A DNA stretch of 64,000 nucleotides, taken from contig DAHUZB010000010.1 in NCBI GenBank assembly GCA_027306785.1, positions 62,001-126,000 of the forward strand, read 5' to 3'. A model generated the notes under the pieces. It worked only from the letters and a program-made list of their open reading frames with translations. It searched no databases and was not told the DNA's origin. The stretch comes from Vulcanimicrobiota bacterium (GTDB lineage Bacteria > Vulcanimicrobiota > Vulcanimicrobiia > Vulcanimicrobiales > Vulcanimicrobiaceae). Positions 1 to 64,000 of this stretch are shown here, piece by piece. Position 1 is the first letter of the stretch, and each line of letters begins with the position of its first letter. Both the position numbers and the translations under genes were made by a program.

Positions 1-206
1 ATCACGCCTCGATAACCCTCATCAAAACAGGCTGCGATCACACCGAGAAATGCCCGGGTCTTGCCGCTCTGAATCTTACCCAGGAGCATTCCCGGATGAT
101 TTGTATCCGTCTCCATTGCCTGCAAGCGAGCAACAGTGTCAGCGACCACGCCGCGCAGACTTGCATCATCACCGCGAGCGTTTGCGAGGTCCTCATAAAA
201 AGACAT
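1..206 (-). CDS. Z1-domain-type ATPase, N-terminal fragment cut by window edge
   Basis: The ATG at 206 follows a good ribosome site (AAGGAGA, 9 nt upstream) and the frame stays open to the left edge, so only about 68 N-terminal residues are visible. They include a Walker A-like motif GKIQSGKT preceded by PGMLL and followed by a helix and DEGYRGV. This arrangement is typical of Z1-domain proteins (GRVQSGKT type), which are large P-loop proteins often encoded with type II restriction-modification genes. The same-strand restriction operon at 6.0-8.4 kb supports a defence role, but about 5.8 kb of other genes lie between, so shared function is an inference. Other superfamily 2 helicase-like ATPases remain possible because the Z1 domain itself is outside the window. 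Confidence 0.6.
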   Translation of the reverse strand, partial: MSFYEDLANARGDDASLRGVVADTVARLQAMETDTNHPGMLLGKIQSGKTRAFLGVIAACFDEGYRGV

Positions 207-354
207 CAAAAATATTCTCCTTTAGCCGGATACACTTGCTAAACCACCGAACAAAACACGTTATTCGCGTTCGCACGTCATACCAAAAGAGTTCGCCGAA
301 GGCCGGACGTGATCGACGTGATCGTCGAGACCAAGTTAGACGGCTCGGACGCAA
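207..354. other. Intergenic region upstream of the Z1-like gene
   Basis: This stretch separates the stop of the LuxR-type gene from the start of the Z1-like gene. It contains the AAGGAGA ribosome site of the latter and a short direct repeat, GTGATCGACGTGATCG, near 309-324. No clear terminator hairpin or promoter was identified. Confidence 0.4.
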
Positions 355-1881
355 TTAGAGCCCGTCCTCACGTAGCTTCGCAAGGAGCTGATATTCGCCC
401 GTGACTGCGAATGCGCGATAAATGCGTTGCTTGTGTATGCGGACCGTATTCGGGCTCATCGAGAGCCGTGCTGCGATTGCCTCGGTTGCTAATCCTTCGT
501 CCTTGATAAGGGTAACAATTTCGTTTTGCCGCCTCGTCAGGCGCTCCGGCACATTGCGGCCAAGAGTGGCTAAGCGCTTGTACTCGACGCCCAGAAAGCT
601 CCTCGGAAACGTCTCCGCGTCCGCCTTTGCCCGCTGAAGCCACTGTTGACCTCCGCTGAGACGGAAGAGGAGCAGCGCCAAGTTTGCGGCGCGCCAGCGA
701 TATCCGTAGCGCTCAAATATAACGATCGCAGCTGTCGCATGACGCTCGGCTTTACGGCGACTGTGTCTGGCCGCACACACGAATGCAGCCGCCTCATCGC
801 GGAATGCGCGTAGCCGTTCGTCGTGCGCAAAACTAATGTGAGCAGGAACTGCAACTTTGTCCGCCTGATCAAGATAGCCGATAGCCAGATCAACATCGAC
901 GTCTGACATCAAACGGGCCAACAAAAGCAGTCCGCCTACCTCTTCACCCTTTACCGCATCCCACTCTATCGAGCGCGCGCATCGTCGAGCCTCCCCGAGT
1001 TCGATGCGTTGATGGACACCTTCGCGCGATGCTGCGGCAATCCAAGCGCGGTCCAGGTGAACGAGCATTTGCTGGTAAGGCGTTGCCGCAATCGAGAAGG
1101 CTTCCGCAAGCTCCTCTCCGGCAAGCAAGTGTTGGCCACGCATTGCATGGGCCCATGCCGTCGTGCGTAAGACGGAAAAGCGCTCATCCGCCAAATCGTG
1201 GGTCCATTGGATATCGTCGTAGCCTTCGACACAGGCAATCGCATCGGTATCGACCGTCTCTCGCGCCAACGCAGCTAGAACGCGCAGTGTTCGTGCGGCA
1301 ATAATGCAATTTCCACGATCGCTGGCGAGTTGTAGGCCCACGTAAAGGCAGTCCAATTGAGATCGAATGTTGCGCTGAAATGCCAGGCACCAACCTCGAA
1401 AAAACCAGTTCATCTCGCTCCGATCGGTTTCATTGATCGAGTCGAGTTCGGAAAGCGCCCGGACGTAGTCGCCTGCGGCGAGTCGAGCCGAAGCACGGTA
1501 GCAGGCAACATCGTCGTCGACCGCAGCCGCTGCGCCGTCAAGTACATCTAGCGAGGTCTTCACGTCGCCCGTCGATGCAAGACAGGCCGCGAGAATCGCT
1601 TGCACCAGCGGGTCCCGATCGATATCCGAGATCACGCGCCCGACGTTCGCAATCAGCGTCACGGCATCTTTACGGCGCCCGCACCAATAAAGCACTTGCG
1701 TCTCCAGCCGCACGCGTTCGCGCGAAAGCGACTGATACGCCAAGGCGTCCAATGCCGCGGCAAAAGCGCCACGACGGAATAAAACATACGCGTCAACAAG
1801 CGGCGAGGCACAGCCGCTCGAGTCCGAAGCCCACACATGAGTGACCTTCGCGCTCTCGAGCGCCTGACCTCGTCGCCGCAC
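355..1881 (-). CDS. LuxR-family transcriptional regulator with long TPR-like N-terminal region
   Basis: The product is 508 residues. The last ~65 form a LuxR/GerE helix-turn-helix (LTRRQNEIVTLI ... AARLSMSPNTVRIHKQRIY), a DNA-binding domain. The preceding ~430 residues are alanine-rich paired helices with TPR-like spacing (for example 'LAAGDYVRALSELDSI' and 'AWAHAMRGQHLLAGEEL'), as in LuxR regulators with tetratricopeptide sensor regions. No receiver domain or ATPase P-loop is visible. The GTG start at 1881 lies 5 nt after the stop of the small repeat-peptide gene, so the two are almost certainly co-transcribed. That coupling, and the paired palindromes upstream of the peptide gene, suggest that the regulator senses the peptide or a related signal and controls its own operon. 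The ligand is inference. Confidence 0.85.
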   Translation of the reverse strand: MRRRGQALESAKVTHVWASDSSGCASPLVDAYVLFRRGAFAAALDALAYQSLSRERVRLETQVLYWCGRRKDAVTLIANVGRVISDIDRDPLVQAILAACLASTGDVKTSLDVLDGAAAAVDDDVACYRASARLAAGDYVRALSELDSINETDRSEMNWFFRGWCLAFQRNIRSQLDCLYVGLQLASDRGNCIIAARTLRVLAALARETVDTDAIACVEGYDDIQWTHDLADERFSVLRTTAWAHAMRGQHLLAGEELAEAFSIAATPYQQMLVHLDRAWIAAASREGVHQRIELGEARRCARSIEWDAVKGEEVGGLLLLARLMSDVDVDLAIGYLDQADKVAVPAHISFAHDERLRAFRDEAAAFVCAARHSRRKAERHATAAIVIFERYGYRWRAANLALLLFRLSGGQQWLQRAKADAETFPRSFLGVEYKRLATLGRNVPERLTRRQNEIVTLIKDEGLATEAIAARLSMSPNTVRIHKQRIYRAFAVTGEYQLLAKLREDGL

Positions 1882-1886
1882 CGTGA

Positions 1887-2081
1887 CTAGAAGCCGCCCC
1901 CGATGGTATCGGCCGCGGTTACTGTCGGCGCCACGGCTTTAAATCCGCCACCGATCGTGTCCGCGGGCGTCACGACCGGGGCTTTAGCCGTGAACCCCCC
2001 GCCGATTGTATCCATAGCATGCACGTGGCCCTGAGGAGCGAGACAAAGAAACAGGCTAAAAAGCGCGTGTATGAAGAGCAT
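1887..2081 (-). CDS. Exported 64-residue peptide with three DTIGGGF repeats (putative signalling peptide precursor)
   Basis: The ATG at 2081 is chosen because AAGGAG sits 5 nt upstream. Residues 1-22 form a classic signal peptide (hydrophobic LFSLFLCLA core, ending HVHA). The rest is a 17-residue repeat: DTIGGGF occurs at residues 24, 41 and 58, with similar linkers (KAPVVTPA, VAPTVTAA), and the protein ends exactly on the last heptad. The three heptad-coding segments differ at most third codon positions while the amino acids are identical, which points to selection on the peptide. It lies directly upstream of a LuxR/TPR regulator gene. I know no family with this motif. A multicopy pheromone precursor is the most economical reading. 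A structural or adhesive repeat peptide is the alternative. Confidence 0.72.
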   Translation of the reverse strand: MLFIHALFSLFLCLAPQGHVHAMDTIGGGFTAKAPVVTPADTIGGGFKAVAPTVTAADTIGGGF

Positions 2082-2117
2082 CCGGTCTCCTTGGAAAGAC
2101 ATATAGTTCTTTTGGCC

Positions 2118-2133
2118 TAGTCGCGGACGACTA
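2118..2133. promoter_or_regulatory. Palindromic operator candidate 1 (TAGTCG-N4-CGACTA)
   Basis: TAGTCGCGGACGACTA is a perfect 6-bp inverted repeat with a 4-bp spacer, 36 nt upstream of the repeat-peptide start codon. Size and symmetry fit a dimeric LuxR/GerE-type regulator. A second copy lies 72 bp away, close to seven helical turns. Confidence 0.55.
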
Positions 2134-2189
2134 CAGCCATAGATCAGCTTACGCTCTCGCAGCGCTCTTGACCACCCAAGTCGGCAAAC

Positions 2190-2205
2190 TAGTCGTCGAT
2201 GACTA
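2190..2205. promoter_or_regulatory. Palindromic operator candidate 2 (TAGTCG-N4-TGACTA)
   Basis: TAGTCGTCGATGACTA matches operator 1 at 13 of 16 positions and keeps the TAGTC...GACTA arms. It lies 50 nt upstream of the divergent HD-like gene and about 108 nt upstream of the peptide gene, so one regulator could control both directions. Confidence 0.55.
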
Positions 2206-2255
2206 CTGATTTTTGAGGAGAGACACGCCATTCGGCGCCGTGCCAAAGTTTCTCC

Positions 2256-2819
2256 ATGGACGACGAACAGCTCGACTATCGAGAGATCATGCGCCTCGAA
2301 TCCGAACGCAAACTACGCGCATTGCCGAGTGATTTTCTGGCAGTCGCGTGGGTCCAAAGGGCACAAGTCGAGGCGGTCATTGACGCGGTGTTGGTCACCG
2401 CTCACGGTCCGTACGAGGCAGCAATATCCCACGCCCGGCGTGTTGGCGAGTGGTGCGCACGAATTGCGGGCCAGATAAACGCCGGGCCGAATCCGGAAAT
2501 CGCGCGACGTGTAGGCGTGCTAGCCGATGTGTCGCCTGCAACTCTGCTGCGTATTCCGGAACTGTGCCATCTCGCCGATCACGTAGCTGATTTTCAACGC
2601 GCCTCGATCTGCAATGCGCAAGGTACCGCACACATCCTCACGATGATCGTCTCCGTGGCGACCGAATTCGACGAGCGGATGCGCCATGAGAAGCGCTCGG
2701 CAAGTACGATTCTACGTGCAATGTTGCGCGAAGCGCGGGCCGAGCGATGCGAGGTCGTAGGAGCGCTCCACAAGGCGCTTCACGCGCGCTTCGCGTCGGC
2801 CGCGATCATACACGCCTAA
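2256..2819 (+). CDS. Degenerate HD-GYP-like protein
   Basis: The 187-residue product resembles a collapsed HD-GYP phosphodiesterase domain. HARRVGEWCARIAG (about residue 55) aligns with the first helix. VGVLADVSPATLLRIPEL sits where HD-GYP proteins have LLHDIGK. ILTMIVSVATEFDER...RSASTILRAML resembles the C-terminal 'ilaVaDvFDAl' helix. The metal-binding HD pair reads AD, and the HHE/GYP section is missing, so cyclic-di-GMP hydrolysis is unlikely. A signal-binding or protein-interaction role is more plausible. It diverges from the peptide/LuxR operon and shares its promoter region, suggesting co-regulation. The ATG has no strong ribosome site. Family assignment is by motif pattern only. Confidence 0.6.
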   Translation: MDDEQLDYREIMRLESERKLRALPSDFLAVAWVQRAQVEAVIDAVLVTAHGPYEAAISHARRVGEWCARIAGQINAGPNPEIARRVGVLADVSPATLLRIPELCHLADHVADFQRASICNAQGTAHILTMIVSVATEFDERMRHEKRSASTILRAMLREARAERCEVVGALHKALHARFASAAIIHA

Positions 2820-2868
2820 GACACCCCTAAAAGGAAGCAAGCGCAGACTAGCGAAGCGACCTGGCAGG

Positions 2869-4697
2869 GTGACTACAATCAATAATCCGGCTCTTGCCGA
2901 CGACGTCCGCGCCCACTATGCGCGGGTAACTCCGCTCGCCCACGCCGTCTTCGGCGGCATGCCGATCGTCAGCACATCGTTTCCCGACGGTCTCTCGGGC
3001 GCTCCGCACTGGCACACCAAGCCGCTCCCGCTCGAGCCGAGCACCATCGCCTGGTGCCTCGAAAAGCTCGGCTCGCTCGAATTCCACTCGTGGTTTCCCG
3101 CGCCGCACCAGCCCGATCGCCTCGGCTACGCGCGCATCATGCTCGAAGCCACCGGCTCGCTCGACGCCGCCCACATGCGCCATGCCGCGCGCCTCACGCG
3201 CACCGCGCTCAACGATCGCGATGTCGATGCGATCCTCGTGCAAAACGGCGACGGCAATCTCACGCTCTTCATCCCGTTCGCCGACGCTCCGGCGTACGAC
3301 GACGTGCGCACTTGGCTGCACGCCGTGGCGAACGAGCTCGCGCTCAAGCACGGCGCGCTCTTCAGCACCGAACCGAACACGCGCGGCGGCAATCTCGTGC
3401 ATCTGCACGTCACGCACAACGCCGTCCGCGGCTACAGTTCGCTACCCTACGCGCTGCGCGCGCGTCCCGATCTCCCGGTGAATCTCCCGATCGCCTGGAG
3501 CGATCTCGACACCATCGAAAACGGCAGCGTGACCATCGCGACGTTTCCCGCGCACTTTCGCACGCACGGCGATACGCTCTTCATCGAGCACCGCCGCTTG
3601 GCCGAGCAGCGCTTTTCGCAGACGCAAACCGAGCGACGCGCCGCACAGCCGCAGCACCTCGCGCTCCCCTCGAAGGGCACCACCATTTCGGCCGCGCTGC
3701 AGATCCTCGCCGACGGTATCACCCGCAGCGCCGATGCCATTCTCGACGAAGCGATCCGGCGGGGCCTCCTCGCCGCCGACTACAAGGCGCGCTACGTCTA
3801 CACCGCGCTCATCGAATACATCGCGCGCGCCAACGGAAACGGCCGCAAGCCGTCGATCGTGCAAGACGAGATGCGCAACTTTCGCATCAACGAACCGCCC
3901 GACGATTGGCCCGATCTCGCCGCCCCCGCATCGCCCGCGCCCGATCCCGCGGCGCAGGCGCTCGCCGCGCGCCTCACCGCCGCCGCGCACGGCACCGATC
4001 CCGCCTCCTTCGAAGTCGCCGTCTGCGACGCATTCGCGCACCTGGGCTTCATCACCACGCACGTCGGCGGCGAAAAGGCCCCGACGGCTATGCCGACGCG
4101 CTGCTCGGCCCGCTCGGCTATCGCGTGATGATCGAATGCAAAACGGCCAAGAGCCAAGTCGCGCAGCCCGATGCCTTAGAAGCCGCAAAGTACAAGACCG
4201 CGTTTAACGCACAATACGGCATCCTCGTCGGCCCCGCGTTCCCCGACGAAGTCGAGCTCACGCAAGAACTGCACACCCACGGCGTCAGCGCCTGGACGCT
4301 CGACGATCTGTGCACGGCGCTCGCCCTGAACGCAAACGCCTACGAGCTACGCCCGTGCTTCGAGCCCGGCTACGCCGCCGATGCGCTCACCGATCTGCAG
4401 TGGAATCGCACGCACGGCCGCGCCAAGCGCGTACGCGTGATCTCCGAGCTTCTCGTCCAAGCCGGTCTCGCGCTGCAGACCGATGCCGCGCGCACCGGCC
4501 CGGCCGCCGAAGCACCGCACCTCACGCTCGACACCGCAATCGCCCTCGTCGATCAACGCCTCGCGCAGCTCGGCTCCGCCCACGCCTGCACCCGCGACGA
4601 CGTCACCGCCGCCATCGCCTACCTCACGAACCCGCTCATCGCCCGCGCGGTGAGCGCACCCGACACCGACGCAGTCGTGATCGTGAGTCGCGGGTAG
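2869..4697 (+). pseudogene. LigD-polymerase-like (AEP) domain fused to Mrr-like restriction nuclease, frameshifted
   Basis: Frame 1 from about 2869 encodes ~405 residues whose first part resembles the LigD polymerase/primase domain, notably 'HNAVRGYSSLPYALRARP' then 'VNLPIAWSDLD', as in APYSLR...PVS.PL.WDEL of LigD. Expected catalytic acids (DLD) read MLE and the TSGGKGLH motif reads QNGDGNLT, so the domain looks inactive. After a CCCC run near 4080 the frame changes by one missing base. The new frame gives DGYADALLG...YRVMIECKTAK, a PD-(D/E)XK core (D..ECK), and continues to 4697. The shift falls inside the nuclease motif, so it is either a real lesion or a homopolymer error. The start is uncertain. 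The frame opens at 2869 (GTG) with GGCAGGG upstream. Confidence 0.6.
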
Positions 4698-5525
4698 GAA
4701 GCGTGTGAGGCCATCGCGGTGTTCCGCTATGGCGCTCTCATCGAAGATCCACGTCGGCAGCGTCTTCGGGAACGCGGCTGCGGCAAGCGTAGCGTCAAAG
4801 TCGATGCGGCGCCCGCTGAATTGGAACGCATAGGACCACCTGGTCCTGATTACGAGCCGATATGGACCGACCTGCCCGAAGTCCTCAATGACGCTCGTTT
4901 CGCGCGTTAGCGCCGTCGTAGAGACGGCATATTCGCCGATTAACCTTGCCCTGACGATATCGTAGCTATCTTTGTCTATCCAAAGCTCGCGGAGATTATG
5001 GAGCACCGGCCGATCGATCGGATGCAGAACCAAGTGATAGGCAAATATCTTCCGATCACCGCTGCTCAGCGAGTCGACACCGGCAAGCCGAATGCGGTAC
5101 GCCGGTGAAGCAAACGTAGTCGTCGTTACGATCGTACGCAACGCCTGCGCCTTCGGATTCACATCTTTCCGCGAGGTTGAACCTGAAGGAGCCCCACGGA
5201 CGAGCCAAACGTCGGGAGCAAAATAAGACCTGCCGATGTTGATTTTTTCGCGCTTCGCGAACGGCAGAACAAAGAGGCATTCGCGACGATCGGAGGCCCT
5301 GAAGTATGCACCCTCTTCAAAGTCATGCATCTCCGAGGACTCCCCGTTTACGTTGTTCTGGCGCATATCAACGATCGCCGATATGTAGCGTGGTTGATGG
5401 AGCGTTCGGAGTCTGGCGATCGCCGCCTGATAGATATGATCTGCGCTCGGCACCCGGTTAGCCGCAGATGGCGCGGTCGGGGTTGCGAGAACGACAAGCA
5501 CAAAGAGTAGGAAGTGCAACAACAC
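4347..5525 (-). CDS. Secreted protein of unknown function with an overrun C-terminus
   Basis: The GTG start at 5525 gives a signal peptide (LLHFLLFVLVVLATPTAPSAA) and about 270 residues of mainly beta-strand character, including DFGQVGPYRLVIRTRW and FPKTLPTWIFDESAIAEH. The layout recalls LolA/outer-membrane-lipoprotein-sorting-like exported proteins, but I cannot assign a family. The recognisable protein ends around position 4715, almost at the stop of the convergent gene (4697). The frame nevertheless runs on antisense to that gene to 4347, adding ~115 low-complexity residues rich in Gly, Val, Glu and Arg. The original stop was probably lost. This agrees with other decayed genes nearby. Confidence 0.55.
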   Translation of the reverse strand: MLLHFLLFVLVVLATPTAPSAANRVPSADHIYQAAIARLRTLHQPRYISAIVDMRQNNVNGESSEMHDFEEGAYFRASDRRECLFVLPFAKREKINIGRSYFAPDVWLVRGAPSGSTSRKDVNPKAQALRTIVTTTTFASPAYRIRLAGVDSLSSGDRKIFAYHLVLHPIDRPVLHNLRELWIDKDSYDIVRARLIGEYAVSTTALTRETSVIEDFGQVGPYRLVIRTRWSYAFQFSGRRIDFDATLAAAAFPKTLPTWIFDESAIAEHRDGLTRFLPATHDHDCVGVGCAHRAGDERVREVGDGGGDVVAGAGVGGAELREALIDEGDCGVEREVRCFGGRAGARGIGLQRETGLDEKLGDHAYALGAAVRAIPLQIGERIGGVAGLEARA

Positions 5526-5622
5526 GGCTACGTACGTCTCTCCTCTCTTACAAGGCCTTCAAAAAACAGATCCGCACGCGCAAACGGCGAGCCGTCGGCG
5601 CACTCGCCGTCACGCGGCAAAA
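5526..5622. other. Short spacer between two damaged genes
   Basis: It holds the GAGAGGAGAG purine stretch upstream of the gene starting at 5525. Nothing else was recognised. Confidence 0.3.
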
Positions 5623-6021
5623 CTACGACGCGTAGCGCAGCACCGGAACGCCGCGTGCATCGCTGCTTAGGAACACCGTGCCGCTGCGGCCGGCGATCGA
5701 GGGTCCAGCGCCGATCGCTCCGCGCGGTCCGGCGATGGCGACCTGCTCCACCGTCCCCTTCTCGTCAATACGCAGCAAATACGATTTCCCAACATCATGG
5801 CCGAACGCGACGTTCGAAATCGCCCACACGTAGCCGCTCGCGGCAAAGATGGTCGCCGGACATGCGTCGCGCAGGCTCGGAGCAGTCGCAGCGACGCGCA
5901 TCACGGCACCGGACGGAGCAACCCGGTACGCGTAGGTCATTCCGGGAACGCCACCGCGCATCTCCTGTCCGATCACCCATGCCGACCCGTCCGGAGCCGC
6001 TGTAAAAGATTCACAGTTGCC
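5623..6021 (-). pseudogene. 5'-truncated beta-propeller (Vgb/NHL-like) gene remnant
   Basis: The frame reads about 130 residues in propeller-like blades (APDGSAWVIGQEM, SGYVWAISNVAFG, DEKGTVEQVAIAGPRGAI) similar to virginiamycin-B-lyase/NHL-type secreted proteins. It ends with a normal stop at 5623. There is no start codon or signal peptide: coding similarity runs upstream only to about 6015 and then meets the restriction endonuclease stop codon (6022) in the same frame. An internal ATG at 5976 exists, but residues before it (FTAAPDGSAW) still look homologous, so the gene's front has been removed. The restriction-modification operon probably inserted here and removed it. Confidence 0.6.
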
Positions 6022-6918
6022 TCAAATCAACAGGTCGAGCACCAGATCCGCGATGTCGCGAATGCGCCGTCCTTCGACCAGCGTGTTGAGCATATCGAGC
6101 TGATCCTCGTTGCCGATCGCCGTCAGCGCCTCGCGCAATTCCGGCAACGCCGCATGATACACGAAATCCACATCGCCCGTTCCGAGCGCAAGCGACGATA
6201 GACGCGTCGGAAGCGGCTCGGCGGTCACGGCCACGATCGAAGGCGCCCGCCCTTTCCGGTTCCGAATCAAGTTCAAGGCCTCGGTTCGCGTGTTCTGGGC
6301 CCGATCCGAACGCATGGTGATCTTGCACGACACGCTCGCGTGCAGCAGCGGATGGCCGCGCGAGAACTCCGCGTCGTCGAGCAGCGGCGAGAGGCGCGCC
6401 ACATCGACGTCCGGTGAACGCCCGACCTCGCTCGAATTCAGCGGCCGGCGATACACGACGATGTCCGGCACAACGAGGTACTGCTCCGAAAAGATCGTCC
6501 GAAGCTCCCGATTCTGCTCGAGCGCGCTCCGAATGTCGTTCAGATGCGCGTACTGATCGAAATGCGCCGCGGCGTACTCGGTCTTCCACTCCCAGCCGCC
6601 GGGACGCAGCGCAGCCCCGAGTTCGAAGCCGCGCGTCAAGAAATCTCGCACCGCGAACTGGAAGAGTTTACCCGAGTCCTGCGCGGGCTCGGCCTCGGCA
6701 AACGCGCCCGGGAGACGCGCGCCCAATTCCCACGCGATCTTGAGCGACGAGGCGTTATCGACATCCGCAATGCTCACCGCACCGAGCATCGACGACGGCA
6801 TATTCTTCGCGATGCTCGGCTTCAATCGGCTAAGCGGCTTCAGCCACAGAATCTCCGATTTGAAACGCGCCAGAAACTCACGCCGCGCCTCGGCCAATCG
6901 CGGCAAGAACTCATTCAC
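6022..6918 (-). CDS. NgoMIV-like type II restriction endonuclease
   Basis: The GTG start at 6918 overlaps the vsr stop (GTGA), giving 298 residues, near the 286 of NgoMIV. The candidate active site is VVPDIVV, then SCK 47 residues after the Asp, then Glu 14 residues later (SCKITMRSDRAQNTRTEALN). These spacings equal those of NgoMIV D140/K187/E201, the NgoMIV/Cfr10I-type arrangement in which the Glu lies beyond the Lys. Enzymes of the group cut GCCGGC or related sites as tetramers. The specificity here is inferred only from the family. A C5 methyltransferase and Vsr precede it in one operon, completing a type II system. An upstream in-frame ATG at 6957 would overlap vsr by 43 nt and is less likely. 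Confidence 0.82.
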   Translation of the reverse strand: MNEFLPRLAEARREFLARFKSEILWLKPLSRLKPSIAKNMPSSMLGAVSIADVDNASSLKIAWELGARLPGAFAEAEPAQDSGKLFQFAVRDFLTRGFELGAALRPGGWEWKTEYAAAHFDQYAHLNDIRSALEQNRELRTIFSEQYLVVPDIVVYRRPLNSSEVGRSPDVDVARLSPLLDDAEFSRGHPLLHASVSCKITMRSDRAQNTRTEALNLIRNRKGRAPSIVAVTAEPLPTRLSSLALGTGDVDFVYHAALPELREALTAIGNEDQLDMLNTLVEGRRIRDIADLVLDLLI

Positions 6919-7295
6919 GGGGCGGCCCTCCGATAGCGTCGTGCGATCCCGTGGCACATCCGTTCGAATGCCACCGCCTCACAGGTCCAAAATTGCACGC
7001 TCTCAATGCCCATCTCGGCGAGAAGTCGAATGTTCCGTAGATCGCGCGCGCGATTTTCCCGAATCTTCCGTTTCCAGAAATCGGCGTTCGTCTTCGGGCG
7101 ACCTCCTGCGGCACAGTCGGTATGACCGTGCCAAAAGCACCCGTTTACGAAGATCGCCAACCGTAGCCGCCCGATGTATAGGTCGGGCGTTCCGGGCAAG
7201 TCGCGCCGATGAAGGCGATAGCGAACGCCGAGCCCCGAGAGCAACCGACGCACGGCGAGCTCCGGCGCCGTATCGCGCGAGCGAACGCGCGCCAT
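6915..7295 (-). CDS. vsr: Very-short-patch-repair (Vsr) endonuclease
   Basis: Vsr nicks 5' of the T in T:G mismatches that arise when the 5-methylcytosine made by a partner methyltransferase deaminates. Visible family motifs are MARVRSRDTAPELAVRRLL, GTPDLYI (metal-binding Asp), FVNGCFWHGH (active-site His) and FWKRKIRENRARD. The ATG at 7295 gives 126 residues. Family members usually have about 10-15 residues before 'M.R(I/V)RS.DT', and the sequence SEGNLSKGEQ upstream fits this, so translation may begin further upstream at a start I could not identify. It lies 25 nt after the methyltransferase stop and overlaps the endonuclease start by 4 nt. Confidence 0.88.
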   Translation of the reverse strand: MARVRSRDTAPELAVRRLLSGLGVRYRLHRRDLPGTPDLYIGRLRLAIFVNGCFWHGHTDCAAGGRPKTNADFWKRKIRENRARDLRNIRLLAEMGIESVQFWTCEAVAFERMCHGIARRYRRAAP

Positions 7296-7320
7296 CTGCT
7301 CGCCCTTCGAAAGGTTGCCC

Positions 7321-8412
7321 TCAGACGGCGAGCGCCCGATCGTCCTCGTGACGTGACTCCGAAAGCACCGTCGAACGTAGATGCTCCGCGATCGCCTTTG
7401 CGAAGAGCACCGGCACCGCGTTCCCGATCTGCTTGGCCACCTGCACGTTCGATCCGAGAAAGATGAATGCGTCGGAGAACGTCTGTAGTCGCGCCGCCTC
7501 GCGAATCGTGATCGGCCGATGCGCCTCGGGATGCAGATAGCGGCCCTTCTCGGGCTTGAAGAACTCGGTGCGAATCGTCGGCGACGGCTCGTGCCACCAC
7601 ATGCGGCCGAAGACATCGGTACTACCGGTCTTTTTTCTCAGCCAGCATTGCGGCGTCAGATCCGGGCGCTTGCGCATCAGGTCGAAACGATTGCCGCCTT
7701 CGGGAACGCACTTATAGCGCTCGATCGAACTCGGCAACGGATTGCGTGCGACGTGCCAATTCCGGCCGTTCGGCACGAGCGGCAGATCGCCGATGGCATC
7801 CCGTACGCTCTTGCGTTCGAGCGTCGCGGGCGGCAACGTGGGTGTGCCGATCCGACTCCCGATGATAATCGCGCGCTTACGGTTCTGCGGGACGCCGTAG
7901 TGCACCGCATTGAGCACGCCGAACGCAAGCTCGTAGCCGAGCCGCTCCACGCGTCGCTTCAGGCGCTCGAACTCCGCCGATTTCAAAATCTCCGGCACGT
8001 TCTCGATGACGAAAACTTTCGGCAACAACGCGCCGAGCACGCGAACGTAGTGCTTCCACAGCTGATTGCGCGGATCGTCATAATCCCAGTCGTTCATGCG
8101 CCCGAGCGGCGAGAACCCCTGGCACGGCGGTCCACCGACCAACACATCGATCTCGGGCGACTCGAAGCTCTTCCGACCTCCGCTCGCGTCACGCCCGCGC
8201 CACGTCAGCACGTCACCGGCGCGCGCAACCTGCACGTCCTCAATCGGGCACGCCAACACGTGATCGCCGAAATTCGCCGCGTACGTCGCGGCCGCCCAAC
8301 GATCGAATTCAACCGCCGCGACGGGCGCGAAAGCGGCCTGACGAAAGCCCTCCGTCAGCCCACCCGCACCCGCGAAAAGATCGGCGACCACTAGCTCCGG
8401 GGCAGTGCTCAT
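7321..8412 (-). CDS. dcm: DNA (cytosine-5) methyltransferase
   Basis: All core C5-methyltransferase motifs are present in order: FAGAGGLTEGF (I, SAM binding), GGPPCQGFSP (IV, catalytic Cys), ENVPE (VI), VPQNRKRAIIIG (VIII), REAARLQTF (IX) and QIGNAVP (X). The target-recognition region lies between VIII and IX. It is the protective partner of the endonuclease and the source of the lesion that Vsr repairs. The ATG at 8412 is preferred because GAGAG lies about 9 nt upstream. TTG at 8430 and ATG at 8418 are alternatives. No C-protein gene is seen. A LexA-type box and a GCCGGC site lie 60-85 nt upstream, so expression could respond to DNA damage or to the enzyme's own methylation. Confidence 0.93.
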   Translation of the reverse strand: MSTAPELVVADLFAGAGGLTEGFRQAAFAPVAAVEFDRWAAATYAANFGDHVLACPIEDVQVARAGDVLTWRGRDASGGRKSFESPEIDVLVGGPPCQGFSPLGRMNDWDYDDPRNQLWKHYVRVLGALLPKVFVIENVPEILKSAEFERLKRRVERLGYELAFGVLNAVHYGVPQNRKRAIIIGSRIGTPTLPPATLERKSVRDAIGDLPLVPNGRNWHVARNPLPSSIERYKCVPEGGNRFDLMRKRPDLTPQCWLRKKTGSTDVFGRMWWHEPSPTIRTEFFKPEKGRYLHPEAHRPITIREAARLQTFSDAFIFLGSNVQVAKQIGNAVPVLFAKAIAEHLRSTVLSESRHEDDRALAV

Positions 8413-8474
8413 AGACATCACTCTCTTCAATCCTCACGGCCCCCACCCCCGGCCCAACCACAAGATATTGATAA

Positions 8475-8488
8475 CGAACACACGTTCG
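8475..8488. promoter_or_regulatory. LexA/SOS-box-like palindrome upstream of the restriction-modification operon
   Basis: CGAACACACGTTCG is a perfect CGAAC-N4-GTTCG site, the LexA consensus known from Bacillus and mycobacteria. It is 63 nt upstream of the methyltransferase start, divergent from the thr promoter. A second perfect copy precedes the radical SAM gene at 33107. Confidence 0.5.
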
Positions 8489-8537
8489 CTGCCGGCTATG
8501 GACTCCCTCTTCCGCGTAACGCCATGGTAAACACCGC

Positions 8538-8566
8538 TTGACCGGCGCGGCACCGCCTGCTATCCT
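8538..8566 (+). promoter_or_regulatory. Sigma70-like promoter of the thrCB attenuator
   Basis: TTGACC (8538-8543) and TATCCT (8561-8566) are separated by 17 bp. The expected transcription start is about 8573, only about 4 nt before the leader-peptide ATG. Confidence 0.6.
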
Positions 8567-8576
8567 CACGAGCACC

Positions 8577-8660
8577 ATGATCTCGGCGTTCGTTTCGACG
8601 ACCTCGACGACCACGACCACCACGACGACTGTCGTTCGGTGTAGGGTTGACGTAGGCTAA
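8577..8660 (+). CDS. Threonine leader peptide (attenuator, thrL-like)
   Basis: A 27-codon frame starting at ATG 8577 contains 10 threonine codons, eight of them consecutive at residues 11-18, and ends at TAA 8660. It is followed 25 nt later by a 12-bp terminator hairpin and then by thrC-thrB. This is the layout of ribosome-mediated attenuation: when charged tRNA-Thr is scarce the ribosome stalls on the Thr run and the terminator should not form. No isoleucine run is present, unlike the E. coli thr leader. The predicted transcription start leaves almost no 5' leader, so translation is probably nearly leaderless. An explicit antiterminator was not worked out. Confidence 0.75.
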   Translation: MISAFVSTTSTTTTTTTTVVRCRVDVG

Positions 8661-8685
8661 ACGCAGAGACCAAGCAGCTTACGCA

Positions 8686-8713
8686 AAGCCCCGCACCGAT
8701 TGGTGCGGGGCTT
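8686..8713 (+). terminator. Attenuator terminator upstream of thrC
   Basis: A perfect 12-bp stem (8686-8697 with 8702-8713; arm AAGCCCCGCACC) with a GATT loop is followed by a T-rich stretch (CTTGCATTTCTT). It lies between the Thr leader peptide and thrC. Confidence 0.8.
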
Positions 8714-8742
8714 CTTGCATTTCTTCACGACGGAGACGAACG

Positions 8743-9849
8743 ATGCACGTGGCCTGCAGCGAGTGCGCGGCACCCGCAAGCCCCTTCTCCCTCTGCCGCT
8801 GCGGCGGGCTCCCCGAATTCGCGCTCGGCGACGTGCGGCTCGATCCGCTCGGCCTGCGCCGCACGCTGCGCGAGCGCCGCGCCTCCTACGAACCGCTCTT
8901 CGCCTCGGGCGTCTGGCGCCTGCGCGAACTGCTCCCGCCCATCCCCGGGCAAGCGATCGTCTCGCTCGCCGAAGGCAACATCCCGCTCTACGATTCCGCC
9001 GCGGGCGCGCGCTACGCCGGCGTCGATCGGCTCGCGTACCTGCACCTCGGCATGTCGCCGACCGGCAGTTTCAAAGATCTCGGCATGACGGTCGCGGTCA
9101 GCGCCGCCGTCGCAAGTGGCGCGCGTGCGGTGGTTTGCGCGAGCACCGGCAACACCGCGTCGTCGATGGCCGCCTACGCCGCGCGCGCCGGGCTCGATGC
9201 ATTCGCGCTCGTACCGCGCGGTCGCGTGAGCGACGCCAAGCTCGGGCAGATGCGCGAATACGGCGCACGCGTGGTCGAAGTCGACGGCTCCTTCGACGAC
9301 GCCTTCGCCGAACTCGCGCGCATGGACGGCGCGATGATCGTGAACTCGATCAACGCCTACCGCATCGAAGGCCAAAAGTGCGCCGCCTACGCCATGCTCG
9401 AAGCGCGCGGCTGGCGCGTGCCGGATTGGATCGCGCTCCCCGGCGGCAATCTCGGCAACATCTCCGCCTTCGCCAAAGGCCTGCGCGAAGCACGGCAACT
9501 CGGCCTCATCGATACGCTCCCGCGCATCGCGCTCATCCGCGCCGCGCGCGGCGTCGACACCTCTGCCAGTGCCATCGCGATCGGCGATCCGAAGTCGCTG
9601 CGCCGTTCGCAGCGCGCCCTGCGCGACTTCGACGGCATCGAGCACTTCCTCGACGACGATGCGATCCTCGCCGCCAAAGCCGCGATCGGCCGCGAAGGGA
9701 TCGGCTGCGAACCCGCATCGGCCGCCTCGCTCGGTGGCATTCGCGCGTTGCGCGCGTGCGGCGCGATCGAACCCGATGCCGACGTGGTCGCCGTGCTCAC
9801 CGGCCACGTCCTCAAAGACGTGCGCGCGCATGCCCATGCGCTCGCGTAA
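8743..9849 (+). CDS. thrC: Threonine synthase
   Basis: This PLP enzyme converts O-phosphohomoserine to threonine. The 368-residue product has the PLP-lysine motif PTGSFKDLG (about residue 108), the phosphate-binding STGNTASS and the PGGNLGN loop. The N-terminus CSECAAP...CRC carries four cysteines like the zinc-ribbon-type start found in many bacterial and archaeal threonine synthases. The ATG at 8743 lies behind GGAGACGAACG. It is the first gene after the Thr attenuator and overlaps thrB by 14 nt, so the pair is translationally coupled. Confidence 0.93.
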   Translation: MHVACSECAAPASPFSLCRCGGLPEFALGDVRLDPLGLRRTLRERRASYEPLFASGVWRLRELLPPIPGQAIVSLAEGNIPLYDSAAGARYAGVDRLAYLHLGMSPTGSFKDLGMTVAVSAAVASGARAVVCASTGNTASSMAAYAARAGLDAFALVPRGRVSDAKLGQMREYGARVVEVDGSFDDAFAELARMDGAMIVNSINAYRIEGQKCAAYAMLEARGWRVPDWIALPGGNLGNISAFAKGLREARQLGLIDTLPRIALIRAARGVDTSASAIAIGDPKSLRRSQRALRDFDGIEHFLDDDAILAAKAAIGREGIGCEPASAASLGGIRALRACGAIEPDADVVAVLTGHVLKDVRAHAHALA

Positions 9850-10732
9850 CGCCTTCACGGTCAGCGTTCCCGCCACGAGCGCAAATCTCGGCCCCGGCTT
9901 CGATGCGGTCGGCATCGCGCTCGATCTGCGTCTGCGCGCGCGCGTGGAGCCCGCCGCGCGTTTCCGCATCATCATCGGCGGCGAACACGCGCCCACGCAC
10001 GACGGCTTCGCCGAGCGCATTCTCGAAGCGATGCGGTGCGTCGATTCACGCCTGCCGCGCATCGCACTGCACGTCGAGAACGCGATCCCGCTCGGCAAGG
10101 GACTCGGCTCCAGCGCCGCAGCATCGGTGCTCGGCCTGCTCGTCGCGGCGCGCGCGCACGGCACCTCGCTCTCGCGCGAACGCCTCGCCGAACTCGCCTG
10201 CGCGCACGAAGGCCATCCCGATAACGCACTCGCCGCCGTCTACGGCGGCGCCGTCATCGCTGCGTCTTCCGCCGCGCGCGACTGCGTGCGCGTGGCCGCA
10301 CCGCGCGATCTGCGCGCGCTCGTCGTGGTGCCCAACATCGATCTCGCCACGCACGAAGCGCGAGCATTGCTGCCGGCGCACTACGATCGCGGCGACGTCG
10401 TCTTCACCGCGCAGCGTGCATCGCTGCTCGGCGCCGCGCTCGCGTCGGGCTCGTGGCGCGCGCTGCGCACCGCGATGCACGATCGTCTGCATCAGCCCTA
10501 CCGCGCGCCGCGCATTCCCGGACTCGCGCAAGCGCTCGCGCTGCGCGCGCGCGATCTGGTCGGCATCGCGCTCTCGGGCGCGGGCCCGAGCGTGCTTGCG
10601 ATCGTGCATCCGGGCGACGGCGCCGCCGCGCTCGCGCGCCGCTTGGAACGCTGCTTCGCGAACGCCGGAATCGCGGCACGCGCGCACGAGCTCGCCTTCG
10701 CCGCGCGCGGCGTAACCGTGCGCGGGGGTTGA
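9836..10732 (+). CDS. thrB: Homoserine kinase (GHMP family)
   Basis: It phosphorylates homoserine for ThrC. GHMP kinase motifs are clear: VPATSANLGPGFDAVGIAL (motif 1, N-terminus), IPLGKGLGSSAAA (motif 2, ATP-binding loop) and GIALSGAGPSVLA (motif 3). The ATG at 9836, or at 9830 two codons earlier, overlaps the end of thrC. Sequence further upstream in this frame is antisense-like filler and was excluded. The length of 298 residues fits the family. The stop codon TGA (10730-10732) lies inside the -35 element of the following hom operon promoter. Confidence 0.93.
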   Translation: MRSRNAFTVSVPATSANLGPGFDAVGIALDLRLRARVEPAARFRIIIGGEHAPTHDGFAERILEAMRCVDSRLPRIALHVENAIPLGKGLGSSAAASVLGLLVAARAHGTSLSRERLAELACAHEGHPDNALAAVYGGAVIAASSAARDCVRVAAPRDLRALVVVPNIDLATHEARALLPAHYDRGDVVFTAQRASLLGAALASGSWRALRTAMHDRLHQPYRAPRIPGLAQALALRARDLVGIALSGAGPSVLAIVHPGDGAAALARRLERCFANAGIAARAHELAFAARGVTVRGG

Positions 10733-10758
10733 CGCCGTGATTTCCGCCGTGCTAGGCT
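10729..10758 (+). promoter_or_regulatory. Sigma70-like promoter of the hom-metY-metX attenuator
   Basis: TTGACG (10729-10734) and TAGGCT (10753-10758) are separated by 18 bp. The predicted start point is at about 10765, essentially at the leader-peptide ATG. Confidence 0.55.
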
Positions 10759-10765
10759 GGCGCAC

Positions 10766-10852
10766 ATGTTCGCGACCACCACCGCCATGATGTGTTCCAT
10801 GTGCCGCATGCAAATGCGTACGGCTTGGGTCGTCATGGAGAGCACCGTGTAG
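10766..10852 (+). CDS. Methionine/threonine-rich leader peptide (attenuator of the hom-met operon)
   Basis: A 28-codon frame from ATG 10766 to TAG 10852 contains 7 Met and 5 Thr codons, including ATTTAMMCSMCRMQMRT. It is followed by a 13-bp terminator hairpin and then by hom, metY and metX, whose products make homoserine-derived threonine and methionine. Codon content therefore matches the pathway's end products, as in classical ribosome attenuation. Methionine operons are normally controlled by S-box, SAM or T-box RNAs or by MetJ/MetR, so a Met-rich leader peptide is unusual. Promoter spacing suggests leaderless translation. No strong Shine-Dalgarno sequence is seen, which agrees with that. 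Confidence 0.7.
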   Translation: MFATTTAMMCSMCRMQMRTAWVVMESTV

Positions 10853-10876
10853 CGAACGAATCACGATGAACTCACC

Positions 10877-10909
10877 CGACGCCCCTCGCCGATCCAGCGA
10901 GGGGCGTCG
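10877..10909 (+). terminator. Attenuator terminator upstream of hom
   Basis: A perfect 13-bp stem (10877-10889 with 10897-10909; arm CGACGCCCCTCGC) with a 7-nt loop is followed by TCGTTTCCTCGCTTT. It lies 24 nt after the Met/Thr leader peptide and 40 nt before hom. Confidence 0.8.
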
Positions 10910-10949
10910 TCGTTTCCTCGCTTTCCCATCTCACCAGGAGGCCCGAGGA

Positions 10950-12080
10950 ATGGATTGCACCGCAGGCATCGCCCTGCTCGGGTGCGGCACCGTCGGCGCG
11001 AACGTCGCGCGGCGGCTGCTGCACGAACGCGACGCGCTCGAACGCCGCAGCGGCATCCGCTACGACGTGCGCGGCATCGCCGTGCGCGACGCGGAGAAAC
11101 CGCGCCGCGACGATCTCGGCGGCGCGCCCTTCACCCGCGACGCCCGCGCGCTCGTCGACGATGCGCGCGTCGATCTCGTCGTCGAATGCATCGGCGGCAC
11201 CGGCGAAGCGCTCGAACTCGTCGAACGCGCGCTCGATCGCGGCCGCTCCGTCGTCACCGCGAACAAGGATCTGATCGCCACGCACGGCCCGCGTCTGCGC
11301 GCCCTCGCCGCCTCGCGCGGCGTCAGCCTGCGTTACGAAGCGGCGGCCTGCGGCGCGATTCCGATCGTCCGCATGCTCGACGACGCACTCGCGGGCGATG
11401 CGATCGTCGCGCTCGCGGGCGTGATGAACGGCACCTGCACCGCGATTCTCTCCGCCATGGAAGCGGGCGCCGACTACGCCGACGCCCTGGCGCACGCGCA
11501 AGCCTGCGGCTACGCCGAAGCCGATCCATCCGCCGATGTCGACGGCGACGATGCAGCGCACAAACTCGCGCTGTTGATCCAGCTCGCGTTCGGACTCGCG
11601 GTGATCTCGCCGCGCATTCGCCGCAGCGGCATCGCGCAGATCACCAAGCGCGAGATCGCCCGCGCGCAGATGCTCGGCTACCGCATCCGCCTCGTCGCCG
11701 CCGCCGCGCGCACGCCGCAAGGCGCCCTCGCCGAGGTCGCGCCGGTGCTCGTGCGCGCCGATCATCCCTTCGCGCAAGGTCGCGGCCCCGAAAACGCGGT
11801 GCGCGTGGTCGCGCGCGACGCGGGCGGCCTCGTCTTCACCGGCAACGGCGCGGGCGGCGCACCCACCGCCTCGGCGGTGCTCGGCGATATCGTCACGGCG
11901 CTGCGCGGCCTGCGCGAACATCGCGATCTCGCCGCACACGCGCTGCCGCTCGATGCGGCGCTCGAGATCGCGCCGTTCTTCGCGGAGCTTCCGCGACATT
12001 CAGAACTCCCACGCTACGCGCTGTGGGATGACACCCTCCTCGATGCTCCGGTCTCGCTTGCCTCGCAAGCGTACTCCTGA
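10950..12080 (+). CDS. hom: Homoserine dehydrogenase
   Basis: It reduces aspartate semialdehyde to homoserine, the precursor of Thr and Met. The 376-residue product has the NAD(P)-binding [13 protein letters not shown], the TANKDL segment with catalytic-region Lys, [11 protein letters not shown] and [18 protein letters not shown]. The ATG at 10950 is chosen because CCCGAGG lies just upstream and the protein begins at the Rossmann strand. An earlier in-frame ATG at 10866 would place the terminator hairpin inside the coding region. No C-terminal ACT domain is present, so feedback inhibition through ACT is absent and leader-peptide attenuation may be the main control. It leads the hom-metY-metX operon. 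Confidence 0.95.
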
Positions 12081-12102
12081 CCGGGAAAGGAACTACCACC
12101 CC

Positions 12103-13398
12103 ATGAGCACCACGCTCGAACAACCGGCCCAGCCCCACTTCGACACGCTCGCGATCCACGGCGGACACGCGGGCGACCCCGCCACCAAATCGCGCGCCGT
12201 CCCGATCTACCAAACCACCTCGTATCTCTTCGATAGCACCGAGCACGCGGGCAAACTCTTCGCCCTCGAAGAGTTCGGCAACATCTACACCCGCATCAAC
12301 AATCCCACGACCGACGTGCTCGAACAGCGCATCGCCGCGCTCGAAGGCGGCGCCGCGGCGCTCGCGGTGGCGAGCGGTCAAGCCGCCAACCTCTACGCCA
12401 TCCTCAATCTCGCGAAGGCGGGCGATCACATCGTGAGTTCCGCCTCGCTCTACGGCGGAACCTACAACGCCTTCGCCCACACCCTCAAGCGTTTCGGCAT
12501 CGAAGCGAGCCTGGTCGATTTCGCCGATCCCTTCGCCGTCGAAGCCGCCATCAAACCGAACACCAAGGCGCTCTTCGCCGAGACGATCGGCAATCCGAAG
12601 ATCGACGTGCTCGATATCGCGCTCTACGCCGATCTCGCGCATCGCCACGGTCTGCCGCTCGTGGTCGATAACACGCTCGCCACGCCCTATCTGCTCAAAC
12701 CGATCGAACCCGGCGCCGATATCGTGGTGCACAGCGCGACCAAATTCATCGGCGGCCACGGCACCGCGATCGGCGGCGTGATCGTCGACGGCGGCAGCTT
12801 CGACTGGGCCGCAAGCCCGCGCTTTCCCGAATTCGTCGATCCCGATCCGTCGTATCACGGCCTGCAATATGCGCCCGTCTTCGGCAACATCGCCTATATT
12901 CTGAAGGCGCGCGTGCAGTTGCTGCGCGACGTGGGCGCGGCGCTTTCGCCCTTCAACGCGTGGCTGTTGCTCCTCGGGCTCGAAACGCTCGGTCTGCGCG
13001 TCGAACGTCACAGCCGCAACGCGCAAGCCGTCGCCGAATTTCTCGCCGCGCATCCGAAGGTCACACGCGTCTCGTATCCCGGCCTCCCGAACGATCCCGC
13101 GCACGAACGCGCGCAGAAGTATCTGCGCGGCGGCTTCGGCGCGATCCTCACCTTCGATGTCGCGGGCGGCGAACGCGAAGCGCGCGCGGTGATCGATCGC
13201 CTCAAGCTCTTCTCGCTGCTCGCAAACGTCGGCGATGCGAAGTCGCTCGTCATTCACCCGGCGACGACCACGCACCAGCAACTCACCGAAGCCGAACGCG
13301 CGGCGAGCGGCGTCACCGGATCCACCGTGCGTCTCTCGATCGGCATCGAAGACGAGCGCGACATCCTCGCCGATCTGCGTCAGGCGCTCGAAGCCTAA
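12103..13398 (+). CDS. metY: O-acetylhomoserine sulfhydrylase / aminocarboxypropyltransferase
   Basis: This Cys/Met-metabolism PLP enzyme makes homocysteine from O-acetylhomoserine and sulfide. The 431-residue product shows TLAIHGGH at the N-terminus, [22 protein letters not shown], the ASGQAA phosphate loop, the PLP-lysine motif [13 protein letters not shown] and the C-terminal [11 protein letters not shown]...VRLSIGIED. Length and the long insert around [16 protein letters not shown] fit MetY rather than MetB/MetC. The ATG at 12103 has GGGAAAGG upstream. metX begins at the nucleotide after its stop codon. Confidence 0.94.
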
Positions 13399-14292
13399 GT
13401 GGCGCTCACGATGTACGGGTCGCCCTCGGCAAACGGCGACAACGTGATCTTCGTCCCCCACGCGCTGACCGGCCACAGCCGCGTCGCCGAGTGGTGGCCC
13501 GACATCGTAGGCGAAAACGCCCTCTTCGACCCCAACTCCTGGTGCATCATCGGCCTCGACCTCGAACCGCCTCACCCCGCCCCCCCGTGTCACCCTGACC
13601 CACTGTGTCATCCTGAGCCACTGTGTCATCCTGAGCTTGTCGAAGGGGCGATGTCATCCGTCGTACGCGAGCAGATGCGTGCGCTCGACGAACTCGGCAT
13701 CTCCCGCTTGCGGTTCGTCATCGGCGGTTCGCTCGGGGGCATGCAGGCGCTGCAGTGGGCGCTCGATGCTCCCGAGCGCGTCGATCACGCGATCGTGATC
13801 GGCGCGCACGATCATCACAGCGCGATGGGCATCGCGCTCAACGCGGTGCAGCGCGACTGCATCGCACTCGATCCGGAACGCGGACTCGGCGTCGCGCGCA
13901 AGCTCGCCATGCTCACGTACAAATCCGAAGAGCTGCTACGCGCGCGTCACGATCGCCGCCCCGACCGTAACGATCCGTCACGCTTCGATATCGAAGGCTA
14001 CCTCGATCATCAGGCGCGTATCTTCCTCGCGCGCATGGATCCCGCCGAGTACGTCCGCCGCACGCACCTCATGGACGGCTTCGACGTGCGCGACCGCGCG
14101 AAACCCCCGAACGTCGAGCTCACCTTCGTCGGCATCTCCTCCGACTGGCTCTTCCGCCCGCAAGATGTTCGCCGCACGGCCGAGCGCCTCGGCGCCCGCT
14201 ATCTGGAGATGACGAGCGAGCACGGCCACGACGCCTTCCTCGCCGAATCCAACGCCCTCCGAACCCTTCTCACCCCCCTCGTCTCACCCTGA
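13399..14292 (+). CDS. metX: Homoserine O-acetyltransferase with an in-frame repeat insertion
   Basis: It would acetylate homoserine for MetY. The GTG at 13399 directly follows the metY stop. Alpha/beta-hydrolase MetX features are present: VIFVPHALTGHSRVA, the nucleophile GGSLGGMQALQWA, VGISSDWLF (Asp) and SEHGHDAFL (His). Between NSWCIIG and SSVVREQMRALDELGI, where MetX proteins normally have the conserved GGCxGSTGPxSxNPxTG...FP segment, there is instead a stretch encoded by the genome's short repeat (CHPDPLCHPEPLCHPELVEG). About 35 conserved residues are thus replaced by ~28 repeat-coded ones. The frame is open and the triad retained, but activity is doubtful. It may be a decaying or remodelled gene. 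Confidence 0.75.
   Translation: MALTMYGSPSANGDNVIFVPHALTGHSRVAEWWPDIVGENALFDPNSWCIIGLDLEPPHPAPPCHPDPLCHPEPLCHPELVEGAMSSVVREQMRALDELGISRLRFVIGGSLGGMQALQWALDAPERVDHAIVIGAHDHHSAMGIALNAVQRDCIALDPERGLGVARKLAMLTYKSEELLRARHDRRPDRNDPSRFDIEGYLDHQARIFLARMDPAEYVRRTHLMDGFDVRDRAKPPNVELTFVGISSDWLFRPQDVRRTAERLGARYLEMTSEHGHDAFLAESNALRTLLTPLVSP
13587..13650 (+). repeat. Dispersed GTGTCACCCTGAGC repeat copies inside metX
   Basis: Three partial units (GTGTCACCCTGACCCAC, TGTGTCATCCTGAGCCAC and a longer unit ending CTTGTCGAAGGGGC) lie in tandem in the coding frame of metX. Elsewhere in the window the same family sits mainly between genes. Confidence 0.85.
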
Positions 14293-14352
14293 GCCTTTCG
14301 AAGCCCCCGTGTCACCCCAGCTCCCCTGTGTCACCCTGAGCCCGTCGAAGGG
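14281..14352 (+). repeat. Dispersed repeat copies after metX
   Basis: Three degenerate units (…TCACCCTGAGCCTTTCGAAG, GTGTCACCCCAGC, TGTGTCACCCTGAGCCCGTCGAAGGGC) overlap the metX stop and fill the spacer. A further unit (GTGTCACCCTGAGCTTGTTGAAGGG) ends at 14520, against the stop of the next gene. Confidence 0.8.
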
Positions 14353-14369
14353 CGCGTACGAATAACAAT

Positions 14370-14477
14370 ATGTATATTACACCGTCGACTTTCCACCGAG
14401 AATGGAGCGAACGCGTCGGTGAATCCAAAGCCTTCCACGAATTCGCCGACCGCGTCGCAGCCGGTCGCAAGCAGTAA
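14370..14477 (+). CDS. Possible small protein of 35 residues
   Basis: ATG 14370 to TAA 14477 encodes a short, charged, non-repetitive peptide (TFHREWSERVGESKAFHEFADRV) in an otherwise repeat-filled spacer. It sits after an AT-rich stretch (AATAACAATATGTATATTAC) that is unusual for this GC-rich window. There is no clear ribosome site and no recognised family. It may be a remnant of a longer gene or a real microprotein. Confidence 0.25.
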   Translation: MYITPSTFHREWSERVGESKAFHEFADRVAAGRKQ

Positions 14478-14521
14478 TCTCCCGAAGGGCGCCCTGTGTC
14501 ACCCTGAGCTTGTTGAAGGGC

Positions 14522-15628
14522 TCAGCATGTACCCGTAGCGCGGTATACGCTCACCGTCGTATTCCGACCACCGAAAAGCAGCGTCGCTGATTGGGGCGCC
14601 GTCGACGGCACAAGCCACGGAACGAGTTCCGCGTTGACGTTCGGCACGAAGCGATACACGAAGCGCACCGCATATCCGGTGGTAGCGGCGCGAATAACAC
14701 GGCGCTCATTCCGCAGTTCTTCGTACCGACCCGTCGAAAAAAAGAGTCCCCATCCGACCGCAAGCCAATCCCGCCGCGTGGCTACGCGCTCGCCGTGATC
14801 GGTCATCGCGAAGCGCGTATGCGGTCCAAAGCACGTTTGATAAGAAAACTGCGCGCGCACGATGCCGTCGCGCTCGAGCAGTCCGCTCAGCCGATTCTGT
14901 CGCTCCCCGTCGAGCAGAAGCCACGCGTCCGATGTCTTTCCCGCGAGATAGGTATCGATCGCCGCGTCCGCCCCCGTCTCCACCGCCGACTGCGGAACCA
15001 CAACGGTACGAACACGTGCAACCGGCGCGCCTGCGCGCTCGCAGGACGTCTGCGGCGACCAATTCGTCGCACCGGCATGCCACGCGCCGTCGCCCTCGTG
15101 CGTGAGAACGATCGTGCGCGCGAACGATTTCGATGCAGCGCCCGGCGCGCTCACGCACGCGGGAGCCAGCTCGCGAGGCCACGCGTGCGACGGCACAACA
15201 TCCAGGAGTGCGCGCGACGGGACGAAGCGCCAACGATAGCTCACGCGTGCGGTGGGCCCCGTCTGCACCATGCGCAGCGATCCCGGCACGAGCTCGATCG
15301 AACCGCTCCCGATCATCAGATCACGGTCGTCGAGCACCCACCCCTGCTCGGCAATCGCGCGGCGCCCGTATGCGGTCGGCACGAAATCCGCGTGGCGTCT
15401 TCGTGCCGCGCTCGTTACCCGAAGGATGCCGCGCGCAACGAGGCGCGCGGCAAACGGCGTATACGGACCGATGTGATCCACGACCGTGAACGGCGAGCCG
15501 TACGAACGATCGCTCGCGACGGCATTGCCCACGGTCCATCCGGAAGGCGGCGGAATCGCTGCCGCGCCGATCCCGAGCAGCAGAAAGGCGCACGCACAGG
15601 CGAGCAGACGCACCGCGTCGTGTCTCAT
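14522..15628 (-). CDS. Secreted protein of unknown function
   Basis: The 368-residue product begins with a signal peptide (MRHDAVRLLACACAFLLLGIGAAA). ATG 15628 is preferred over ATG 15640, which adds four residues. The mature part has no motif I recognise. It is rich in beta-type segments, with a few conserved-looking pieces (LMIGSGSIELVPGSLRM, SYRWRFVPSRALLDVVP, GERVATRRDWLAVGWGLFF) and four cysteines in the mature region, one of them near the C-terminus, suggesting an exported disulfide-containing protein. It stands alone on the minus strand between repeat sequence and the TonB receptor, separated from the latter by a strong hairpin. Confidence 0.6.
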   Translation of the reverse strand: MRHDAVRLLACACAFLLLGIGAAAIPPPSGWTVGNAVASDRSYGSPFTVVDHIGPYTPFAARLVARGILRVTSAARRRHADFVPTAYGRRAIAEQGWVLDDRDLMIGSGSIELVPGSLRMVQTGPTARVSYRWRFVPSRALLDVVPSHAWPRELAPACVSAPGAASKSFARTIVLTHEGDGAWHAGATNWSPQTSCERAGAPVARVRTVVVPQSAVETGADAAIDTYLAGKTSDAWLLLDGERQNRLSGLLERDGIVRAQFSYQTCFGPHTRFAMTDHGERVATRRDWLAVGWGLFFSTGRYEELRNERRVIRAATTGYAVRFVYRFVPNVNAELVPWLVPSTAPQSATLLFGGRNTTVSVYRATGTC

Positions 15629-15671
15629 ACACCGAGGCATACGACGCCGGGAGTGATAGATCAGCCCACTA

Positions 15672-15711
15672 CGCGGAACGGGGCGCCCGTTGCCAGGCGC
15701 CCCGTTCCGCG
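15672..15711 (-). terminator. Strong hairpin after the TonB-receptor gene
   Basis: A perfect 16-bp inverted repeat (15672-15687 with 15696-15711; arm CGCGGAACGGGGCGCC) with an 8-nt loop lies 25 nt after the receptor stop. It has no T-tract, so it could be a GC-rich terminator or an mRNA-end stabiliser. Confidence 0.6.
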
Positions 15712-15736
15712 GTCGTCACCCTAGGTTCTGCGCGGT

Positions 15737-18463
15737 CTAGTGGCCGATGCCCGTGCTCCACTGCATGTAGATGGTGCGCGGCTGCGCGAACTCGTAGTTG
15801 GTCGGACCGACCGTTCCGCCGAGACCGGCATACGTGTAGCCGCCGTAGTAGAGGCCGCCCGTCTGTCCGTTATCCTTGTTGAAGATGTTGGTCGCGCCGA
15901 CCGTCAACTTCAACTTGCGCACGTTGAACACCGCCGCGCCGTCGAACGTCGTGAAGCCCGAGCGCCCGAACGCGTTGTTCGCGCCGAACGAGGTGCCGCT
16001 GAAACGCACGTGGTCGCCGTTGCGGAACGCGTAACTCAGGTCGACGCGCATCTTGCTGAACGGATAGCCCGGCAGCTGCACGCCGTTGTCGGGCAGTTGA
16101 TAGAACAGGTTGCCGGTCGTCGCGGCGGCGTTCTGATCGTAGGAGTAGTCGCGCAGCAGATCGGCCGCGACGTGATAGCCGAAGCCGTAGGTCGGCTTGT
16201 GCAGAAACGAGAGCTCGAATCCGTTCATGAACTCGTTGCCCTGCGATGTCGCGAGCACGATCGATCCGTACTTGGTGCCGTTGAACGTTCCGCTCGTCGG
16301 CTCGGTGATCGTCGCGTAGCGATTGAAGATCGTCGTGTGATACGCATCGACCGAGAGTAGGCTATCGGTACCGATGTGGTAGTCACCGCCGAAGTCGTAG
16401 CCCGTCGACGTTTCCGGATTGAACTGCGAGGCCGGATGCAGCACGCCGTGCTTCACGTACGTCGTCGGCGTGAGCAGATCGTAGTACGGGGTCACGAAGG
16501 CGCTGCCCGCCGAAGCGCGCAGGCTCAGGTTCTTGTTCGCGCGATACGAGAGCCCCAGACGCGGATCGAAGCGCGAGCCGATGTACGTCGTGTTCGAGAA
16601 GTACCCGCCGAGATCGGCCTGGAGTTTACGCGAGAGGATGAACGACCCGCGCACGCTCTCGGTCGTGCTCTTGAGCATGTAGAACTTGTTGCCGCCCGGC
16701 GAGAGCTGGAAGTAGTCGGCAAAGTTCGTATCGTACGGCCAGTAGCCCGCCGCGTAGAGCTCCTGGAAGAGCGCCGAATCGGAATGGCTGTCGAAGCCGA
16801 AGGTCAGCGAGTCGTTCGCGCCCACCGGCACCACGTACTGCGCGTCGAACCCGTGCAGCACGTCGGTCGTGTTCTCGGTGTACGGTTCGCCGCCGTAGGC
16901 GTTGTCGATCGAGGTGCTGTCGTTGGCGGCGCCGGGAATCGTGCCCGTCCACGCGCATGCGGGCGTGAAGCAGGGGCTCAGCGCAAACGGCGCCGCGCCT
17001 TGGATCACGTCGCGCGTCACGCTGCCCGCGTAGTAGCGCGCGAGGAACGTGCCCGAACCGATCACCGTACGCAGATCCGCCGTGTAGAGCGGTTCGTTAT
17101 CGAACTCGTACGTGTTGGGATAGGCCGCGTAGTAATTGATCGGCACCGTCTGCCCCACGAGGCCGAGATACGGCGCCGCCGTGTAGTTCTGGAAATAGAA
17201 GCCCGGGTCGCTCGGTGCGAGATTCGAGCACGAGGGGCCGGCCGGGTTGGGCCCGCCCGCCGTCGTGATGCACGGCACGATCTTCGCCTTCACGTAGCCC
17301 ACGTTGTTGCCCGTCTCGTCGAGCCACGTCTGCGTGGCGTAGTTCGAGAACTCGATCGTGGTGCGCGGCGTCAGATTGTACGAGAGCTTCACCAACTGCG
17401 AATGATCTTCGAAATTCGAGGTCGCCGGGTACGCGAAGTTGATCACGCCCTGATAGGTCGCACCCGGGCCGAACGACGATCCCGGCCACGGATAGACCGG
17501 AATGCCCTGCGGCTGCTGAAAATTGTTCGCGCCGTAGATATACTGCTGACCCATATAGCCGGGCGTCGTTTCACGCGCCACGCCGACCAGTACGCCGAGC
17601 TTTCCGAACGTATCCGAAAAGCGCGCACCGTAGGTCCAGCCGCCGAACGAATCGATCTGCGTCATGAACTTTCCGGTCGGCTTCGCCGTGATCGGCGACG
17701 TGCGGAAGTTCACCGTGCCGCCGACCGCGTCGGCCACCGTGTTCGGCATGCTGCCGGGGCCCTTGCTCACCTCGACGCCGCCGAACAGAAACGCGTTCAG
17801 AAAGGTCGTATTGAAGCCGTCGGGACCGTTGCCGAGCGTATCGACGGGATGGCCGTCGATCAGCACCTGCGATTCGTACGGCTGCGCGCCGCGAATCGAG
17901 ATCGACGCGTTCGCGCCCGGCTCGTTCGAACCGCCGCTCCAGCGATAGATCTCCACGCCGGGCAGCTGATCGAGCACGTTCACGACCTGCGTCTGCCCCT
18001 GGTTCGCGATCACGTCGGGCGAGAGCCGCGTCGACGCGGTCGGCGAATCGGAGACCGAGGTGGCCGATCCGGTGTGGATCGTCGCGATCGTCGCGAGGCT
18101 CGCATCATTCAGGGTCGCGACCACGTTCACGCCCTGATCGGGCAGCACGACCACCGTCGCCACCTGATTCGACTCGTAGCCCGAGGCCGAAATCCGCAAG
18201 CGGTACACGCCCGCCGCCACGCTCGCCGTGAACGTTCCGTCGCTCTTGGTCACGGTCTGCATCGAGACCGGCCCGGCGATGAAGACGCGCGCATGCGCGA
18301 TCGGCTTCCCGGCGCCGTCGAGCACCTTGCCGTTGATGGTGCCGGCGGCCTGAGTCTGCGCCACCGCCGAAGCGGCCGCAGCCTGCGCCTGCGCAAAGGC
18401 CGGAGCGCCGGTTGCCGCACAGAGTGCGAGCACGCACGCGGCGACCCGAAGGTGATAGTGCAC
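15737..18463 (-). CDS. TonB-dependent outer-membrane receptor with carboxypeptidase-regulatory-like domain
   Basis: The GTG at 18463 is chosen because a perfect AGGAGG lies 5 nt upstream, giving 908 residues. A signal peptide (VAACVLALCAATGAPAFA) is followed by a carboxypeptidase-regulatory-like fold (INGKVLDGAGKPIAHARVFI, about residues 42-125). Next come a plug domain (VVNVLDQLPGVEIYRW, SISIRGAQPYESQVLIDGHPVD, VEVSKGPGSMPNTVADAVGG) and a long barrel with many YxxN/aromatic strands, ending in MQWSTGIGH. The usual terminal aromatic is not the last residue. Such receptors import siderophores, cobalamin or glycans using TonB. The substrate is not evident because neighbours are unrelated. It is transcribed alone. 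Confidence 0.93.
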   Translation of the reverse strand: MHYHLRVAACVLALCAATGAPAFAQAQAAAASAVAQTQAAGTINGKVLDGAGKPIAHARVFIAGPVSMQTVTKSDGTFTASVAAGVYRLRISASGYESNQVATVVVLPDQGVNVVATLNDASLATIATIHTGSATSVSDSPTASTRLSPDVIANQGQTQVVNVLDQLPGVEIYRWSGGSNEPGANASISIRGAQPYESQVLIDGHPVDTLGNGPDGFNTTFLNAFLFGGVEVSKGPGSMPNTVADAVGGTVNFRTSPITAKPTGKFMTQIDSFGGWTYGARFSDTFGKLGVLVGVARETTPGYMGQQYIYGANNFQQPQGIPVYPWPGSSFGPGATYQGVINFAYPATSNFEDHSQLVKLSYNLTPRTTIEFSNYATQTWLDETGNNVGYVKAKIVPCITTAGGPNPAGPSCSNLAPSDPGFYFQNYTAAPYLGLVGQTVPINYYAAYPNTYEFDNEPLYTADLRTVIGSGTFLARYYAGSVTRDVIQGAAPFALSPCFTPACAWTGTIPGAANDSTSIDNAYGGEPYTENTTDVLHGFDAQYVVPVGANDSLTFGFDSHSDSALFQELYAAGYWPYDTNFADYFQLSPGGNKFYMLKSTTESVRGSFILSRKLQADLGGYFSNTTYIGSRFDPRLGLSYRANKNLSLRASAGSAFVTPYYDLLTPTTYVKHGVLHPASQFNPETSTGYDFGGDYHIGTDSLLSVDAYHTTIFNRYATITEPTSGTFNGTKYGSIVLATSQGNEFMNGFELSFLHKPTYGFGYHVAADLLRDYSYDQNAAATTGNLFYQLPDNGVQLPGYPFSKMRVDLSYAFRNGDHVRFSGTSFGANNAFGRSGFTTFDGAAVFNVRKLKLTVGATNIFNKDNGQTGGLYYGGYTYAGLGGTVGPTNYEFAQPRTIYMQWSTGIGH

Positions 18464-18587
18464 GAATACCTCCTGAACGATCGAACACACAAAAAGCCGA
18501 AGGCCGTGTGGAGCCCCCGGTCCCGCGCCCGAGTATACCGAGCGAATCTTATCGCCCGATTATCCCCCCATCCCCCGGAATCATGTC

Positions 18588-18783
18588 GTGTCACCCCGAG
18601 CGTGTCGAAGCGCCCGTGTCACCCTGAGCCTGTCGAAGGGCCCGTGTCACCCTGAGCGTGTCGAAGCGCCCGTGTCACCCTGAGCGTGTCGAAGGGCCTG
18701 TGTCACCCCGAGCGTGTCGAAGCGCCCGTGTCACCCTGAGCGTGTCGAAGCGCCCGTGTCACCCTGAGCTTGTCGAAGGGCGA
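18588..18783 (+). repeat. Tandem array of seven 28-bp repeat units
   Basis: Seven contiguous 28-bp units of the form GTGTCACCCTGAGCGTGTCG plus AAGCGCCC follow one another with only single-base variants. This is the largest array of the dispersed family here. It has no unique spacers, so it is not a CRISPR array. It runs into the 3' end of the adjoining hydrolase gene, supplying its last codons and stop. Confidence 0.92.
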
Positions 18784-19348
18784 GGTGCGTAAGGATGGCG
18801 TCGGTCGTATCGGTCTCGCCCATGCGCGGAAAGATGATTCGTAGCGCGCGATCGTGTGCATCGAGCGACAGATCCGTCATCGCATCCGAAGCGAAGGTGA
18901 GGTTGTAGCCCAATTCGAACGCGGCGCGCGCCGTCGACTCCACGCCGATGCTCGTGGAGATGCCGCAGAGCACGATCCCGGTCACGCCGCGCCGCCGCAG
19001 TTGCAGATCGAGCTCGGTTCCGTAGAACGCCCCCCACTGGCGCTTCGTGATCAGCATGTCGCGCGCGGGATCGGCGTGCAGCTCGTCGGCATAGGTTGCG
19101 AAATCCGACGGAAGGGTGCGCGCGGGCGTCGGCGCGTCGCAACGCGGCGAGAGCGCGTCGCCGCCGTCGGCCGACCAGGCGACACGCACCAGCACGACCG
19201 GCCGTCGCTGCGCGCGAAACGCATTCACGAGGCGCACGCTACGTGCGAGCACGTCCGGCGCCGGGTGCACGATCGGGAGCGCCAGGATGCCACGTTGCAG
19301 GTCGATGACGACGAGCGCGGTGTTTGGGTCGAGTGCGGTGCAAGGCAT
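18731..19348 (-). CDS. Isochorismatase-like cysteine hydrolase with repeat-derived C-terminus
   Basis: This is a member of the isochorismatase/nicotinamidase fold. The catalytic triad positions are visible: Asp in ALVVIDLQRGIL, Lys in DMLITKRQWGAFYGT and Cys in GIVLCGISTSIGVESTARAAFELGY. The substrate cannot be told from sequence; many relatives are uncharacterised amidases. ATG 19348 is preferred, and ATG 19369 would add seven residues. The last residues (LRQAQGDTGASTRSG) are encoded by the adjacent 28-bp repeat array, so the original C-terminus has been altered by repeat invasion, probably with little effect because it lies outside the core fold. Confidence 0.85.
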   Translation of the reverse strand: MPCTALDPNTALVVIDLQRGILALPIVHPAPDVLARSVRLVNAFRAQRRPVVLVRVAWSADGGDALSPRCDAPTPARTLPSDFATYADELHADPARDMLITKRQWGAFYGTELDLQLRRRGVTGIVLCGISTSIGVESTARAAFELGYNLTFASDAMTDLSLDAHDRALRIIFPRMGETDTTDAILTHLALRQAQGDTGASTRSG

Positions 19349-19389
19349 AGCCGAGAGCATACGGCGCACCGCGCCACGAATCCACCCGC

Positions 19390-19860
19390 ATGCAACAGCG
19401 ACCGCCGCTCCCGCCCTTCACCATCGAGACCGCACGGCAAAAAGCCCGCGCCGCCGAGGACGCCTGGAACTCGACCGATCCCGAGCGCGTGAGCCTCGCC
19501 TACACCGAAGATAGCCGCTGGCGCAATCGCGCCGAGTTCATCACCGGCCGCGCCGAGATCGTCGCCTTCCTCCGGCGCAAATGGGCGCGCGAGCTCGACT
19601 ATCGCCTCATCAAAGAGGTCTGGGCACACGACGGCCATCGCATCGCCGTGCGCTTCGCTTACGAATGGCACGACGACGCCGGGCAGTGGTATCGTTCCTA
19701 CGGCAACGAGAATTGGGAGTTCGACGATCGCGGCTTAATGCGCGTGCGTCACGCGAGCATCAACGATCTCCCGATCGCCGAAGCCGACCGCAAATTCCAC
19801 TGGGAACGCACCGCCCCCCGCCCCGCCGATCACCCCAACCTCACCGACCTCGGCCTCTAA
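19390..19860 (+). CDS. NTF2-like protein, DUF1348 family
   Basis: The 156-residue product matches the DUF1348/NTF2-like family along its whole length: [74 protein letters not shown] and the terminal ADRKFHW. Members are small, cone-shaped single-domain proteins of unknown biochemical role. The gene lies divergently next to the cysteine hydrolase with a 41-nt spacer and ends 3 nt before the stop of the convergent DUF4097-like gene. No ribosome site stands out before ATG 19390. Confidence 0.88.
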
Positions 19861-19863
19861 ATC

Positions 19864-20571
19864 CTACGTCTTCTGCTGAACGATCGAGATCGCGCCGTTC
19901 GCGGCGCGCACCTTTACCGCGCTCGGCGCGCCGACCGGAAGACTTGAACGCACGGCGCCGTTCGCGGAGCTCGCATCCACCGATCCGCGATATGCCGATG
20001 GCAAGGCGAGCCGGATGCTGCCGTCAGCGGACTCGATATCGATATCTACGCCGCTTTGCAGCGTCGTGACAGCCGCCTGAACGGGACCGTTCTCCGCGTC
20101 GAGATGCAGCCTCGCTCCCACGTCGCTCGCACGCACCTCACCGTTCTCGCTCGTTGCATCGATCGCGCCGCGCAGATGTTCGAGCGAGATCGTACCGTTC
20201 ACGTCATCTATCTTTAACGGCGCCCCGATCGGCACGTGCACGACCACGTCCACGATCGGCTGCTGCGGAGGCGGCAGCTTGCCCGCACGAATCGCAGCCA
20301 GGTGCGCCGGCGGTGTGAACGAGACCGAGACCGCGCACAGCGCCCCCTCTTGCTCGAGCGTCGTCTTCACCTCGTTCGCGTCGCCGCGACGAACCGTGCG
20401 CGCAATCGTCACCCCCGCCTGATCCGATCCGATCACCTCGAATCGAACCGCGCCGTTGAACTCGATCACGTTGCGGTCGCTCACCGTCACTCCCGAACTC
20501 GCCGACGAGCACGAGAGCGGACGAGCGTGGATGGGCGCAGGTACCGCCCCGACCGGTAATGCTGCAATCAT
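19864..20571 (-). CDS. DUF4097-like beta-helix protein, probably exported
   Basis: The 235-residue product consists of successive short beta repeats typical of DUF4097/DUF2807-type right-handed beta-solenoid proteins (KIDDVNGTISLEHLRGAID, ATSENGEVRASDVGARL, LDAENGPVQAAVTTLQSG, VDASSANGAVRSSLPVG). These are usually anchored in or outside the cytoplasmic membrane. The N-terminus LPVGAVPAPIHARPLSC resembles a weak export signal, possibly a lipobox, but the hydrophobic core is short and the true start could lie upstream. It converges with the DUF1348 gene and lies 60 nt downstream of purN on the same strand, so it may be co-transcribed. Confidence 0.65.
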   Translation of the reverse strand: MIAALPVGAVPAPIHARPLSCSSASSGVTVSDRNVIEFNGAVRFEVIGSDQAGVTIARTVRRGDANEVKTTLEQEGALCAVSVSFTPPAHLAAIRAGKLPPPQQPIVDVVVHVPIGAPLKIDDVNGTISLEHLRGAIDATSENGEVRASDVGARLHLDAENGPVQAAVTTLQSGVDIDIESADGSIRLALPSAYRGSVDASSANGAVRSSLPVGAPSAVKVRAANGAISIVQQKT

Positions 20572-20631
20572 ACGAGCGCGCTTCTCGAAGCGTAGCGCTC
20601 TTCCTCGCAGCTCTCGGCGGCGGATGAAACG

Positions 20632-21759
20632 TCAACGCTCGAAGAGGCGGCGGCGGATTCCGCCGATCACGAGTTCATGTTCGAGCGCGTGCACGCGCTC
20701 CATCAGGGCGTCGTGCGATTCACCCTCGTGCACGCGCACCGGTTTGCGCACGAGGATCGGTCCGCGATCGGCCTCGAGCGTCACCAGATGCACGCTCACG
20801 CCCACCCACGAACTGCGCGCCGCGAGCGCATCGCGAATCGCATGCGCGCCGCGAAAGGCGGGAATCACGCTGCCGTCGGGCATCCCCACCTCGTCGTGCG
20901 TTCCATCGAGCGGCAGATAGGCCGGATGCACGTTGATCAGTTCGGGAAACGCTTCCACGAACGCGCGATCGAGCAGATGCATCCAACCGAGCAGCAAAAT
21001 CATCTCCGGCTCTCGCGCCGCGACCGCCGCGTGCAAGGCCGCATCGTACTGCGCGCGTGACTGCGCCGCCCGATCCCACGGCAACACCACCGCATCGATC
21101 TCCACCGCACGCGCGCGTTCGATCGCGTAGGCCTGCGGTTTGTTGCACACGAGCGCCGTCAGGTCGAGCGGTAAGCCGTCGCGCACGCGATCGATCACCG
21201 CCTGAAAATTCGTACCGCCGCCCGACGCCATCACTACCGTGCGCACCGGCCGCGGCGTAAACGACGCGGGATCGAAACGCTCGGCGATACGTGCGCCCGC
21301 GGTGCGCTCGTAATAGGCGATCAGCCCCGGTGGCCCGACCGCCGGAATCAGCGCCTGCGCAAAGCCGCGCTCGCGCAGTCCGCAGAGCGCGAGCGCGAGC
21401 AGCGATGCCCCCACGCGCCCGCCGCGATGCGCCGGGTCCACGCCGAACGGGCCGAAAATGCCCACGCCCTCGCGCGCGCCGAGCCCGCGCAGCCACGCGA
21501 AGCGCAGCCCGCGCGCGCCGAATCCGGCGAAGCCCGCGGGGGCACCATCGCGCGCGGCGACCACCGCGCTGCCCGCATGCACCTCGCCGCTCCACGTGCC
21601 GCCGAACACGTCGTCGATCCACGCGAGCGTGCGATCGTCGGCGCGTTCGGTGAACGTGCACGTGTAGCCCTCGGCTTCAAGCGCGCGCAGCGACGCCGCG
21701 CGCGCCTCCGCGCCGAAGCGCTCGTCGAGATCGACGAGCAGATTCACCATCTCGCTCAA
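20632..21759 (-). CDS. purN: GNAT acetyltransferase-like domain fused to GAR formyltransferase (PurN)
   Basis: Residues ~1-165 resemble a GNAT acetyltransferase (GIFGPFGVDPAHRGGRVGASLLALAL as the acetyl-CoA-binding motif A, then ALIPAVGPPGLIAYYERTAGA). Residues ~170-375 are PurN, which adds a formyl group from 10-formyl-THF to GAR: VVMASGGGTNFQAVIDRV, then INVHPAYLP (catalytic Asn and His) and LEADRGPILV (Asp of the D..GP loop). At 375 residues it is nearly double normal PurN. It starts 6 nt after purM, whose product uses the next-but-one intermediate. The role of the acetyltransferase part is unknown and the fusion is uncommon. Confidence 0.88.
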   Translation of the reverse strand: MSEMVNLLVDLDERFGAEARAASLRALEAEGYTCTFTERADDRTLAWIDDVFGGTWSGEVHAGSAVVAARDGAPAGFAGFGARGLRFAWLRGLGAREGVGIFGPFGVDPAHRGGRVGASLLALALCGLRERGFAQALIPAVGPPGLIAYYERTAGARIAERFDPASFTPRPVRTVVMASGGGTNFQAVIDRVRDGLPLDLTALVCNKPQAYAIERARAVEIDAVVLPWDRAAQSRAQYDAALHAAVAAREPEMILLLGWMHLLDRAFVEAFPELINVHPAYLPLDGTHDEVGMPDGSVIPAFRGAHAIRDALAARSSWVGVSVHLVTLEADRGPILVRKPVRVHEGESHDALMERVHALEHELVIGGIRRRLFER

Positions 21760-21765
21760 CGTGGG

Positions 21766-22800
21766 TTACGCGCGCGCTTCGTGAATCACGACCGGCGGTT
21801 CGTTCTCCGCACGGTTCTCGATCCAGCCGATCACGCGCGCGCCCGGCGTCGCCGCCGCGGCTTTCTGCGCATCGACGAGCGGCACGACGAGCGTGTATCC
21901 CACGCCCATGTTGAGCGTCTTGTACTTCTCGTCGTACGAAAGCTTGCCGCGCGCGCAGAGCTCCTGCATGATCGGCGGCACATCCCAACGCGCCGCTTCG
22001 AACACCGCCTTGAAACCGGGCGGCAACGTGCGCGGCACGTTCTCGAGCAATCCCCCGCCGGTGATATGCGCCATCGTCTTCACCTGCGCGACCGCTTGAA
22101 TCGCGCGCACCGCCGCGTAGTACGACGGATGCTCCGCGAGCAGCGCATCGGCGTAGGTGCCGCCCGCGAACGGCTGCGTCCATTCTTCACGCGCGATCAG
22201 CGCGCGCGCGAGCGAGTAGCCGTTGGTGTGCAGGCCCACCGCGGGCAGACCGATGATCGCATCGCCCGCCTGCAGCGATTCCGGTTTCGGCAACGCGTTC
22301 ACATCCACCATACCGACGATCGTGCCCGCGAGATCGAAGTGTCCGGGCGCATAGAGTCCGGGCATCTCCGCGGTCTCGCCGCCCAACAGCGCGCAGTTGT
22401 GCGCGCGGCACGCATCCGCGCAGCCCTGCACCACCGCCGCCGCGACCGCCGGATCGAGTTTGCCCACCGCAAAGTAGTCGAGGAAGAACATCGGCGTCGC
22501 GTTCACGACCAAAATGTCGTTCACACAATGATTCACGAGATCGCGTCCCACGCCGTCGTAGCGCTGCAGTTCCGCCGCAATCAAAATCTTGGTGCCCACG
22601 CCGTCGGCCGATGCCACGAGCGCGCGATCGCCGCCGCCGGGCAAGCGAAAGACGCCGCCGAAGCCGCCGATCGCATCCATCTGGTCGGGATGCCGCCACG
22701 CCGAGAGCACGTTTTTGTAGCGCGCGACCGCCTCGTTGCCGGCGGCGATGTCCACGCCCGCGCGTGCGTAGGCATCGGGGGTGTGACTTTGGTCGGTCAT
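21766..22800 (-). CDS. purM: Phosphoribosylformylglycinamidine cyclo-ligase (AIR synthetase)
   Basis: It closes the imidazole ring of FGAM to AIR using ATP. The 344-residue product is full length, with SHTPDAYARAGVDIAAGNEAV at the N-terminus, the GGFGGVFRLP segment, LVASADGVGTKILIAAELQRYDGVGRDLVNHCVNDILV, FFLDYFAVGKLDP, LLGGETAEMPGLY and HITGGGLLENVPRTLP. The ATG at 22800 has TTGGAGG upstream. It leads a purM-purN pair and diverges from pepA. Confidence 0.96.
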   Translation of the reverse strand: MTDQSHTPDAYARAGVDIAAGNEAVARYKNVLSAWRHPDQMDAIGGFGGVFRLPGGGDRALVASADGVGTKILIAAELQRYDGVGRDLVNHCVNDILVVNATPMFFLDYFAVGKLDPAVAAAVVQGCADACRAHNCALLGGETAEMPGLYAPGHFDLAGTIVGMVDVNALPKPESLQAGDAIIGLPAVGLHTNGYSLARALIAREEWTQPFAGGTYADALLAEHPSYYAAVRAIQAVAQVKTMAHITGGGLLENVPRTLPPGFKAVFEAARWDVPPIMQELCARGKLSYDEKYKTLNMGVGYTLVVPLVDAQKAAAATPGARVIGWIENRAENEPPVVIHEARA

Positions 22801-22899
22801 CGCTGCGCCTCCAAAGGGTGGACGCGCGTGTTCGGAGGAAGAGAACTCACAGTAATCGCCATCTCAGGCGCTCTAGTTCACCCAATTGAAAGGTAGCCC

Positions 22900-24387
22900 A
22901 TGCAAGTCCGTATCGCTCATGATGCGCCGGCCGCCGTGCGCGCGGGAGCCCTGGTCGTTCCCGTCTTCTCCGACGGCGAGCTGACCGGCGCGGCGAAGGC
23001 CGTCGACGCCGCGCTCGGCGGCGCGATCGCCGACGTGCTCGCCTCCGGCGAGATCAAAGGCAAACCCGTCGAGCTCGCGCTCGTTCACGCCAAGGATCAG
23101 CCGTTCCGGCGCGTGCTCGTCGTGGGTCTCGGCGAGAGCGGCAAGCTCGAAGCCAAGGCGCTCGCGCGGTATGCGGGCGCGGCCGTGCGCTACCTGGGTC
23201 GCCGCAACATCGGCGAAATCGCGATCGCGCTGCCGCCGCAGGCCGCCGGTCACGAAGCCGCCTTCGCCTCGTGCGTCGCCGAAGGCGCGATCGCGGGCTC
23301 GTTCGACACCACCGCCTATCAGGCGAAGCCCGAGAAGAAAACCGCCGTCGATACCGTCGTGATCCTGAGCGACGGCTTCGATGCGAAGGCGGTCGAGACG
23401 GGCATGAACCGCGGCGTGATCGTCGGCGAATCGGTGAACTTCGCGCGACGTCTCGCGCTCACGCCCGCCAACGACATGACGCCGACCATCCTCGCCGACG
23501 AAGCGAGCAGAGCCGCGCGCACCTTCGGTCTCGACGTCGAGATCTTCGATGAACCGCGCATCCGCGAAGAGCAGATGGGCTCGTTCCTCTCGGTCGCACA
23601 AGGCAGCGCGCAGCCGCCGAAATTCATCGTGCTTCGCTACAACGGCGATCCCGGCAGCAAAGAGCTGCTCGCGCTCGTCGGCAAGGGCATCACGTTCGAC
23701 ACCGGCGGCATCTCGCTCAAGCCGCCGGATCGCATGGAAGAGATGAAATACGATATGTCGGGCGGCGCCGGCATGATCGCGGCGATGAGCGCGATCGCGC
23801 GCCTGCGTCCCAAACTCAACGTCGTCGGGCTCATTCCCGCCACCGAAAATATGCCGGGCGGCAAAGCGACGAAGCCGGGCGATATCGTGAAGGCGATGAA
23901 CGGCACCACGATCGAGGTGATCAACACCGACGCCGAAGGCCGCCTGATCCTCGCCGACGCGCTCTGCTACGCGAACAAACTCGGCGCGACCAAGATCGTC
24001 GACGCCGCCACGCTCACCGGTGCGTGCGTGATCGCGCTCGGTCACGCGGCGAGCGCCGTCGTCACCAACGACGACGCATTCGTCAAGCAGTTCCTCGCCG
24101 CCGCCGACGCGACCGGCGAACGCTACTGGCACATGCCCCTCTACGACGACTACACGAGCGCGATGAAGAGCGATATCGCCGATCTGAAAAACACCGGCGG
24201 ACGCCCGGCGGGCACGCTCACCGCGGGCGCGTTCCTGAAGACGTTCGTCGGCGAGACACCGTGGATTCACCTCGATATCGCGGGCACCGCGTATCTCGAC
24301 GGCGAGTCGGCATGGCAGGCGAAGGGCCCGACCGGCACGCCGGTGCGCGCGCTCGTCGCCTTCGTGGAATCGCTCGCCAAAAGCTAG
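22900..24387 (+). CDS. pepA: Leucyl aminopeptidase (M17 family)
   Basis: This cytosolic metallo-aminopeptidase releases N-terminal residues. The C-terminal catalytic domain contains the M17 signature NTDAEGRLILADAL (about residue 345), the metal-binding VGKGITFDTGGISLK and KYDMSGGAGM. The N-terminal ~160 residues are the macro-like domain of the family. Its 495 residues are the normal length. ATG 22900 follows AAAGGTAG. The neighbouring MFS gene begins 10 nt after its stop, so the two are likely co-transcribed. Confidence 0.95.
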   Translation: MQVRIAHDAPAAVRAGALVVPVFSDGELTGAAKAVDAALGGAIADVLASGEIKGKPVELALVHAKDQPFRRVLVVGLGESGKLEAKALARYAGAAVRYLGRRNIGEIAIALPPQAAGHEAAFASCVAEGAIAGSFDTTAYQAKPEKKTAVDTVVILSDGFDAKAVETGMNRGVIVGESVNFARRLALTPANDMTPTILADEASRAARTFGLDVEIFDEPRIREEQMGSFLSVAQGSAQPPKFIVLRYNGDPGSKELLALVGKGITFDTGGISLKPPDRMEEMKYDMSGGAGMIAAMSAIARLRPKLNVVGLIPATENMPGGKATKPGDIVKAMNGTTIEVINTDAEGRLILADALCYANKLGATKIVDAATLTGACVIALGHAASAVVTNDDAFVKQFLAAADATGERYWHMPLYDDYTSAMKSDIADLKNTGGRPAGTLTAGAFLKTFVGETPWIHLDIAGTAYLDGESAWQAKGPTGTPVRALVAFVESLAKS

Positions 24388-24396
24388 CGCATCCGC

Positions 24397-25638
24397 GTGA
24401 ACGAGACTCGTGGGCCCGGCAGCGTCCGGGCCCTCTTTCGTAACCGCAGCTTCGCCGCGCTCTTCATCGCGCGCGAAACCGGCTGGCTTTCATCCGCCGT
24501 CACCGATGCGGCGATCGGGTGGCAGATTTTCTCGCTGCGCCATTCGCCGTTCGATCTGGGCCTGATCGGCCTCGTCCTGTTCGTGCCGCAGTTACTGCTC
24601 GCGCTGCCCGCAGGCGTGATCGGCGATCGCTACGAGCGCCGCACCGTCTGCATCCTGAGCGGCGCCGCGAACGCGCTGCTCACCGCGGTGCTGCTGCTGC
24701 TCACGCTGCTGCACGTCACCTCGCTGCCGCTCTACTTTACCGTACTCGCGCTCACCGGCATCGCCTACACGCTCGGCGTACCCGCGCAGCGCTCGCTGCT
24801 GCCCACGATCGTAAGCGCGCGCGACTTCGTGCGCGCTTCGGCCACCATCTCGTCGGTCTCGCAGTTCATCGCGATCGCCGGCCCCGCGCTCGCGGGTCTG
24901 CTGATCGTGATCGGCACACCCTACGCGTTCGCGTTCGCGGTGCTCGCGCAGCTCGTCGCGACCGCGAGCTTCTTCTTCTTGGAAAAACGCCCGCCGGCCG
25001 ACGCGAACGAAAGCGCCGCGCCGATGCTGCACGCCGCGCTCGAAGGCGTGCGCTTCGTCTTCGCACGCAAGATCGTGCTCGGCGCGATCTCGCTCGATCT
25101 CTTCGCGGTGCTCTTCGGCGGCGCGGTCTCGATGCTGCCCGCGTACGCAACGCAGGTGCTGCACGTCGGCGCGACCGGCTTCGGCATCCTGCGCGCCGCG
25201 CCCGGCATCGGCGCCGCGCTCGTCGCCATCCTGATCGTGCGCCGTCCGATCGAACGGCACGCCGGGCGCCTGCTGCTGTGGTGCGTCACCGGTTTCGGCG
25301 TCTTCACCATCGTCTTCGGCGCATCGCGCAACTTCGCGCTCTCCGTCGTCGCCCTCGCGCTCACCGGCGGCTTCGACATGGTGAGCATGGTGATTCGCAC
25401 CACGCTCGTGCAGTTGCAAACGCCCGACGATATGCGCGGTCGCGTCGGCGCCGTCGAAAACATCTTCATCGGCGCCTCCAACGAACTCGGCGCCTTCGAA
25501 TCCGGTTCCGCCGCCGCGCTTCTCGGCCTCGTCCCCTCGGTCATCGCAGGCGGCATCGCCACCTGCGCCGTGATCGCCCTCTGGTCCGTGCTCTTCCCCC
25601 AACTCCGAACCCTCGACCACCTCCCCGACCACAGCTGA
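24397..25638 (+). CDS. Major facilitator superfamily exporter (EntS/MFS_3-like)
   Basis: The 413-residue product has about 12 predicted membrane segments. It shows the MFS_3/EntS-type pattern: FRNRSFAALFIARETGWLSSAVTDAAIGWQ at the N-terminus, the loop-2 motif GVIGDRYERRTV, and the second-half RGRVGAVENIFIGASNELGAFESGS. Relatives export siderophores or other small molecules, but the substrate is unknown. A GTG start at 24397 lies 9 nt after pepA. The sequence is followed directly by a repeat array. Confidence 0.88.
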   Translation: MNETRGPGSVRALFRNRSFAALFIARETGWLSSAVTDAAIGWQIFSLRHSPFDLGLIGLVLFVPQLLLALPAGVIGDRYERRTVCILSGAANALLTAVLLLLTLLHVTSLPLYFTVLALTGIAYTLGVPAQRSLLPTIVSARDFVRASATISSVSQFIAIAGPALAGLLIVIGTPYAFAFAVLAQLVATASFFFLEKRPPADANESAAPMLHAALEGVRFVFARKIVLGAISLDLFAVLFGGAVSMLPAYATQVLHVGATGFGILRAAPGIGAALVAILIVRRPIERHAGRLLLWCVTGFGVFTIVFGASRNFALSVVALALTGGFDMVSMVIRTTLVQLQTPDDMRGRVGAVENIFIGASNELGAFESGSAAALLGLVPSVIAGGIATCAVIALWSVLFPQLRTLDHLPDHS

Positions 25639-25653
25639 CGCCCACCCCCCCCT

Positions 25654-25833
25654 TGTCACCCTGAGCCCCCGTGTCACCCTGAGCTTGTCGAAGGGCGCCC
25701 CCGCGTCACCCTGACCCCCCGTGTCACCCTGAGCTTGTCGAAGGGCGCCCCCTGTGTCACCCTGAGCCTGTCGAAGGGCGCCCCCTGTGTCACCCTGAGC
25801 TTGTCGAAGGGCGAAGGGCGAAGGGCGAAGGGC
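25654..25833 (+). repeat. Cluster of dispersed repeats plus a 7-bp microrepeat
   Basis: At least five partial GTGTCACCCTGAGC(T/C)TGTCGAAGGGC units fill the spacer after the MFS gene. They end in four tandem copies of GGCGAAG (about 25809-25833). The cluster stops about 40 nt before panB. Confidence 0.85.
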
Positions 25834-25873
25834 TAGGACGGGAGCCCTGTTTTCGGAGCCCGAAGGCGTTCGT

Positions 25874-26704
25874 ATGGCCACGCCCGATCTTCCCAATGGC
25901 GAAGCGCGCCCGTACGAGCCCGCGAAGGGCCCCGCTCTCCGCCGCATCACCGCCGGTGCGATCAAGCGTCGCAAAGGCGGTATGCCGGTGCCGATGGTCA
26001 CCGCATACGATACGCCCTTCGCGCAGTTCGCCGAAGACGCGGGCATCGATTGGATCCTCGTCGGCGACAGCCTGGGCAACGTGGTGCTCGGCTACGACGA
26101 AACCACGCCGGTCACGATGGAGCAGATGCTCCATCACACCGCCGCGGTCACGCGCGGAACGTCGCGCGCGCACATCGTGGCCGATATGCCGTTCGGCTCG
26201 TATCAAGTGAGCGACGAAGAGGCGGTGCGCAACGCGATCCGCTTCATCAAAGAAGGCGGCGCGCAATCGGTGAAACTCGAGGGCGGCGTCTACGAAGCGC
26301 AGCGCGTGCGCGCGATCGCGCGCGTCGGCATTCCGGTCGTCGGACACATCGGCGTCACGCCGCAGACCGCGGGCCTCGGCCCCGGCTACCGCAAGCGCAC
26401 GCATCGCGATCGCCTGCTCGAAGACGCGCTCGCCGTGCAAGATGCGGGCGCGTACGCGATCGTGCTCGAGGTCGTCGATTTCGAGATCGCGCGCGAACTC
26501 ACCGAGAAGCTCTCCATTCTCACGATCGGCATCGGTGCCGGCCCGCACTGCGACGCGCAGGTGCTCGTGATGCACGACCTGCTCGGCATGTATCCGCACT
26601 CGCCGCCCTTCGCCAAGCGCTTCGCCGAGATCGGTCACGCCGCGACCGACGCGCTGCGCGCATACGCCGACGCCGTCAAAACGCAGTCGTTCCCACCGGC
26701 GTGA
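25874..26704 (+). CDS. panB: 3-methyl-2-oxobutanoate hydroxymethyltransferase (ketopantoate synthesis)
   Basis: PanB transfers a hydroxymethyl group from 5,10-methylene-THF to alpha-ketoisovalerate, the first step to pantothenate and CoA. The 276-residue product contains the family motifs MVTAYDTPFAQFAEDAGID, ILVGDSLGNVVLGYD (metal-binding Asp), ADMPFGSYQ, VKLEGG and VIGHIGVTPQT-like VVGHIGVTPQTAG, then LTIGIGAGPHCDAQVLVMHDLLGM. The start at 25874 gives a ~25-residue extension before the barrel. The stop overlaps the bluB start by GTGA, so the two are coupled. Confidence 0.95.
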   Translation: MATPDLPNGEARPYEPAKGPALRRITAGAIKRRKGGMPVPMVTAYDTPFAQFAEDAGIDWILVGDSLGNVVLGYDETTPVTMEQMLHHTAAVTRGTSRAHIVADMPFGSYQVSDEEAVRNAIRFIKEGGAQSVKLEGGVYEAQRVRAIARVGIPVVGHIGVTPQTAGLGPGYRKRTHRDRLLEDALAVQDAGAYAIVLEVVDFEIARELTEKLSILTIGIGAGPHCDAQVLVMHDLLGMYPHSPPFAKRFAEIGHAATDALRAYADAVKTQSFPPA

Positions 26705-27339
26705 GCACCCACAGTTTCGATCGCGCGTTCCGCGAGCGACTCGCGGAGCTTTTTCGGTGGCGCCGCGACGTACGGCACTTCCGCAGCGATCCGCTCGATC
26801 CGACCACGCTGCAAACGCTCGTGCGCGAAGCCGCCCTCTCGCCGTCGGTCGGATACTCGCAACCCTGGCGTTTCGTCGAGGTGCGCGATCCCGCGCGCCG
26901 CGCCGCCGCGATCGATTCGTTCTCGCGCGCGAACGGCGACGCGCTGCGCGGCATGAGCGGCCCCGATGCCGAGAAGTACGCCGCACTCAAACTCTCCGGC
27001 ATGCGCGAAGCGCCGACGCACCTCGCCGTCTTCTGCGACTGCGGCACGCCGAGCGGTAAGGGCCTCGGTCGCGCGACCATGCCCGAAACGCTCGCGTACT
27101 CCGCGGTGATGGCGATCTATACGTTCTGGCTCGCGGCGCGCGCCGAAGGCATCGGCGTCGGCTGGGTCTCGATCCTCGAACCCGATGTCGTCACCGCCGC
27201 GCTCGATGTTCCCGAAGGCTGGCAGCTGATCGCGTATCTCTGCGTCGGCTATCCCGAAGACGATCACGACCGCCCCGAACTCGAACGCGTCGGCTGGGAA
27301 TCCCGCGACGAACGCTCCGCCACGCTCTATACGCGCTGA
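26701..27339 (+). CDS. bluB: 5,6-dimethylbenzimidazole synthase
   Basis: BluB is a flavin-destroying nitroreductase-fold enzyme that converts reduced FMN into dimethylbenzimidazole, the lower ligand of vitamin B12. The 212-residue product shows LFRWRRDVRHFRSDPLD, the PSVGYSQPWRFVEV segment, FCDCGTPSGKGLGRATMPETL and IGVGWVSILEPDVVTAALDVPEGWQLIAYLCVGYP, all characteristic of BluB rather than general nitroreductases. The GTG at 26701 overlaps the panB stop. Pairing panB with bluB is an unusual cofactor-biosynthesis couple. No other cobalamin gene is nearby. Confidence 0.92.
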   Translation: MSTHSFDRAFRERLAELFRWRRDVRHFRSDPLDPTTLQTLVREAALSPSVGYSQPWRFVEVRDPARRAAAIDSFSRANGDALRGMSGPDAEKYAALKLSGMREAPTHLAVFCDCGTPSGKGLGRATMPETLAYSAVMAIYTFWLAARAEGIGVGWVSILEPDVVTAALDVPEGWQLIAYLCVGYPEDDHDRPELERVGWESRDERSATLYTR

Positions 27340-27412
27340 TCGTCCCGCCGCCTTAAGCGCCCCTGTGAGCCGCCCCAAACTCGTGCCGGAGCGAGCGCGC
27401 TATCGTACCGGC

Positions 27413-28339
27413 ATGCACCGACCGCATCACGTTCCGTTCGTCCTCGCCGTCGCGCTCGCGCTTGCAACTACCGGCGCGTTGGAAGGCCGCGCCGTCCCGG
27501 TCGCCGCGTCGACGACCGTCTGTCCCACCGCGATGACCTCGCACGGCCCGCTCGATTGCGCGCATCTTCCGCTCGGAGATCGCCGCTTCAGCACCGTCGC
27601 GCCGCAGCGCGGCGAGATCTTCCTCTGCCGCGCGCCGCGCCGCGATCATCCCGTTGTCCGCGAAGCGTCGTGGCTGCGCGGCAACACCTGGAACGCAAAC
27701 GACAAACTCACAGTGCGCGGCGCCGTCGCGTGGCACGGCACATTTTCGGCGCGGCTACACGGCGACACGCGTACGATTCGCGCCGACGGCGTGCCGACCA
27801 CCGCGACGACCGGCGACTTTCCGATCTCGCCCGACGACCCGGCCTTCGCCTACGATCGCAATCCGAATGCGATCGCATCCTACGCGATCGATCTCACGCT
27901 TCCGGCGAATCCGCAGCCCGCCGCCTCACCCGGCTGTCTGCACGGCGGACCGATCGGCATCACCACGACCGGCGTCGCGATCTACGATGCCTTCGATGCC
28001 GCGGGCTACGACGGCGTCGCGCACGAGTTGCAGGATGCGTGCCACGGCCATCCCGACCGCTCGCAAACCTATCACTATCACGGCTGGCTGCAGGCTTGCG
28101 TGCCCGATCGCGGCTCGCCGACGCGCGATTCGTCGCTGCTCGGCTATGCGCTCGACGGCTACGGCATCTACGGCCCGTGGTATCACGGCAGAGTTCTCAC
28201 GAGCGCCGATCTCGACGCCTGCCACGGCATCACGAGTCCGGTCCGCTGGAACGGTCGCGTCGTGAACGTCTATCACTACGTCTCCACGTACGATTTCCCG
28301 TATACGCTCGGGTGCTTCAAGGGTGAGGTGAACGAATGA
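27413..28339 (+). CDS. Exported YHYH-domain protein
   Basis: The 308-residue product starts at ATG 27413 with a signal peptide (FVLAVALALATTGALEGRA). ATG 27365 upstream would put 16 charged residues before it. It contains the YHYH motif (QTYHYHGWLQACV) with the surrounding CLHGGPIGITTTGVAIYDAFDAAGYDGVAHELQDACHGHP and LLGYALDGYGIYGP, which define the YHYH family of secreted proteins. Multiple His residues and paired cysteines suggest an extracellular metal-binding, disulfide-bonded domain. Function is unknown. It converges with mmuM. Confidence 0.85.
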   Translation: MHRPHHVPFVLAVALALATTGALEGRAVPVAASTTVCPTAMTSHGPLDCAHLPLGDRRFSTVAPQRGEIFLCRAPRRDHPVVREASWLRGNTWNANDKLTVRGAVAWHGTFSARLHGDTRTIRADGVPTTATTGDFPISPDDPAFAYDRNPNAIASYAIDLTLPANPQPAASPGCLHGGPIGITTTGVAIYDAFDAAGYDGVAHELQDACHGHPDRSQTYHYHGWLQACVPDRGSPTRDSSLLGYALDGYGIYGPWYHGRVLTSADLDACHGITSPVRWNGRVVNVYHYVSTYDFPYTLGCFKGEVNE

Positions 28340-28346
28340 AGATCGT

Positions 28347-29249
28347 CTAGCTCGCCACGCGCGCCGCGATCGCTTCGATGTCGCGTACGTCGGTACCGCA
28401 GCAGCCGCCCACCACGTGCAGCCCGAACGTCTGCGCCACCTCCATCACCTCATCCGCGAACGCATCCGACGCGATACGCTCCACACGCGTCGCGGCATCC
28501 AGCTCTTCGGGCGGCCGATCCGAGGGATTCGCCTTGATGCCCACCACGCGATGCGCGAGGTGCGGCGCACCGCGAAAGAGCGCGGCGAGCGCGCTCTGCG
28601 CGTGCGCGGGCGCGATACAGCCGAGCATATAGTGCCACGGGCGCGCGAGCGGGTCGGCGTCGATGCGCGCGATCGCGTCGACGAGCGGCGTACCGTCCAT
28701 CATCGTGCCGTCGGCGCGCAGCATCGGCGCGAGCGCGAACGGCTGCTTCGTCTCGCCACAGGCGCGCGCGGCGCCGTGCAATTCCTCGATCGCGGGAAAG
28801 GTCTGCGCGTGGAGCAGATCCACGCCCGCCGCCGCGAGCGCGCGCGCTTGCTCCGCATGATAGGCCTGCGCTTCCTCGCACGAGAGGGCGCCGCGCGGAT
28901 CGTACCCGTCGCCGGCCGGGCCGATCACGCCCGCGACTGCCGCGCGCACGCCGGTTTCGGCGGCGGCTTCGCGCACAAGCACCGTCGCCTCGCGGTTCAC
29001 GCGCTCCACCTCGCTCGTGTACCGAGCGCTTGCGTGCCACGTCGGCGTGCCGAGTTGCATCGGCAGATCGTACTTGACCCCGACCGCCGCATAGCTGCGG
29101 TAGATCTCGCGCAGAATACGTTGGCCGTCGTCGTCCGCGAGCAGTGAGAACGTCTCGGCGTCGCCGAGCACGCGGCCGAATTCGTACACCGCGCGCGTCT
29201 CGATCGCGCCGTCCGTCAACACGAACGGCGACTCTTTGTAGAGGATCAT
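28347..29249 (-). CDS. mmuM: Homocysteine S-methyltransferase family protein
   Basis: The zinc-dependent (beta/alpha)8 methyltransferase fold is recognised from LTDGAIETRAVYEFG at the N-terminus, the internal Cys in MLGCIAPAHAQ and the C-terminal zinc motif VVGGCCGTDVRDIEAI. It would methylate homocysteine from S-methylmethionine or a similar donor to make methionine. The first residues differ from typical MmuM (LDGAMGTEL), so the donor is uncertain. Its ATG overlaps the upstream ClC gene's stop (ATGA), linking it to the purF/ClC operon. It fits the window's other methionine genes functionally. Confidence 0.8.
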   Translation of the reverse strand: MILYKESPFVLTDGAIETRAVYEFGRVLGDAETFSLLADDDGQRILREIYRSYAAVGVKYDLPMQLGTPTWHASARYTSEVERVNREATVLVREAAAETGVRAAVAGVIGPAGDGYDPRGALSCEEAQAYHAEQARALAAAGVDLLHAQTFPAIEELHGAARACGETKQPFALAPMLRADGTMMDGTPLVDAIARIDADPLARPWHYMLGCIAPAHAQSALAALFRGAPHLAHRVVGIKANPSDRPPEELDAATRVERIASDAFADEVMEVAQTFGLHVVGGCCGTDVRDIEAIAARVAS

Positions 29250-30973
29250 GCGTCGGCGAGGCTGCGATACGCGTCGAGCACGTCGCGTCGCGTCACGATG
29301 CCGACCAAGCGATCTTCGTCGCCGACCACCGGCAGTAACGGCACGGTTTCGTCGGCCATCAGCGTCGCCGCGCGCTCCACCGGGTCTTCGGGGTGCAGAC
29401 GGTCGTCGGTCGTGCGGACGATCGTGTGGATTTGCTGCTTGCCCTGCCCGTGCGCGACCGCGCCCGCAAGCTCCGCCGAGGTGACGATGCCCACGAAACG
29501 CTCGCCGTTACACACCGGAATCGCGAGCTCGCCGGAGATCGAATCGCGTTCCACCACCGCGTCGATCGGATCGTTCAACTGCGCCACCACCGGCGGCGTG
29601 CGTCCGATCGTCGCCACGTTCACGCGCGTGAGGAAGCGCGGATGCCGCACCTTCTGCCAATCGAGCCCGCGCCGCAGCAGCTTCATCTCGTAGATCGTCG
29701 CGCCGAGCAAACGCCGTCCGAGCAGGGTCGAGATCACCACCGTCACCATCAGCGGCAGAATGATCGTGTAATCGTTCGACATCTCGAAGACGATCAGAAT
29801 CGCGGTCATCGGGGCCTCGGCCGCCGCCGCGAAGACCGCCGCCATGCCGACCAAGCCGTACGCCGCCGCCGGTCCGGTCCACGACGGGAACGCGCCGTGA
29901 ATCAAGCGTCCGAAGCCGTCGCCCAAAAACGCGCCGGTGAAGAGCGAGGGCGCGAAGACGCCGCCCGATCCGCCGCCGCCGAGCGTCAATGAGGTCGCAA
30001 GCGGCTTGAGAACCGCAAGCGTAAAGGCGTGCGCGGCGGGTACGTGACTGTAGAGCACCTGCTGGATCGAGTCGTAGCCCACGCCGAAGACTTGCGGAAA
30101 TGCGATGCCGATGATGCCGACGCCGGCGAAGCCGATCGCGCCCTTCGACCACGCGGGCATCTTGAAGCCGTCGAAGCCGTCTTCGAAGAAGTACAGCACC
30201 TTCACGAAACCGTACGCCCAGGCCGCGCAGAGCACGCCGAGCAGTGCGTAAAAGACGAGTTCGTAGGGGGAGGCGAGTTGGAACGGCGATGCATCGAACG
30301 ACGGATGGTTGCCCAGAAACGCGCGCCCGATCACGGCCGAGAGCACCGATGCCACGACGATAGCCGCAAACGAACGCGGCGCGAACTCGCCGAGAATCAC
30401 CTCGGCCGCAAAAAACACGCCGCCGATCGGCGCATTGAACGTCGCGGAGATACCGGCCGCTGCGCCGCAGGCGACGAGCGTGCGCACGATCGGCGCGGGC
30501 GCCTTCGCCGCTTGACCGATCACCGAGCCGATCGCCGATCCGATCTGCACGATCGGCCCTTCGCGACCGCAGCTTCCGCCGAAACCGATCGACGTGGCCG
30601 ACGCGAGCGCCTTGATCGCAATCACGCGCGGGCGCATCACGCCGCCCCGTAAGGCGACGGACTCCATCACCTCGGGTACGCCGTGTCCCTTCGCCTCCGG
30701 CGCAAACGTCGCCGTGATCCACGCCGCGATGATACCGCCGATCGCCAGTTGCACCACGATCGAGGCGACGCCGATCACCATCCCGAGGTGCGCGCCGATC
30801 AGATCGAACGCGAGCCAATGTTCGAAGTCGATGAGCCGCCGAAAAAGCACCGCGCCGAAGCCGCCGCCCAAGCCCACGATGCCCGCCGCGACCAGCAAAA
30901 ACGTACTCTGCGAAAGCGTGAAGCGACCGATACGCATCACGTAGCGGCCGTTTTGCAAAACGTACGAAATCAA
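29246..30973 (-). CDS. ClC-type chloride channel/antiporter with CBS domains
   Basis: The 575-residue membrane protein has the ClC selectivity-filter motifs GGSCGREGPIVQIG (GxxGxEGP type), SFGGSGGVFAPSL-like LGGGGSGGVFAPSLFTGA, and the pore tyrosine region near the end of the membrane part (LLGRRLLGATIYEMKL). Residues ~450-575 form two CBS domains (VERDSISGELAIPVCNGERFVGIVTSAEL; MADETVPLLPVVGDEDRLVGIVTRRD), which bind adenine nucleotides and may gate transport. 'GREGP' retains the gating glutamate. It starts 4 nt after purF and overlaps mmuM, so it is in the same transcript. Confidence 0.93.
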   Translation of the reverse strand: MISYVLQNGRYVMRIGRFTLSQSTFLLVAAGIVGLGGGFGAVLFRRLIDFEHWLAFDLIGAHLGMVIGVASIVVQLAIGGIIAAWITATFAPEAKGHGVPEVMESVALRGGVMRPRVIAIKALASATSIGFGGSCGREGPIVQIGSAIGSVIGQAAKAPAPIVRTLVACGAAAGISATFNAPIGGVFFAAEVILGEFAPRSFAAIVVASVLSAVIGRAFLGNHPSFDASPFQLASPYELVFYALLGVLCAAWAYGFVKVLYFFEDGFDGFKMPAWSKGAIGFAGVGIIGIAFPQVFGVGYDSIQQVLYSHVPAAHAFTLAVLKPLATSLTLGGGGSGGVFAPSLFTGAFLGDGFGRLIHGAFPSWTGPAAAYGLVGMAAVFAAAAEAPMTAILIVFEMSNDYTIILPLMVTVVISTLLGRRLLGATIYEMKLLRRGLDWQKVRHPRFLTRVNVATIGRTPPVVAQLNDPIDAVVERDSISGELAIPVCNGERFVGIVTSAELAGAVAHGQGKQQIHTIVRTTDDRLHPEDPVERAATLMADETVPLLPVVGDEDRLVGIVTRRDVLDAYRSLADA

Positions 30974-30977
30974 CGGA

Positions 30978-32345
30978 CTAGCACACGGCGCGAGCGTGAT
31001 GCGCGGCCGGGACGTTCGGGTATTCGCCGGTCAAACACCCGAGACACATCTCTTCACGGCGGCGGCCCGAGGCCGTCACCAACCCGTCGAGGCTCAGGTA
31101 ACCGAGCGAATCGGCACCGGTCTTCTCGGTAATCTGATCCACGGTGTAGTTGGCGGCGATCAGTTCGTCGTAGGTCGCCATATCGACGCCCAGGTAGCAC
31201 GGATGCTTGATCGGCGGCGAGGTGATGCGCAGATGCACTTCCTTCGCACCCGCTTCGCGCAGCAGACGCACGATGCGCGGCGTCGTCGTGCCGCGCACGA
31301 TCGAGTCGTCCACCACCACCACGCGCTGCCCGCGCAGGTTCTCCACCACCGGGTTGAACTTCAACTGCACGCTGCGCGAACGCATCCCCTGATCGGGGCT
31401 GATGAACGTACGCCCGATGTAGCGATTCTTGATCAACCCTTCGACGTACGGCAGCCCGCTCTCGGCGGCGTAGCCGATGCCGCCGGGCACCGCCGAATCC
31501 GGTACCGCCATCACCACGTCGGCCTCGACCGGATGCTCCTTGGCGAGCGCGCGTCCCATCGCGTAACGCGCCATGTAGATCGAACGGCCGTTCAGCTGCG
31601 AATCGGGGCGCGCGAAGTAGATGTACTCGAACATGCAGAGCGCCGGATGCGCGCGCTCGTTCACCACGCGATGCGATTCGATGCCGTCGGCCGTGATGCG
31701 CACGATCTCGCCCGCCTCGATCTCACGCAGATAGGTCGCGCCGATCGTCGGCAGCGCGCACGACTCCGAAGCGATCGCGTACCCGCCCTCGGCAAAGGTG
31801 CCGATGCAGAGCGGGCGCACGCCCCACGGGTCGCGGAACGCGTAGAGTTCGTCCTTGGTGCAGAGCACGATCGAGTACGCGCCGCGCGCCACCTTCACCA
31901 CCGCTTCGATCCGTTCGAGCATCGTGCCGCGCGCCTCCACGATCGTCTTCGCCATCACTTCGGAATCGGAGGAGGCGAGTAGCGTGGTGGTCGGCGCGAG
32001 CGATTCGCGCAGATCGTCGGTGTTGGTCAGGTTGCCGTTATGCGCGAAGGCGAAGTCGCCGATCTCGGTCGTTTCGAGCAGCGGCTGCGCGTTGACCACG
32101 ACCGAGGAGCCGGTCGTCGAGTAGCGCGTGTGACCCACGGCGATATGGCCGGTGAGCTCGGAGAGCGTCGATTCGTCGAAGATCGCGCCGATCAGGCCCA
32201 TATCCTTGTGCGAACGAATCGTGCCGCCGTCGGCCGCGGCGATACCCGCGGATTCTTGCCCGCGATGCTGGAGCGCGTAGAGGCCGAAATACGCAATTCG
32301 CGCCGCGTCGCGCCCCGGCGCAAAGATCCCCGTAATGCCGCACAT
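30978..32345 (-). CDS. purF: Amidophosphoribosyltransferase
   Basis: This catalyses the first committed purine step, PRPP plus glutamine to phosphoribosylamine. The N-terminal Cys nucleophile follows Met (MCGITGIFAPG), which may be processed. The Ntn glutaminase domain contains GHTRYSTTGSS and FAHNGNLTN. The PRTase domain has VVVVDDSIVRGTTTPRIVRLLREAGAKEVHLR (PRPP loop) and DSAVPGGIGYA. The 455-residue length is typical. It lies 17 nt downstream of the BI-1 gene and 4 nt before the ClC gene. The C-terminal cysteines (EMCLGCLTGEYP) resemble the Fe-S or metal-ligating end of B. subtilis-type PurF. Confidence 0.96.
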   Translation of the reverse strand: MCGITGIFAPGRDAARIAYFGLYALQHRGQESAGIAAADGGTIRSHKDMGLIGAIFDESTLSELTGHIAVGHTRYSTTGSSVVVNAQPLLETTEIGDFAFAHNGNLTNTDDLRESLAPTTTLLASSDSEVMAKTIVEARGTMLERIEAVVKVARGAYSIVLCTKDELYAFRDPWGVRPLCIGTFAEGGYAIASESCALPTIGATYLREIEAGEIVRITADGIESHRVVNERAHPALCMFEYIYFARPDSQLNGRSIYMARYAMGRALAKEHPVEADVVMAVPDSAVPGGIGYAAESGLPYVEGLIKNRYIGRTFISPDQGMRSRSVQLKFNPVVENLRGQRVVVVDDSIVRGTTTPRIVRLLREAGAKEVHLRITSPPIKHPCYLGVDMATYDELIAANYTVDQITEKTGADSLGYLSLDGLVTASGRRREEMCLGCLTGEYPNVPAAHHARAVC

Positions 32346-32362
32346 GGTGTATTCCGCCTATT

Positions 32363-33022
32363 CTAGTCCCTCGAGCGGCGGCCTCCACCAAAGATTTGTA
32401 GCAGCGCGAGGAAGATATTCACGGCGTCCAGGTAGATCTGCACCGCCATCTGCACCGGCGTGAGCCCGTCGCCGCCCGCGCGAATGCGCGCGAAATCGAT
32501 CAGTACCAGGCCGCTGAAGATCACGAGCGTCGCCCACGAGTAGATCGTCGGCGAAAGGAAATGCACGAAGATCGAGATGACCCCGATCACCACCAAGCCA
32601 AGCAGCGCGATCGTAAAGATTCCGGAAAAGCGCCGCAGATCGAGCCCGGTCGCGTACACGATCGCCGCCAGCGCGAACATGCCCAGACCCGTCGTCAGCG
32701 CCGCGTTGTAGACCACCGCCGGGCCCGCCACGTGCGCGTAGTACGTCACGATCGGCCCGATGAAGATGCCTTCGAGAAAGGCAAACAGGTAGAACAGGCC
32801 GAGCGAGAGGGCGCCGTTCGCGCGCGTCGCGTTGATCGCGAAGAGCAGAATGAATGCCCCGATAAAGCCGATCCAGCTAAACGGAGCGTTCGGAACGAGG
32901 TAGACGGCGAGCGCCGTGACGCACATGCCGATCGCGGTAATCCCGAGCACCTGCGCGAGCAGCGACTGGGTGGGGATCGCGATCCCGACCGGGCGATAGG
33001 GTTGTTGGAATTGGTAAGCCAT
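32363..33022 (-). CDS. Bax inhibitor-1/YccA family membrane protein
   Basis: The 219-residue product starts at ATG 33022 (GAGAGAG upstream) and has seven membrane segments. It carries the BI-1 pattern: NATRANGALSLGLFYLFAFLEGIFIGPIV, then ALTTGLGMFALAAIVYATGLDLRRFSGI and the C-terminal AVQIYLDAVNIFLALLQIFGGGR with its conserved Asp. Bacterial relatives act as proton-dependent calcium leak channels or FtsH modulators. It is the first gene of a BI-1/purF/ClC/mmuM operon and diverges from the LexA-boxed radical SAM gene. Confidence 0.92.
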   Translation of the reverse strand: MAYQFQQPYRPVGIAIPTQSLLAQVLGITAIGMCVTALAVYLVPNAPFSWIGFIGAFILLFAINATRANGALSLGLFYLFAFLEGIFIGPIVTYYAHVAGPAVVYNAALTTGLGMFALAAIVYATGLDLRRFSGIFTIALLGLVVIGVISIFVHFLSPTIYSWATLVIFSGLVLIDFARIRAGGDGLTPVQMAVQIYLDAVNIFLALLQIFGGGRRSRD

Positions 33023-33085
33023 GCTCTCTCTTTCTAACCTCCGTTGGGTGCCGGGGTTACACGCGAAGGCGCCCGGGACTTGCAT

Positions 33086-33099
33086 CGAACATACGTTCG
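33086..33099. promoter_or_regulatory. LexA/SOS-box-like palindrome before the radical SAM gene
   Basis: CGAACATACGTTCG, within TCGAACATACGTTCGC, is a perfect CGAAC-N4-GTTCG LexA-type site ending 7 nt before ATG 33107. It is also 64 nt upstream of the divergent BI-1 gene. Confidence 0.6.
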
Positions 33100-33106
33100 C
33101 ATTAGA

Positions 33107-33997
33107 ATGAACCCCATGCGAGGCGTCGAGGTGATCGAGCAGCGGGCGAAGAGCGTGATCAACGCGGTCCCCGGCATGCCCTTCTCCTGGTCGATCAACC
33201 CCTACCGCGGCTGCTATCACCAATGCCGCTTCTGCTACGCGCGACGCACCCACACGTTTCTCGAAGAAGACGGCGTCGGCCGGTGGGGATCGCGCATCTA
33301 CGTCAAGGTCAATGCCCCCGCCGTCGTACGCGGCGAGGTCGCGCGCAACCGCAAGATCCGCCACGTTGCGATCGGCACGGCGACCGATCCCTATCAGCCG
33401 CTCGAGGGTCGCTACCGCGTCACCCGCGGCATCCTCGAAGCGCTGCGCGATCACGGGGTCTCGGCGGGCATCATCACGCGCTCGCCGCTCGTCGTGCGCG
33501 ATATCGACGTGCTGCGCGTTCTGGCCCGCGTCGCGGGCGCGAGCGTCTCCGTCAGCGTCGCAACCATGGATGCCGCGCTCGCCCGCGATATCGAACCGAC
33601 CGTGGCCCCGCCCGCGCAGCGCATGCGCGCCGTGCGGATGCTCGCCGACGCGGGCATCACGGTGCACGTCGCGCTCGCGCCCGTGCTGCCGCAGATCACC
33701 GATGCACCGGCGCAGATCGACGCCGTCGTACGAGCCGCGCAAGAAGCGGGCGCCGCGCGCGTCTGGCACAACGCGCTCAATCTGCACGACATCACGCGCG
33801 ATGCGTTCTTCGGCTATCTGCGCGAGCGCAATCCCGAATTGATCGCGTCCTATGCGGCGCTCTACCGGGGCCGGTATGCGCCGCAGACGGTCGCCGACGA
33901 GATCGACGCGCGCGTCGCATCCGCGCGCGCCCGCTTTCCGGCGCAGCCGGTCGAACGCATTCGCAGCTGCGCGCCCACCCAATTGAGCCTCGTCTAG
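33107..33997 (+). CDS. Radical SAM protein, SplB-like / Rv2578c family
   Basis: The 296-residue product carries the radical SAM cluster motif in the form CYHQCRFCYARRTH (Cx3Cx2C) after FSWSINPYRG. This is characteristic of the spore-photoproduct-lyase-like Rv2578c family found in non-sporulating bacteria. HVAIGTATDPYQPLEGRYRVTRGIL and GIITRSPLVVRDIDVL are further family landmarks. ATG 33107 or 33116 are possible starts. The LexA-type palindrome directly upstream suggests induction by DNA damage, which fits a DNA- or nucleotide-repair role, though no substrate is established for this family. Its stop codon shares a CTAG with the stop of the convergent small gene. Confidence 0.88.
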   Translation: MNPMRGVEVIEQRAKSVINAVPGMPFSWSINPYRGCYHQCRFCYARRTHTFLEEDGVGRWGSRIYVKVNAPAVVRGEVARNRKIRHVAIGTATDPYQPLEGRYRVTRGILEALRDHGVSAGIITRSPLVVRDIDVLRVLARVAGASVSVSVATMDAALARDIEPTVAPPAQRMRAVRMLADAGITVHVALAPVLPQITDAPAQIDAVVRAAQEAGAARVWHNALNLHDITRDAFFGYLRERNPELIASYAALYRGRYAPQTVADEIDARVASARARFPAQPVERIRSCAPTQLSLV

Positions 33998-34158
33998 CGC
34001 ATCGATCCTCCGTGAGCGGCGAGCGTGACCGGCGCCACCTGCCGCGCGTGTGTCACGTCGATCTGCGCGAGCCGATGATCGATCCCGAGCAGCGTCCCGC
34101 CGACGAGTGCGAGCAGCAACGTCCATCGACTGAGAACCGCCGAAATCACGAGCCTCAT
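33994..34158 (-). CDS. Small 54-residue single-pass membrane or exported protein
   Basis: ATG 34158 follows a strong AAGGAGAGG and overlaps the preceding gene's stop (ATGA). The N-terminus LVISAVLSRWTLLLALVGGTLLGI is one hydrophobic segment or signal peptide, and the remaining ~30 residues (LAQIDVTHARQVAPVTLAAHGGSMR) are hydrophilic. No family is recognised. It is the last gene of the envelope operon running from 40272, so it is probably a small accessory subunit. It is short, but translation signals and coupling support a real gene. Confidence 0.6.
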   Translation of the reverse strand: MRLVISAVLSRWTLLLALVGGTLLGIDHRLAQIDVTHARQVAPVTLAAHGGSMR

Positions 34159-36251
34159 GGACCTCTCCTTCGCTGTTGGAAGCGCGTGAAGCGCAGATTC
34201 ACCCGCGCGCCCGCCCGCGCGCGCTCGGCCGGCGTCTTCGCCAGCTGCATGCCCATCTGATAGGGCAGCTTCCAGGCGTAGACGTTGCCCGCGTTGTCGA
34301 TCGCGTAGACGCCGCTCTGCGTCACCGCGGGCCCCGCGTAGAAGAAACTGCGCGTTTGATTCGCGGGCGCGCGCCACACGATCGTACAGCTGTCGTCGAA
34401 GGCCACGAACGCGGGTTGCGGTCCGTTCGCTCCCGGCGGCGTGCCGATCGGCAGCTGGTTGTCGATCCCGATGAAGCCGAGACCGTTGACGTACGCCGCG
34501 TACGAGTAGATCGACGAGTTCGTCGCCTGGATCTTGGTAAACGGCGTGCCGCTGCCGACATGATAGCAATCGAGATCGCTCTGATAGTTGCCGAGATTAT
34601 CACCCGACGACGCGGTCATCACGTTCCCGTCGGTCGTCGGGGTGCTGATACCGCCCGCCCCGCCTTGCGGATAGAAGTTCATCTGCGTCGGCGCGAAGAG
34701 CGGGGTACCGCTCGTGAGCGAGTAGCCGTAAAAGAATCCGTTCTTTCCGGTGAAATACAGATTGCCGCCCCAGATCAATTCACCGCCGCCCACGTCTTCG
34801 TCGTAGTTCTGCAGATGCGTGCGCACCATGAAGGTCGTCGGAACGAAGCTCGTCGGGTTGAAGCCGAGCACGGCATCGGTCAAGCCGTCGGCGTTGAACG
34901 TGTTGCCGGTACCGAAGTAGATGGTATTCGACGCCTGATCGTAACTGATCGGCGACCACGTAGCGCCGCCGTCGCCAAGCCCCGCGCCGCCGGGCGCAAA
35001 GTAGAACGACGAGAGCGGCGTGCCGTCCGATTCGCGGAACGAGAGCAGCCCGCCGTTGACGAGCCCGGTATCGATATCGCCGCCCGAGACGCCTTCGAAG
35101 ACCACGCCGTTGAGGACGAACGGCTCGCCGCGCATGTTGCCGTAGCGCAGCGGCGCGGTACTCCATTTGGGCGCACCGCTCGTCGCGTCGAATGCGGCCA
35201 GGTAGCCGCCGTTCGCGGGCACGCACGTGCTGCCCGGGCACCCGCTGCCGGTCGATCCCCACACCGGCACGATCAGCGTGCCGTTCGCGGTGTCGATCGT
35301 CGGCGTGCCGAGCGGCCCCGCCATCGGCCCGGCGAGCGCGAGTTGCTGATGCCACACGGTCGCGCCGGTGACGCGGTCGAGCGCCGCCACGTACCCGCAT
35401 GCATCGGCGTAGTACACGAGTCCGTTGTAGACGAGCGGACTCGCCTCATCGGCGACCACGCCGCTTGCCACCGCCTGCGACTCGCACGCGGGATCGGGCT
35501 GCACGCTCCACGCGAGTTGCAGCGACGACACGTTCTGCGGCGTAATGCGGATCGCGTTATTCTGCGCCTGCTGATAGCCGGTGCGCTGCTCGTCGTGCGC
35601 GTAGGTCGACCAATCATCGGTCAACGACGGCGTGGCGATCTGATAGAGCGCGTAGGTATAGCTCTGCCCGGCGTTGAGCGTGGTCGCGTTGCCGTACGGA
35701 GCGATGTCGAGCGTCGTGCCCTGCTGCGCCGCCGGGCCGAGGTACGGCTCGCTCCACTGCGCCGAACCGGGCGCGAGCTGCGCCACGTAGTAGCTCGTGC
35801 CGCCGGTCGCCGAGCCGCTCGGCAACGCCGCCACGAAGCCGAACGTGGTCGTAAACGAGACCGTCGCCGATGGGACGATCGCAAGGGTCGCGATCGGTGA
35901 CGCGGGCGGTCCGCCCGATGTCGAATTGCCGAGCGGCGCGATCTGCGCCGGAAGCCCGCCGTACGCGGTGATCGCGAGCGTCGCACCCACGCCCGCCGTC
36001 GCCACCGGCAACGCGAGCGAAAGGCGCACCGTGCCCGCCGCGATGTTCGTCACCACCGATCCGCTCGCCGTCACCGGCGCCGACGTCGCGAACGATGCGG
36101 GCGTCGTGCCGACCGTCGACGACGGCACCGGCGAGGGCCCGCCGGGCAGCACGCTGCCGCCGCCTCCGCTTCCGCCTCCGCCGCCGCACGCCGCCGACGC
36201 GCCGAGCGCAAACGCCGCGGCGAGCGCGCGCGCGATGAATGCGCTCCTCAC
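34155..36251 (-). CDS. Lipoprotein with PQQ-like beta-propeller
   Basis: The 698-residue product has a lipoprotein signal (AAAFALGASAAC, then a Gly-rich linker), an N-terminal ~180-residue beta region (Ser/Thr-rich, with TVRLSLALPVATAG and ATVSFTTTFGFVAAL), and a C-terminal propeller with PQQ-like blades (PLVYNGLVYYADACGYVAALDRVTGATVWHQQ; GGYLAAFDATSGAPKWSTAPL; NVYAWKLPYQMG). Relatives include BamB and quinoprotein-like outer-membrane proteins, but no quinone-binding residues are obvious, so a scaffold or carbohydrate-associated role is likely. It overlaps the preceding YaiO gene's stop by ATGA and the following small gene likewise. Confidence 0.8.
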   Translation of the reverse strand: MRSAFIARALAAAFALGASAACGGGGGSGGGGSVLPGGPSPVPSSTVGTTPASFATSAPVTASGSVVTNIAAGTVRLSLALPVATAGVGATLAITAYGGLPAQIAPLGNSTSGGPPASPIATLAIVPSATVSFTTTFGFVAALPSGSATGGTSYYVAQLAPGSAQWSEPYLGPAAQQGTTLDIAPYGNATTLNAGQSYTYALYQIATPSLTDDWSTYAHDEQRTGYQQAQNNAIRITPQNVSSLQLAWSVQPDPACESQAVASGVVADEASPLVYNGLVYYADACGYVAALDRVTGATVWHQQLALAGPMAGPLGTPTIDTANGTLIVPVWGSTGSGCPGSTCVPANGGYLAAFDATSGAPKWSTAPLRYGNMRGEPFVLNGVVFEGVSGGDIDTGLVNGGLLSFRESDGTPLSSFYFAPGGAGLGDGGATWSPISYDQASNTIYFGTGNTFNADGLTDAVLGFNPTSFVPTTFMVRTHLQNYDEDVGGGELIWGGNLYFTGKNGFFYGYSLTSGTPLFAPTQMNFYPQGGAGGISTPTTDGNVMTASSGDNLGNYQSDLDCYHVGSGTPFTKIQATNSSIYSYAAYVNGLGFIGIDNQLPIGTPPGANGPQPAFVAFDDSCTIVWRAPANQTRSFFYAGPAVTQSGVYAIDNAGNVYAWKLPYQMGMQLAKTPAERARAGARVNLRFTRFQQRRRGP

Positions 36252-37198
36252 GACTTCGGCATACCGATCGCGCGCCCGAAGAAGACGCCGAACGTGAGCC
36301 CGCTCATGTTGTAGATGCTGCTCTGCCCGATTCCGTTCGGCGGCGAGACGTAGTTATGTGCGCCGAACGTCGCGCCCAGCTCGAATCCGAAGCTCGGACG
36401 CACCCAGTGCTTCAGCAGCACGTCGAGTTGCGAGATGCTCTGCACGTTCGTGAGCGTCGGCGGCAGCGTCGTCAAGTTTCCGGTCACGACCCCGGGCTGC
36501 CGTCCGCCGAGAAACGAGATCGTCGCCTGATCGCGCCCGAGCGTCGTGTACTGCGCGACGAGTTGCACCGCGGTGCCGTACGCGCGTTCCGACGTGGTGA
36601 CTCCGGGCGCGGTGAACGTGCCGCTGACATTGCTCGCGAGATACCGCGCGGTGTACGCCATCGGTCCCACGTAGAGCGTCGGCCCCGCGCTCAGCTCGCG
36701 CGTCAGCGATCCGTCGCTGTTCCCGTAGAACCCCGCGCCCGCGGCCAGCACCAGATTCTCGCGCCGCCCGAATTTCCAATCGCCTTCCGCGTACGCACCG
36801 CGCCACGGCAGCACGTTACCGCTCGACGTCTCGAGCTGCGCGTAGGTGTAGAACGTATCGTTCCACGTGTGGTAGTCGTCGAGGTAGAGCGCGGTCGACC
36901 GCGTCGTCGCATCGCGCGTCGAGGTCACCGCGCCGGTGCGCGGATCGGTCGTCAGCGGCGTACGATCGCCGTCGACGCGATGCACGAGCGTGATCGACGG
37001 AATATCGTTCGGGCCGAACTGCCATTGCAGACGCATCGACTGCGACTGCCACGGTCCGTACAGATTGCCCGGGCTGTTGAACGTACTCGTGCTCGCGGTC
37101 GTCGTCAACTCGTCGGCCGCCGCGGCCCCGGTCAGGCCCGCCAGCGAAATCGCGAGCGCGCACGCGGCGCACGCGCGACCATGCATCGTCACACGCAT
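36248..37198 (-). CDS. YaiO-like outer-membrane beta-barrel protein
   Basis: The 316-residue product starts behind AAGGAGAGAG and has a signal peptide (CALAISLAGLTGAAAAD). Alternating-strand sequences follow (FYTYAQLETSSGNVLPWRGAYAEGDWKFGRRENLVLAAGAGFY, ELSAGPTLYVGPMAYTARYLAS, YGTAVQLVAQYTTLGRDQATISFLGG). This strand pattern and the C-terminal HWVRPSFGFELGATFGAHNY resemble YaiO-family barrels, which often accompany glycosyltransferase/polysaccharide export genes. It sits between the beta-helix gene (28-nt gap) and the propeller lipoprotein (ATGA overlap). Confidence 0.75.
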   Translation of the reverse strand: MRVTMHGRACAACALAISLAGLTGAAAADELTTTASTSTFNSPGNLYGPWQSQSMRLQWQFGPNDIPSITLVHRVDGDRTPLTTDPRTGAVTSTRDATTRSTALYLDDYHTWNDTFYTYAQLETSSGNVLPWRGAYAEGDWKFGRRENLVLAAGAGFYGNSDGSLTRELSAGPTLYVGPMAYTARYLASNVSGTFTAPGVTTSERAYGTAVQLVAQYTTLGRDQATISFLGGRQPGVVTGNLTTLPPTLTNVQSISQLDVLLKHWVRPSFGFELGATFGAHNYVSPPNGIGQSSIYNMSGLTFGVFFGRAIGMPKS

Positions 37199-37226
37199 CG
37201 AACTCTCTCCTTCTGCTGCGCAGCGC

Positions 37227-38243
37227 TCACGGCACCACCTGGCCGCCGTGCTCCGCGATGACCCACCCGTGCACGCGCGCGCCCGCGGCCAGCGTCACGC
37301 CCGCACCGCCGCGCACGGTCTTGGCCGCACCCGGCGTGCCGACCGCCGCGGCGTTCCACAGCACCGCGTCACGACCGGCAAAACAATGTCCCAGCACGCG
37401 CGCCCCCCGCTCGAGCGTCACGTCCCGCTCCGCGATCACGTTGCCGCTCACGTTCGCAAAGCCCAGCACGCGCACGCTGCCGTAACTCGTGATACTTCCG
37501 CGCACGCTCGCGCCGTGGCCCACGACCACGTCGCCGTTCGCAACGATGTCGTTTGCGATCGTCTCGTTGGCGCCGATCGTGAGCGTCTCCACGCTCAGCC
37601 GCTCGCGCAGCGCGGTCGGCGGCTCGGGCACGCCGTCGTCGCCGCTCAGGTCGATGAGCGCGCCGCCCGCCACCACCGGCCGCCCGAACAAACGCTCGAA
37701 CGAACTTCCTTCGCCCACCAGCAGCACGCCGCTCGCGCTCGCCGAACGGCCGAGCACGCAGAACGCGCCGGTCGTGCAAGCGCCCTCCACGTCGAGCCAG
37801 CGTTCCACGCGTGCATGCGCTCCGAGTTCCGCGCCGTCGTCGGCCGCGAGCGTCCGCGCCGATGCGCCCTCACCGAGCACCACGCGCCCCCGTGCGTACA
37901 CGTCGCTCACGCTCGCGTCGCTGCGCGCACGAAACGATCGCCGCGCGAGGACCGCGTCGTCGACGCCCGCCCCCGCGCCCACTTCGAACGACTCGACCAC
38001 GCGCGCAAACTCGCCGCGCCGTCCGAGGAAGGGAATGCGTCCGTCCGGCGCAACCGTGTCGAACGCGGCGCGCGCGAGCGCACGCATCGAGCGGCCCAAG
38101 AAGCGCGGCTCGCGCACGTACGCACCGTCTACCGCGAGCGATCCGTCGTCCGCGTTGATCGCCTGCTGCAATGCGCCCGGTACGAACGGCAGCAGCACCA
38201 GCAGCGCAAAGAGCGCGATGATCCACATCTCCGCGGCGCTCAT
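37227..38243 (-). CDS. Membrane-anchored bactofilin-like / polymer-forming beta-helix protein
   Basis: The 338-residue product has one N-terminal membrane segment (MWIIALFALLVLLPFVPGAL). A long left-handed-type beta-helix follows, with short repeating strands (SVSDVYARGRVVLGEGASARTL; IANDIVANGDVVVGHGASVRGSITSYGSVRVLGFANVSGNVIAERDVTLERGARVLG). Such repeats occur in bactofilins and polymer-forming cytoskeletal proteins and in LbH acyltransferases, but no catalytic His is apparent. It is coupled (ATGA) to the preceding glycosyltransferase. It may form a scaffold for a synthesis or export complex, which is inference. Confidence 0.72.
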   Translation of the reverse strand: MSAAEMWIIALFALLVLLPFVPGALQQAINADDGSLAVDGAYVREPRFLGRSMRALARAAFDTVAPDGRIPFLGRRGEFARVVESFEVGAGAGVDDAVLARRSFRARSDASVSDVYARGRVVLGEGASARTLAADDGAELGAHARVERWLDVEGACTTGAFCVLGRSASASGVLLVGEGSSFERLFGRPVVAGGALIDLSGDDGVPEPPTALRERLSVETLTIGANETIANDIVANGDVVVGHGASVRGSITSYGSVRVLGFANVSGNVIAERDVTLERGARVLGHCFAGRDAVLWNAAAVGTPGAAKTVRGGAGVTLAAGARVHGWVIAEHGGQVVP

Positions 38244-39493
38244 GCCTGTGCCTCGCTTCGCGCGGTCTTCTCCCAGCGTGCATGACGATTCTTGAGCGTA
38301 TCACCGATCGCGTCGATAAAGCCCTCGGTAACCGACCACGCGTTGAACGGGAACATCGCGAAGAGATACGGCAGCAGCAGCACGCGCGACGACGTTCCAT
38401 CCAGCACCTCGGCCGTCGCCACCTGGTAGACCGGCGCGAAGTTCCCGAACGCGTTGTAGAGCACCACGCAGAACGCGAGGGCCACGCCCGCGTAGACCGG
38501 CAGCGCGCCGAGCAGGAAGAGCGCGAGCGCCGCGAGCCATCCGCCGATCACGAGCGGCGGCACCAGATAGGAACCGAGCAGCATCGCCGCATCGAGACGC
38601 TGCGCGAACGAGAGTTCCGGCGTGCGCAGCAACCCCCACAGGTGCTCGCGCAGCACGCGGTTGTGCCCGCGCGACCAGCGCCGAAGCTGACGAAAACGCG
38701 CGGACCATGCTTCCGGCACCTCTTCGTAGCACTCGGCGCGATTGTCGTACGCGATGCTCCAACCGCGACGATAGAGCTTTGCGGTGAGTTCGGTATCCTC
38801 GGCGAGCGCGCGCGGATCGAAACCGCCCAGCTCCTCGAGCACGCCGCGCCGGAACCCGCCGACCGTGCCGCCGTATTGCGGCAGCAGCCGCAGATTGAAC
38901 CGCGCCTGCTGATCCACTTGATAGCCGCCCGCGCGCTCCATCGCGAGCAGATGGGTCAGCAGGTTTCGCGACGCGTTCCGCGGCACGACGCGCCCCATCA
39001 CCGCACCCACGCGCGGATCCACGAACGCGCTCACCAAGCTGCGGAAGAGGCCGCGTCCGGGCGTATAGTCGGCATCGAACACGAGCACGATCTCCGCCTT
39101 GGTGTAGCCGAGCGCGACGTTGAGCGCCTGCGCCTTCCCGCGCTCCTCGCCCGCCAGCACGAGCGGCCGCACGCGGCGATCGCGCGCCGCGAACTCCGCG
39201 ACGATCTCTCCCGTGCCGTCACGCGAATGATCGTCGATGGCGAGCACCTCCAGACGATCGGCCGGATACTCCGCGGCGAGGATCGCTTCCAGGCACTTTC
39301 CCGCCACGCGCGCTTCGTCGTGCATCGGCACGAGCACCGCGAGCGTGGGCAGATCGTCGTCGCAGGCATCGCCGAACGACGAGCGCTGCCGACCGTAGAC
39401 GCGCGAGAGCGTAAAGATCCAATGTCGGATCGTGTACGCACTCATCACCAGCACGACGAGCACGAGCCACGCCGTCAGCAACCCTACCGCCAT
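38240..39493 (-). CDS. Processive family 2 glycosyltransferase, membrane-integrated
   Basis: ATG 39493 is chosen because GGGAGG lies 7 nt upstream, giving 417 residues. An N-terminal membrane helix precedes a GT-A domain with VLVPMHDEARVAGKCLEAIL, LEVLAIDDHSRDGTGEI, the VFDADYTP DxD motif, LAEDTELTAKLYRRGW (TED-like base) and RQLRRWSRGH (QxxRW). Several C-terminal membrane helices follow. This set is that of processive beta-glycan synthases such as cellulose, PNAG or hyaluronan synthases. The polymer is unknown, and there is no PilZ domain. It overlaps both neighbouring genes (10 nt upstream, ATGA downstream). Confidence 0.9.
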   Translation of the reverse strand: MAVGLLTAWLVLVVLVMSAYTIRHWIFTLSRVYGRQRSSFGDACDDDLPTLAVLVPMHDEARVAGKCLEAILAAEYPADRLEVLAIDDHSRDGTGEIVAEFAARDRRVRPLVLAGEERGKAQALNVALGYTKAEIVLVFDADYTPGRGLFRSLVSAFVDPRVGAVMGRVVPRNASRNLLTHLLAMERAGGYQVDQQARFNLRLLPQYGGTVGGFRRGVLEELGGFDPRALAEDTELTAKLYRRGWSIAYDNRAECYEEVPEAWSARFRQLRRWSRGHNRVLREHLWGLLRTPELSFAQRLDAAMLLGSYLVPPLVIGGWLAALALFLLGALPVYAGVALAFCVVLYNAFGNFAPVYQVATAEVLDGTSSRVLLLPYLFAMFPFNAWSVTEGFIDAIGDTLKNRHARWEKTARSEAQA

Positions 39494-40272
39494 GCCCATG
39501 CCTCCCGATCGCGCGCGGTTCTCCGAGCCAGCAGCCACGCGGCGATCGCGTAGGCGCCGATCAGATACGAAACGTCGATCAACGGTCCGAAGAAGAGATA
39601 CAAATTCGGTTCCGCGATCACGCCCGCGCGATCGAGAATCACCGAGAACGCGGCGATGCGCACGAGTCCGAGCGCAATCTCCGCGGCGCAGAGCAGCACG
39701 ATCATCACGAAGCGTTCGAAGAGCGAGAACGGCAGCACCATCGTCACCGCCGTCGAGAAGAGCGGAATCGCGAGGATCAACAGCACGCTCGTGCGCTCCA
39801 CGAGTTCCATGAACGACGCGCCGTCGTACGCGACGGCACCCGTGAAGAAGGCCCACAGCCCGGTCACCGCGAGGACGAGCGCGTTCGCGGCGATCCAATG
39901 ACGCAGCGGGCCGTGGCGCCCCGGCAGCAGCGCCGCCACGAGCAGCACCCCCGCGGCGATCGAGCCGATCGTGAGCGCGCTAAAGAGCGAAAGCGGCGCC
40001 AAGCGCACGATCGGAAGAACCGAGAGCACGCCCGCGATGCGATCGTTGAAATGCCCCGCCGTCGCCGCGTGCGCGGTGACGAACGCCGTCACCGCATCGC
40101 AGCCGCGCGTCCATACAAAGAGCAACGCCGCCGCGACGATCGCATAGCCGCCGACGAGCACGAGCACGCTTTCCAATGCGTGCCACGGCGAGGAGCGCAG
40201 CGTGCGATGCGCACGATGCGGTCGGCTTCTCGTGGGCGTACGCCCGAGCGATCCGGTCGAAGCGACGGCCAT
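39484..40272 (-). CDS. Polytopic membrane protein, first gene of the polysaccharide-type operon
   Basis: The 262-residue product has about seven membrane segments after a basic N-terminus (RTPTRSRPHRAHRTLR). I do not recognise the family. The C-terminal part (LGLVRIAAFSVILDR...FGPLIDVSYLIGAYAIAAWLLARR) faintly recalls exosortase-type proteins, whose operons also carry polysaccharide genes, but the catalytic Cys of exosortases is not in place. Its end overlaps the glycosyltransferase start. GGAGAG precedes ATG 40272. It may support polymer synthesis or translocation. Confidence 0.6.
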   Translation of the reverse strand: MAVASTGSLGRTPTRSRPHRAHRTLRSSPWHALESVLVLVGGYAIVAAALLFVWTRGCDAVTAFVTAHAATAGHFNDRIAGVLSVLPIVRLAPLSLFSALTIGSIAAGVLLVAALLPGRHGPLRHWIAANALVLAVTGLWAFFTGAVAYDGASFMELVERTSVLLILAIPLFSTAVTMVLPFSLFERFVMIVLLCAAEIALGLVRIAAFSVILDRAGVIAEPNLYLFFGPLIDVSYLIGAYAIAAWLLARRTARDREAWAWR

Positions 40273-40362
40273 GTAGCACTCTCCATGACGAATGGTGGTT
40301 GCAGCACGCGACCAAGCTGTATAGTTACGGTACTACAACTCTTCGAGAACGGTTGGGGACCG

Positions 40363-41382
40363 ATGACCCGAATGCGTGGGCTCTTCGCACTAATAGGCCG
40401 CCTGCTTCCGCTCGTGTGCTGTGCGCTACCGCTCGGCGTCGGCGCGACGACGTTTTCGCCGCAATCGTTCGTCCGCGCGCGATGCGCGGCGCCGAACGGA
40501 GCGCTGCGCGTGCGTCCCGGCGGCACGTTCGTCAGCGGCTACTTCGGATCGCTCGTGGCAAAAGCACTCGTCGACGCACGCGTGGACGACGATCTCGCGC
40601 TCGAATGGATGCGCTGGTACGTCGCGCACGCGCACGATTCGGGATCGGGCGTGGACGGTGTCGCCGACGACGTCGACCTCACCGCGCACGGCGAACGCTC
40701 GCGCGGACGTCCCGATGCGACCGATGCCTACGGCGCCGTCTTCGCCATGCTCGCACGCGACGCGTACGACTCGGGTACTCCGCGGCTACGCGCGTTCGTG
40801 CTCGCGCACCGCGCCGATCTCACCCGCATCGTGAATTCCATGCTCGCCACGCAGCAGCCGAACGGACTTACCTTTGCGCGCCCGCAGCATCCCGTTGCCT
40901 ATACGATCGATAACGTACAGGTTTACCGCGGTCTGCAAGCCGCCGCCGATCTCTTCCGGCGCGCGTATCACGACGACGAACGTGCCGCGCGCTACGCGCA
41001 CGAAGCGGTTCGCGTGCACGATGCGATTCAAGCGCTGCTCTGGAATCGCACGGCGCAAAGCTACGATCCGCTGCTCGACGCGGCCGGTGCGCCGCCCGCA
41101 AATCTCGCGCGCGCCTATCCCGACGCGCTCGCGCAAGTGATGGCGATCTACTACGGGATGATCGATCCGAATGATCCGCTCGCGGCCGATCTCCTCGAAC
41201 GCGCCTCACCCGCGCTCCTACGCAATCCCGACCCGCTCGACGAGCATCGCCTGTTGGTTCTGCTCGCGCAGAAAAAACTCGGACGAAACGTCGGCATCCC
41301 ACCGTTCACCCCGCCCGACCTCTGCGTCTCCGCCGCCTGGTACCTAGAACTCACCCACCCCAAGCCCCACGCGTCACCCTGA
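40363..41382 (+). CDS. Exported protein, probable (alpha/alpha)6 glycoside-hydrolase-like
   Basis: ATG 40363 (GGGGACC upstream) opens a 339-residue product with a signal peptide (FALIGRLLPLVCCALPLGVGA). The body is helix-rich, with repeated paired helices and acidic/aromatic positions (YFGSLVAKALVDARVDDDLALEWMRWYVAH, DATDAYGAVFAMLARDAY, QVYRGLQAAADLFRRAYHDDE). This is the pattern of six-hairpin glycosidases such as GH8/GH88-like. No family can be fixed. It diverges from the polysaccharide-type operon, where such hydrolases (for example BcsZ-like) trim polymer. The last residues (THPKPHASP) run into repeat sequence. Confidence 0.55.
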   Translation: MTRMRGLFALIGRLLPLVCCALPLGVGATTFSPQSFVRARCAAPNGALRVRPGGTFVSGYFGSLVAKALVDARVDDDLALEWMRWYVAHAHDSGSGVDGVADDVDLTAHGERSRGRPDATDAYGAVFAMLARDAYDSGTPRLRAFVLAHRADLTRIVNSMLATQQPNGLTFARPQHPVAYTIDNVQVYRGLQAAADLFRRAYHDDERAARYAHEAVRVHDAIQALLWNRTAQSYDPLLDAAGAPPANLARAYPDALAQVMAIYYGMIDPNDPLAADLLERASPALLRNPDPLDEHRLLVLLAQKKLGRNVGIPPFTPPDLCVSAAWYLELTHPKPHASP

Positions 41383-41473
41383 CCCTTCGACTCGCTGCGC
41401 TCGCTCAGGACTAAAGCCCACGCCCGTGTCACCCTGACCCACGCCCGTGTCACCCTGAGCGTGTCGAAGGGGC
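41371..41473 (+). repeat. Dispersed repeat copies between the glycosidase gene and purD
   Basis: Three units (GCGTCACCCTGACCCTTCG, GTGTCACCCTGACCC and GTGTCACCCTGAGCGTGTCG plus AAGGGGC) fill the convergent spacer and supply the final codons and stop of the glycosidase-like gene. A short inverted segment, TTCGACTCGCTGCGCTCGC, lies inside. Confidence 0.85.
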
Positions 41474-41474
41474 G

Positions 41475-42743
41475 TTAGAGTTTGGCGATGTCGGTGCGGT
41501 AGCTCAGTTCGCGCGTGCCGATGCGTCCGGCGAGCGCCTTCACCGCATCGTACGCGTTCGTGCGTGCGCTCGCGAGATCGTCGCCGAGCGCGGTCACGGT
41601 AAGCACGCGTCCGCCTCCGCTCTTCACGCCGCCGTCCACGAGCGTGCTGCCGCCCCAAAACGCCTGCGCGCCCGGCGGCAGCGTGAGATCGGGATTCAGC
41701 CCGCTCAGCGGCGTATTCGAACGCGGATACTCGCTCGTCGCGAGCACGACGCCGACGCAGTGCTGCGCCGAGAGCGTCGCGAGACTCAAATCCATCGCGC
41801 CGTCGGCGCACGACTTCAGCAAGCCCGCAAAATCGCCGTTGATGCGCGGCATCAGCACCTGCGTCTCGGGATCGCCGAAACGCACGTTGAACTCGATCAC
41901 CGAAGGCCCGTTCGCCGTCCACATCAAGCCGCAATAGAGCACGCCGATGTACGTCTCGCCTTCGGCGAGCAGACCGCGCAGCATGGGTGCCAGAATCCGC
42001 TCGCGCACCTGATCGTAGAGATCTTCAGGAAAGCCGTGCGGCGGCGAATACGCGCCCATGCCGCCCGTGTTGGGCCCGGTATCGCCGTCGCCCGCGCGCT
42101 TGTAATCGCACGCCGCCGTCATCGGCACCATCGCGCGCCCGTCGGCGAGCGCAAACACGCTCACTTCGCGCCCGACGAGCATCTCTTCGAGCAGCACGTC
42201 GGTCCCGCCGCCCGGAACCTTATTGCCGGTATACCACTCGTTGAGCACGCCGCGCGCCTCATCGACGTTCTTGCAGACCACCACACCCTTCCCGGCCGCG
42301 AGCCCGTCGGCTTTCACCACCACGCCGCCACCGCGCCATTCATCGAGCGCCTTCATCGCCGTCGTCAGTGAATGCACCACCACCGCGCGCGCCGTCGGCA
42401 CGCCGTGCCGCTCCATGAAACGCTTCGAATACACCTTGCTCGACTCGAGCCGTCCGCCCGAGCGATTGGGTCCGAACACGGCAATCCCCGCGTCGCGCAA
42501 CCGGTCCCCAACCCCGGCCGCAATCGCTACCTCCGGCCCGAGCACCACGAGTTCGATCTTCTCCGCGAGTGCCCGCTCGGTAATCGCCTTGCCGTCCGTC
42601 GCGGGAATATCCCAATTCACGCCGCGCAGCGCCGTGCCCGCGTTCCCCGGCGTCGCAAAGAGCGCATCGCACGACGGCGACTGCGCGAGCCGCCACGACA
42701 ACGCATCCTCGCGAGCCCCATTCCCAACGATCAAAATTCGCAT
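41475..42743 (-). CDS. purD: Phosphoribosylamine-glycine ligase (GAR synthetase)
   Basis: This ATP-grasp enzyme joins phosphoribosylamine and glycine in the second purine step. The 422-residue product has ILIVGNGAREDALSWRLAQSP at the N-terminus, FGPNRSGGRLESSKVYSKRFM, VVKADGLAAGKGVVVC (ATP-grasp loop), TGGMGAYSPP and IEFNVRFGDPETQVLMPRI. The start is ATG 42743. The second glycine of the common GGREHA signature reads GNGAREDA, a small change. A 224-nt spacer with a structured element separates it from guaA upstream. Confidence 0.95.
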   Translation of the reverse strand: MRILIVGNGAREDALSWRLAQSPSCDALFATPGNAGTALRGVNWDIPATDGKAITERALAEKIELVVLGPEVAIAAGVGDRLRDAGIAVFGPNRSGGRLESSKVYSKRFMERHGVPTARAVVVHSLTTAMKALDEWRGGGVVVKADGLAAGKGVVVCKNVDEARGVLNEWYTGNKVPGGGTDVLLEEMLVGREVSVFALADGRAMVPMTAACDYKRAGDGDTGPNTGGMGAYSPPHGFPEDLYDQVRERILAPMLRGLLAEGETYIGVLYCGLMWTANGPSVIEFNVRFGDPETQVLMPRINGDFAGLLKSCADGAMDLSLATLSAQHCVGVVLATSEYPRSNTPLSGLNPDLTLPPGAQAFWGGSTLVDGGVKSGGGRVLTVTALGDDLASARTNAYDAVKALAGRIGTRELSYRTDIAKL

Positions 42744-42800
42744 ATCTCTATTCAGTTTCTCAAAGACGACTGAGCCTTAGCAGTGACCCGGCGCACGCGT

Positions 42801-42942
42801 GCTTCGTGAGGTGCATGCGGCTGACCGGGCGTCTGAGAATCGGCCGAAGCCAGGATGGCGAGAGGCCGATTTCAGCGAGTAGCGTTTTTCCATGGATGGA
42901 AAAACGCGGGCGTCCCGGGCTGCCGCGTGCGCCTCACGAAGC
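42801..42942. repeat. Long imperfect palindrome with internal hairpins between guaA and purD
   Basis: A 21-bp inverted repeat (42801-42821 with 42922-42942, two mismatches; core GCTTCGTGAGG/CCTCACGAAGC) encloses further matching arms (ACCGGGCGTC / GCGTCCCGGG region). It also encloses a perfect 12-bp hairpin arm pair (42882-42893 with 42896-42907, GCGTTTTTCCAT) and a second stem around CGGCCGAAGCC...GGCCG (42841-42868). The whole could fold as one branched RNA or be a non-autonomous palindromic mobile element. On the minus strand it lies in the guaA-purD transcript. A 66-codon open frame across it looks incidental. Confidence 0.6.
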
Positions 42943-42967
42943 ACCAGGCCCGAGACGCGAAGCGCGT

Positions 42968-44512
42968 CTACTCCCACTCCACCGTGGCGGGTGGCTTGGA
43001 TGTGATGTCGTAGGCGACGCGATTGACGCCGCGGACTTCGTTGACGATGCGGGTGGAGATGCGTTCGAGCAGTTCGTGCGGCAGGCGTGCCCAGTCGGCG
43101 GTCATGCCGTCTTCGCTCGTAATCGCCCGCACCGCGACGAGGTTGGCATACGTTCTTCCGTCGCCCATCACGCCGACGCTACGGACGGGCGTGAGCACGG
43201 CGAAGTATTGCCACGGATGCGGGTTCAGGTCTTTCGCGTTGTCGATCTCGTCGCGCACGATCGCGTCGGCGTCGCGCACGATGTCGAGGCGGTCTTCGGT
43301 GATGTCGCCGATGATGCGCACCGCGAGGCCCGGGCCCGGGAAGGGCTGACGCTGCACGATGTGTTCGGGCAGGCCGAGCACGCGGCCGAGGGCTCGCACT
43401 TCGTCTTTGAAGAGCGCGCGCAGCGGCTCGATCAGCTTGAAGTTCATCTGCTCGGGCAGGCCGCCGACGTTGTGGTGCGATTTGATCTTGTGCCCGGCTT
43501 TGCTCTGCGGCGTCTTCGACTCGATCACGTCGGGATAGAGCGTGCCCTGCACGAGGTACTTCACGCCCGGAATCTTGGCCGCTTCTTCCTCGAAGACGGC
43601 GATGAACTCGTGACCGATGATGATGCGTTTGCGTTCGGGGTCTTCCACGCCCGCGAGTTTGGAGAGGAAGCGATCCTTCGCATCGACCGCGATCAGGTTG
43701 AGGTGCAGCACGTCACGGAAGGCGGCGATCACCGATTCGGCTTCGCCTTTCCGCAGCAGGCCGTGATCGACGAAGACGCAGGTGAGCTGTTCGCCGATCG
43801 CGCGCGCGACGAGCGTCGCCGCGACGGCCGAATCCACGCCGCCCGAAAGCGCGCAGATCACCTTGCTGTCACCGACCTGCGCGCGGATCTCCTCGATCGC
43901 GCGGTCGACGTATGACTCCATCTTCCAATCGTTGGCCAAGCCCGCGATCGAATGCAAAAAGTTCGCGAGCAGTTTGGTGCCTTCGTCGCTGTGCACGACT
44001 TCGGGATGGAACTGCACGCCGTACATCTTCTTCTCGACGTTGCCCATCGCGGCCACCGCGCAGCGCGGCGTCGACGCGATCTGCTCGAACCCCGGTCCCA
44101 ACTTCACCACCGAGTCGCCGTGCGACATCCACACGCGGGAGTCGGCCTTCATCTCGGCGACGAGCGGCGAACTCGCGCGATCGACGTGCAGCATCGCGGG
44201 ACCGTACTCGGCGTGATCCAGCTTCACGAGCTCGGCGCCGGTGCGGCGCGCCATCAACTGCATGCCGTAGCAGATGCCGAGGATCGGCAGCCCGCTCGCG
44301 AGGATGGCCGGATCGAGATCGGGCGCGCCCGGCACGAGCGTGCTCTCGGGGCCGCCCGAGAGGATGATCGCGGCCGGATTGCGCGGCGCGAGGGTGGACC
44401 ACGCGGTATCGAACGGGACGATCTCGCAGTAGACGCCGAGCTCGCGCGTGCGGCGCGCGATCAGCTGGCTATATTGCGCGCCGAAATCGAGGATGAAAAC
44501 GGTGGGGGGCAT
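42968..44512 (-). CDS. guaA: GMP synthase (glutamine-hydrolysing)
   Basis: It aminates XMP to GMP. The 514-residue product has the class I glutaminase domain with GICYGMQLMARRTGAEL (nucleophile Cys), the later GVQFHPEVVHSDEG (His/Glu), and the ATP-pyrophosphatase motif ICALSGGVDSAVAATLVARAIG. The dimerisation domain ends TSKPPATVEWE, the classic GuaA C-terminus. The start MPPTVFILDFGAQYSQLIARR is unambiguous. It is followed downstream by purD and preceded 74 nt upstream by tpx on the same strand. Confidence 0.97.
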   Translation of the reverse strand: MPPTVFILDFGAQYSQLIARRTRELGVYCEIVPFDTAWSTLAPRNPAAIILSGGPESTLVPGAPDLDPAILASGLPILGICYGMQLMARRTGAELVKLDHAEYGPAMLHVDRASSPLVAEMKADSRVWMSHGDSVVKLGPGFEQIASTPRCAVAAMGNVEKKMYGVQFHPEVVHSDEGTKLLANFLHSIAGLANDWKMESYVDRAIEEIRAQVGDSKVICALSGGVDSAVAATLVARAIGEQLTCVFVDHGLLRKGEAESVIAAFRDVLHLNLIAVDAKDRFLSKLAGVEDPERKRIIIGHEFIAVFEEEAAKIPGVKYLVQGTLYPDVIESKTPQSKAGHKIKSHHNVGGLPEQMNFKLIEPLRALFKDEVRALGRVLGLPEHIVQRQPFPGPGLAVRIIGDITEDRLDIVRDADAIVRDEIDNAKDLNPHPWQYFAVLTPVRSVGVMGDGRTYANLVAVRAITSEDGMTADWARLPHELLERISTRIVNEVRGVNRVAYDITSKPPATVEWE

Positions 44513-44586
44513 CGAGCGCCTTTTCGGCTCCCGTGCCCCCGCTTCTTCTTGCCGACAAACGTCGGCCGCCGCAGCGGCCGGGCGGC

Positions 44587-45123
44587 TTAGGCCGCGGCTT
44601 TGGCCGCCGCGAGCGCGGCGTCGTAGTCGGGCTCGTTCGTGGTCTCGGTCACGAGCTGCACGTAGCGCACCGTCTTGTCCTTGCCGACCACCACGATCGC
44701 ACGGGCGAGCAGGCCGAGCTCCTTGATCAGCAGGCCGAAGTTGCGGCCGAACGAGTGGTCGCGATAGTCGGAGAGCATGCCCAGGGTCACGTTCTCACCC
44801 TGCGCGCCGCACCAGCGCGCCTGCGCGAACGGCAGATCCATGCTTACCACATACGCCTTCACGCCGCTCGGAAGCTCGCCGAGACGCGCGTTGAATTTCT
44901 GCGACTCGAGCGAGCAGACGCCCGTGTCGAGCGAGGGCACCGCGATGAACATCGCGGCACCGCCCGCGAGAAGATCGTCGAGCGACTTCACCGAGAGATC
45001 GCCCGCCGTGAGGTGCACGTCGGGAGCGGTGTCGCCGACCTTGAGTTCCGACCCGAGCAGCGTCATCGGGCCGCCTTTGAAGGTGATCGCGCCTGCGCGC
45101 TCTTGCATTGCTTGCGTTGCCAT
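44587..45123 (-). CDS. tpx: Thiol peroxidase (2-Cys peroxiredoxin, Tpx)
   Basis: It reduces peroxides using thioredoxin. The 178-residue product has FKGGPMTLLGSELKVGDTAPD, then FIAVPSLDTGVCSLESQKFNARL (peroxidatic Cys in DTGVC) and the resolving Cys in FAQARWCGAQG, with the Cys-Cys spacing and PSxDTxVC signature of the Tpx subfamily. ATG 45123 has AAAGGCGA upstream. Longer in-frame sequence upstream is non-homologous and was excluded. It diverges from the methyltransferase gene. Confidence 0.95.
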   Translation of the reverse strand: MATQAMQERAGAITFKGGPMTLLGSELKVGDTAPDVHLTAGDLSVKSLDDLLAGGAAMFIAVPSLDTGVCSLESQKFNARLGELPSGVKAYVVSMDLPFAQARWCGAQGENVTLGMLSDYRDHSFGRNFGLLIKELGLLARAIVVVGKDKTVRYVQLVTETTNEPDYDAALAAAKAAA

Positions 45124-45185
45124 GAAATCGCCTTTCGGAGCGTCGCAAGGCCTTCCCGCTTGCCTCGCGCAAAAGCCGGGATACG

Positions 45186-45785
45186 ATGAGCGATCACCAC
45201 CACCACCACCATCACCATCACGACCGTACCGGCGCCAAGCAGCCGGAGATCTTCTCGCACGAACGCGCCGCGCGGCTCGATGATCCCAAACGCGAGCAGT
45301 TCGCGCCCACTGGCCGACTCGTGGAACTGCTCGACGTCCCGCACGGCGCACGCGTGCTCGATTTCGGCGCGGGCACCGGGCGCTACGCGCTCGCGATCGC
45401 GCACACGCATCCGCGTGCAACGGTCGTCGCGTACGACGTGCAGCCCGAGTTCCTCGCGATGATTCGCGAACGTGCGCACGCCGCAAATCTGCACAACGTC
45501 GAAGCGGTCGGCGAGCATCACGGCGCGTTCGAACGCATCCTCGCGATGAACGTGCTGCACGAGATCGGCGACGCCGACATCCGCGCCATGCGCGAAGCGC
45601 TCGCTCCCGGCGGCAGCGCGCTCATCGTGGATTGGAACGGCGGCATCGAGCGCCCCGAAGGTCCCCCGAACGATCACGCCCACACCCTCGACGAAGCCCT
45701 GGCCCGCCTGCGCGCCGCCGGGTTCCACGCCGAGGCGCGCCCCGATCCGGCCTTCCCCTACCACTTCATCATCACGGCGCACTGA
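45186..45785 (+). CDS. SAM-dependent methyltransferase with natural polyhistidine N-terminus
   Basis: The 199-residue product begins MSD followed by nine consecutive His residues. A class I methyltransferase fold then follows: ARVLDFGAGTGRYALAIA (motif I), VVAYDVQPEFL (motif II acid), ILAMNVLHEIGD, ALAPGGSALIVDW and the C-terminal PYHFIITAH. It is similar to small UbiE/COQ5-like methyltransferases, but the substrate is unknown. The His run may bind nickel, zinc or another metal, and the terminal AH adds one more His. It diverges from tpx with a 62-nt spacer. No other metal gene is nearby. Confidence 0.85.
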   Translation: MSDHHHHHHHHHDRTGAKQPEIFSHERAARLDDPKREQFAPTGRLVELLDVPHGARVLDFGAGTGRYALAIAHTHPRATVVAYDVQPEFLAMIRERAHAANLHNVEAVGEHHGAFERILAMNVLHEIGDADIRAMREALAPGGSALIVDWNGGIERPEGPPNDHAHTLDEALARLRAAGFHAEARPDPAFPYHFIITAH

Positions 45786-45836
45786 ATCGCCCACCCCGAC
45801 GAAACTTCGCTCGCGTCACACCGTAGAGTCTTACGG

Positions 45837-46577
45837 ATGACATCCGACAACGAAGCAGCGGAAGCGCAACGCTTTCACCTGTTTGAAACGACGCACGCGC
45901 TCCATAGCGCGATGGGCTACCATCGGCACGGCGTCGCGTATGTGACGCTGGTGGTCCGCGGCGGCTACACCGAGGTGGGCGGGCTTTCGCCCGCGGCGTA
46001 TGCGGCGGGCGACGTGATTCCGCACGGTCGCGATGAGGAGCACTCGGATTACTTCACGAGCGATGCCGCCTGCTTGAACCTCGAACTCGACGATGCGCTG
46101 CCGCACGGCATCACGCACGACGTCGCGTTGCGCGACGAAGGCGTGCGCCGCGCCGCTTCGCTCTTGACCGCGCAGTTCTATCGCGGCGGCGATATCGCTC
46201 GCGCCGCCCGCGCGTTGCAGCTCCGCCTGCGTGACGCGGCGCAGCTACCCGCCGCGGCGTACCCGGATTGGGTCGCGCACGTGCTGCATCACTTCGATTG
46301 GATCGGGGAGCAACCGATCCGCGCCGCGGCGGTGACCGCGGGCGTGCATCCGACGCACTTCAGTCGCACCTTCACGAAGCTCCTCGGCGTGACCCCGTCG
46401 GCCTACCGGCAACGCGCCCGCGTCGCCCGCGCCTCGTTCTTGGTGCTGAGCTCCGAGCACACGCTGGCCGCGATTGCGGCCGAGAGCGGCTTCAGCGACC
46501 AGAGCCATCTGACGCGAACCTTCACGCGGGCGCTCGGCCTCTCGCCCTCCCGCTTCCGCCGCACCTTCGAAAGCTAA
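45837..46577 (+). CDS. AraC-family transcriptional regulator
   Basis: The 246-residue product has an N-terminal cupin-like sensing region (AYVTLVVRGGYTEVGGLSPAAYAAGDVIPHGRDEEHSDYFTSD) and a C-terminal double helix-turn-helix of AraC type (IRAAAVTAGVHPTHFSRTFTKLLGVTPSAYRQRARVARA, then LAAIAAESGFSDQSHLTRTFTRALGLSPSRFRR). The second motif carries the conserved GFsDqSHLTRtF signature. Ligand and targets are unknown. It lies just upstream of the retropepsin-like gene on the same strand, a plausible target. Confidence 0.92.
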   Translation: MTSDNEAAEAQRFHLFETTHALHSAMGYHRHGVAYVTLVVRGGYTEVGGLSPAAYAAGDVIPHGRDEEHSDYFTSDAACLNLELDDALPHGITHDVALRDEGVRRAASLLTAQFYRGGDIARAARALQLRLRDAAQLPAAAYPDWVAHVLHHFDWIGEQPIRAAAVTAGVHPTHFSRTFTKLLGVTPSAYRQRARVARASFLVLSSEHTLAAIAAESGFSDQSHLTRTFTRALGLSPSRFRRTFES

Positions 46578-46612
46578 ATCCGTTCAAGACCGCGCGGGGC
46601 GCGGGCGGTAGC

Positions 46613-48145
46613 ATGCACGGTATGGTACACACTCCGCCCGCTTGCCGCCCCGCGATCGTGTTTTCTCAGATGAGCAGCGCCATGGGCGCCGCGCGGCTCG
46701 ACCGCGTTCGTGAGATTCGCGGATACGGAACGATTCGCACCTCGGGTCTGGACGGCCGCGTGACGATCGCCGTCGACACCGCGAACGGCCGATTTGCAAG
46801 GCGCGCGCAGCTCACCGGCATCGGCCCATACGGAACGGGCTACGATGCCAAGACGTTCTGGTCGCAGGATATCTCCGGAGGCGTTCATGCGCTCAACGCC
46901 CCCTTTCCACGGCAAGAGGCCGTGACGCGCGCGTACATCAACCGCTATGGATTTCTGCACGATGCGTCGAGCGCGACGTGCGTGGGACCCGAGGTGCAGC
47001 AGGGTCGGCACGTTCTCGCCGTGCGCGTGCAGCCGTCGGGCGGCAGTGCCGCAACGCTCTTCGTCGATGCGCGCACGCACCTGCTCGACGGCTACGCCGA
47101 ACGCTTCCCCATCGACGTCCACGTCACGACGTTTCGCGATTATCGTAGAGTAGACGGCCTGATGCTCCCGTTTCGCATCAGCTCCGGCGCGGCATTCGAG
47201 CCGGCAAACGCGGATCGCATCACGATCCACCGGTACCAACTGCTGGGCGCCCGCGACACGGCGGATTTTACGCCTCCCGCGACCGAGAACGCGGCGATCA
47301 TGAGCGACGGCGCGAAGGCGACGACGGTGCCCATGCACGTGGAGCGCGGCATGACGCTCGTGTGGGCATCGATCGACGGGCATGCGGCCATGCCGTTTCT
47401 GCTCGATAGCGGCGGTCACGCGATCTTCACCAAAGCCGCCGCCGCGGCGCTTGATCTCGAGCAACTGGGCAGCGGGGAGAGCGGCGGTTCGGGCAGCGGC
47501 ACGGTGCCGCTCCGATACGCGCACGTGTCCGCACTGAAGATCGGCGCCGCGACCCTTCCGAACCAAAACTTTCTGGTCATCGATTATCCCGCGTCGTTCT
47601 CGAACCGCGGGCGAGGGAAACAGCCGCTGGCGGGAATCCTCGGCCTCGAGATCTTCGAGCACTTCCGCGTGACGCTCGACTACGGCGGCGATACCATGAC
47701 GTTGGTTCCGACCGCCGACGCACGCACGCGCCCCGCCGGCCGTGCCGTGGCGCTGAGCTTCGATGAAGATATGCCGCTCGCGGAGGCGACGATCGACGGC
47801 CATCCGGGAATCTTCGGCATCGATACCGGGAACAGCGGCGCGGTGATCGCCTATAACACGTATCTCCAGCGCACGGGCTTGAACGCCGCATATCCGGGCG
47901 GCAAGCGAATGAAAGGATGGGGAACCGGCGGCTTCGACAGCACACGGATCGTGCACGTCCGAGCGCTCGACTTCGGGGGAACGCTGTTCCGAAACGTCCG
48001 CGCCGCGTTCACCGACATGAAGACCGGCTCGTTCTCATCGTGGACCGAAGCGGGCGACATCGGCTACGCCCAACTCTCCGCCTTCAACGCAACCTTCGAT
48101 TTCGCAGACAACCGCCTCTACCTAACCCCCCACCCCTCTCCCTAA
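46613..48145 (+). CDS. Retropepsin-like aspartic protease domain protein
   Basis: The 510-residue product has an N-terminal ~240-residue beta-rich region resembling lipoprotein-carrier-like exported proteins (IRGYGTIRTSGLDGRVTIAVDTANGRF; ATLFVDARTHLLDGYAERFPIDVHVTTFRDYRRVDGLMLPFRI). Two retropepsin-like lobes follow, each with an active-site-type Asp: MPFLLDSGGHAIFTKAAAAAL and GIFGIDTGNSGAVIAYNTYL. Two D(S/T)G lobes in one chain suggest a pepsin-like intramolecular dimer. ATG 46613 or 46622 lies only 36-45 nt after the AraC gene. No clear signal peptide is visible from these starts, so the N-terminus is uncertain. Confidence 0.78.
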   Translation: MHGMVHTPPACRPAIVFSQMSSAMGAARLDRVREIRGYGTIRTSGLDGRVTIAVDTANGRFARRAQLTGIGPYGTGYDAKTFWSQDISGGVHALNAPFPRQEAVTRAYINRYGFLHDASSATCVGPEVQQGRHVLAVRVQPSGGSAATLFVDARTHLLDGYAERFPIDVHVTTFRDYRRVDGLMLPFRISSGAAFEPANADRITIHRYQLLGARDTADFTPPATENAAIMSDGAKATTVPMHVERGMTLVWASIDGHAAMPFLLDSGGHAIFTKAAAAALDLEQLGSGESGGSGSGTVPLRYAHVSALKIGAATLPNQNFLVIDYPASFSNRGRGKQPLAGILGLEIFEHFRVTLDYGGDTMTLVPTADARTRPAGRAVALSFDEDMPLAEATIDGHPGIFGIDTGNSGAVIAYNTYLQRTGLNAAYPGGKRMKGWGTGGFDSTRIVHVRALDFGGTLFRNVRAAFTDMKTGSFSSWTEAGDIGYAQLSAFNATFDFADNRLYLTPHPSP

Positions 48146-48172
48146 CACCCCGCAAAATATCCCATCAACACA

Positions 48173-48201
48173 AAAAGGCTCGCACAACGTGCGAGCCTTT
48201 T
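48173..48201 (+). terminator. Terminator hairpin, copy 1
   Basis: AAAAGGCTCGCAC-AAC-GTGCGAGCCTTTT is a 13-bp stem with a T-run, 28 nt after the retropepsin-like gene. It is symmetric, so it could act on both strands. Confidence 0.8.
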
Positions 48202-48228
48202 CCGCCCGTCACGCCGCCAAGCTGCAAC

Positions 48229-48260
48229 GCAATCGCAGACGCCACCCCGCGGAAATTATC
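48229..48260 (+). repeat. 32-bp direct repeat, copy A
   Basis: This 32-bp segment (GCAATCGCAGAC...GCGGAAATTATC) recurs almost exactly at 48447-48478, differing at one position. A degenerate inverted copy lies at 48393-48423. Confidence 0.7.
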
Positions 48261-48268
48261 CGCCATGC

Positions 48269-48300
48269 AAAAAAAGCTCGCACAACGTGCGAGCCTTTTT
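48269..48300 (+). terminator. Terminator hairpin, copy 2
   Basis: The arms GCTCGCAC/GTGCGAGC are flanked by A- and T-runs, with the same AAC loop as copy 1. It is followed by the same CGCCCGTCACGCCGCCAAG segment, so the duplicated unit is larger than the hairpin. Confidence 0.8.
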
Positions 48301-48328
48301 CGCCCGTCACGCCGCCAAGCCGCAACGC

Positions 48329-48360
48329 AAAAAAGGCTCGCACAACGTGCGAGCCTTTTT
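48329..48360 (+). terminator. Terminator hairpin, copy 3
   Basis: AAAAAAGGCTCGCAC-AAC-GTGCGAGCCTTTTT is the third copy of the same hairpin within 190 bp, 114 nt downstream of the end of the oppositely oriented zinc-ribbon gene. Confidence 0.8.
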
Positions 48361-48446
48361 CGCTCGATACGATCTCTCAGCACCTTCGTGCCGAGAATTT
48401 TCGTGGGGTTAGGATGCGATTGCCGCCGCGTGCAAGAGCACGCAAG

Positions 48447-48478
48447 GCAATCGCAGACGACACCCCGCGGAAATTATC
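48447..48478 (+). repeat. 32-bp direct repeat, copy B
   Basis: It matches copy A at 48229-48260. It forms an imperfect inverted pair with 48393-48423 around a GCGTGCAAGAGCACGC hairpin, and overlaps the stop codon of the zinc-ribbon gene. Confidence 0.65.
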
Positions 48479-48806
48479 GGTACGAAGGGCGCGACTGGAA
48501 GCAGTCGCGGCAGTACACCGGCTTATCGCCGCGCGGCTGGAACGGAACTTCCGCCACGCCGCCGCACTGGCTGCAGGTCGCGCGGAACATTTCGCGCTGG
48601 CCGCCGCCGCCGCCGCCGAAGCCGCCGCCGCGGGCACCGCCGCCGCCGCCACCGCGACCACCGGAGGCCTTACGGGCCGCACGGCAATCCGGGCAACGGT
48701 TCGGCTTGTTCTGGAAGCCTTTCATGGCGAAGAACTCTTGCTCTCCGGCCGAGAAGACGAACTGGCGCGAACAATCGACGCAGTTCAGGTATTCATCTTG
48801 GTACAT
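48474..48806 (-). CDS. Zinc-ribbon protein with glycine-rich linker
   Basis: The 110-residue product has an N-terminal zf-trcl-type ribbon (LNCVDCSRQFVFSAGEQEFF...PNRCPDCRAARK), a Gly/Arg-rich linker (~22 residues) and a second CxxC...CxxC ribbon (ATCSQCGGVAEVPFQPRGDKPVYCRDCF). Eight cysteines make two zinc sites, a layout seen in small nucleic-acid-binding proteins that are often abundant or stress-induced. Its 5' leader contains an inverted repeat enclosing the ribosome site. Its own 3' end overlaps a 32-bp repeat. It is transcribed alone. Confidence 0.88.
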   Translation of the reverse strand: MYQDEYLNCVDCSRQFVFSAGEQEFFAMKGFQNKPNRCPDCRAARKASGGRGGGGGGARGGGFGGGGGGQREMFRATCSQCGGVAEVPFQPRGDKPVYCRDCFQSRPSYR

Positions 48807-48808
48807 CT

Positions 48809-48870
48809 GTAAACGAGGACTCCTGGAATTTAGGGATATTTTTAGGTGTTCTGGGAATCTGCTCGTTTAC
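48809..48870 (-). promoter_or_regulatory. 5'-leader inverted repeat of the zinc-ribbon gene
   Basis: GTAAACGAG (48809-48817) and CTCGTTTAC (48862-48870) are perfect 9-bp complements. The AGGAGT ribosome site (48819-48824) lies between them and the start codon at 48806 just outside. A stem here could modulate initiation. Confidence 0.4.
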
Positions 48871-48976
48871 GCCCTCAGACGATACAACCGACCACGATAC
48901 CTAGAGACTCGTTAAGACTATCACGACACCCCCGCACAGCACAATCCCAGGGACTTCCGGCCCAGGGAATCGCCAG
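48871..48976. other. Spacer between the zinc-ribbon leader and purP
   Basis: It is less GC-rich than the genes. It contains two similar segments (CCCAGGGACTTCC and CCCAGGGAATC) and no recognised gene. It probably holds the zinc-ribbon promoter and the end of the purP transcript. Confidence 0.3.
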
Positions 48977-50110
48977 CTAGGTGAGAATCGCCTCTAGCCG
49001 CCCCTCGTCGCGGGCCATGACCAGCTCCATCGCGATGCGCTCGCCCACCGAGACGTCGCGTCCCCAGCGGTAGGCCGAGTACGGCGTATAGCGCGTACCG
49101 GGCGATCCCGGGATGCGCAGCGAGACGTCGTAGCAGACGAATTCCTTGGGCGGCCCCGCAACGATGATGCATTGCAGCGCAAAGGGCCCGATCACGCCCG
49201 GTGCGTTCGCCTCGCGGGCCGCGCGCACGAAGCGCTCGCCCATCTCGAAGGCCTTCTCCAGCGTCGATTCGGTCAGCGTGGCGGCGATATGGCCCGCCTC
49301 TTCCAGGCGCATCGGCACGTTTCGTAGCGCGTCGTAGACCGAGGGCGGCACGTTGCGGAAGCCTTCCAGGTTCGTCTGACGACGCGTATCGGTGCCCAGC
49401 AGCTCGAGTTCGTCGAGCAGCGGCGAGTAGAAGAAATTCAAGTTGATGGACGGCCCGAGCAGATACTCCTCGATCACCGCGTCCTTCAGCCCCGCCTCGG
49501 TGAGCATGCCCTCGCGAATCAGCCGGTCGCTCGTCTCGCGGTATTCCTGCGGCGACGAGACCAGAAAGAAGGCTCGCTCGAAGCTCACCTTGGCGTGCGG
49601 CGCCTTCACCATCACGAGCCGGTCGATCGCATCGGGCGACGGAAACTGCAGCGGATGGCGAATCCCCGCGCGCTGCATCAGCGCGTACTGATTGCCCGCT
49701 TCGTCGCGCTCCTCGGCCCGCAGCAAATAGCGATTGCCGAAGAACGGCACGCGCATGCCGCGCTCGATCTCGTCATAGCTGAACTTCTGATGCAGGTAGA
49801 CTTCGAACGAGCGGTTGGCGAGAAAGACCGCGTTGCGGGCGAGCAGCTGCTGCTGCACCTCGTCGCGCAGCAGGTCGGTGAACGCGTCGAGCTCGATCAC
49901 CTCGTCCACGCAGCCGCGCGGCACCGGCGATTCCTTGCGCAAAAAATGCTCGGTATAGGTGCGCTCGCGCCCCTTGGCGGTCACGACCAGGTTGCGCAAG
50001 CCCTGCGCGCGCGCGCCGTAGGCCACCTCGAGCGCGGAATGACTTCCGATCGAGCACAGGGTCAGTTGCGAGCGGTCGTAAGCGCCGAGCGCCTCTCGTA
50101 CGTAGTCCAC
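48977..50110 (-). CDS. purP: PurP-like FAICAR synthetase paralogue, divergent
   Basis: PurP is the archaeal ATP-grasp enzyme that formylates AICAR with formate and ATP, replacing the folate-dependent step of bacterial PurH. The 377-residue product shows the family layout: LCSIGSHSALEVAYGARAQGLRNLVV, RVPFFGNRYLLRAEE, VIEEYLLGPSINLNFFYSPLLDELELLGTDTRRQTN and EMGERFVRAARE...GVIGPFALQCII. The expected PHGSF reads ANRSF and the glycine-rich ATP loop reads APHAKVSFERAFF, so its activity may differ from the other copy. The GTG start at 50110 lies 9 nt after cydB. Confidence 0.85.
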   Translation of the reverse strand: MDYVREALGAYDRSQLTLCSIGSHSALEVAYGARAQGLRNLVVTAKGRERTYTEHFLRKESPVPRGCVDEVIELDAFTDLLRDEVQQQLLARNAVFLANRSFEVYLHQKFSYDEIERGMRVPFFGNRYLLRAEERDEAGNQYALMQRAGIRHPLQFPSPDAIDRLVMVKAPHAKVSFERAFFLVSSPQEYRETSDRLIREGMLTEAGLKDAVIEEYLLGPSINLNFFYSPLLDELELLGTDTRRQTNLEGFRNVPPSVYDALRNVPMRLEEAGHIAATLTESTLEKAFEMGERFVRAAREANAPGVIGPFALQCIIVAGPPKEFVCYDVSLRIPGSPGTRYTPYSAYRWGRDVSVGERIAMELVMARDEGRLEAILT

Positions 50111-50119
50111 GCCGCCGGG

Positions 50120-51106
50120 TTACTCGCCGACCGAAACCTTTCCCGCCAAGCGCCGCGTGACGTAGCTGCCGTAGATCAAGACCGCGATAAGCCCCGCGAT
50201 CGTGACCGTGAGGGCGCTTGCGAGCGCGGTGGGCGACGGCGCGGCGTCGAAGATCGAGATGCCCGGAATGCTCCGGTTGAGGTTGGGCAGCAGATAGGGA
50301 TACATCGTCGCCGCCGCCTGCAGCATCAGCGTCGCGAGCCATGCCGACGAGGCCATGAAGGCCGCCCGCTCGCGCCCGCCGCGCACCGCCGCATAGATCC
50401 AGGCGAAGGCCGCGAGCGTGAGCACCGGGATCGCCGCAGTCCACGAGAGTTCGAAGCGATGCGCGATCAGGGTCGCCAAGCTCACGAGCGCGTAGAGCAG
50501 CAGTGCCGCGAACCACACGCGCGGCGCGAGCCGCCGCGCGCGCTCGGTCGCGGGGCCGCTCGTGCGCATCACGAGGAAGGTGCAGCCGTGCAATGCGAGC
50601 GCCGTGACCGTGAAGAGTCCGACCAGCAGCGCGTAGGGGTTGAGCAGCCGCGCGAAGGTGCCGGTAAAGTAGCCCTGCGCATCGAGCGGCACGCCGTGGA
50701 GCAGGTTGCCGAGCGCCACCCCGAAGAGCAGGATCAAGAGCGCGCTCGAGATCGCGAAACAGGCATCCCAAAACGTATGCCAGATCTCGCTCGGAAAATG
50801 CGAGCGCAGCTCCATCGCGACGCCGCGCCCCATCAAGAGCCAGAGCACGATAATGAGCGGCAGATAGAAGCCCGAGAACGACGACGCATAGGCTTTCGGA
50901 AAGAGCGCGAAGAGCGCGGCGCCCGCCGCGATCAGCCACACTTCGTTGCCGTTCCAGAATGGCCCGATCGCCCGCATCGAACCCTCGCGTTCGCGTTCGG
51001 TACGCGCGACGAACGGCGTGATCGCGGCGACGCCGAGATCGTATCCGTCGAGCAGCACGTACATCGTGAGCATGAATCCGATCAGCACGAACGCCGCGAT
51101 GCTCAT
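50120..51106 (-). CDS. cydB: Cytochrome bd ubiquinol oxidase subunit II
   Basis: CydB pairs with CydA in the high-affinity terminal oxidase. The 328-residue product has about eight or nine membrane helices and family landmarks LDGYDLGVAAITPFVART, IGPFWNGNEVWLIAAGAALFALFPKAYA, RGVAMELRSHF and WDACFAISSALLILLFGVALGNLL. ATG 51106 overlaps the cydA stop (ATGA). Longer in-frame sequence upstream is antisense-like and was excluded. purP follows 9 nt downstream, suggesting one transcript. Confidence 0.95.
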   Translation of the reverse strand: MSIAAFVLIGFMLTMYVLLDGYDLGVAAITPFVARTEREREGSMRAIGPFWNGNEVWLIAAGAALFALFPKAYASSFSGFYLPLIIVLWLLMGRGVAMELRSHFPSEIWHTFWDACFAISSALLILLFGVALGNLLHGVPLDAQGYFTGTFARLLNPYALLVGLFTVTALALHGCTFLVMRTSGPATERARRLAPRVWFAALLLYALVSLATLIAHRFELSWTAAIPVLTLAAFAWIYAAVRGGRERAAFMASSAWLATLMLQAAATMYPYLLPNLNRSIPGISIFDAAPSPTALASALTVTIAGLIAVLIYGSYVTRRLAGKVSVGE

Positions 51107-52449
51107 GCGCGCACCTCCGCGACCGCGCCTTCGACGCCTTCGTGACTCGGGCCGAGCCCGATCTCGCGCAGCGTAAGGTACAAGAAGAGCACACCGAGCA
51201 AGAAGTACATGCCGACGAATCCGATCAGCGTGAAGATCGTCTCCCCCGTCACCACGGTCTGCGACGCGCCGTCGGCGGTCTTCATCAGGCCGTAGATGAT
51301 CCACGGCTGACGGCCCACCTCGGTCGTCATCCACCCCGCCTCGTTCGCGATGTACGGAAACGGCATCGCGAGCAGCAGCAGCCAGAGCAGCGGTCGCGAG
51401 TCGTAGAGCCGCTTGCGCACGAGCCACAGCACCGCAAGTCCCGCGACCGCGACGAAGATCGTGCCGAGGCCCACCATCACGTGATACGCGTAATAGGTCA
51501 GCTCGACCGGCGGCCACAACTCGGTCGCATAGGCGTTGAGCCCCTTCACGTTCGCGTTGAAGTTGCCGTAGGCGAGAAAGCTCAAGATATCCGGCACGAA
51601 GACCGGATCGATCAGTTGCCGGTTGTGCACGTCGGGCATACCGATGATGGCGAGCGGCGCGCCGTTCGTCGATTCGAAAAGCCCCTCCATCGCGGCGAGC
51701 TTCACCGGCTGGTACGCGGTGACGGTCGCGCTGTTACGGTCGCCGGTCGGAAAGATCGCGAGCATCGAAAAGACGAGCGCCGTAATCGTGCCGCTGTAGA
51801 CGAACCGTCGTGCGAGTGCCGCCTCGCGGCGCGAGAGCAGATAGTACGCGCCCACGCCCGCGATGATGAAGCCGCCCGCCACCATCGCGCCCGCGAGCAC
51901 GTGCAGATACTGCCACCACGCGAACGGCGAGAGTAGCACCGCGGGCAGGCTGGTGAGTCGGATGTGGTGATCGGCGCCGAGACTGTACCCGACCGGGTGC
52001 TGCATCCACGCGTCGGTCGCCACGATAAAGAAGCCGGAGAGCCACGAGCCGAGCCACACGCACACGCCGGACGCGGCGTGCAGCGCGGGTGCCACGCGTC
52101 CTTTGCCGTAGAGCAGCACGCCGAGGAAGATCGACTCCAGGAAGAACGCGTAGGTGCCTTCCATCGCAAGCGGCTGTCCGATCACCGCGCCGCTCGCCGA
52201 GGAGAAACTCGCCCAATTCGTTCCGAACTGGAACTCCATCGGGATACCGGTCACCACGCCGATCGCGAAGTTGATCGCGAAGATCTTCGTCCAAAAGGCC
52301 GCGGCGGTCTCGGCCTCGCGGTCGCCGCGCCACGCCTTGATCGTGTAGAACGCGACGAACGGTGCGATGCCCATCGTGGTGATGGGAAATAGGTAATGGA
52401 ACATTACCGTGAACGCGAATTGCAGGCGATCCGCAAGCACGACGTCCAA
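51103..52449 (-). CDS. cydA: Cytochrome bd ubiquinol oxidase subunit I
   Basis: This is the haem-bearing subunit of quinol oxidase bd. The 448-residue membrane protein has RLQFAFTVMFHYLFPITTMGIAPFVAF (axial His region), GNWASFSSASGAVIGQPLAMEGTYAFFLESIF-like FGTNWASFSSASGAVIGQPLAMEGTYAFFLES, GDRNSATVTAYQPVKLAAMEGLFES and the C-terminal NEAGWMTTEVGRQPWIIYGLMKTADG. The Q-loop is short, as in the non-enterobacterial type. It overlaps cydB. It starts 36 nt after the preceding secreted-protein gene. Confidence 0.96.
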   Translation of the reverse strand: MDVVLADRLQFAFTVMFHYLFPITTMGIAPFVAFYTIKAWRGDREAETAAAFWTKIFAINFAIGVVTGIPMEFQFGTNWASFSSASGAVIGQPLAMEGTYAFFLESIFLGVLLYGKGRVAPALHAASGVCVWLGSWLSGFFIVATDAWMQHPVGYSLGADHHIRLTSLPAVLLSPFAWWQYLHVLAGAMVAGGFIIAGVGAYYLLSRREAALARRFVYSGTITALVFSMLAIFPTGDRNSATVTAYQPVKLAAMEGLFESTNGAPLAIIGMPDVHNRQLIDPVFVPDILSFLAYGNFNANVKGLNAYATELWPPVELTYYAYHVMVGLGTIFVAVAGLAVLWLVRKRLYDSRPLLWLLLLAMPFPYIANEAGWMTTEVGRQPWIIYGLMKTADGASQTVVTGETIFTLIGFVGMYFLLGVLFLYLTLREIGLGPSHEGVEGAVAEVRA

Positions 52450-52485
52450 CGAGCACCTCCCGCCGGCTCGGCCGACCTCTCTATG

Positions 52486-53619
52486 TTACGATGCCGAGGT
52501 CTCCGGATGTAAGACCTTTCGGGCTTGCGGCGAGTCCTGATACTCGATCGTCAGGATCGAACGCAGCCGCGCGGCGGCCGCCTTCGCGGCGGGGCTCGTC
52601 ATGCGATCGAGCGTGGTCATACAGCTGTAGAGCAGCTTCGCCATATCGCGATCTCGCGGATAGACTTTCTGCATATCGGTGATCGACTGCGCCACGAGCA
52701 GCGTCATCGATGCCTCGCGGTTGCCGTAGTTATAGTTCAGCATGAAGTTGATGTGCTTGAGCTCGTTCTCGATCCCGAGCACCGAGTAGCCCATCCGCCC
52801 GAAATATTCGTCCGCGGGCGCGAGCGTGGTGAGGTAGGCGTCGTGCGGCACGACCGTCATGCTCTCGATCGTGAGCGGCGCGCTCAAGTGCTTGATCCGA
52901 TCGAGGATCGTCTGCGCGTTCTGACGATCGCCGGGTGTCGCGCCGTCGCGTCCGATCGCGGCCAGGTTGACCGCCCGCAGAAACTCCGGCCCATAGGTGG
53001 TCGGCAAATGCGCGATCGGAAAATCCGGCTGCGCGGCGCGCTCGAAAGCAAGCGAACGCCACGACGGATCGCGGGTGAGCAGCCATCCGCGCCAATCCGC
53101 TTCCACCTGCTGCAGATCGGCGGTCACGTCGTGCGGGTAGGCCTTCGCATTCGCGAGCGCGTCGGCGTCGGCGTCCTGCGCCAGCCGCTCGGGATCGCTC
53201 TCGGAGTTCACGCGACGCAGGAGCGCCTGTGCGCTCGCCGCAAGCGACGGATCGCTCGCGTTTTTCGACACCCACACGGCGGCTTCGCGCACCCACCACA
53301 CCGCGGCATCGTGATTGGTCAGCGGATTGTAGTGCAGCCCGCTCGCCACTTGCACGGTGAGGGTCGCGAGTTCGCCGTAAGCCGGGTCGTTCGGGCGCTG
53401 CAGCGCGTACGCGCGCCCGGCATTGAAGATCGTGGAGAGATAGGTCTCCTGATCCCGGAAATCCCAGCCGTTCGACGCGGCCTTATCGTAGGCGCTCTTC
53501 ATCCGCGCGTAGAGCACGGCCGGATCGGCCTCCATCGTCGCGCTCGCCCGCAGCGGCAGCGCGACGGCCAGCATCGCCGCCGCCACCAGGGCGGCTCGTT
53601 TACAACACGCTCGTATCAT
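52486..53619 (-). CDS. Secreted helical-repeat protein of unknown function
   Basis: The 377-residue product has a signal peptide (CCKRAALVAAAMLAVALPLRASA). Its mature part is helix-rich with TPR/Sel1-like spacing (TYLSTIFNAGRAYALQRPND, AAVWWVREAAVWVSKNAS, EFLRAVNLAAIGRDGATPGDRQNAQTILDRI). No family is recognised. Its start overlaps the purP stop by 20 nt and it ends 36 nt before cydA, so it is embedded in the purine/cyd gene series. Its role is probably periplasmic. Confidence 0.6.
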   Translation of the reverse strand: MIRACCKRAALVAAAMLAVALPLRASATMEADPAVLYARMKSAYDKAASNGWDFRDQETYLSTIFNAGRAYALQRPNDPAYGELATLTVQVASGLHYNPLTNHDAAVWWVREAAVWVSKNASDPSLAASAQALLRRVNSESDPERLAQDADADALANAKAYPHDVTADLQQVEADWRGWLLTRDPSWRSLAFERAAQPDFPIAHLPTTYGPEFLRAVNLAAIGRDGATPGDRQNAQTILDRIKHLSAPLTIESMTVVPHDAYLTTLAPADEYFGRMGYSVLGIENELKHINFMLNYNYGNREASMTLLVAQSITDMQKVYPRDRDMAKLLYSCMTTLDRMTSPAAKAAAARLRSILTIEYQDSPQARKVLHPETSAS

Positions 53620-54622
53620 CCAAAACTAAACGCAGATTGTTGGTCAGAAGTGCGTTCTTGATCTCGCGGGCGATCCGACGGCCGGTCGACATCGGTTCCG
53701 AATAGTTCAGATACGAATACGGCGAGCCGTCGATGAAGAGGTTCGTTCCGGCCACGATCCGTGCCGAGATCTCCATCACGTAGAACTGCATGTCGGGCGT
53801 GATGATCGTCTCGATGCAGAAGGCGCCGAAGAGCCCCTTCGGTCCGCAGATCTCTTTGCTGACCTTTACCACGTTCTCGCCCATGGCAAACGCCTCGGCC
53901 AGCATCGATTCGCGCAGGCTCACCGATTGGTTCCCCACCACCACGTAGGACGGGCTCACATCCATGCCTTCCTGCGCCGCCGCCGGAATGCGCCCGAGCG
54001 AATCCACGTTCGTCTCGTAGCGGCGATCCATCGACATGATCTCGAGCCGATCTTCGAGCGGCGAATAGAAATAGTGGATGTAGAGCGGAACGCCGATGAT
54101 GTATTCCTGAATCGTGTAGGCCTTCTTCAGTTCGCCCGCACGCTTCTCGAAATCGGCCGCGTCGCGAATGAACATATAGCCCTTGCCGCCGCCCGCGCCG
54201 TAGAGCTTCACGATCACCGGGCGGTCGATCTCGGCTCCGGTCTTGAACTGACGCGGCATGCGAATCCCGGCCTGCGTGAGCCAGTCGCGCTGCAGTTCGC
54301 GGCTCGATTCCCAATCGAGCACGGCCTTGTTCCCGAAGTACGGGATCGTCATCTTCTTGTGCTCGTCGAGCGAGAGATAGGCCACGAACGACCCGTGCGG
54401 CACGATGATGCTCTTGCGTTGTTCGAGCTCGCCGATCAGCCCCGGAAACTCCGAGTAGCTGTCCACGCCGATCACTTCGTCGATGAAGGCGAACGAACGG
54501 TAGAGCCGCTCCGTATCGCGATTGGCCACCGCGAGGGTGCTGAAGCCTTCGTCGTGCGCGCCTTTGAGGATCTGCAGCGCGGAGTGCGAGCCGAGGGTGG
54601 CGATCGTGTACGGGCGATTCAT
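53600..54622 (-). CDS. purP: FAICAR synthetase, archaeal PurP type
   Basis: The 340-residue ATP-grasp protein matches archaeal PurP over its length: IATLGSHSALQILKGAHDEGF, SIIVPHGSFVAYL, IPYFGNKAVLDWESSRELQRDWL, DRPVIVKLYGAGGGKGYMF (ATP-binding glycine loop), IQEYIIGVPLYIHYFYSP, MDRRYETNVDSLGRIPA and MEISARIVAGTNLFIDGSPYSYL. It would convert AICAR, formate and ATP to FAICAR. Its ATG immediately follows the purS-like stop (TAAATG), placing it within the purB-C-L-Q-S series. It is the better-conserved of two copies. No purH is present in the window. Confidence 0.93.
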   Translation of the reverse strand: MNRPYTIATLGSHSALQILKGAHDEGFSTLAVANRDTERLYRSFAFIDEVIGVDSYSEFPGLIGELEQRKSIIVPHGSFVAYLSLDEHKKMTIPYFGNKAVLDWESSRELQRDWLTQAGIRMPRQFKTGAEIDRPVIVKLYGAGGGKGYMFIRDAADFEKRAGELKKAYTIQEYIIGVPLYIHYFYSPLEDRLEIMSMDRRYETNVDSLGRIPAAAQEGMDVSPSYVVVGNQSVSLRESMLAEAFAMGENVVKVSKEICGPKGLFGAFCIETIITPDMQFYVMEISARIVAGTNLFIDGSPYSYLNYSEPMSTGRRIAREIKNALLTNNLRLVLDDTSVL

Positions 54623-55030
54623 TTACGCGATATGTGCTTTCTCGATGGCGGGGTTACAAAGAAGTCGCGCGGCGGCCTCGCGCAGCAGGTCCGCATCCGC
54701 GGGGCGCCCGTCGTTGCCGAGCAGTCGCCAGCCGACGTAACGGCGCTCGCGCGCTCGGTCGTGCGCGCCGATCTCCTCGATCCAGGTCTCGCCCGCGCGC
54801 GGCGAAGCGGCCTCGAGCACGGTCAAGCGATGCTTGTTGCCGTTGAAGATCGTCTCGTTGCGCTCCATGCGCGCCGCGAAATCTTCGGCGCCGCCGCCGT
54901 CCTCGACGACCCAAATCTCGCTGCGCTCCACGCGCGCGACGGGCAGCCCAAGGCGCTGCAGCGTGGTCAGCGTCGTATACGCCGCGTTGTCGGGAATCTT
55001 CAGCGTGATCGCGAACGCGCGCTGCGTCAT
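54623..55030 (-). CDS. purS: PurS-like subunit of FGAM synthetase, extended
   Basis: PurS bridges PurL and PurQ in the three-part FGAM synthetase. The 135-residue product lies between purQ and purP, overlapping the former (ATGA). It begins FAITLKIPDNAAYTTLTTLQRLGLPVARVERSEIWVVED, resembling PurS, and ends REAAARLLCNPAIEKAHIA, matching the PurS C-terminus 'kLLaNPvIedy'. About 50 extra residues lie between, making it longer than the usual 80-90, so it may be a duplicated or expanded PurS. Context makes the assignment strong even though identity looks low. Confidence 0.78.
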   Translation of the reverse strand: MTQRAFAITLKIPDNAAYTTLTTLQRLGLPVARVERSEIWVVEDGGGAEDFAARMERNETIFNGNKHRLTVLEAASPRAGETWIEEIGAHDRARERRYVGWRLLGNDGRPADADLLREAAARLLCNPAIEKAHIA

Positions 55031-55794
55031 GCGTTCACCGCCTGCACGAAGCTGCGGAAGAGCACCGCGCCACCCGAGGGTTCGAGCATCGCGTTTCCGC
55101 GGCGGCGATCGGGGTGATGAAAGGTCCAGCCGTCGCGTTCGGGGTGCGGCATCATCGCGAGCACGTTGCCCGCGCGATTCACGAGCGCCGCGCAGCCGAG
55201 CGCGGCCTGGTTCGGAATCGCGGAATCATCCACGCTGCCGTCTTCGTGCGCGTAGACGAAGGCCACGTGGCCGCCGTCCCGCAGCGCGCGCAGTTCCTCG
55301 GCGGTCGCCGCCAAGCGCCCTTCGCCGTGCGCCGACCAGGCGGGCACGAGCGCACCGCGTTCCAATCCGCGCAGGATCGGCGAGCGTTGCGGATCGATCG
55401 CGAGCTTCATCCACACGTGCGTGCAGACGAAATGCGGCACCGGACCGTTGCGCGTGAAGGCCGCCGTCGGACGGCGCACCTCACCCGTTCCCGGCACGAG
55501 ACCCGCCTCGAGCAAAATCTGCGCGCCGTTGCAGATGCCGTAGACCAGCTTTCCCGCCTGCGCGCCTTCGATCACGTAATCCATCATCTCGTCGTGGGCC
55601 GCGATCGCGCCCGCTCGAATGCGATCTTCGTACGCAAAGCCGCCCGGCAGCACGTACGCGTCGAAGTCGCGCAGCAGCGCGGCGCGGCTCCAATGCACGA
55701 GGTGCGCGTCGCCGCCGCAGGCACGCAGCAGGCGTAGCGTCTCTTCTTCGGAGTTCGTCCCGGGAAAGACCAGGACCGCGATCTTCTTCGTCAC
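55027..55794 (-). CDS. purQ: FGAM synthetase glutaminase subunit
   Basis: PurQ delivers ammonia from glutamine to PurL. The 255-residue class I glutaminase has KIAVLVFPGTNSEEETLRLLRACGG, YVLPGGFAYEDRIRAGAIAAHD, the nucleophile VYGICNGAQILLEAGL and MMPHPERDGW (His/Glu). The GTG start at 55794 overlaps the purL stop by 4 nt and the end overlaps purS by 4 nt. Longer sequence upstream in frame lies antisense-like within purL and was excluded. Confidence 0.95.
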   Translation of the reverse strand: MTKKIAVLVFPGTNSEEETLRLLRACGGDAHLVHWSRAALLRDFDAYVLPGGFAYEDRIRAGAIAAHDEMMDYVIEGAQAGKLVYGICNGAQILLEAGLVPGTGEVRRPTAAFTRNGPVPHFVCTHVWMKLAIDPQRSPILRGLERGALVPAWSAHGEGRLAATAEELRALRDGGHVAFVYAHEDGSVDDSAIPNQAALGCAALVNRAGNVLAMMPHPERDGWTFHHPDRRRGNAMLEPSGGAVLFRSFVQAVNA

Positions 55795-58058
55795 GGATAC
55801 ACCTCGCGCAACGGCGCGCTCCATACGTCGCGTAAGCGATGCAGATCGAATGCTTCGTCGTCGATCGCGAGCACCGGTTGATCGGTCGTCACGCCGATCT
55901 CCCACACGCCTTCGACATCGTCGGCCAAGCCTTCGAACGCCTCCACGTCGGCGGCGGCGATCTCCACCACGAACCCGCCCGTCTCGGCAAAGAGCGCTTC
56001 CAAATCGCCGACCGCGCCGTGCGTCCACTGCCACGGCTCGTCGATCTGCACGCCGATCGGCGCGCGCCCGCGGCGCAGCGTCGGAAACGCCATCTCGCAG
56101 AGCGCCGTCGCCAGGCCGCCGTTGCCCACCTGATGCGCCGAGCGCAGCAGGTTCGCACGGGCCGCGTTGAGCACGAGCGCGTGCTGCGCCGCCGCGAAAT
56201 CGTAGTCGATGCGCGGCAGCACCGCTTCGTGTCGGCCGAGCACGTCGAGCAGCACCGAGCCGCCGAGCGCGTTCTGCGGACGGCCGATATAGTAGAGCAC
56301 CGATCCCGCCGCCTTGAGCGGCATCGTGACCACGTGCGCAACATCCTCGATGGCGCCGACGCACGCGACGATCGGGGAGGCCGGAATCGCCTTACCGCCC
56401 GCCGACTCGTTGTACAAGCTCACGTTACCCGAGACGTACGGCGCGTCGAACGCCGCCGACGCCTGCGCGAGCCCCGCGATCGACGCGACGAACTCACCCA
56501 GATGATCCGGCTTGCGCGGGTTGCCGAAGTTCAGACAGTCGGTAAGCCCGATCGGGCGCGCGCCGACCGCGACCACGCGGCGCACCGCTTCGTACACCGC
56601 ATGCTCGGCCGCGAGACGCGGATCGAGTTTCGCGTAGCGCGGATTGCCCGCCACGCCGAGCGCCACGCCGAGCGGCGCACCGGGTACCGGCGCGAGCACA
56701 CCCGCATCGGCCGCGCCGCGCGGCAACACCGTGCAGCCCCGCACGACCGAGTCGTAGCGTCGGTAGAGCGGCTCGCGCGAGCAGACGTCGCGATGCGCGA
56801 GCACGCGCTCGAGCAGTTCGTCCAACTGCACGCCGGTCACGAGCGGACGCTCTTCCGCCGCGCTCGGTGCCGGCTGCGCGTACGGTAGTTCGTCGCGAAT
56901 GGAGCCGGTCAGAAAATCGATCTCGACGTCCATCACCGTCTCGCCGTGATGGCGCAGCACGTACCGCGTTTCGTCGGTCACGGTGCCGATCACCACTGCG
57001 CGCGCGTTATGCGCGATCTGCGGCAGCGTAAACTCTTCGTTGTAGATGCGCAGCACGTCGGCGGTGATCTCCGGCGGCAGCACCCAAATCAGGCGCTCTT
57101 GCGTCTCGCCGACCGCGATCACCTCGGGCTTGAGCCCGTCGATCGCCAGATTGACCTTGTCCAGATCGATCGTCGCGCCGTAGCCGCCCGCCGAGCAAAT
57201 CTCCGCCGAGCAGCCCATGATGCCGCCCGCGCCGAGATCCTTGAATCCCACGGTCAGTTTGCGCTCGCGCAAATAGCCGAACACGCGATAGCTCGCGCGC
57301 ATCAGCACGTTTTTCAGGAACGGATCGGGCACCTGAACCGCGCCCTTGTTCGACGCTTCGTCGGCCGCATCGAGCGTCAGCGACGAAAACGAAGCGCCGC
57401 CGAAACCGCTCGGATCGGTCGCCTTACCGACGAGCACGATATCCCAGCCGCCCGCGCCCTTCGGTGCGTACGAATGGATGATCTCGGACTCTTTGACGAT
57501 TCCCATCGCGACGACGTTGACCAAGCAATTGTCGTCGAAGCGCTCGTCGAAATAGACGTCGCCCGCGATGTTCGGCACGCCGATCGCGTTGCCGTAGGCG
57601 GAGATGCCGTCGACCGCGCCCTGCGCGACATAGCGCTGATGCGATTGCGCGTCGTCCACGCGTCCGAAACGCAGCGGGTCCGCGACCGCGATGACCTCGG
57701 CGCCCATACAGAGCACGTCGCGCACGATGCCGCCGATGCCGGTCGCCGCGCCTTCGAACGGCACGACCTGCGAGGGGTGATTGTGCGACTCGTGCGCGAT
57801 GACGATGCCGTAGCGCTCGCCGTCGTGTTCGCCGAGATGCAGAATGCCCGAATCCTCGGCCGGCCCGAGCACCACCGACGCGCCGTCGGTCGGCAGCGTC
57901 TTCAGATGATGGCGGCTCGACTTATAGCTGCAATGCTCGCTCCACTGCGCGTCGAACGCGTGCAGCTCCACCACGCTCGGTTCGCGGCCGAGCCGCTCGG
58001 CGATGCGGCGCAGTTCGTCGGGACGCAGCGCGACGTTCGCCGTCTCCGCGCTAGCCAA
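55791..58058 (-). CDS. purL: FGAM synthetase large subunit (small-type PurL)
   Basis: This ATP-dependent amidation subunit converts FGAR to FGAM. At about 755 residues it is the small PurL that works with PurS and PurQ. Motifs: FDAQWSEHCSYKSSRHHLKTLP, VIAHESHNHPSQVVPFEGAATGIGGIVRDVLCMGA, FKDLGAGGIMGCSAEICSAGGYGATIDL and GLTDCLNFGNPRKPDHLGEF. The probable start is TTG 58058, overlapping the purC stop by 8 nt. No ATG or GTG is suitably placed, and the frame opens only at 58103. The end overlaps purQ by GTGA. Confidence 0.95.
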   Translation of the reverse strand: MASAETANVALRPDELRRIAERLGREPSVVELHAFDAQWSEHCSYKSSRHHLKTLPTDGASVVLGPAEDSGILHLGEHDGERYGIVIAHESHNHPSQVVPFEGAATGIGGIVRDVLCMGAEVIAVADPLRFGRVDDAQSHQRYVAQGAVDGISAYGNAIGVPNIAGDVYFDERFDDNCLVNVVAMGIVKESEIIHSYAPKGAGGWDIVLVGKATDPSGFGGASFSSLTLDAADEASNKGAVQVPDPFLKNVLMRASYRVFGYLRERKLTVGFKDLGAGGIMGCSAEICSAGGYGATIDLDKVNLAIDGLKPEVIAVGETQERLIWVLPPEITADVLRIYNEEFTLPQIAHNARAVVIGTVTDETRYVLRHHGETVMDVEIDFLTGSIRDELPYAQPAPSAAEERPLVTGVQLDELLERVLAHRDVCSREPLYRRYDSVVRGCTVLPRGAADAGVLAPVPGAPLGVALGVAGNPRYAKLDPRLAAEHAVYEAVRRVVAVGARPIGLTDCLNFGNPRKPDHLGEFVASIAGLAQASAAFDAPYVSGNVSLYNESAGGKAIPASPIVACVGAIEDVAHVVTMPLKAAGSVLYYIGRPQNALGGSVLLDVLGRHEAVLPRIDYDFAAAQHALVLNAARANLLRSAHQVGNGGLATALCEMAFPTLRRGRAPIGVQIDEPWQWTHGAVGDLEALFAETGGFVVEIAAADVEAFEGLADDVEGVWEIGVTTDQPVLAIDDEAFDLHRLRDVWSAPLREVYP

Positions 58059-59250
58059 TCGCGACTCCCGGCGGCATCTGCCCCTGCTGCTGCAGCATCG
58101 CATCGGCCTGCAGCACCGCGGAGCGCGCGTTCGCCTGCATCAGCAAGGTGCGGCCGTACAACACCGTGTCGTCGAGCGCGAGCATCTTCGCGCACTGCAT
58201 CGCGACCGCGTGCGCGTCGCCGTCCCAGCCGAAGACCGGCGACGACGAGGCCGCGTCGAGCATCGCGCGCAGCATCTCGTCGCCGCCGACCGCGACGAAA
58301 AAGACCCGCGCGAACGTCGCTTCGAGTTGCTGCACGAGTTGCAGCACGTAGCCCGGCGTGCGCGACGGGCTCGCGACGTGCCGCACCGTCGGCAAGCCGA
58401 GCTGCTGTAGTGCCTGTGCGACCGTATTGCCCTGCTCCACGCGTTCGGCGCCGTCGCAGATGATCGCGGCCATCCCCGGACGCATCACGGGGAAGGTGCC
58501 GACCAGATCGGCGACCTGCTCGTACGCGGCTTTCACGCGCGCGAGCGCTTCGTCGTTGACCTCGGGCAGGTTGCGATACATCTGCTTGTCGAGCATCAGC
58601 TCTTCGCGGCCCTGCGGCCAGATGCGCCACGAATCGTTGTCGATCACGTCGGCGATCACGAGCTGCCCCTTATCCGGTCCGCTCATCACGCGTCCGAATT
58701 CGATCTTCAGATCGACGAGCAGCACGTCGCGCTTGCGCCACGCATGCGCCAAAATCTCGAACGTCAGACGCGCGAGCTCGGTCATCACGCCGAGCTCCTG
58801 CGGCGACGCGATCGCGTCGCCCACGATCTGATCCGGCGAGATCATCGGGTCGTGCCGCGCGTCGTCCTTCAGGAAAAACTCGATCACGCGCGGCACCATC
58901 AGCGCACCGCGGCCGATTCCCGGATTGCGCTTGACGAACGATCCCGCCGCCACGCCGCGCACCACCACTTCGAGCGGAATCATCGCGGCGCGACGCACCA
59001 ACATCTCGTTGTTGTCGTCGTCTTCGCCGCCGCTCAAGTAATGCGTCGGCAATCCGCATAGGTTCAGCAGACGGAAGACGCGCGCGGTCGTCTGGGCGGC
59101 CAAGCGCCCCTTCCCCGCGATCACGTTCTTGCGTGCACCGTCGCCCGCCGAGATGTTGTCGGTCTGCGTCACCACCAACTGATCCGGCGACCCCGGGTAC
59201 TCGAAGAGCACCTTGGTCTTGCCGCGCGCAATCTCAATGCCTTTGTTCAT
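58051..59250 (-). CDS. purC: SAICAR synthetase fused to a degenerate PurE-like domain
   Basis: Residues ~1-245 are PurC, joining CAIR and aspartate: IARGKTKVLFEYPG, VTQTDNISAGDGARKNVIAGKG, VVVRGVAAGSFVKRNPG and LLVDLKIEFGRV...VIADVIDNDSWRIWP. Residues ~255-395 resemble a PurE/AIR carboxylase, as in the animal PAICS fusion, with QALQQLGLPTVRHVASPSRTP, ARVFFVAVGG and a C-terminal helix. The catalytic-His motif (SAHRTP in E. coli PurE) reads SPSRTP, and the GSDSD motif is absent, so carboxylase/mutase activity is unlikely. The domain may only aid oligomerisation or channelling. ATG 59250 overlaps the small ORF stop. Confidence 0.9.
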   Translation of the reverse strand: MNKGIEIARGKTKVLFEYPGSPDQLVVTQTDNISAGDGARKNVIAGKGRLAAQTTARVFRLLNLCGLPTHYLSGGEDDDNNEMLVRRAAMIPLEVVVRGVAAGSFVKRNPGIGRGALMVPRVIEFFLKDDARHDPMISPDQIVGDAIASPQELGVMTELARLTFEILAHAWRKRDVLLVDLKIEFGRVMSGPDKGQLVIADVIDNDSWRIWPQGREELMLDKQMYRNLPEVNDEALARVKAAYEQVADLVGTFPVMRPGMAAIICDGAERVEQGNTVAQALQQLGLPTVRHVASPSRTPGYVLQLVQQLEATFARVFFVAVGGDEMLRAMLDAASSSPVFGWDGDAHAVAMQCAKMLALDDTVLYGRTLLMQANARSAVLQADAMLQQQGQMPPGVAIG

Positions 59251-59477
59251 TTTGAAGGCGTTCCGCCCTGGGCGGAGCCTGCCCTGAGCCCAGTCGAAGG
59301 GCGCCCCCCACGTTGTGGGGCCCCCGTGCCTCGGGCCGCGTACGCCTGGGTTACCGGCGTTGATTCCCCTGGGGCGGCCCTACGTAGCGTGGTTGCCGTT
59401 GCGGTCGTAGCATCGGGACCTCGGCGGGTATCGGGACCTCGGCGAATTCCGGGACCTCGGCGGGTGTTCGTGAGCAT
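59247..59477 (-). CDS. Possible 76-residue Arg/Pro-rich small protein between purB and purC
   Basis: ATG 59477 follows the purB stop by 2 nt, with AGAGGT upstream inside purB. The frame ends in TGA overlapping the purC start (ATGA), so translation would be coupled on both sides. The product begins with three RRGP(G/D) repeats (residues ~6-21), encoded by tandem CGGGACCTCGGCG units, and its C-terminal part is encoded by a copy of the dispersed repeat (STGLRAGSAQGG). No family is recognised. It may be a real spacer-translated peptide keeping ribosomes moving, or just repeat expansion in an open frame. Confidence 0.4.
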   Translation of the reverse strand: MLTNTRRGPGIRRGPDTRRGPDATTATATTLRRAAPGESTPVTQAYAARGTGAPQRGGRPSTGLRAGSAQGGTPSK

Positions 59478-59479
59478 GG

Positions 59480-60895
59480 TTAGACCTCTACGATCTTTTG
59501 CTTGGGGAAGGCTGGTAGAGATTCGATTTTTTCGGCGACGGCTTTGGCGCGGGTGGGGGCGGTGCCGACGTGTTTGCCGGGGTCGAGGAGGCGGCGGATC
59601 TCGGCGGGGTCGACCAGGGCGGTGAGGGCCGGGTCGGCGGCGAGCGTCTGCGCGAGCGGGTTGTCCTCGCCGCGGGCGAGCGCGGCCCAGGCTTCCATCG
59701 CCGCGCCGCGGATCTGCTCGTGCAGCTCCTGGCGGTTGCCGCCCGCGCGCGCGGCCTCCATCATCACGGCTTCGGTGCCCGCGAACGGGCCGTAGGTACG
59801 CAGGTTGTGCGCGATGCGGCGCTCCTCGACGCGCAGACCGTCGATCACCTTGCGCGCAAGCGTGATGATCTCGTCGGTGCAGAGCAGCGCTTCGGGAAGC
59901 GTGGTGCGGCGGTTCGCGCTGTCGTCGAGCGTGCGCTCGAGATAGTTCGTGGCGGCGTTCTGCCACGCCACGTCGCTATAGCCGAGCAGCAGGCGCGCGA
60001 GCGAATCGATGCGCTCGCAGATGATCGGATTGCGTTTGAACGGCATCGCCGAGCTACCGACCTGCGACTTGCCGAAGGGTTCGGCGACCTCGCCGAACTC
60101 CGGGCTCGAGAGAATGCGCACGTCGGCTGCGAACTTCGAAAGCGACGCCCCGATACCGGCGAGCGCGGAGAGCAGCAGATAGTCGAGCTTGCGCGGATAG
60201 GTCTGCGTGGCGATCTCGCGCGCTTCCAACCCGAACGCCGCGAGCACGTGCGCTTCCAACTCGCCGGAGCGACCGCTGTGATCGAGCAGATGCTCGTACG
60301 ACGCCGCCGTGCCGACCGCGCCGCGCAACCCCTTGGTCGTGAGTTGTTCGAAGACGAAGCGCGCGTTGGCGTCGTCGATCAGCAGATCTTGGGCGTACAC
60401 GGCGAGACGATAGCCGAGCGTCGTCGGTTCGGCGGGCTGCAAGTGCGTGAACGCCATGCAGACCAGATCGCCGTACTGCCGGATGCGCTGCGCAAAGCTC
60501 GCGAGTAACCCGCGGAGATTCTCGCCCACCATCGCGAGCGCCAGGCGCAAGCGATAGGTTTCGACCGTGTCCTCGATGTCCATCGAGGTGGCGCCGAGGT
60601 GCAGCTTGCCGCCGCCCACCGTCGCCTGCGATGCGAAGACGCGAATCTCGGCCATCAGGTCGTGATGGATCTCGCGTTCGATTTCGAGCGCGGCATCGAC
60701 ATCGACCGCGTGCGCGTGCGCGCGTAGATCGGCGACTTCTTCCGGGGTGACGAGCCCCTTGGCGGCCTGCGCTTCGGCGAGCGCGACCCAAACCGCACGC
60801 CACAATTTGCGGCGTTCTTCTTCGGAGAATAGCGTGCGAAGCTCGGCTCGGCCGTATCTCCAAGAGAACGGCGACGCATACGTACGGTAATCCAT
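59480..60895 (-). CDS. purB: Adenylosuccinate lyase
   Basis: This fumarase-superfamily lyase splits SAICAR to AICAR and adenylosuccinate to AMP. The 471-residue product has SPFSWRYGRAELRTLFSEEERRKLWRAVWVALAEAQ at the N-terminus, HLGATSMDIEDT (catalytic base region), FTHLQPAEPTTLGYRLAVYAQDL, and the signature GSSAMPFKRNPIICERI with its flexible loop. It leads the purB-(small ORF)-purC-L-Q-S-P series. It starts 25 nt after the AAA protein gene, so it may share an upstream transcript. Confidence 0.96.
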   Translation of the reverse strand: MDYRTYASPFSWRYGRAELRTLFSEEERRKLWRAVWVALAEAQAAKGLVTPEEVADLRAHAHAVDVDAALEIEREIHHDLMAEIRVFASQATVGGGKLHLGATSMDIEDTVETYRLRLALAMVGENLRGLLASFAQRIRQYGDLVCMAFTHLQPAEPTTLGYRLAVYAQDLLIDDANARFVFEQLTTKGLRGAVGTAASYEHLLDHSGRSGELEAHVLAAFGLEAREIATQTYPRKLDYLLLSALAGIGASLSKFAADVRILSSPEFGEVAEPFGKSQVGSSAMPFKRNPIICERIDSLARLLLGYSDVAWQNAATNYLERTLDDSANRRTTLPEALLCTDEIITLARKVIDGLRVEERRIAHNLRTYGPFAGTEAVMMEAARAGGNRQELHEQIRGAAMEAWAALARGEDNPLAQTLAADPALTALVDPAEIRRLLDPGKHVGTAPTRAKAVAEKIESLPAFPKQKIVEV

Positions 60896-60920
60896 GGGAC
60901 GAGCCTCCGTTCGCCCCCGG

Positions 60921-63044
60921 CTAGAGCGCCGCCTCGTCGTCTTTGGTCGCAGGGCTCGCCGGCGTCGCCGGCTCGAAATCCGCTAACGCGAAGACCACCC
61001 GGTCGGGCGTACCGGCGTCGATCGCGCGCAGCGCCGCGCGGCGCCCCGCCTCTTCGACATACTGCTTGAGATCTTCGGCGGTCATGCCCTCGCTGCGCGC
61101 CTCGAGCTCGTCCATCGCCTCTTCCAGGTCGAACGCGAGCGGACGCTCGGCGAGCAGTTCGCGTAGCTTCGCACGCCGCGCCGGGCCGTCGAGCTCGGTG
61201 AGGTCGATGAACTCCGGGAAGCGCTCGCGCAGTTCGGGCTCGAGCGCGTCGGCGTCGGCGACGGAGGCGAGCACGAAGATCGGCTCGCGCGACGCGACGA
61301 TCTCGTCGATGGTGAACGCCAGGTGCGCGATCGCCCCCGGGTCACCGTACTCCGAAAGCTCGACCGCGAGCAGCGCGCGGCCGGTGGCGCGGGCGTGGAC
61401 GATGGCATCGTCGAGCCGCTCCAGGGTGGCCTCGACCAACGGCAACGCGGTCTGATCGGCCAGCGAGTTGATCACGGTCTGCCGCGCGTCGCGCGACGGT
61501 CCTCCGATGAGCACGGCACGCGGGACGACGATGCCCTGCGACTCCATCGTCTCCACGTGCGCGAACATCGCTGAGAGCAGCCGGTTGCGCGCGATGACCG
61601 GCGCCGAAAGTTCGACGTCGGCGTGCGGAAGCTGCGCCGGTGCCTCGCCGTCGAGCACGGTCGTCATCGGCCCGTCGCCCGCATCCGCGGTCGCCGAGAA
61701 GTCGAGCAGCGTGCCGAAGTGCGCGATCGCCGCCGGATCGACGCCTTCGCGCGTCTCCGCACCCGCCACCACCCACACGTCGGTGCGATCTTCGAGCGCG
61801 TCCCACTCCTTGAAGAGCGCCTGCTCCACTTCGCGCCGCATGGCTTCGTACTGCGCCGATCCCGCGCCCGCGAAAAACTTGTCGGCTTCGTCGATGAAGA
61901 CGATCGAGCGCGTGCGCTTGGCCTGATCGAAGACGCGCGCGACGGTCGAGGCGCCCTGCCCCACGTAGCCGATCTTGATCTGCGAGAACGAGATCTTCAG
62001 CAGCGTCGCCGCGCTCGCGCGGGCGAGCGTCTGCATCACGTCGGTGAGATCGAGCCGATCGCCGCTCACGAGGAAGGCGCCGCGACGAATCGCGGGATCG
62101 CCCAAGCGAAAGAGCACGACCTGGCGCAGCAATCGATCGCGGGCCGCCGCGGGCAGCATCAACGGGCGCACGATCGCCGCGGTGCCGTCGAATTCGCGCA
62201 GTTCGGCTTCGAGCGCGTGCACGCGATCGTCGAGATCTTTGCGCGTGCCGTAGCGCCGCACGATCTCGCGGAAATCGTTCGCGTGCTTCTCCACCGTCGG
62301 CAGATGCCGCTCGAGCGCGCGTTGGAAGAACACGCCGTACGCGCGCACGAACGGATTCTCGAGGTCCGCGTGAACGAGCGTCGGTTTGCGATCGGGGAAC
62401 CGCGTGAGCAGCACGTTGCTGCGGCGTTCGTCGATGACTTCGATGAAGGTCTCGAGCATCGCGTCCTTGTCGCGCACGCCCGGAATCTTCCAGGCCCGAT
62501 CTTCGAGCCTGCCGTTGGTCGGGCCGTCGAAGCCGATCAGCGGATGGTTCAGCCCCGTTTCGTAGCGTGAGAAGGCGACGAAGCGGATATCTTTGCCGTC
62601 GGAGCCGAGATACGAAGAGCGCGCCTTACGCAACGGCGCGAGACACTGATCGCGCGCGACGAAATATCCGGCCACCGCGCACACCGCGTAGAGCGCGATC
62701 GCGATCACGGCACCGGTTGCCTGCAACAGATACGCCCCGCCGATCAACACGCCGACCGCGAGCGCGAGACAGAACCACCGATATCCGCCCACCCAGCCGA
62801 ACGTCAGCGCGTCGCTGATGTTCTCGCGATCGCGCATGCGCTGCTGCTGCCCGTACACGTCGCGCCAAACCGCGGCGATCATCGTATCGAGCGCGGCACG
62901 AATCTCGCCCAGACGCGCGCCATCGGCGGCGATCTGACGATCGAGATCGTCGCGTTCCGCGCGCGCGCGGTCGACATCGTCGATCAGCAGCTGCTTCGGA
63001 TCGATCGACGCGGGGCCCGATTCCGTGGGCGTAAGGACCTCCAT
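60921..63044 (-). CDS. Membrane-associated AAA-type protein with degenerate nucleotide-binding sites
   Basis: The 707-residue product (ATG 63044) has an N-terminal coiled region (RARAERDDLDRQIAADGARLGEIRAALD), two membrane segments (about residues 90-130), and two AAA-like modules. Module 1 (~305-460) keeps a Walker B (IVFIDEADKFF, residues 381-391) and pore-like IGYVGQGAST, but the Walker A position reads VSGDRLDLTD. Module 2 (~530-690) has GGPSRDARQT instead of GPPGTGKT. It ends in an AAA lid-like helix bundle (SEGMTAEDLKQYVEEAGRRAA). Overall it resembles FtsH/CDC48-type proteins that have lost ATP binding. It follows holA by 8 nt. Function is unknown. Confidence 0.72.
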   Translation of the reverse strand: MEVLTPTESGPASIDPKQLLIDDVDRARAERDDLDRQIAADGARLGEIRAALDTMIAAVWRDVYGQQQRMRDRENISDALTFGWVGGYRWFCLALAVGVLIGGAYLLQATGAVIAIALYAVCAVAGYFVARDQCLAPLRKARSSYLGSDGKDIRFVAFSRYETGLNHPLIGFDGPTNGRLEDRAWKIPGVRDKDAMLETFIEVIDERRSNVLLTRFPDRKPTLVHADLENPFVRAYGVFFQRALERHLPTVEKHANDFREIVRRYGTRKDLDDRVHALEAELREFDGTAAIVRPLMLPAAARDRLLRQVVLFRLGDPAIRRGAFLVSGDRLDLTDVMQTLARASAATLLKISFSQIKIGYVGQGASTVARVFDQAKRTRSIVFIDEADKFFAGAGSAQYEAMRREVEQALFKEWDALEDRTDVWVVAGAETREGVDPAAIAHFGTLLDFSATADAGDGPMTTVLDGEAPAQLPHADVELSAPVIARNRLLSAMFAHVETMESQGIVVPRAVLIGGPSRDARQTVINSLADQTALPLVEATLERLDDAIVHARATGRALLAVELSEYGDPGAIAHLAFTIDEIVASREPIFVLASVADADALEPELRERFPEFIDLTELDGPARRAKLRELLAERPLAFDLEEAMDELEARSEGMTAEDLKQYVEEAGRRAALRAIDAGTPDRVVFALADFEPATPASPATKDDEAAL

Positions 63045-63052
63045 TTCTATGT

Positions 63053-64000
63053 TTATCGGCGGCTGAGACCGGAAAGCTCGGCCGTGATTCGTTCGACCAA
63101 GGTACGGTGATCCTCCGGGTCGTTCCCGGCCGCGCCCGTCACGATCGCCTCCACCCCGCGGACGGCCCGCTCGTAGGCAACCCGCGCGCGCCGTTCGCCG
63201 ATCCGGCCGGCGAGTGGCCGCAGCACCCGCTCGCGCCAGCGCGCCCGCGCGGGTAGCTCTCCGCCCGGCCGGGCCATCTCCCAAATCAGCCCGCACTCGG
63301 TCGCGAGCGCCGAGAGCAGCGGAATCGCCGCCCCGCGCGGATCGTTGGCAAAAAATTCGTGGGCGATCGCAAGCGCCTCGGCGGCCTTGCCCTCCACGAG
63401 CGCGCTCGCGTAGAGGTAGGCTTTGGGGTCTTCGATCGCGAGCGACTCGCCCTCGAGATCCTTGTAGGTGATCTTCTTCCCGGCGAGCGCGAGCTTTTCG
63501 AGATCGTTGCGGACGGCCGCGAGATCGGCCTCGCTGCGCGCGAGTTCGTTGATCACGCGCGGCTCCGCGGTCGCGCCGAGCTGCGCGAGCAGTTCGTTTA
63601 CGAACCGCGCGCGCGTCTCTTCGTTGGCGGTGGTGTCGATCCGGAGCGCCGCACGCCCCAGTTGCGCCCCGAGCGGCTGCGGACGCTGCGCGCGCGGCGA
63701 GAGCAGATCGAGGATCACGAGCGTGTTGCCGTCGGGCACGGATTGCGCGACTTCGAGCAGATCGCGGCGCGGCTGCGCTTTGAGCGCCTGCGCGTCACTG
63801 ACCACGACCACGCGGCGTTCGGCCAGAAACGGCATCGCCTGCACCGCCTCGCGCACACGCGCGGCATCGCTCCATTCCGATGCCGGCACGCGTTCGAGAT
63901 TCAGATCGCGCATCTCGGGCAGCAATCGATCGAGCAGCACGTCGAGCGCGCGCTCCGCGAGCGCGCGTTCGGTGCCTTCGATCACGACGAGGCTGCCAAT
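63053..64000 (-). CDS. holA: DNA polymerase III delta subunit, 5' end beyond window
   Basis: About 315 residues are visible, reading from the right edge (IGSLVVIEGTERALAERALDVLLDRLLPEMRDLNLERV) to the stop at 63053. The order of features is that of HolA, the clamp-loader subunit that opens the beta clamp: an N-terminal mononucleotide-binding-like fold (AMPFLAERRVVVVSDAQAL; NTLVILDLLSP), then IDTTANEETRARFVNELLAQLGATAEPRVINELARSEADLAAVRNDLEKLALAG, and a C-terminal helical domain ending ERITAELSGLSRR. The true start lies outside; ATG 63985 is internal. It is followed 8 nt later by the AAA-type protein gene. Confidence 0.85.
   Translation of the reverse strand: MGSLVVIEGTERALAERALDVLLDRLLPEMRDLNLERVPASEWSDAARVREAVQAMPFLAERRVVVVSDAQALKAQPRRDLLEVAQSVPDGNTLVILDLLSPRAQRPQPLGAQLGRAALRIDTTANEETRARFVNELLAQLGATAEPRVINELARSEADLAAVRNDLEKLALAGKKITYKDLEGESLAIEDPKAYLYASALVEGKAAEALAIAHEFFANDPRGAAIPLLSALATECGLIWEMARPGGELPARARWRERVLRPLAGRIGERRARVAYERAVRGVEAIVTGAAGNDPEDHRTLVERITAELSGLSRR

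What the first reader, a model, noticed from the sequence alone, without database searches (positions are those of the whole stretch)
10729..10909. Met- and Thr-codon leader peptide controlling a hom-metY-metX operon
A 28-codon frame with 7 Met and 5 Thr codons sits between a promoter and a 13-bp terminator, directly before hom. Methionine genes are normally regulated by SAM riboswitches, T-boxes or repressors; attenuation by a Met-rich peptide is rarely if ever described. The frame also appears leaderless. Hom lacks an ACT domain, so control may rest on this attenuator.
Basis: partly seen in the sequence, partly recalled or inferred. Interest (0 to 1): 0.75.

Follow-up and report, generated by a model that had tools for sequence, protein, structure and literature searches.

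The report
Methionine/cysteine leader-peptide attenuator before hom-metY-metX
Upstream of its methionine-synthesis genes this uncultured bacterium carries a tiny methionine-rich reading frame and a transcription stop signal that very probably let the cell make methionine only when methionine (and perhaps cysteine) runs short, a kind of switch well known for other amino acids but almost undescribed for methionine.

Summary
Confirmed and extended. Window 10729-10909 holds a promoter, a 28-codon frame (10766-10852; 7 Met, 5 Thr, 2 Cys) with its ATG 7 nt after the -10 box, and a 13-bp terminator, before hom-metY-metX of a Candidatus Eremiobacterota genome. The layout recurs before hom in 28 family genomes, mostly with the same 7-nt spacing. 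Internal ATG triplets are in frame 121 times, out of frame 14 times; Met is 18% of codons, Cys 8%, Thr near background. The 3' part of the frame can pair with the terminator's 5' arm (antiterminator), better than shuffles in most genomes. Codon identity follows the gene: hom alone has Thr/Ile leaders, ilvB Val/Leu, metY-metX, metB-like, ssuA and cysI Met/Cys, cysH Cys. No SAM-I riboswitch or T-box was found in 99 family genomes. Best explanation: ribosome-mediated transcription attenuation sensing Met (probably also Cys). Nearest precedent found: an untested metL leader before metNIQ in Streptomyces lividans. A second conserved element, a hairpin masking the Shine-Dalgarno site, follows the terminator; its role is open. 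All evidence is computational.

The parts
10729..10734 (+). -35 box TTGACG, overlapping the stop codon of thrB
   Evidence: 5-6 of 6 match to TTGACA with 17-18 nt spacer in relatives
10753..10758 (+). -10 box TAGGCT, 7 nt before the leader ATG (leaderless)
   Evidence: 7-nt gap in nearly all Met-type leaders
10766..10852 (+). leader peptide frame MFATTTAMMCSMCRMQMRTAWVVMESTV*
   Evidence: in-frame ATG 121 vs 14 out of frame across 26 leaders
10787..10816 (+). Met/Cys control codons 8-17 (MMCSMCRMQM), presumed stall site
   Evidence: conserved in alignments
10822..10850 (+). antiterminator 5' strand, 3' half of the frame
   Evidence: pairs with the terminator 5' arm region; Met-type median z -3.1, window itself z -1.5; nascent RNA fold
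10861..10889 (+). antiterminator 3' strand, ending in the terminator 5' arm
10877..10909 (+). intrinsic terminator, 13 bp, followed by a T-rich tract
   Evidence: -28.0 kcal/mol; strong terminators in the relatives
10913..10921 (+). TTTCCTCGC, complementary to the terminator 3' arm; overlaps the base of the RBS hairpin
   Evidence: 8 bp, -12.9 kcal/mol; own better than cross-genus pairings, 7/2000 permutations
10920..10942 (+). Shine-Dalgarno-masking hairpin GCTTTC-CCATCTCACCA-GGAGGC with conserved loop
   Evidence: pattern in 30/99 genomes, 0 in reversed-pattern control
10950..12080 (+). hom, homoserine dehydrogenase without ACT domain
   Evidence: PF00742, PF03447; NF004976
12103..13398 (+). 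metY, O-acetylhomoserine sulfhydrylase
   Evidence: TIGR01326 670.7 bits, cut-off 495.1
13399..14292 (+). metX, homoserine O-acetyltransferase, atypical (scores below family cut-offs)
   Evidence: NF001209 201 bits, cut-off 331

Best explanation
A ribosome-mediated transcription attenuator. RNA polymerase starts at or next to the leader ATG (predicted), so a ribosome begins on a leaderless message. When charged Met-tRNA (and probably Cys-tRNA) is plentiful the ribosome reads the Met/Cys codons 8-17 and runs on to the stop, covering the 3' half of the frame; that half cannot pair with the terminator's 5' arm, the terminator forms and transcription stops before hom. When Met (or Cys) is short the ribosome stalls in the Met/Cys cluster, the 3' half of the frame stays free and pairs with the terminator's 5' arm, and polymerase reads through into hom-metY-metX. 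Shown by sequence comparison: the frame, codon bias, its conservation, the terminator, the complementarity. Inferred: transcription start, stalling, readthrough and the amino acid sensed. The same architecture with other codons sits before other amino-acid and sulfur genes of the family.
For: Conserved leaderless frame before hom in 28 family genomes; covariance-model hits with E below 1e-12 in 12 genera. In-frame ATG 121 vs 12 and 2; Met 18%, Cys 8%, Thr near background. A terminator follows the leaders. The antiterminator beats at least 95% of shuffles in most leaders; L003, L004, L022, L026 and others give z of -3.9 to -5.6. The 3' half of the frame is kept as RNA across a 1-nt frame shift in genus g5. 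Nascent-RNA folds for the window: a ribosome at codons 8-15 leaves 75% of the terminator arm paired to the frame; at codon 24 or the stop 9% and 0%. Codon identity follows the gene: metY-metX alone, metB-like, ssuA, cysI Met/Cys; cysH Cys; hom alone Thr/Ile; ilvB Val/Leu, with Met-type metY and Thr-type hom leaders inside the same g37 genomes. SAM-I and T-box 0 of 99 with positive controls ringing.
Against: No expression data. The window's own antiterminator is weaker than in relatives (z -1.5, 21/300 shuffles as good), and full-length folds always prefer the terminator, so antitermination must be kinetic. RNAalifold on MAFFT alignment A1 found no consensus pairs, probably because the arms were misregistered. 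Genus g12 keeps the architecture before hom-metY-metX with a Met-poor leader (MISFTSRMSTCCSAK...), and several genera with hom-metY have no such leader (L028-L030). The U tract in the window is interrupted (TCGTTTCC).
Confidence: 0.88

Rival explanations
1. Nascent-chain arrest peptide: a specific peptide sequence (MMC.MC.MQM) stalls the ribosome by sensing a metabolite such as SAM or Met, and the stall controls termination.
For: Within hom-metYX leaders the order MM-C--MC-M-M is quite conserved, including Cys and often Gln.
Against: Leaders of other sulfur genes keep Met/Cys content but not the order (MDACCMAMMAMCAAREGR, MTCRPMAMCMAMCC), and the same architecture carries Thr/Ile or Val/Leu codons before other genes, as expected of codon-based attenuation.
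Confidence: 0.06
2. The main control is the Shine-Dalgarno-masking hairpin after the terminator (ligand, protein or small RNA acting on its loop), and the leader frame is secondary.
For: Hairpin with near-invariant loop upstream of hom, ssuA, cysI and a cysH-like gene; pairing supported (95% of cells paired, 0/500 shuffles); kept in L010 and L021, where the leader is absent.
Against: It is absent from metY-metX leaders L184, L190, L201 and from some hom leaders (L005), while the Met-type leader is present there; no Rfam match.
Confidence: 0.1
3. A known SAM riboswitch or T-box controls the operon and the Met-rich frame is a chance result.
For: These are the usual RNA controls of Met genes (general knowledge).
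Against: No Rfam match in the window; SAM-I 0/99 and T-box 0/99 in the family with controls positive; the frame is conserved with strong frame bias.
Confidence: 0.01

Closest known systems
Classical amino-acid attenuators (trpL, hisL, thrL, ilv/leu leaders of enterobacteria)
   Same: Short frame rich in the codons of the pathway's amino acid, competing antiterminator and intrinsic terminator before the biosynthetic operon; the hom-alone leaders of this family (MAAISMITTTTITTTLGEG...) resemble E. coli thrL (recalled, not aligned).
   Different: Codons are Met and Cys; the frame is leaderless; I found no described attenuator in this phylum.
Leaderless polycysteine uORF attenuators of mycobacteria (PMC4633059; Canestrari 2020, cited in PMC13236596, original not readable here)
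   Same: Leaderless short frame before sulfur genes, a sulfur amino acid sensed.
   Different: Those are Cys only, and no conserved terminator hairpin was seen upstream of the Mycobacterium cys operon (PMC1262725); here Met dominates and a strong intrinsic terminator is present.
metL leader before metNIQ in Streptomyces lividans TK24 (PMC8079986)
   Same: Leaderless leader peptide with Met and Cys codons (RCMCRRMCAF) before Met genes.
   Different: One genome, a transporter, typical terminator missing, not tested; here biosynthesis genes, many genera, terminator and antiterminator.
SAM (S-box) riboswitches
   Same: Control Met genes by premature termination.
   Different: No leader peptide; none found in this family.

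Membership tests
Ribosome-mediated (trp-type) transcription attenuator | short leader frame enriched in codons of the regulated pathway's amino acid, conserved | tested here: met
Ribosome-mediated (trp-type) transcription attenuator | intrinsic terminator between leader frame and first gene | tested here: met
Ribosome-mediated (trp-type) transcription attenuator | mutually exclusive antiterminator involving the leader frame | tested here: met
   (most relatives; weak for the window alone)
Ribosome-mediated (trp-type) transcription attenuator | readthrough rises when the amino acid is limiting | not testable with these tools
   needs experiment
Leaderless mRNA | transcription start at the initiation codon | tested here: inconclusive
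   -10 to ATG gap of 7 nt conserved; start site not mapped
SAM riboswitch / T-box | match to the Rfam model | tested here: not met
Nascent-chain arrest peptide | specific conserved peptide sequence rather than codon content | tested here: not met
   order not kept in leaders of other sulfur genes

The most novel reading that the evidence does not exclude
A family-wide sulfur regulon run by leaderless Met/Cys attenuators (hom-metYX, metYX, metB-like, ssuA, cysI, cysH), in which the terminator's 3' arm, once released by antitermination, pairs with the TTCCTCGC stretch next to the first gene and loosens a Shine-Dalgarno-masking hairpin, so that one stalled ribosome both permits transcription and raises translation.
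Probability: 0.2. Interest if true: 0.85.

Novelty: new variant of a known kind. Interest (0 to 1): 0.72.

Why it matters
Attenuation by leader peptides is textbook for Trp, His, Thr, Leu, Ile/Val and Phe, but methionine control is attributed to SAM riboswitches, T-boxes and repressors. A conserved Met/Cys attenuator in a little-studied phylum would fill that gap, shows one architecture re-coded for different amino acids as genes are rearranged (a natural codon-swap experiment), and raises a testable question: methionine shortage limits initiation as well as elongation, which a leaderless start may handle differently.

Tried and rejected
RNAalifold on the MAFFT alignment of leaders (A1) gave no pairs; arms looked misregistered, so single-sequence duplex tests with shuffles were used. 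Covariance-model hits L185, L194, L195, L198-L200, L202 (E 1e-6 to 1e-4) were rejected: they share one conserved stretch with no leaderless frame or terminator of this kind, probably the antisense of a tRNA-synthetase gene (not confirmed by a profile search). A Met-rich frame before hom in a Bacillota contig (L074) was rejected: it is another frame of an acidic protein end, followed by that gene's terminator. A general excess of leaderless genes could not be shown with the small sample. Rfam hits to 6C and 23S-methyl RNAs were far below gathering scores and reflect the hairpin. SD release by the terminator 3' arm: 23 of 29 leaders show a more accessible SD, but the window shows no change, so it stays a hypothesis. 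The first tblastn of neighbours used hom and metY queries off by one base; gene identities were re-checked with correct coordinates.

Full report
What is there. The window lies in a 3.1-Mb, 35-contig genome whose closest named relative is a Candidatus Eremiobacterota MAG. thrC (8743-9849), thrB (about 9836-10732), then hom (10950), metY (12103) and metX (13399) follow on the + strand. A promoter overlaps the thrB stop; its -10 box is 7 nt before the ATG of the frame MFATTTAMMCSMCRMQMRTAWVVMESTV, and a 13-bp terminator lies 24 nt after the stop.

Conservation. hom was found in 70 of 99 family genomes. Reading upstream on the proper strand shows the same layout before hom in many genera. In 28 leaders of hom-met type the -10 to ATG gap is 7 nt with two or three exceptions, and the -35 match is 5-6 of 6 in nearly all. 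Internal ATG triplets fall 121 times in frame against 12 and 2 out of frame; Met is 18.2% of codons against 1.8% in the local genes, Cys 8.1%, Thr 8.1% against 6.0%. Met and Cys sit in codons 2-19; the later codons are mostly Val, Ala, Arg. In genus g5 a one-base deletion shifts the frame in the later part while the RNA sequence GGGUCGUCGUGAAGC stays: the first half is conserved as codons, the second as RNA.

Pairing. In nearly all leaders the second half of the frame can pair with the terminator's 5' arm and the bases before it. Against dinucleotide shuffles the median z is -3.1 for 26 Met-type leaders and -4.4 for ten Thr-type leaders; the window is among the weaker (z -1.5, 21/300). Arms change together, for example GUCGU/ACGAC in L003 and GUCAU/AUGAU in L004. 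Folding nascent RNA downstream of a ribosome, the terminator arm is 75% paired to the frame when the ribosome is at codons 8-15, 9% at codon 24 and 0% at the stop; the completed terminator wins in all full-length folds, so the decision must be made as the RNA emerges.

Specificity follows the gene. In genus g37 hom stands after metX, with no met or thr gene found after it in the stretches read, and its leader is Thr/Ile (MAAISMITTTTITTTLGEGRSGLTSA), while metY-metX elsewhere in the same clade has a Met/Cys leader (MDACCMAMMAMCAAREGRCRSSSP in G090, MDARSMAIMAMCATREGRCRSSLP in G088). In g21 hom follows thrB without a leader, and the Met leader sits before metY-metX (L184). In G002 it sits directly before metY, after what looks like a hom remnant (L203). 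Further Met/Cys leaders precede cystathionine gamma-synthase-like genes (L192, L197), ssuA (L188, L189, L217, L218, L230-L233) and cysI (L191, L196), and a Cys-rich one precedes a cysH-like reductase (L225; of these L188, L191, L192, L196, L197 were tested by profile, the others named from their sequence); ilvB has a Val/Leu leader (L186, L187). A permutation of leader composition between hom-met and hom-alone groups gave 0 of 20000 as extreme (rows are related, so this is descriptive). SAM-I riboswitches and T-boxes were found in none of 99 genomes.

Limits of distribution. The model gave strong hits only within the family; among 149 genomes of the phylum two weak hits lay outside. Some members lack the leader (L010, L021, L028-L030), and genus g12 has a Met-poor one.

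Second element. Between terminator and hom lies a hairpin GCUUUC-CCAUCUCACCA-GGAGGC that masks the Shine-Dalgarno site, with a nearly invariant loop. Pairs hold in 95% of cells, 0 of 500 shuffles reach the covariation score, and slid controls are lower. Searching for it alone recovered hom leaders and further sulfur genes, 30 of 99 genomes, with no match of the reversed pattern; each new site has a Met/Cys or Cys leader. The terminator's 3' arm is complementary to the bases at the hairpin's foot in most leaders, better than cross-genus pairings (7 of 2000 permutations), but predicted SD release is modest and absent in the window.

Known work. Candidate leaders for Cys but none for Met were found in an early survey of Actinobacteria (PMC1262725); leaderless Cys-rich uORFs are known in mycobacteria (PMC4633059); a metL leader before metNIQ was proposed in Streptomyces lividans without a typical terminator (PMC8079986). 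I found no tested Met attenuator in the held library, which lacks most subscription journals.

Verdict. A real, conserved Met/Cys attenuator, most likely of the classical kind with new specificity; function unproven by experiment.

Noticed in passing
window 13590-13660 (metX): metX carries an in-frame run of interspersed repeat (TGTCATCCTGAGC...TTGTCGAAGGGG) where a conserved MetX region is expected, and scores well below MetX cut-offs; it may be impaired.
   Followed up: partly
L101, L103, L105-L113 (genus g37, G059, G060): Leaderless Thr/Ile leader peptides resembling E. coli thrL, with terminator, before a solitary hom.
   Followed up: yes
L186, L187: Leaderless Val/Leu/Ile leader peptide and terminator before ilvB.
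   Followed up: partly
L217, L218, L230-L233 (ssuA), L225 (cysH-like), L191, L196 (cysI): Met/Cys or Cys-rich leader peptides plus terminator plus Shine-Dalgarno-masking hairpin before sulfur assimilation genes.
   Followed up: yes
L203 (G002): Met leader fused directly to metY; bases before metY look like the end of a deleted hom.
   Followed up: partly
L010, L021: hom promoter joined directly to the RBS hairpin with the whole leader and terminator missing: natural attenuator deletions.
   Followed up: no
L118 (G045): Leader MTLSMSMAITMSMITTCLRDEAAFSVR before a solitary hom mixes Met, Thr and Ile codons, the three end products downstream of homoserine.
   Followed up: no
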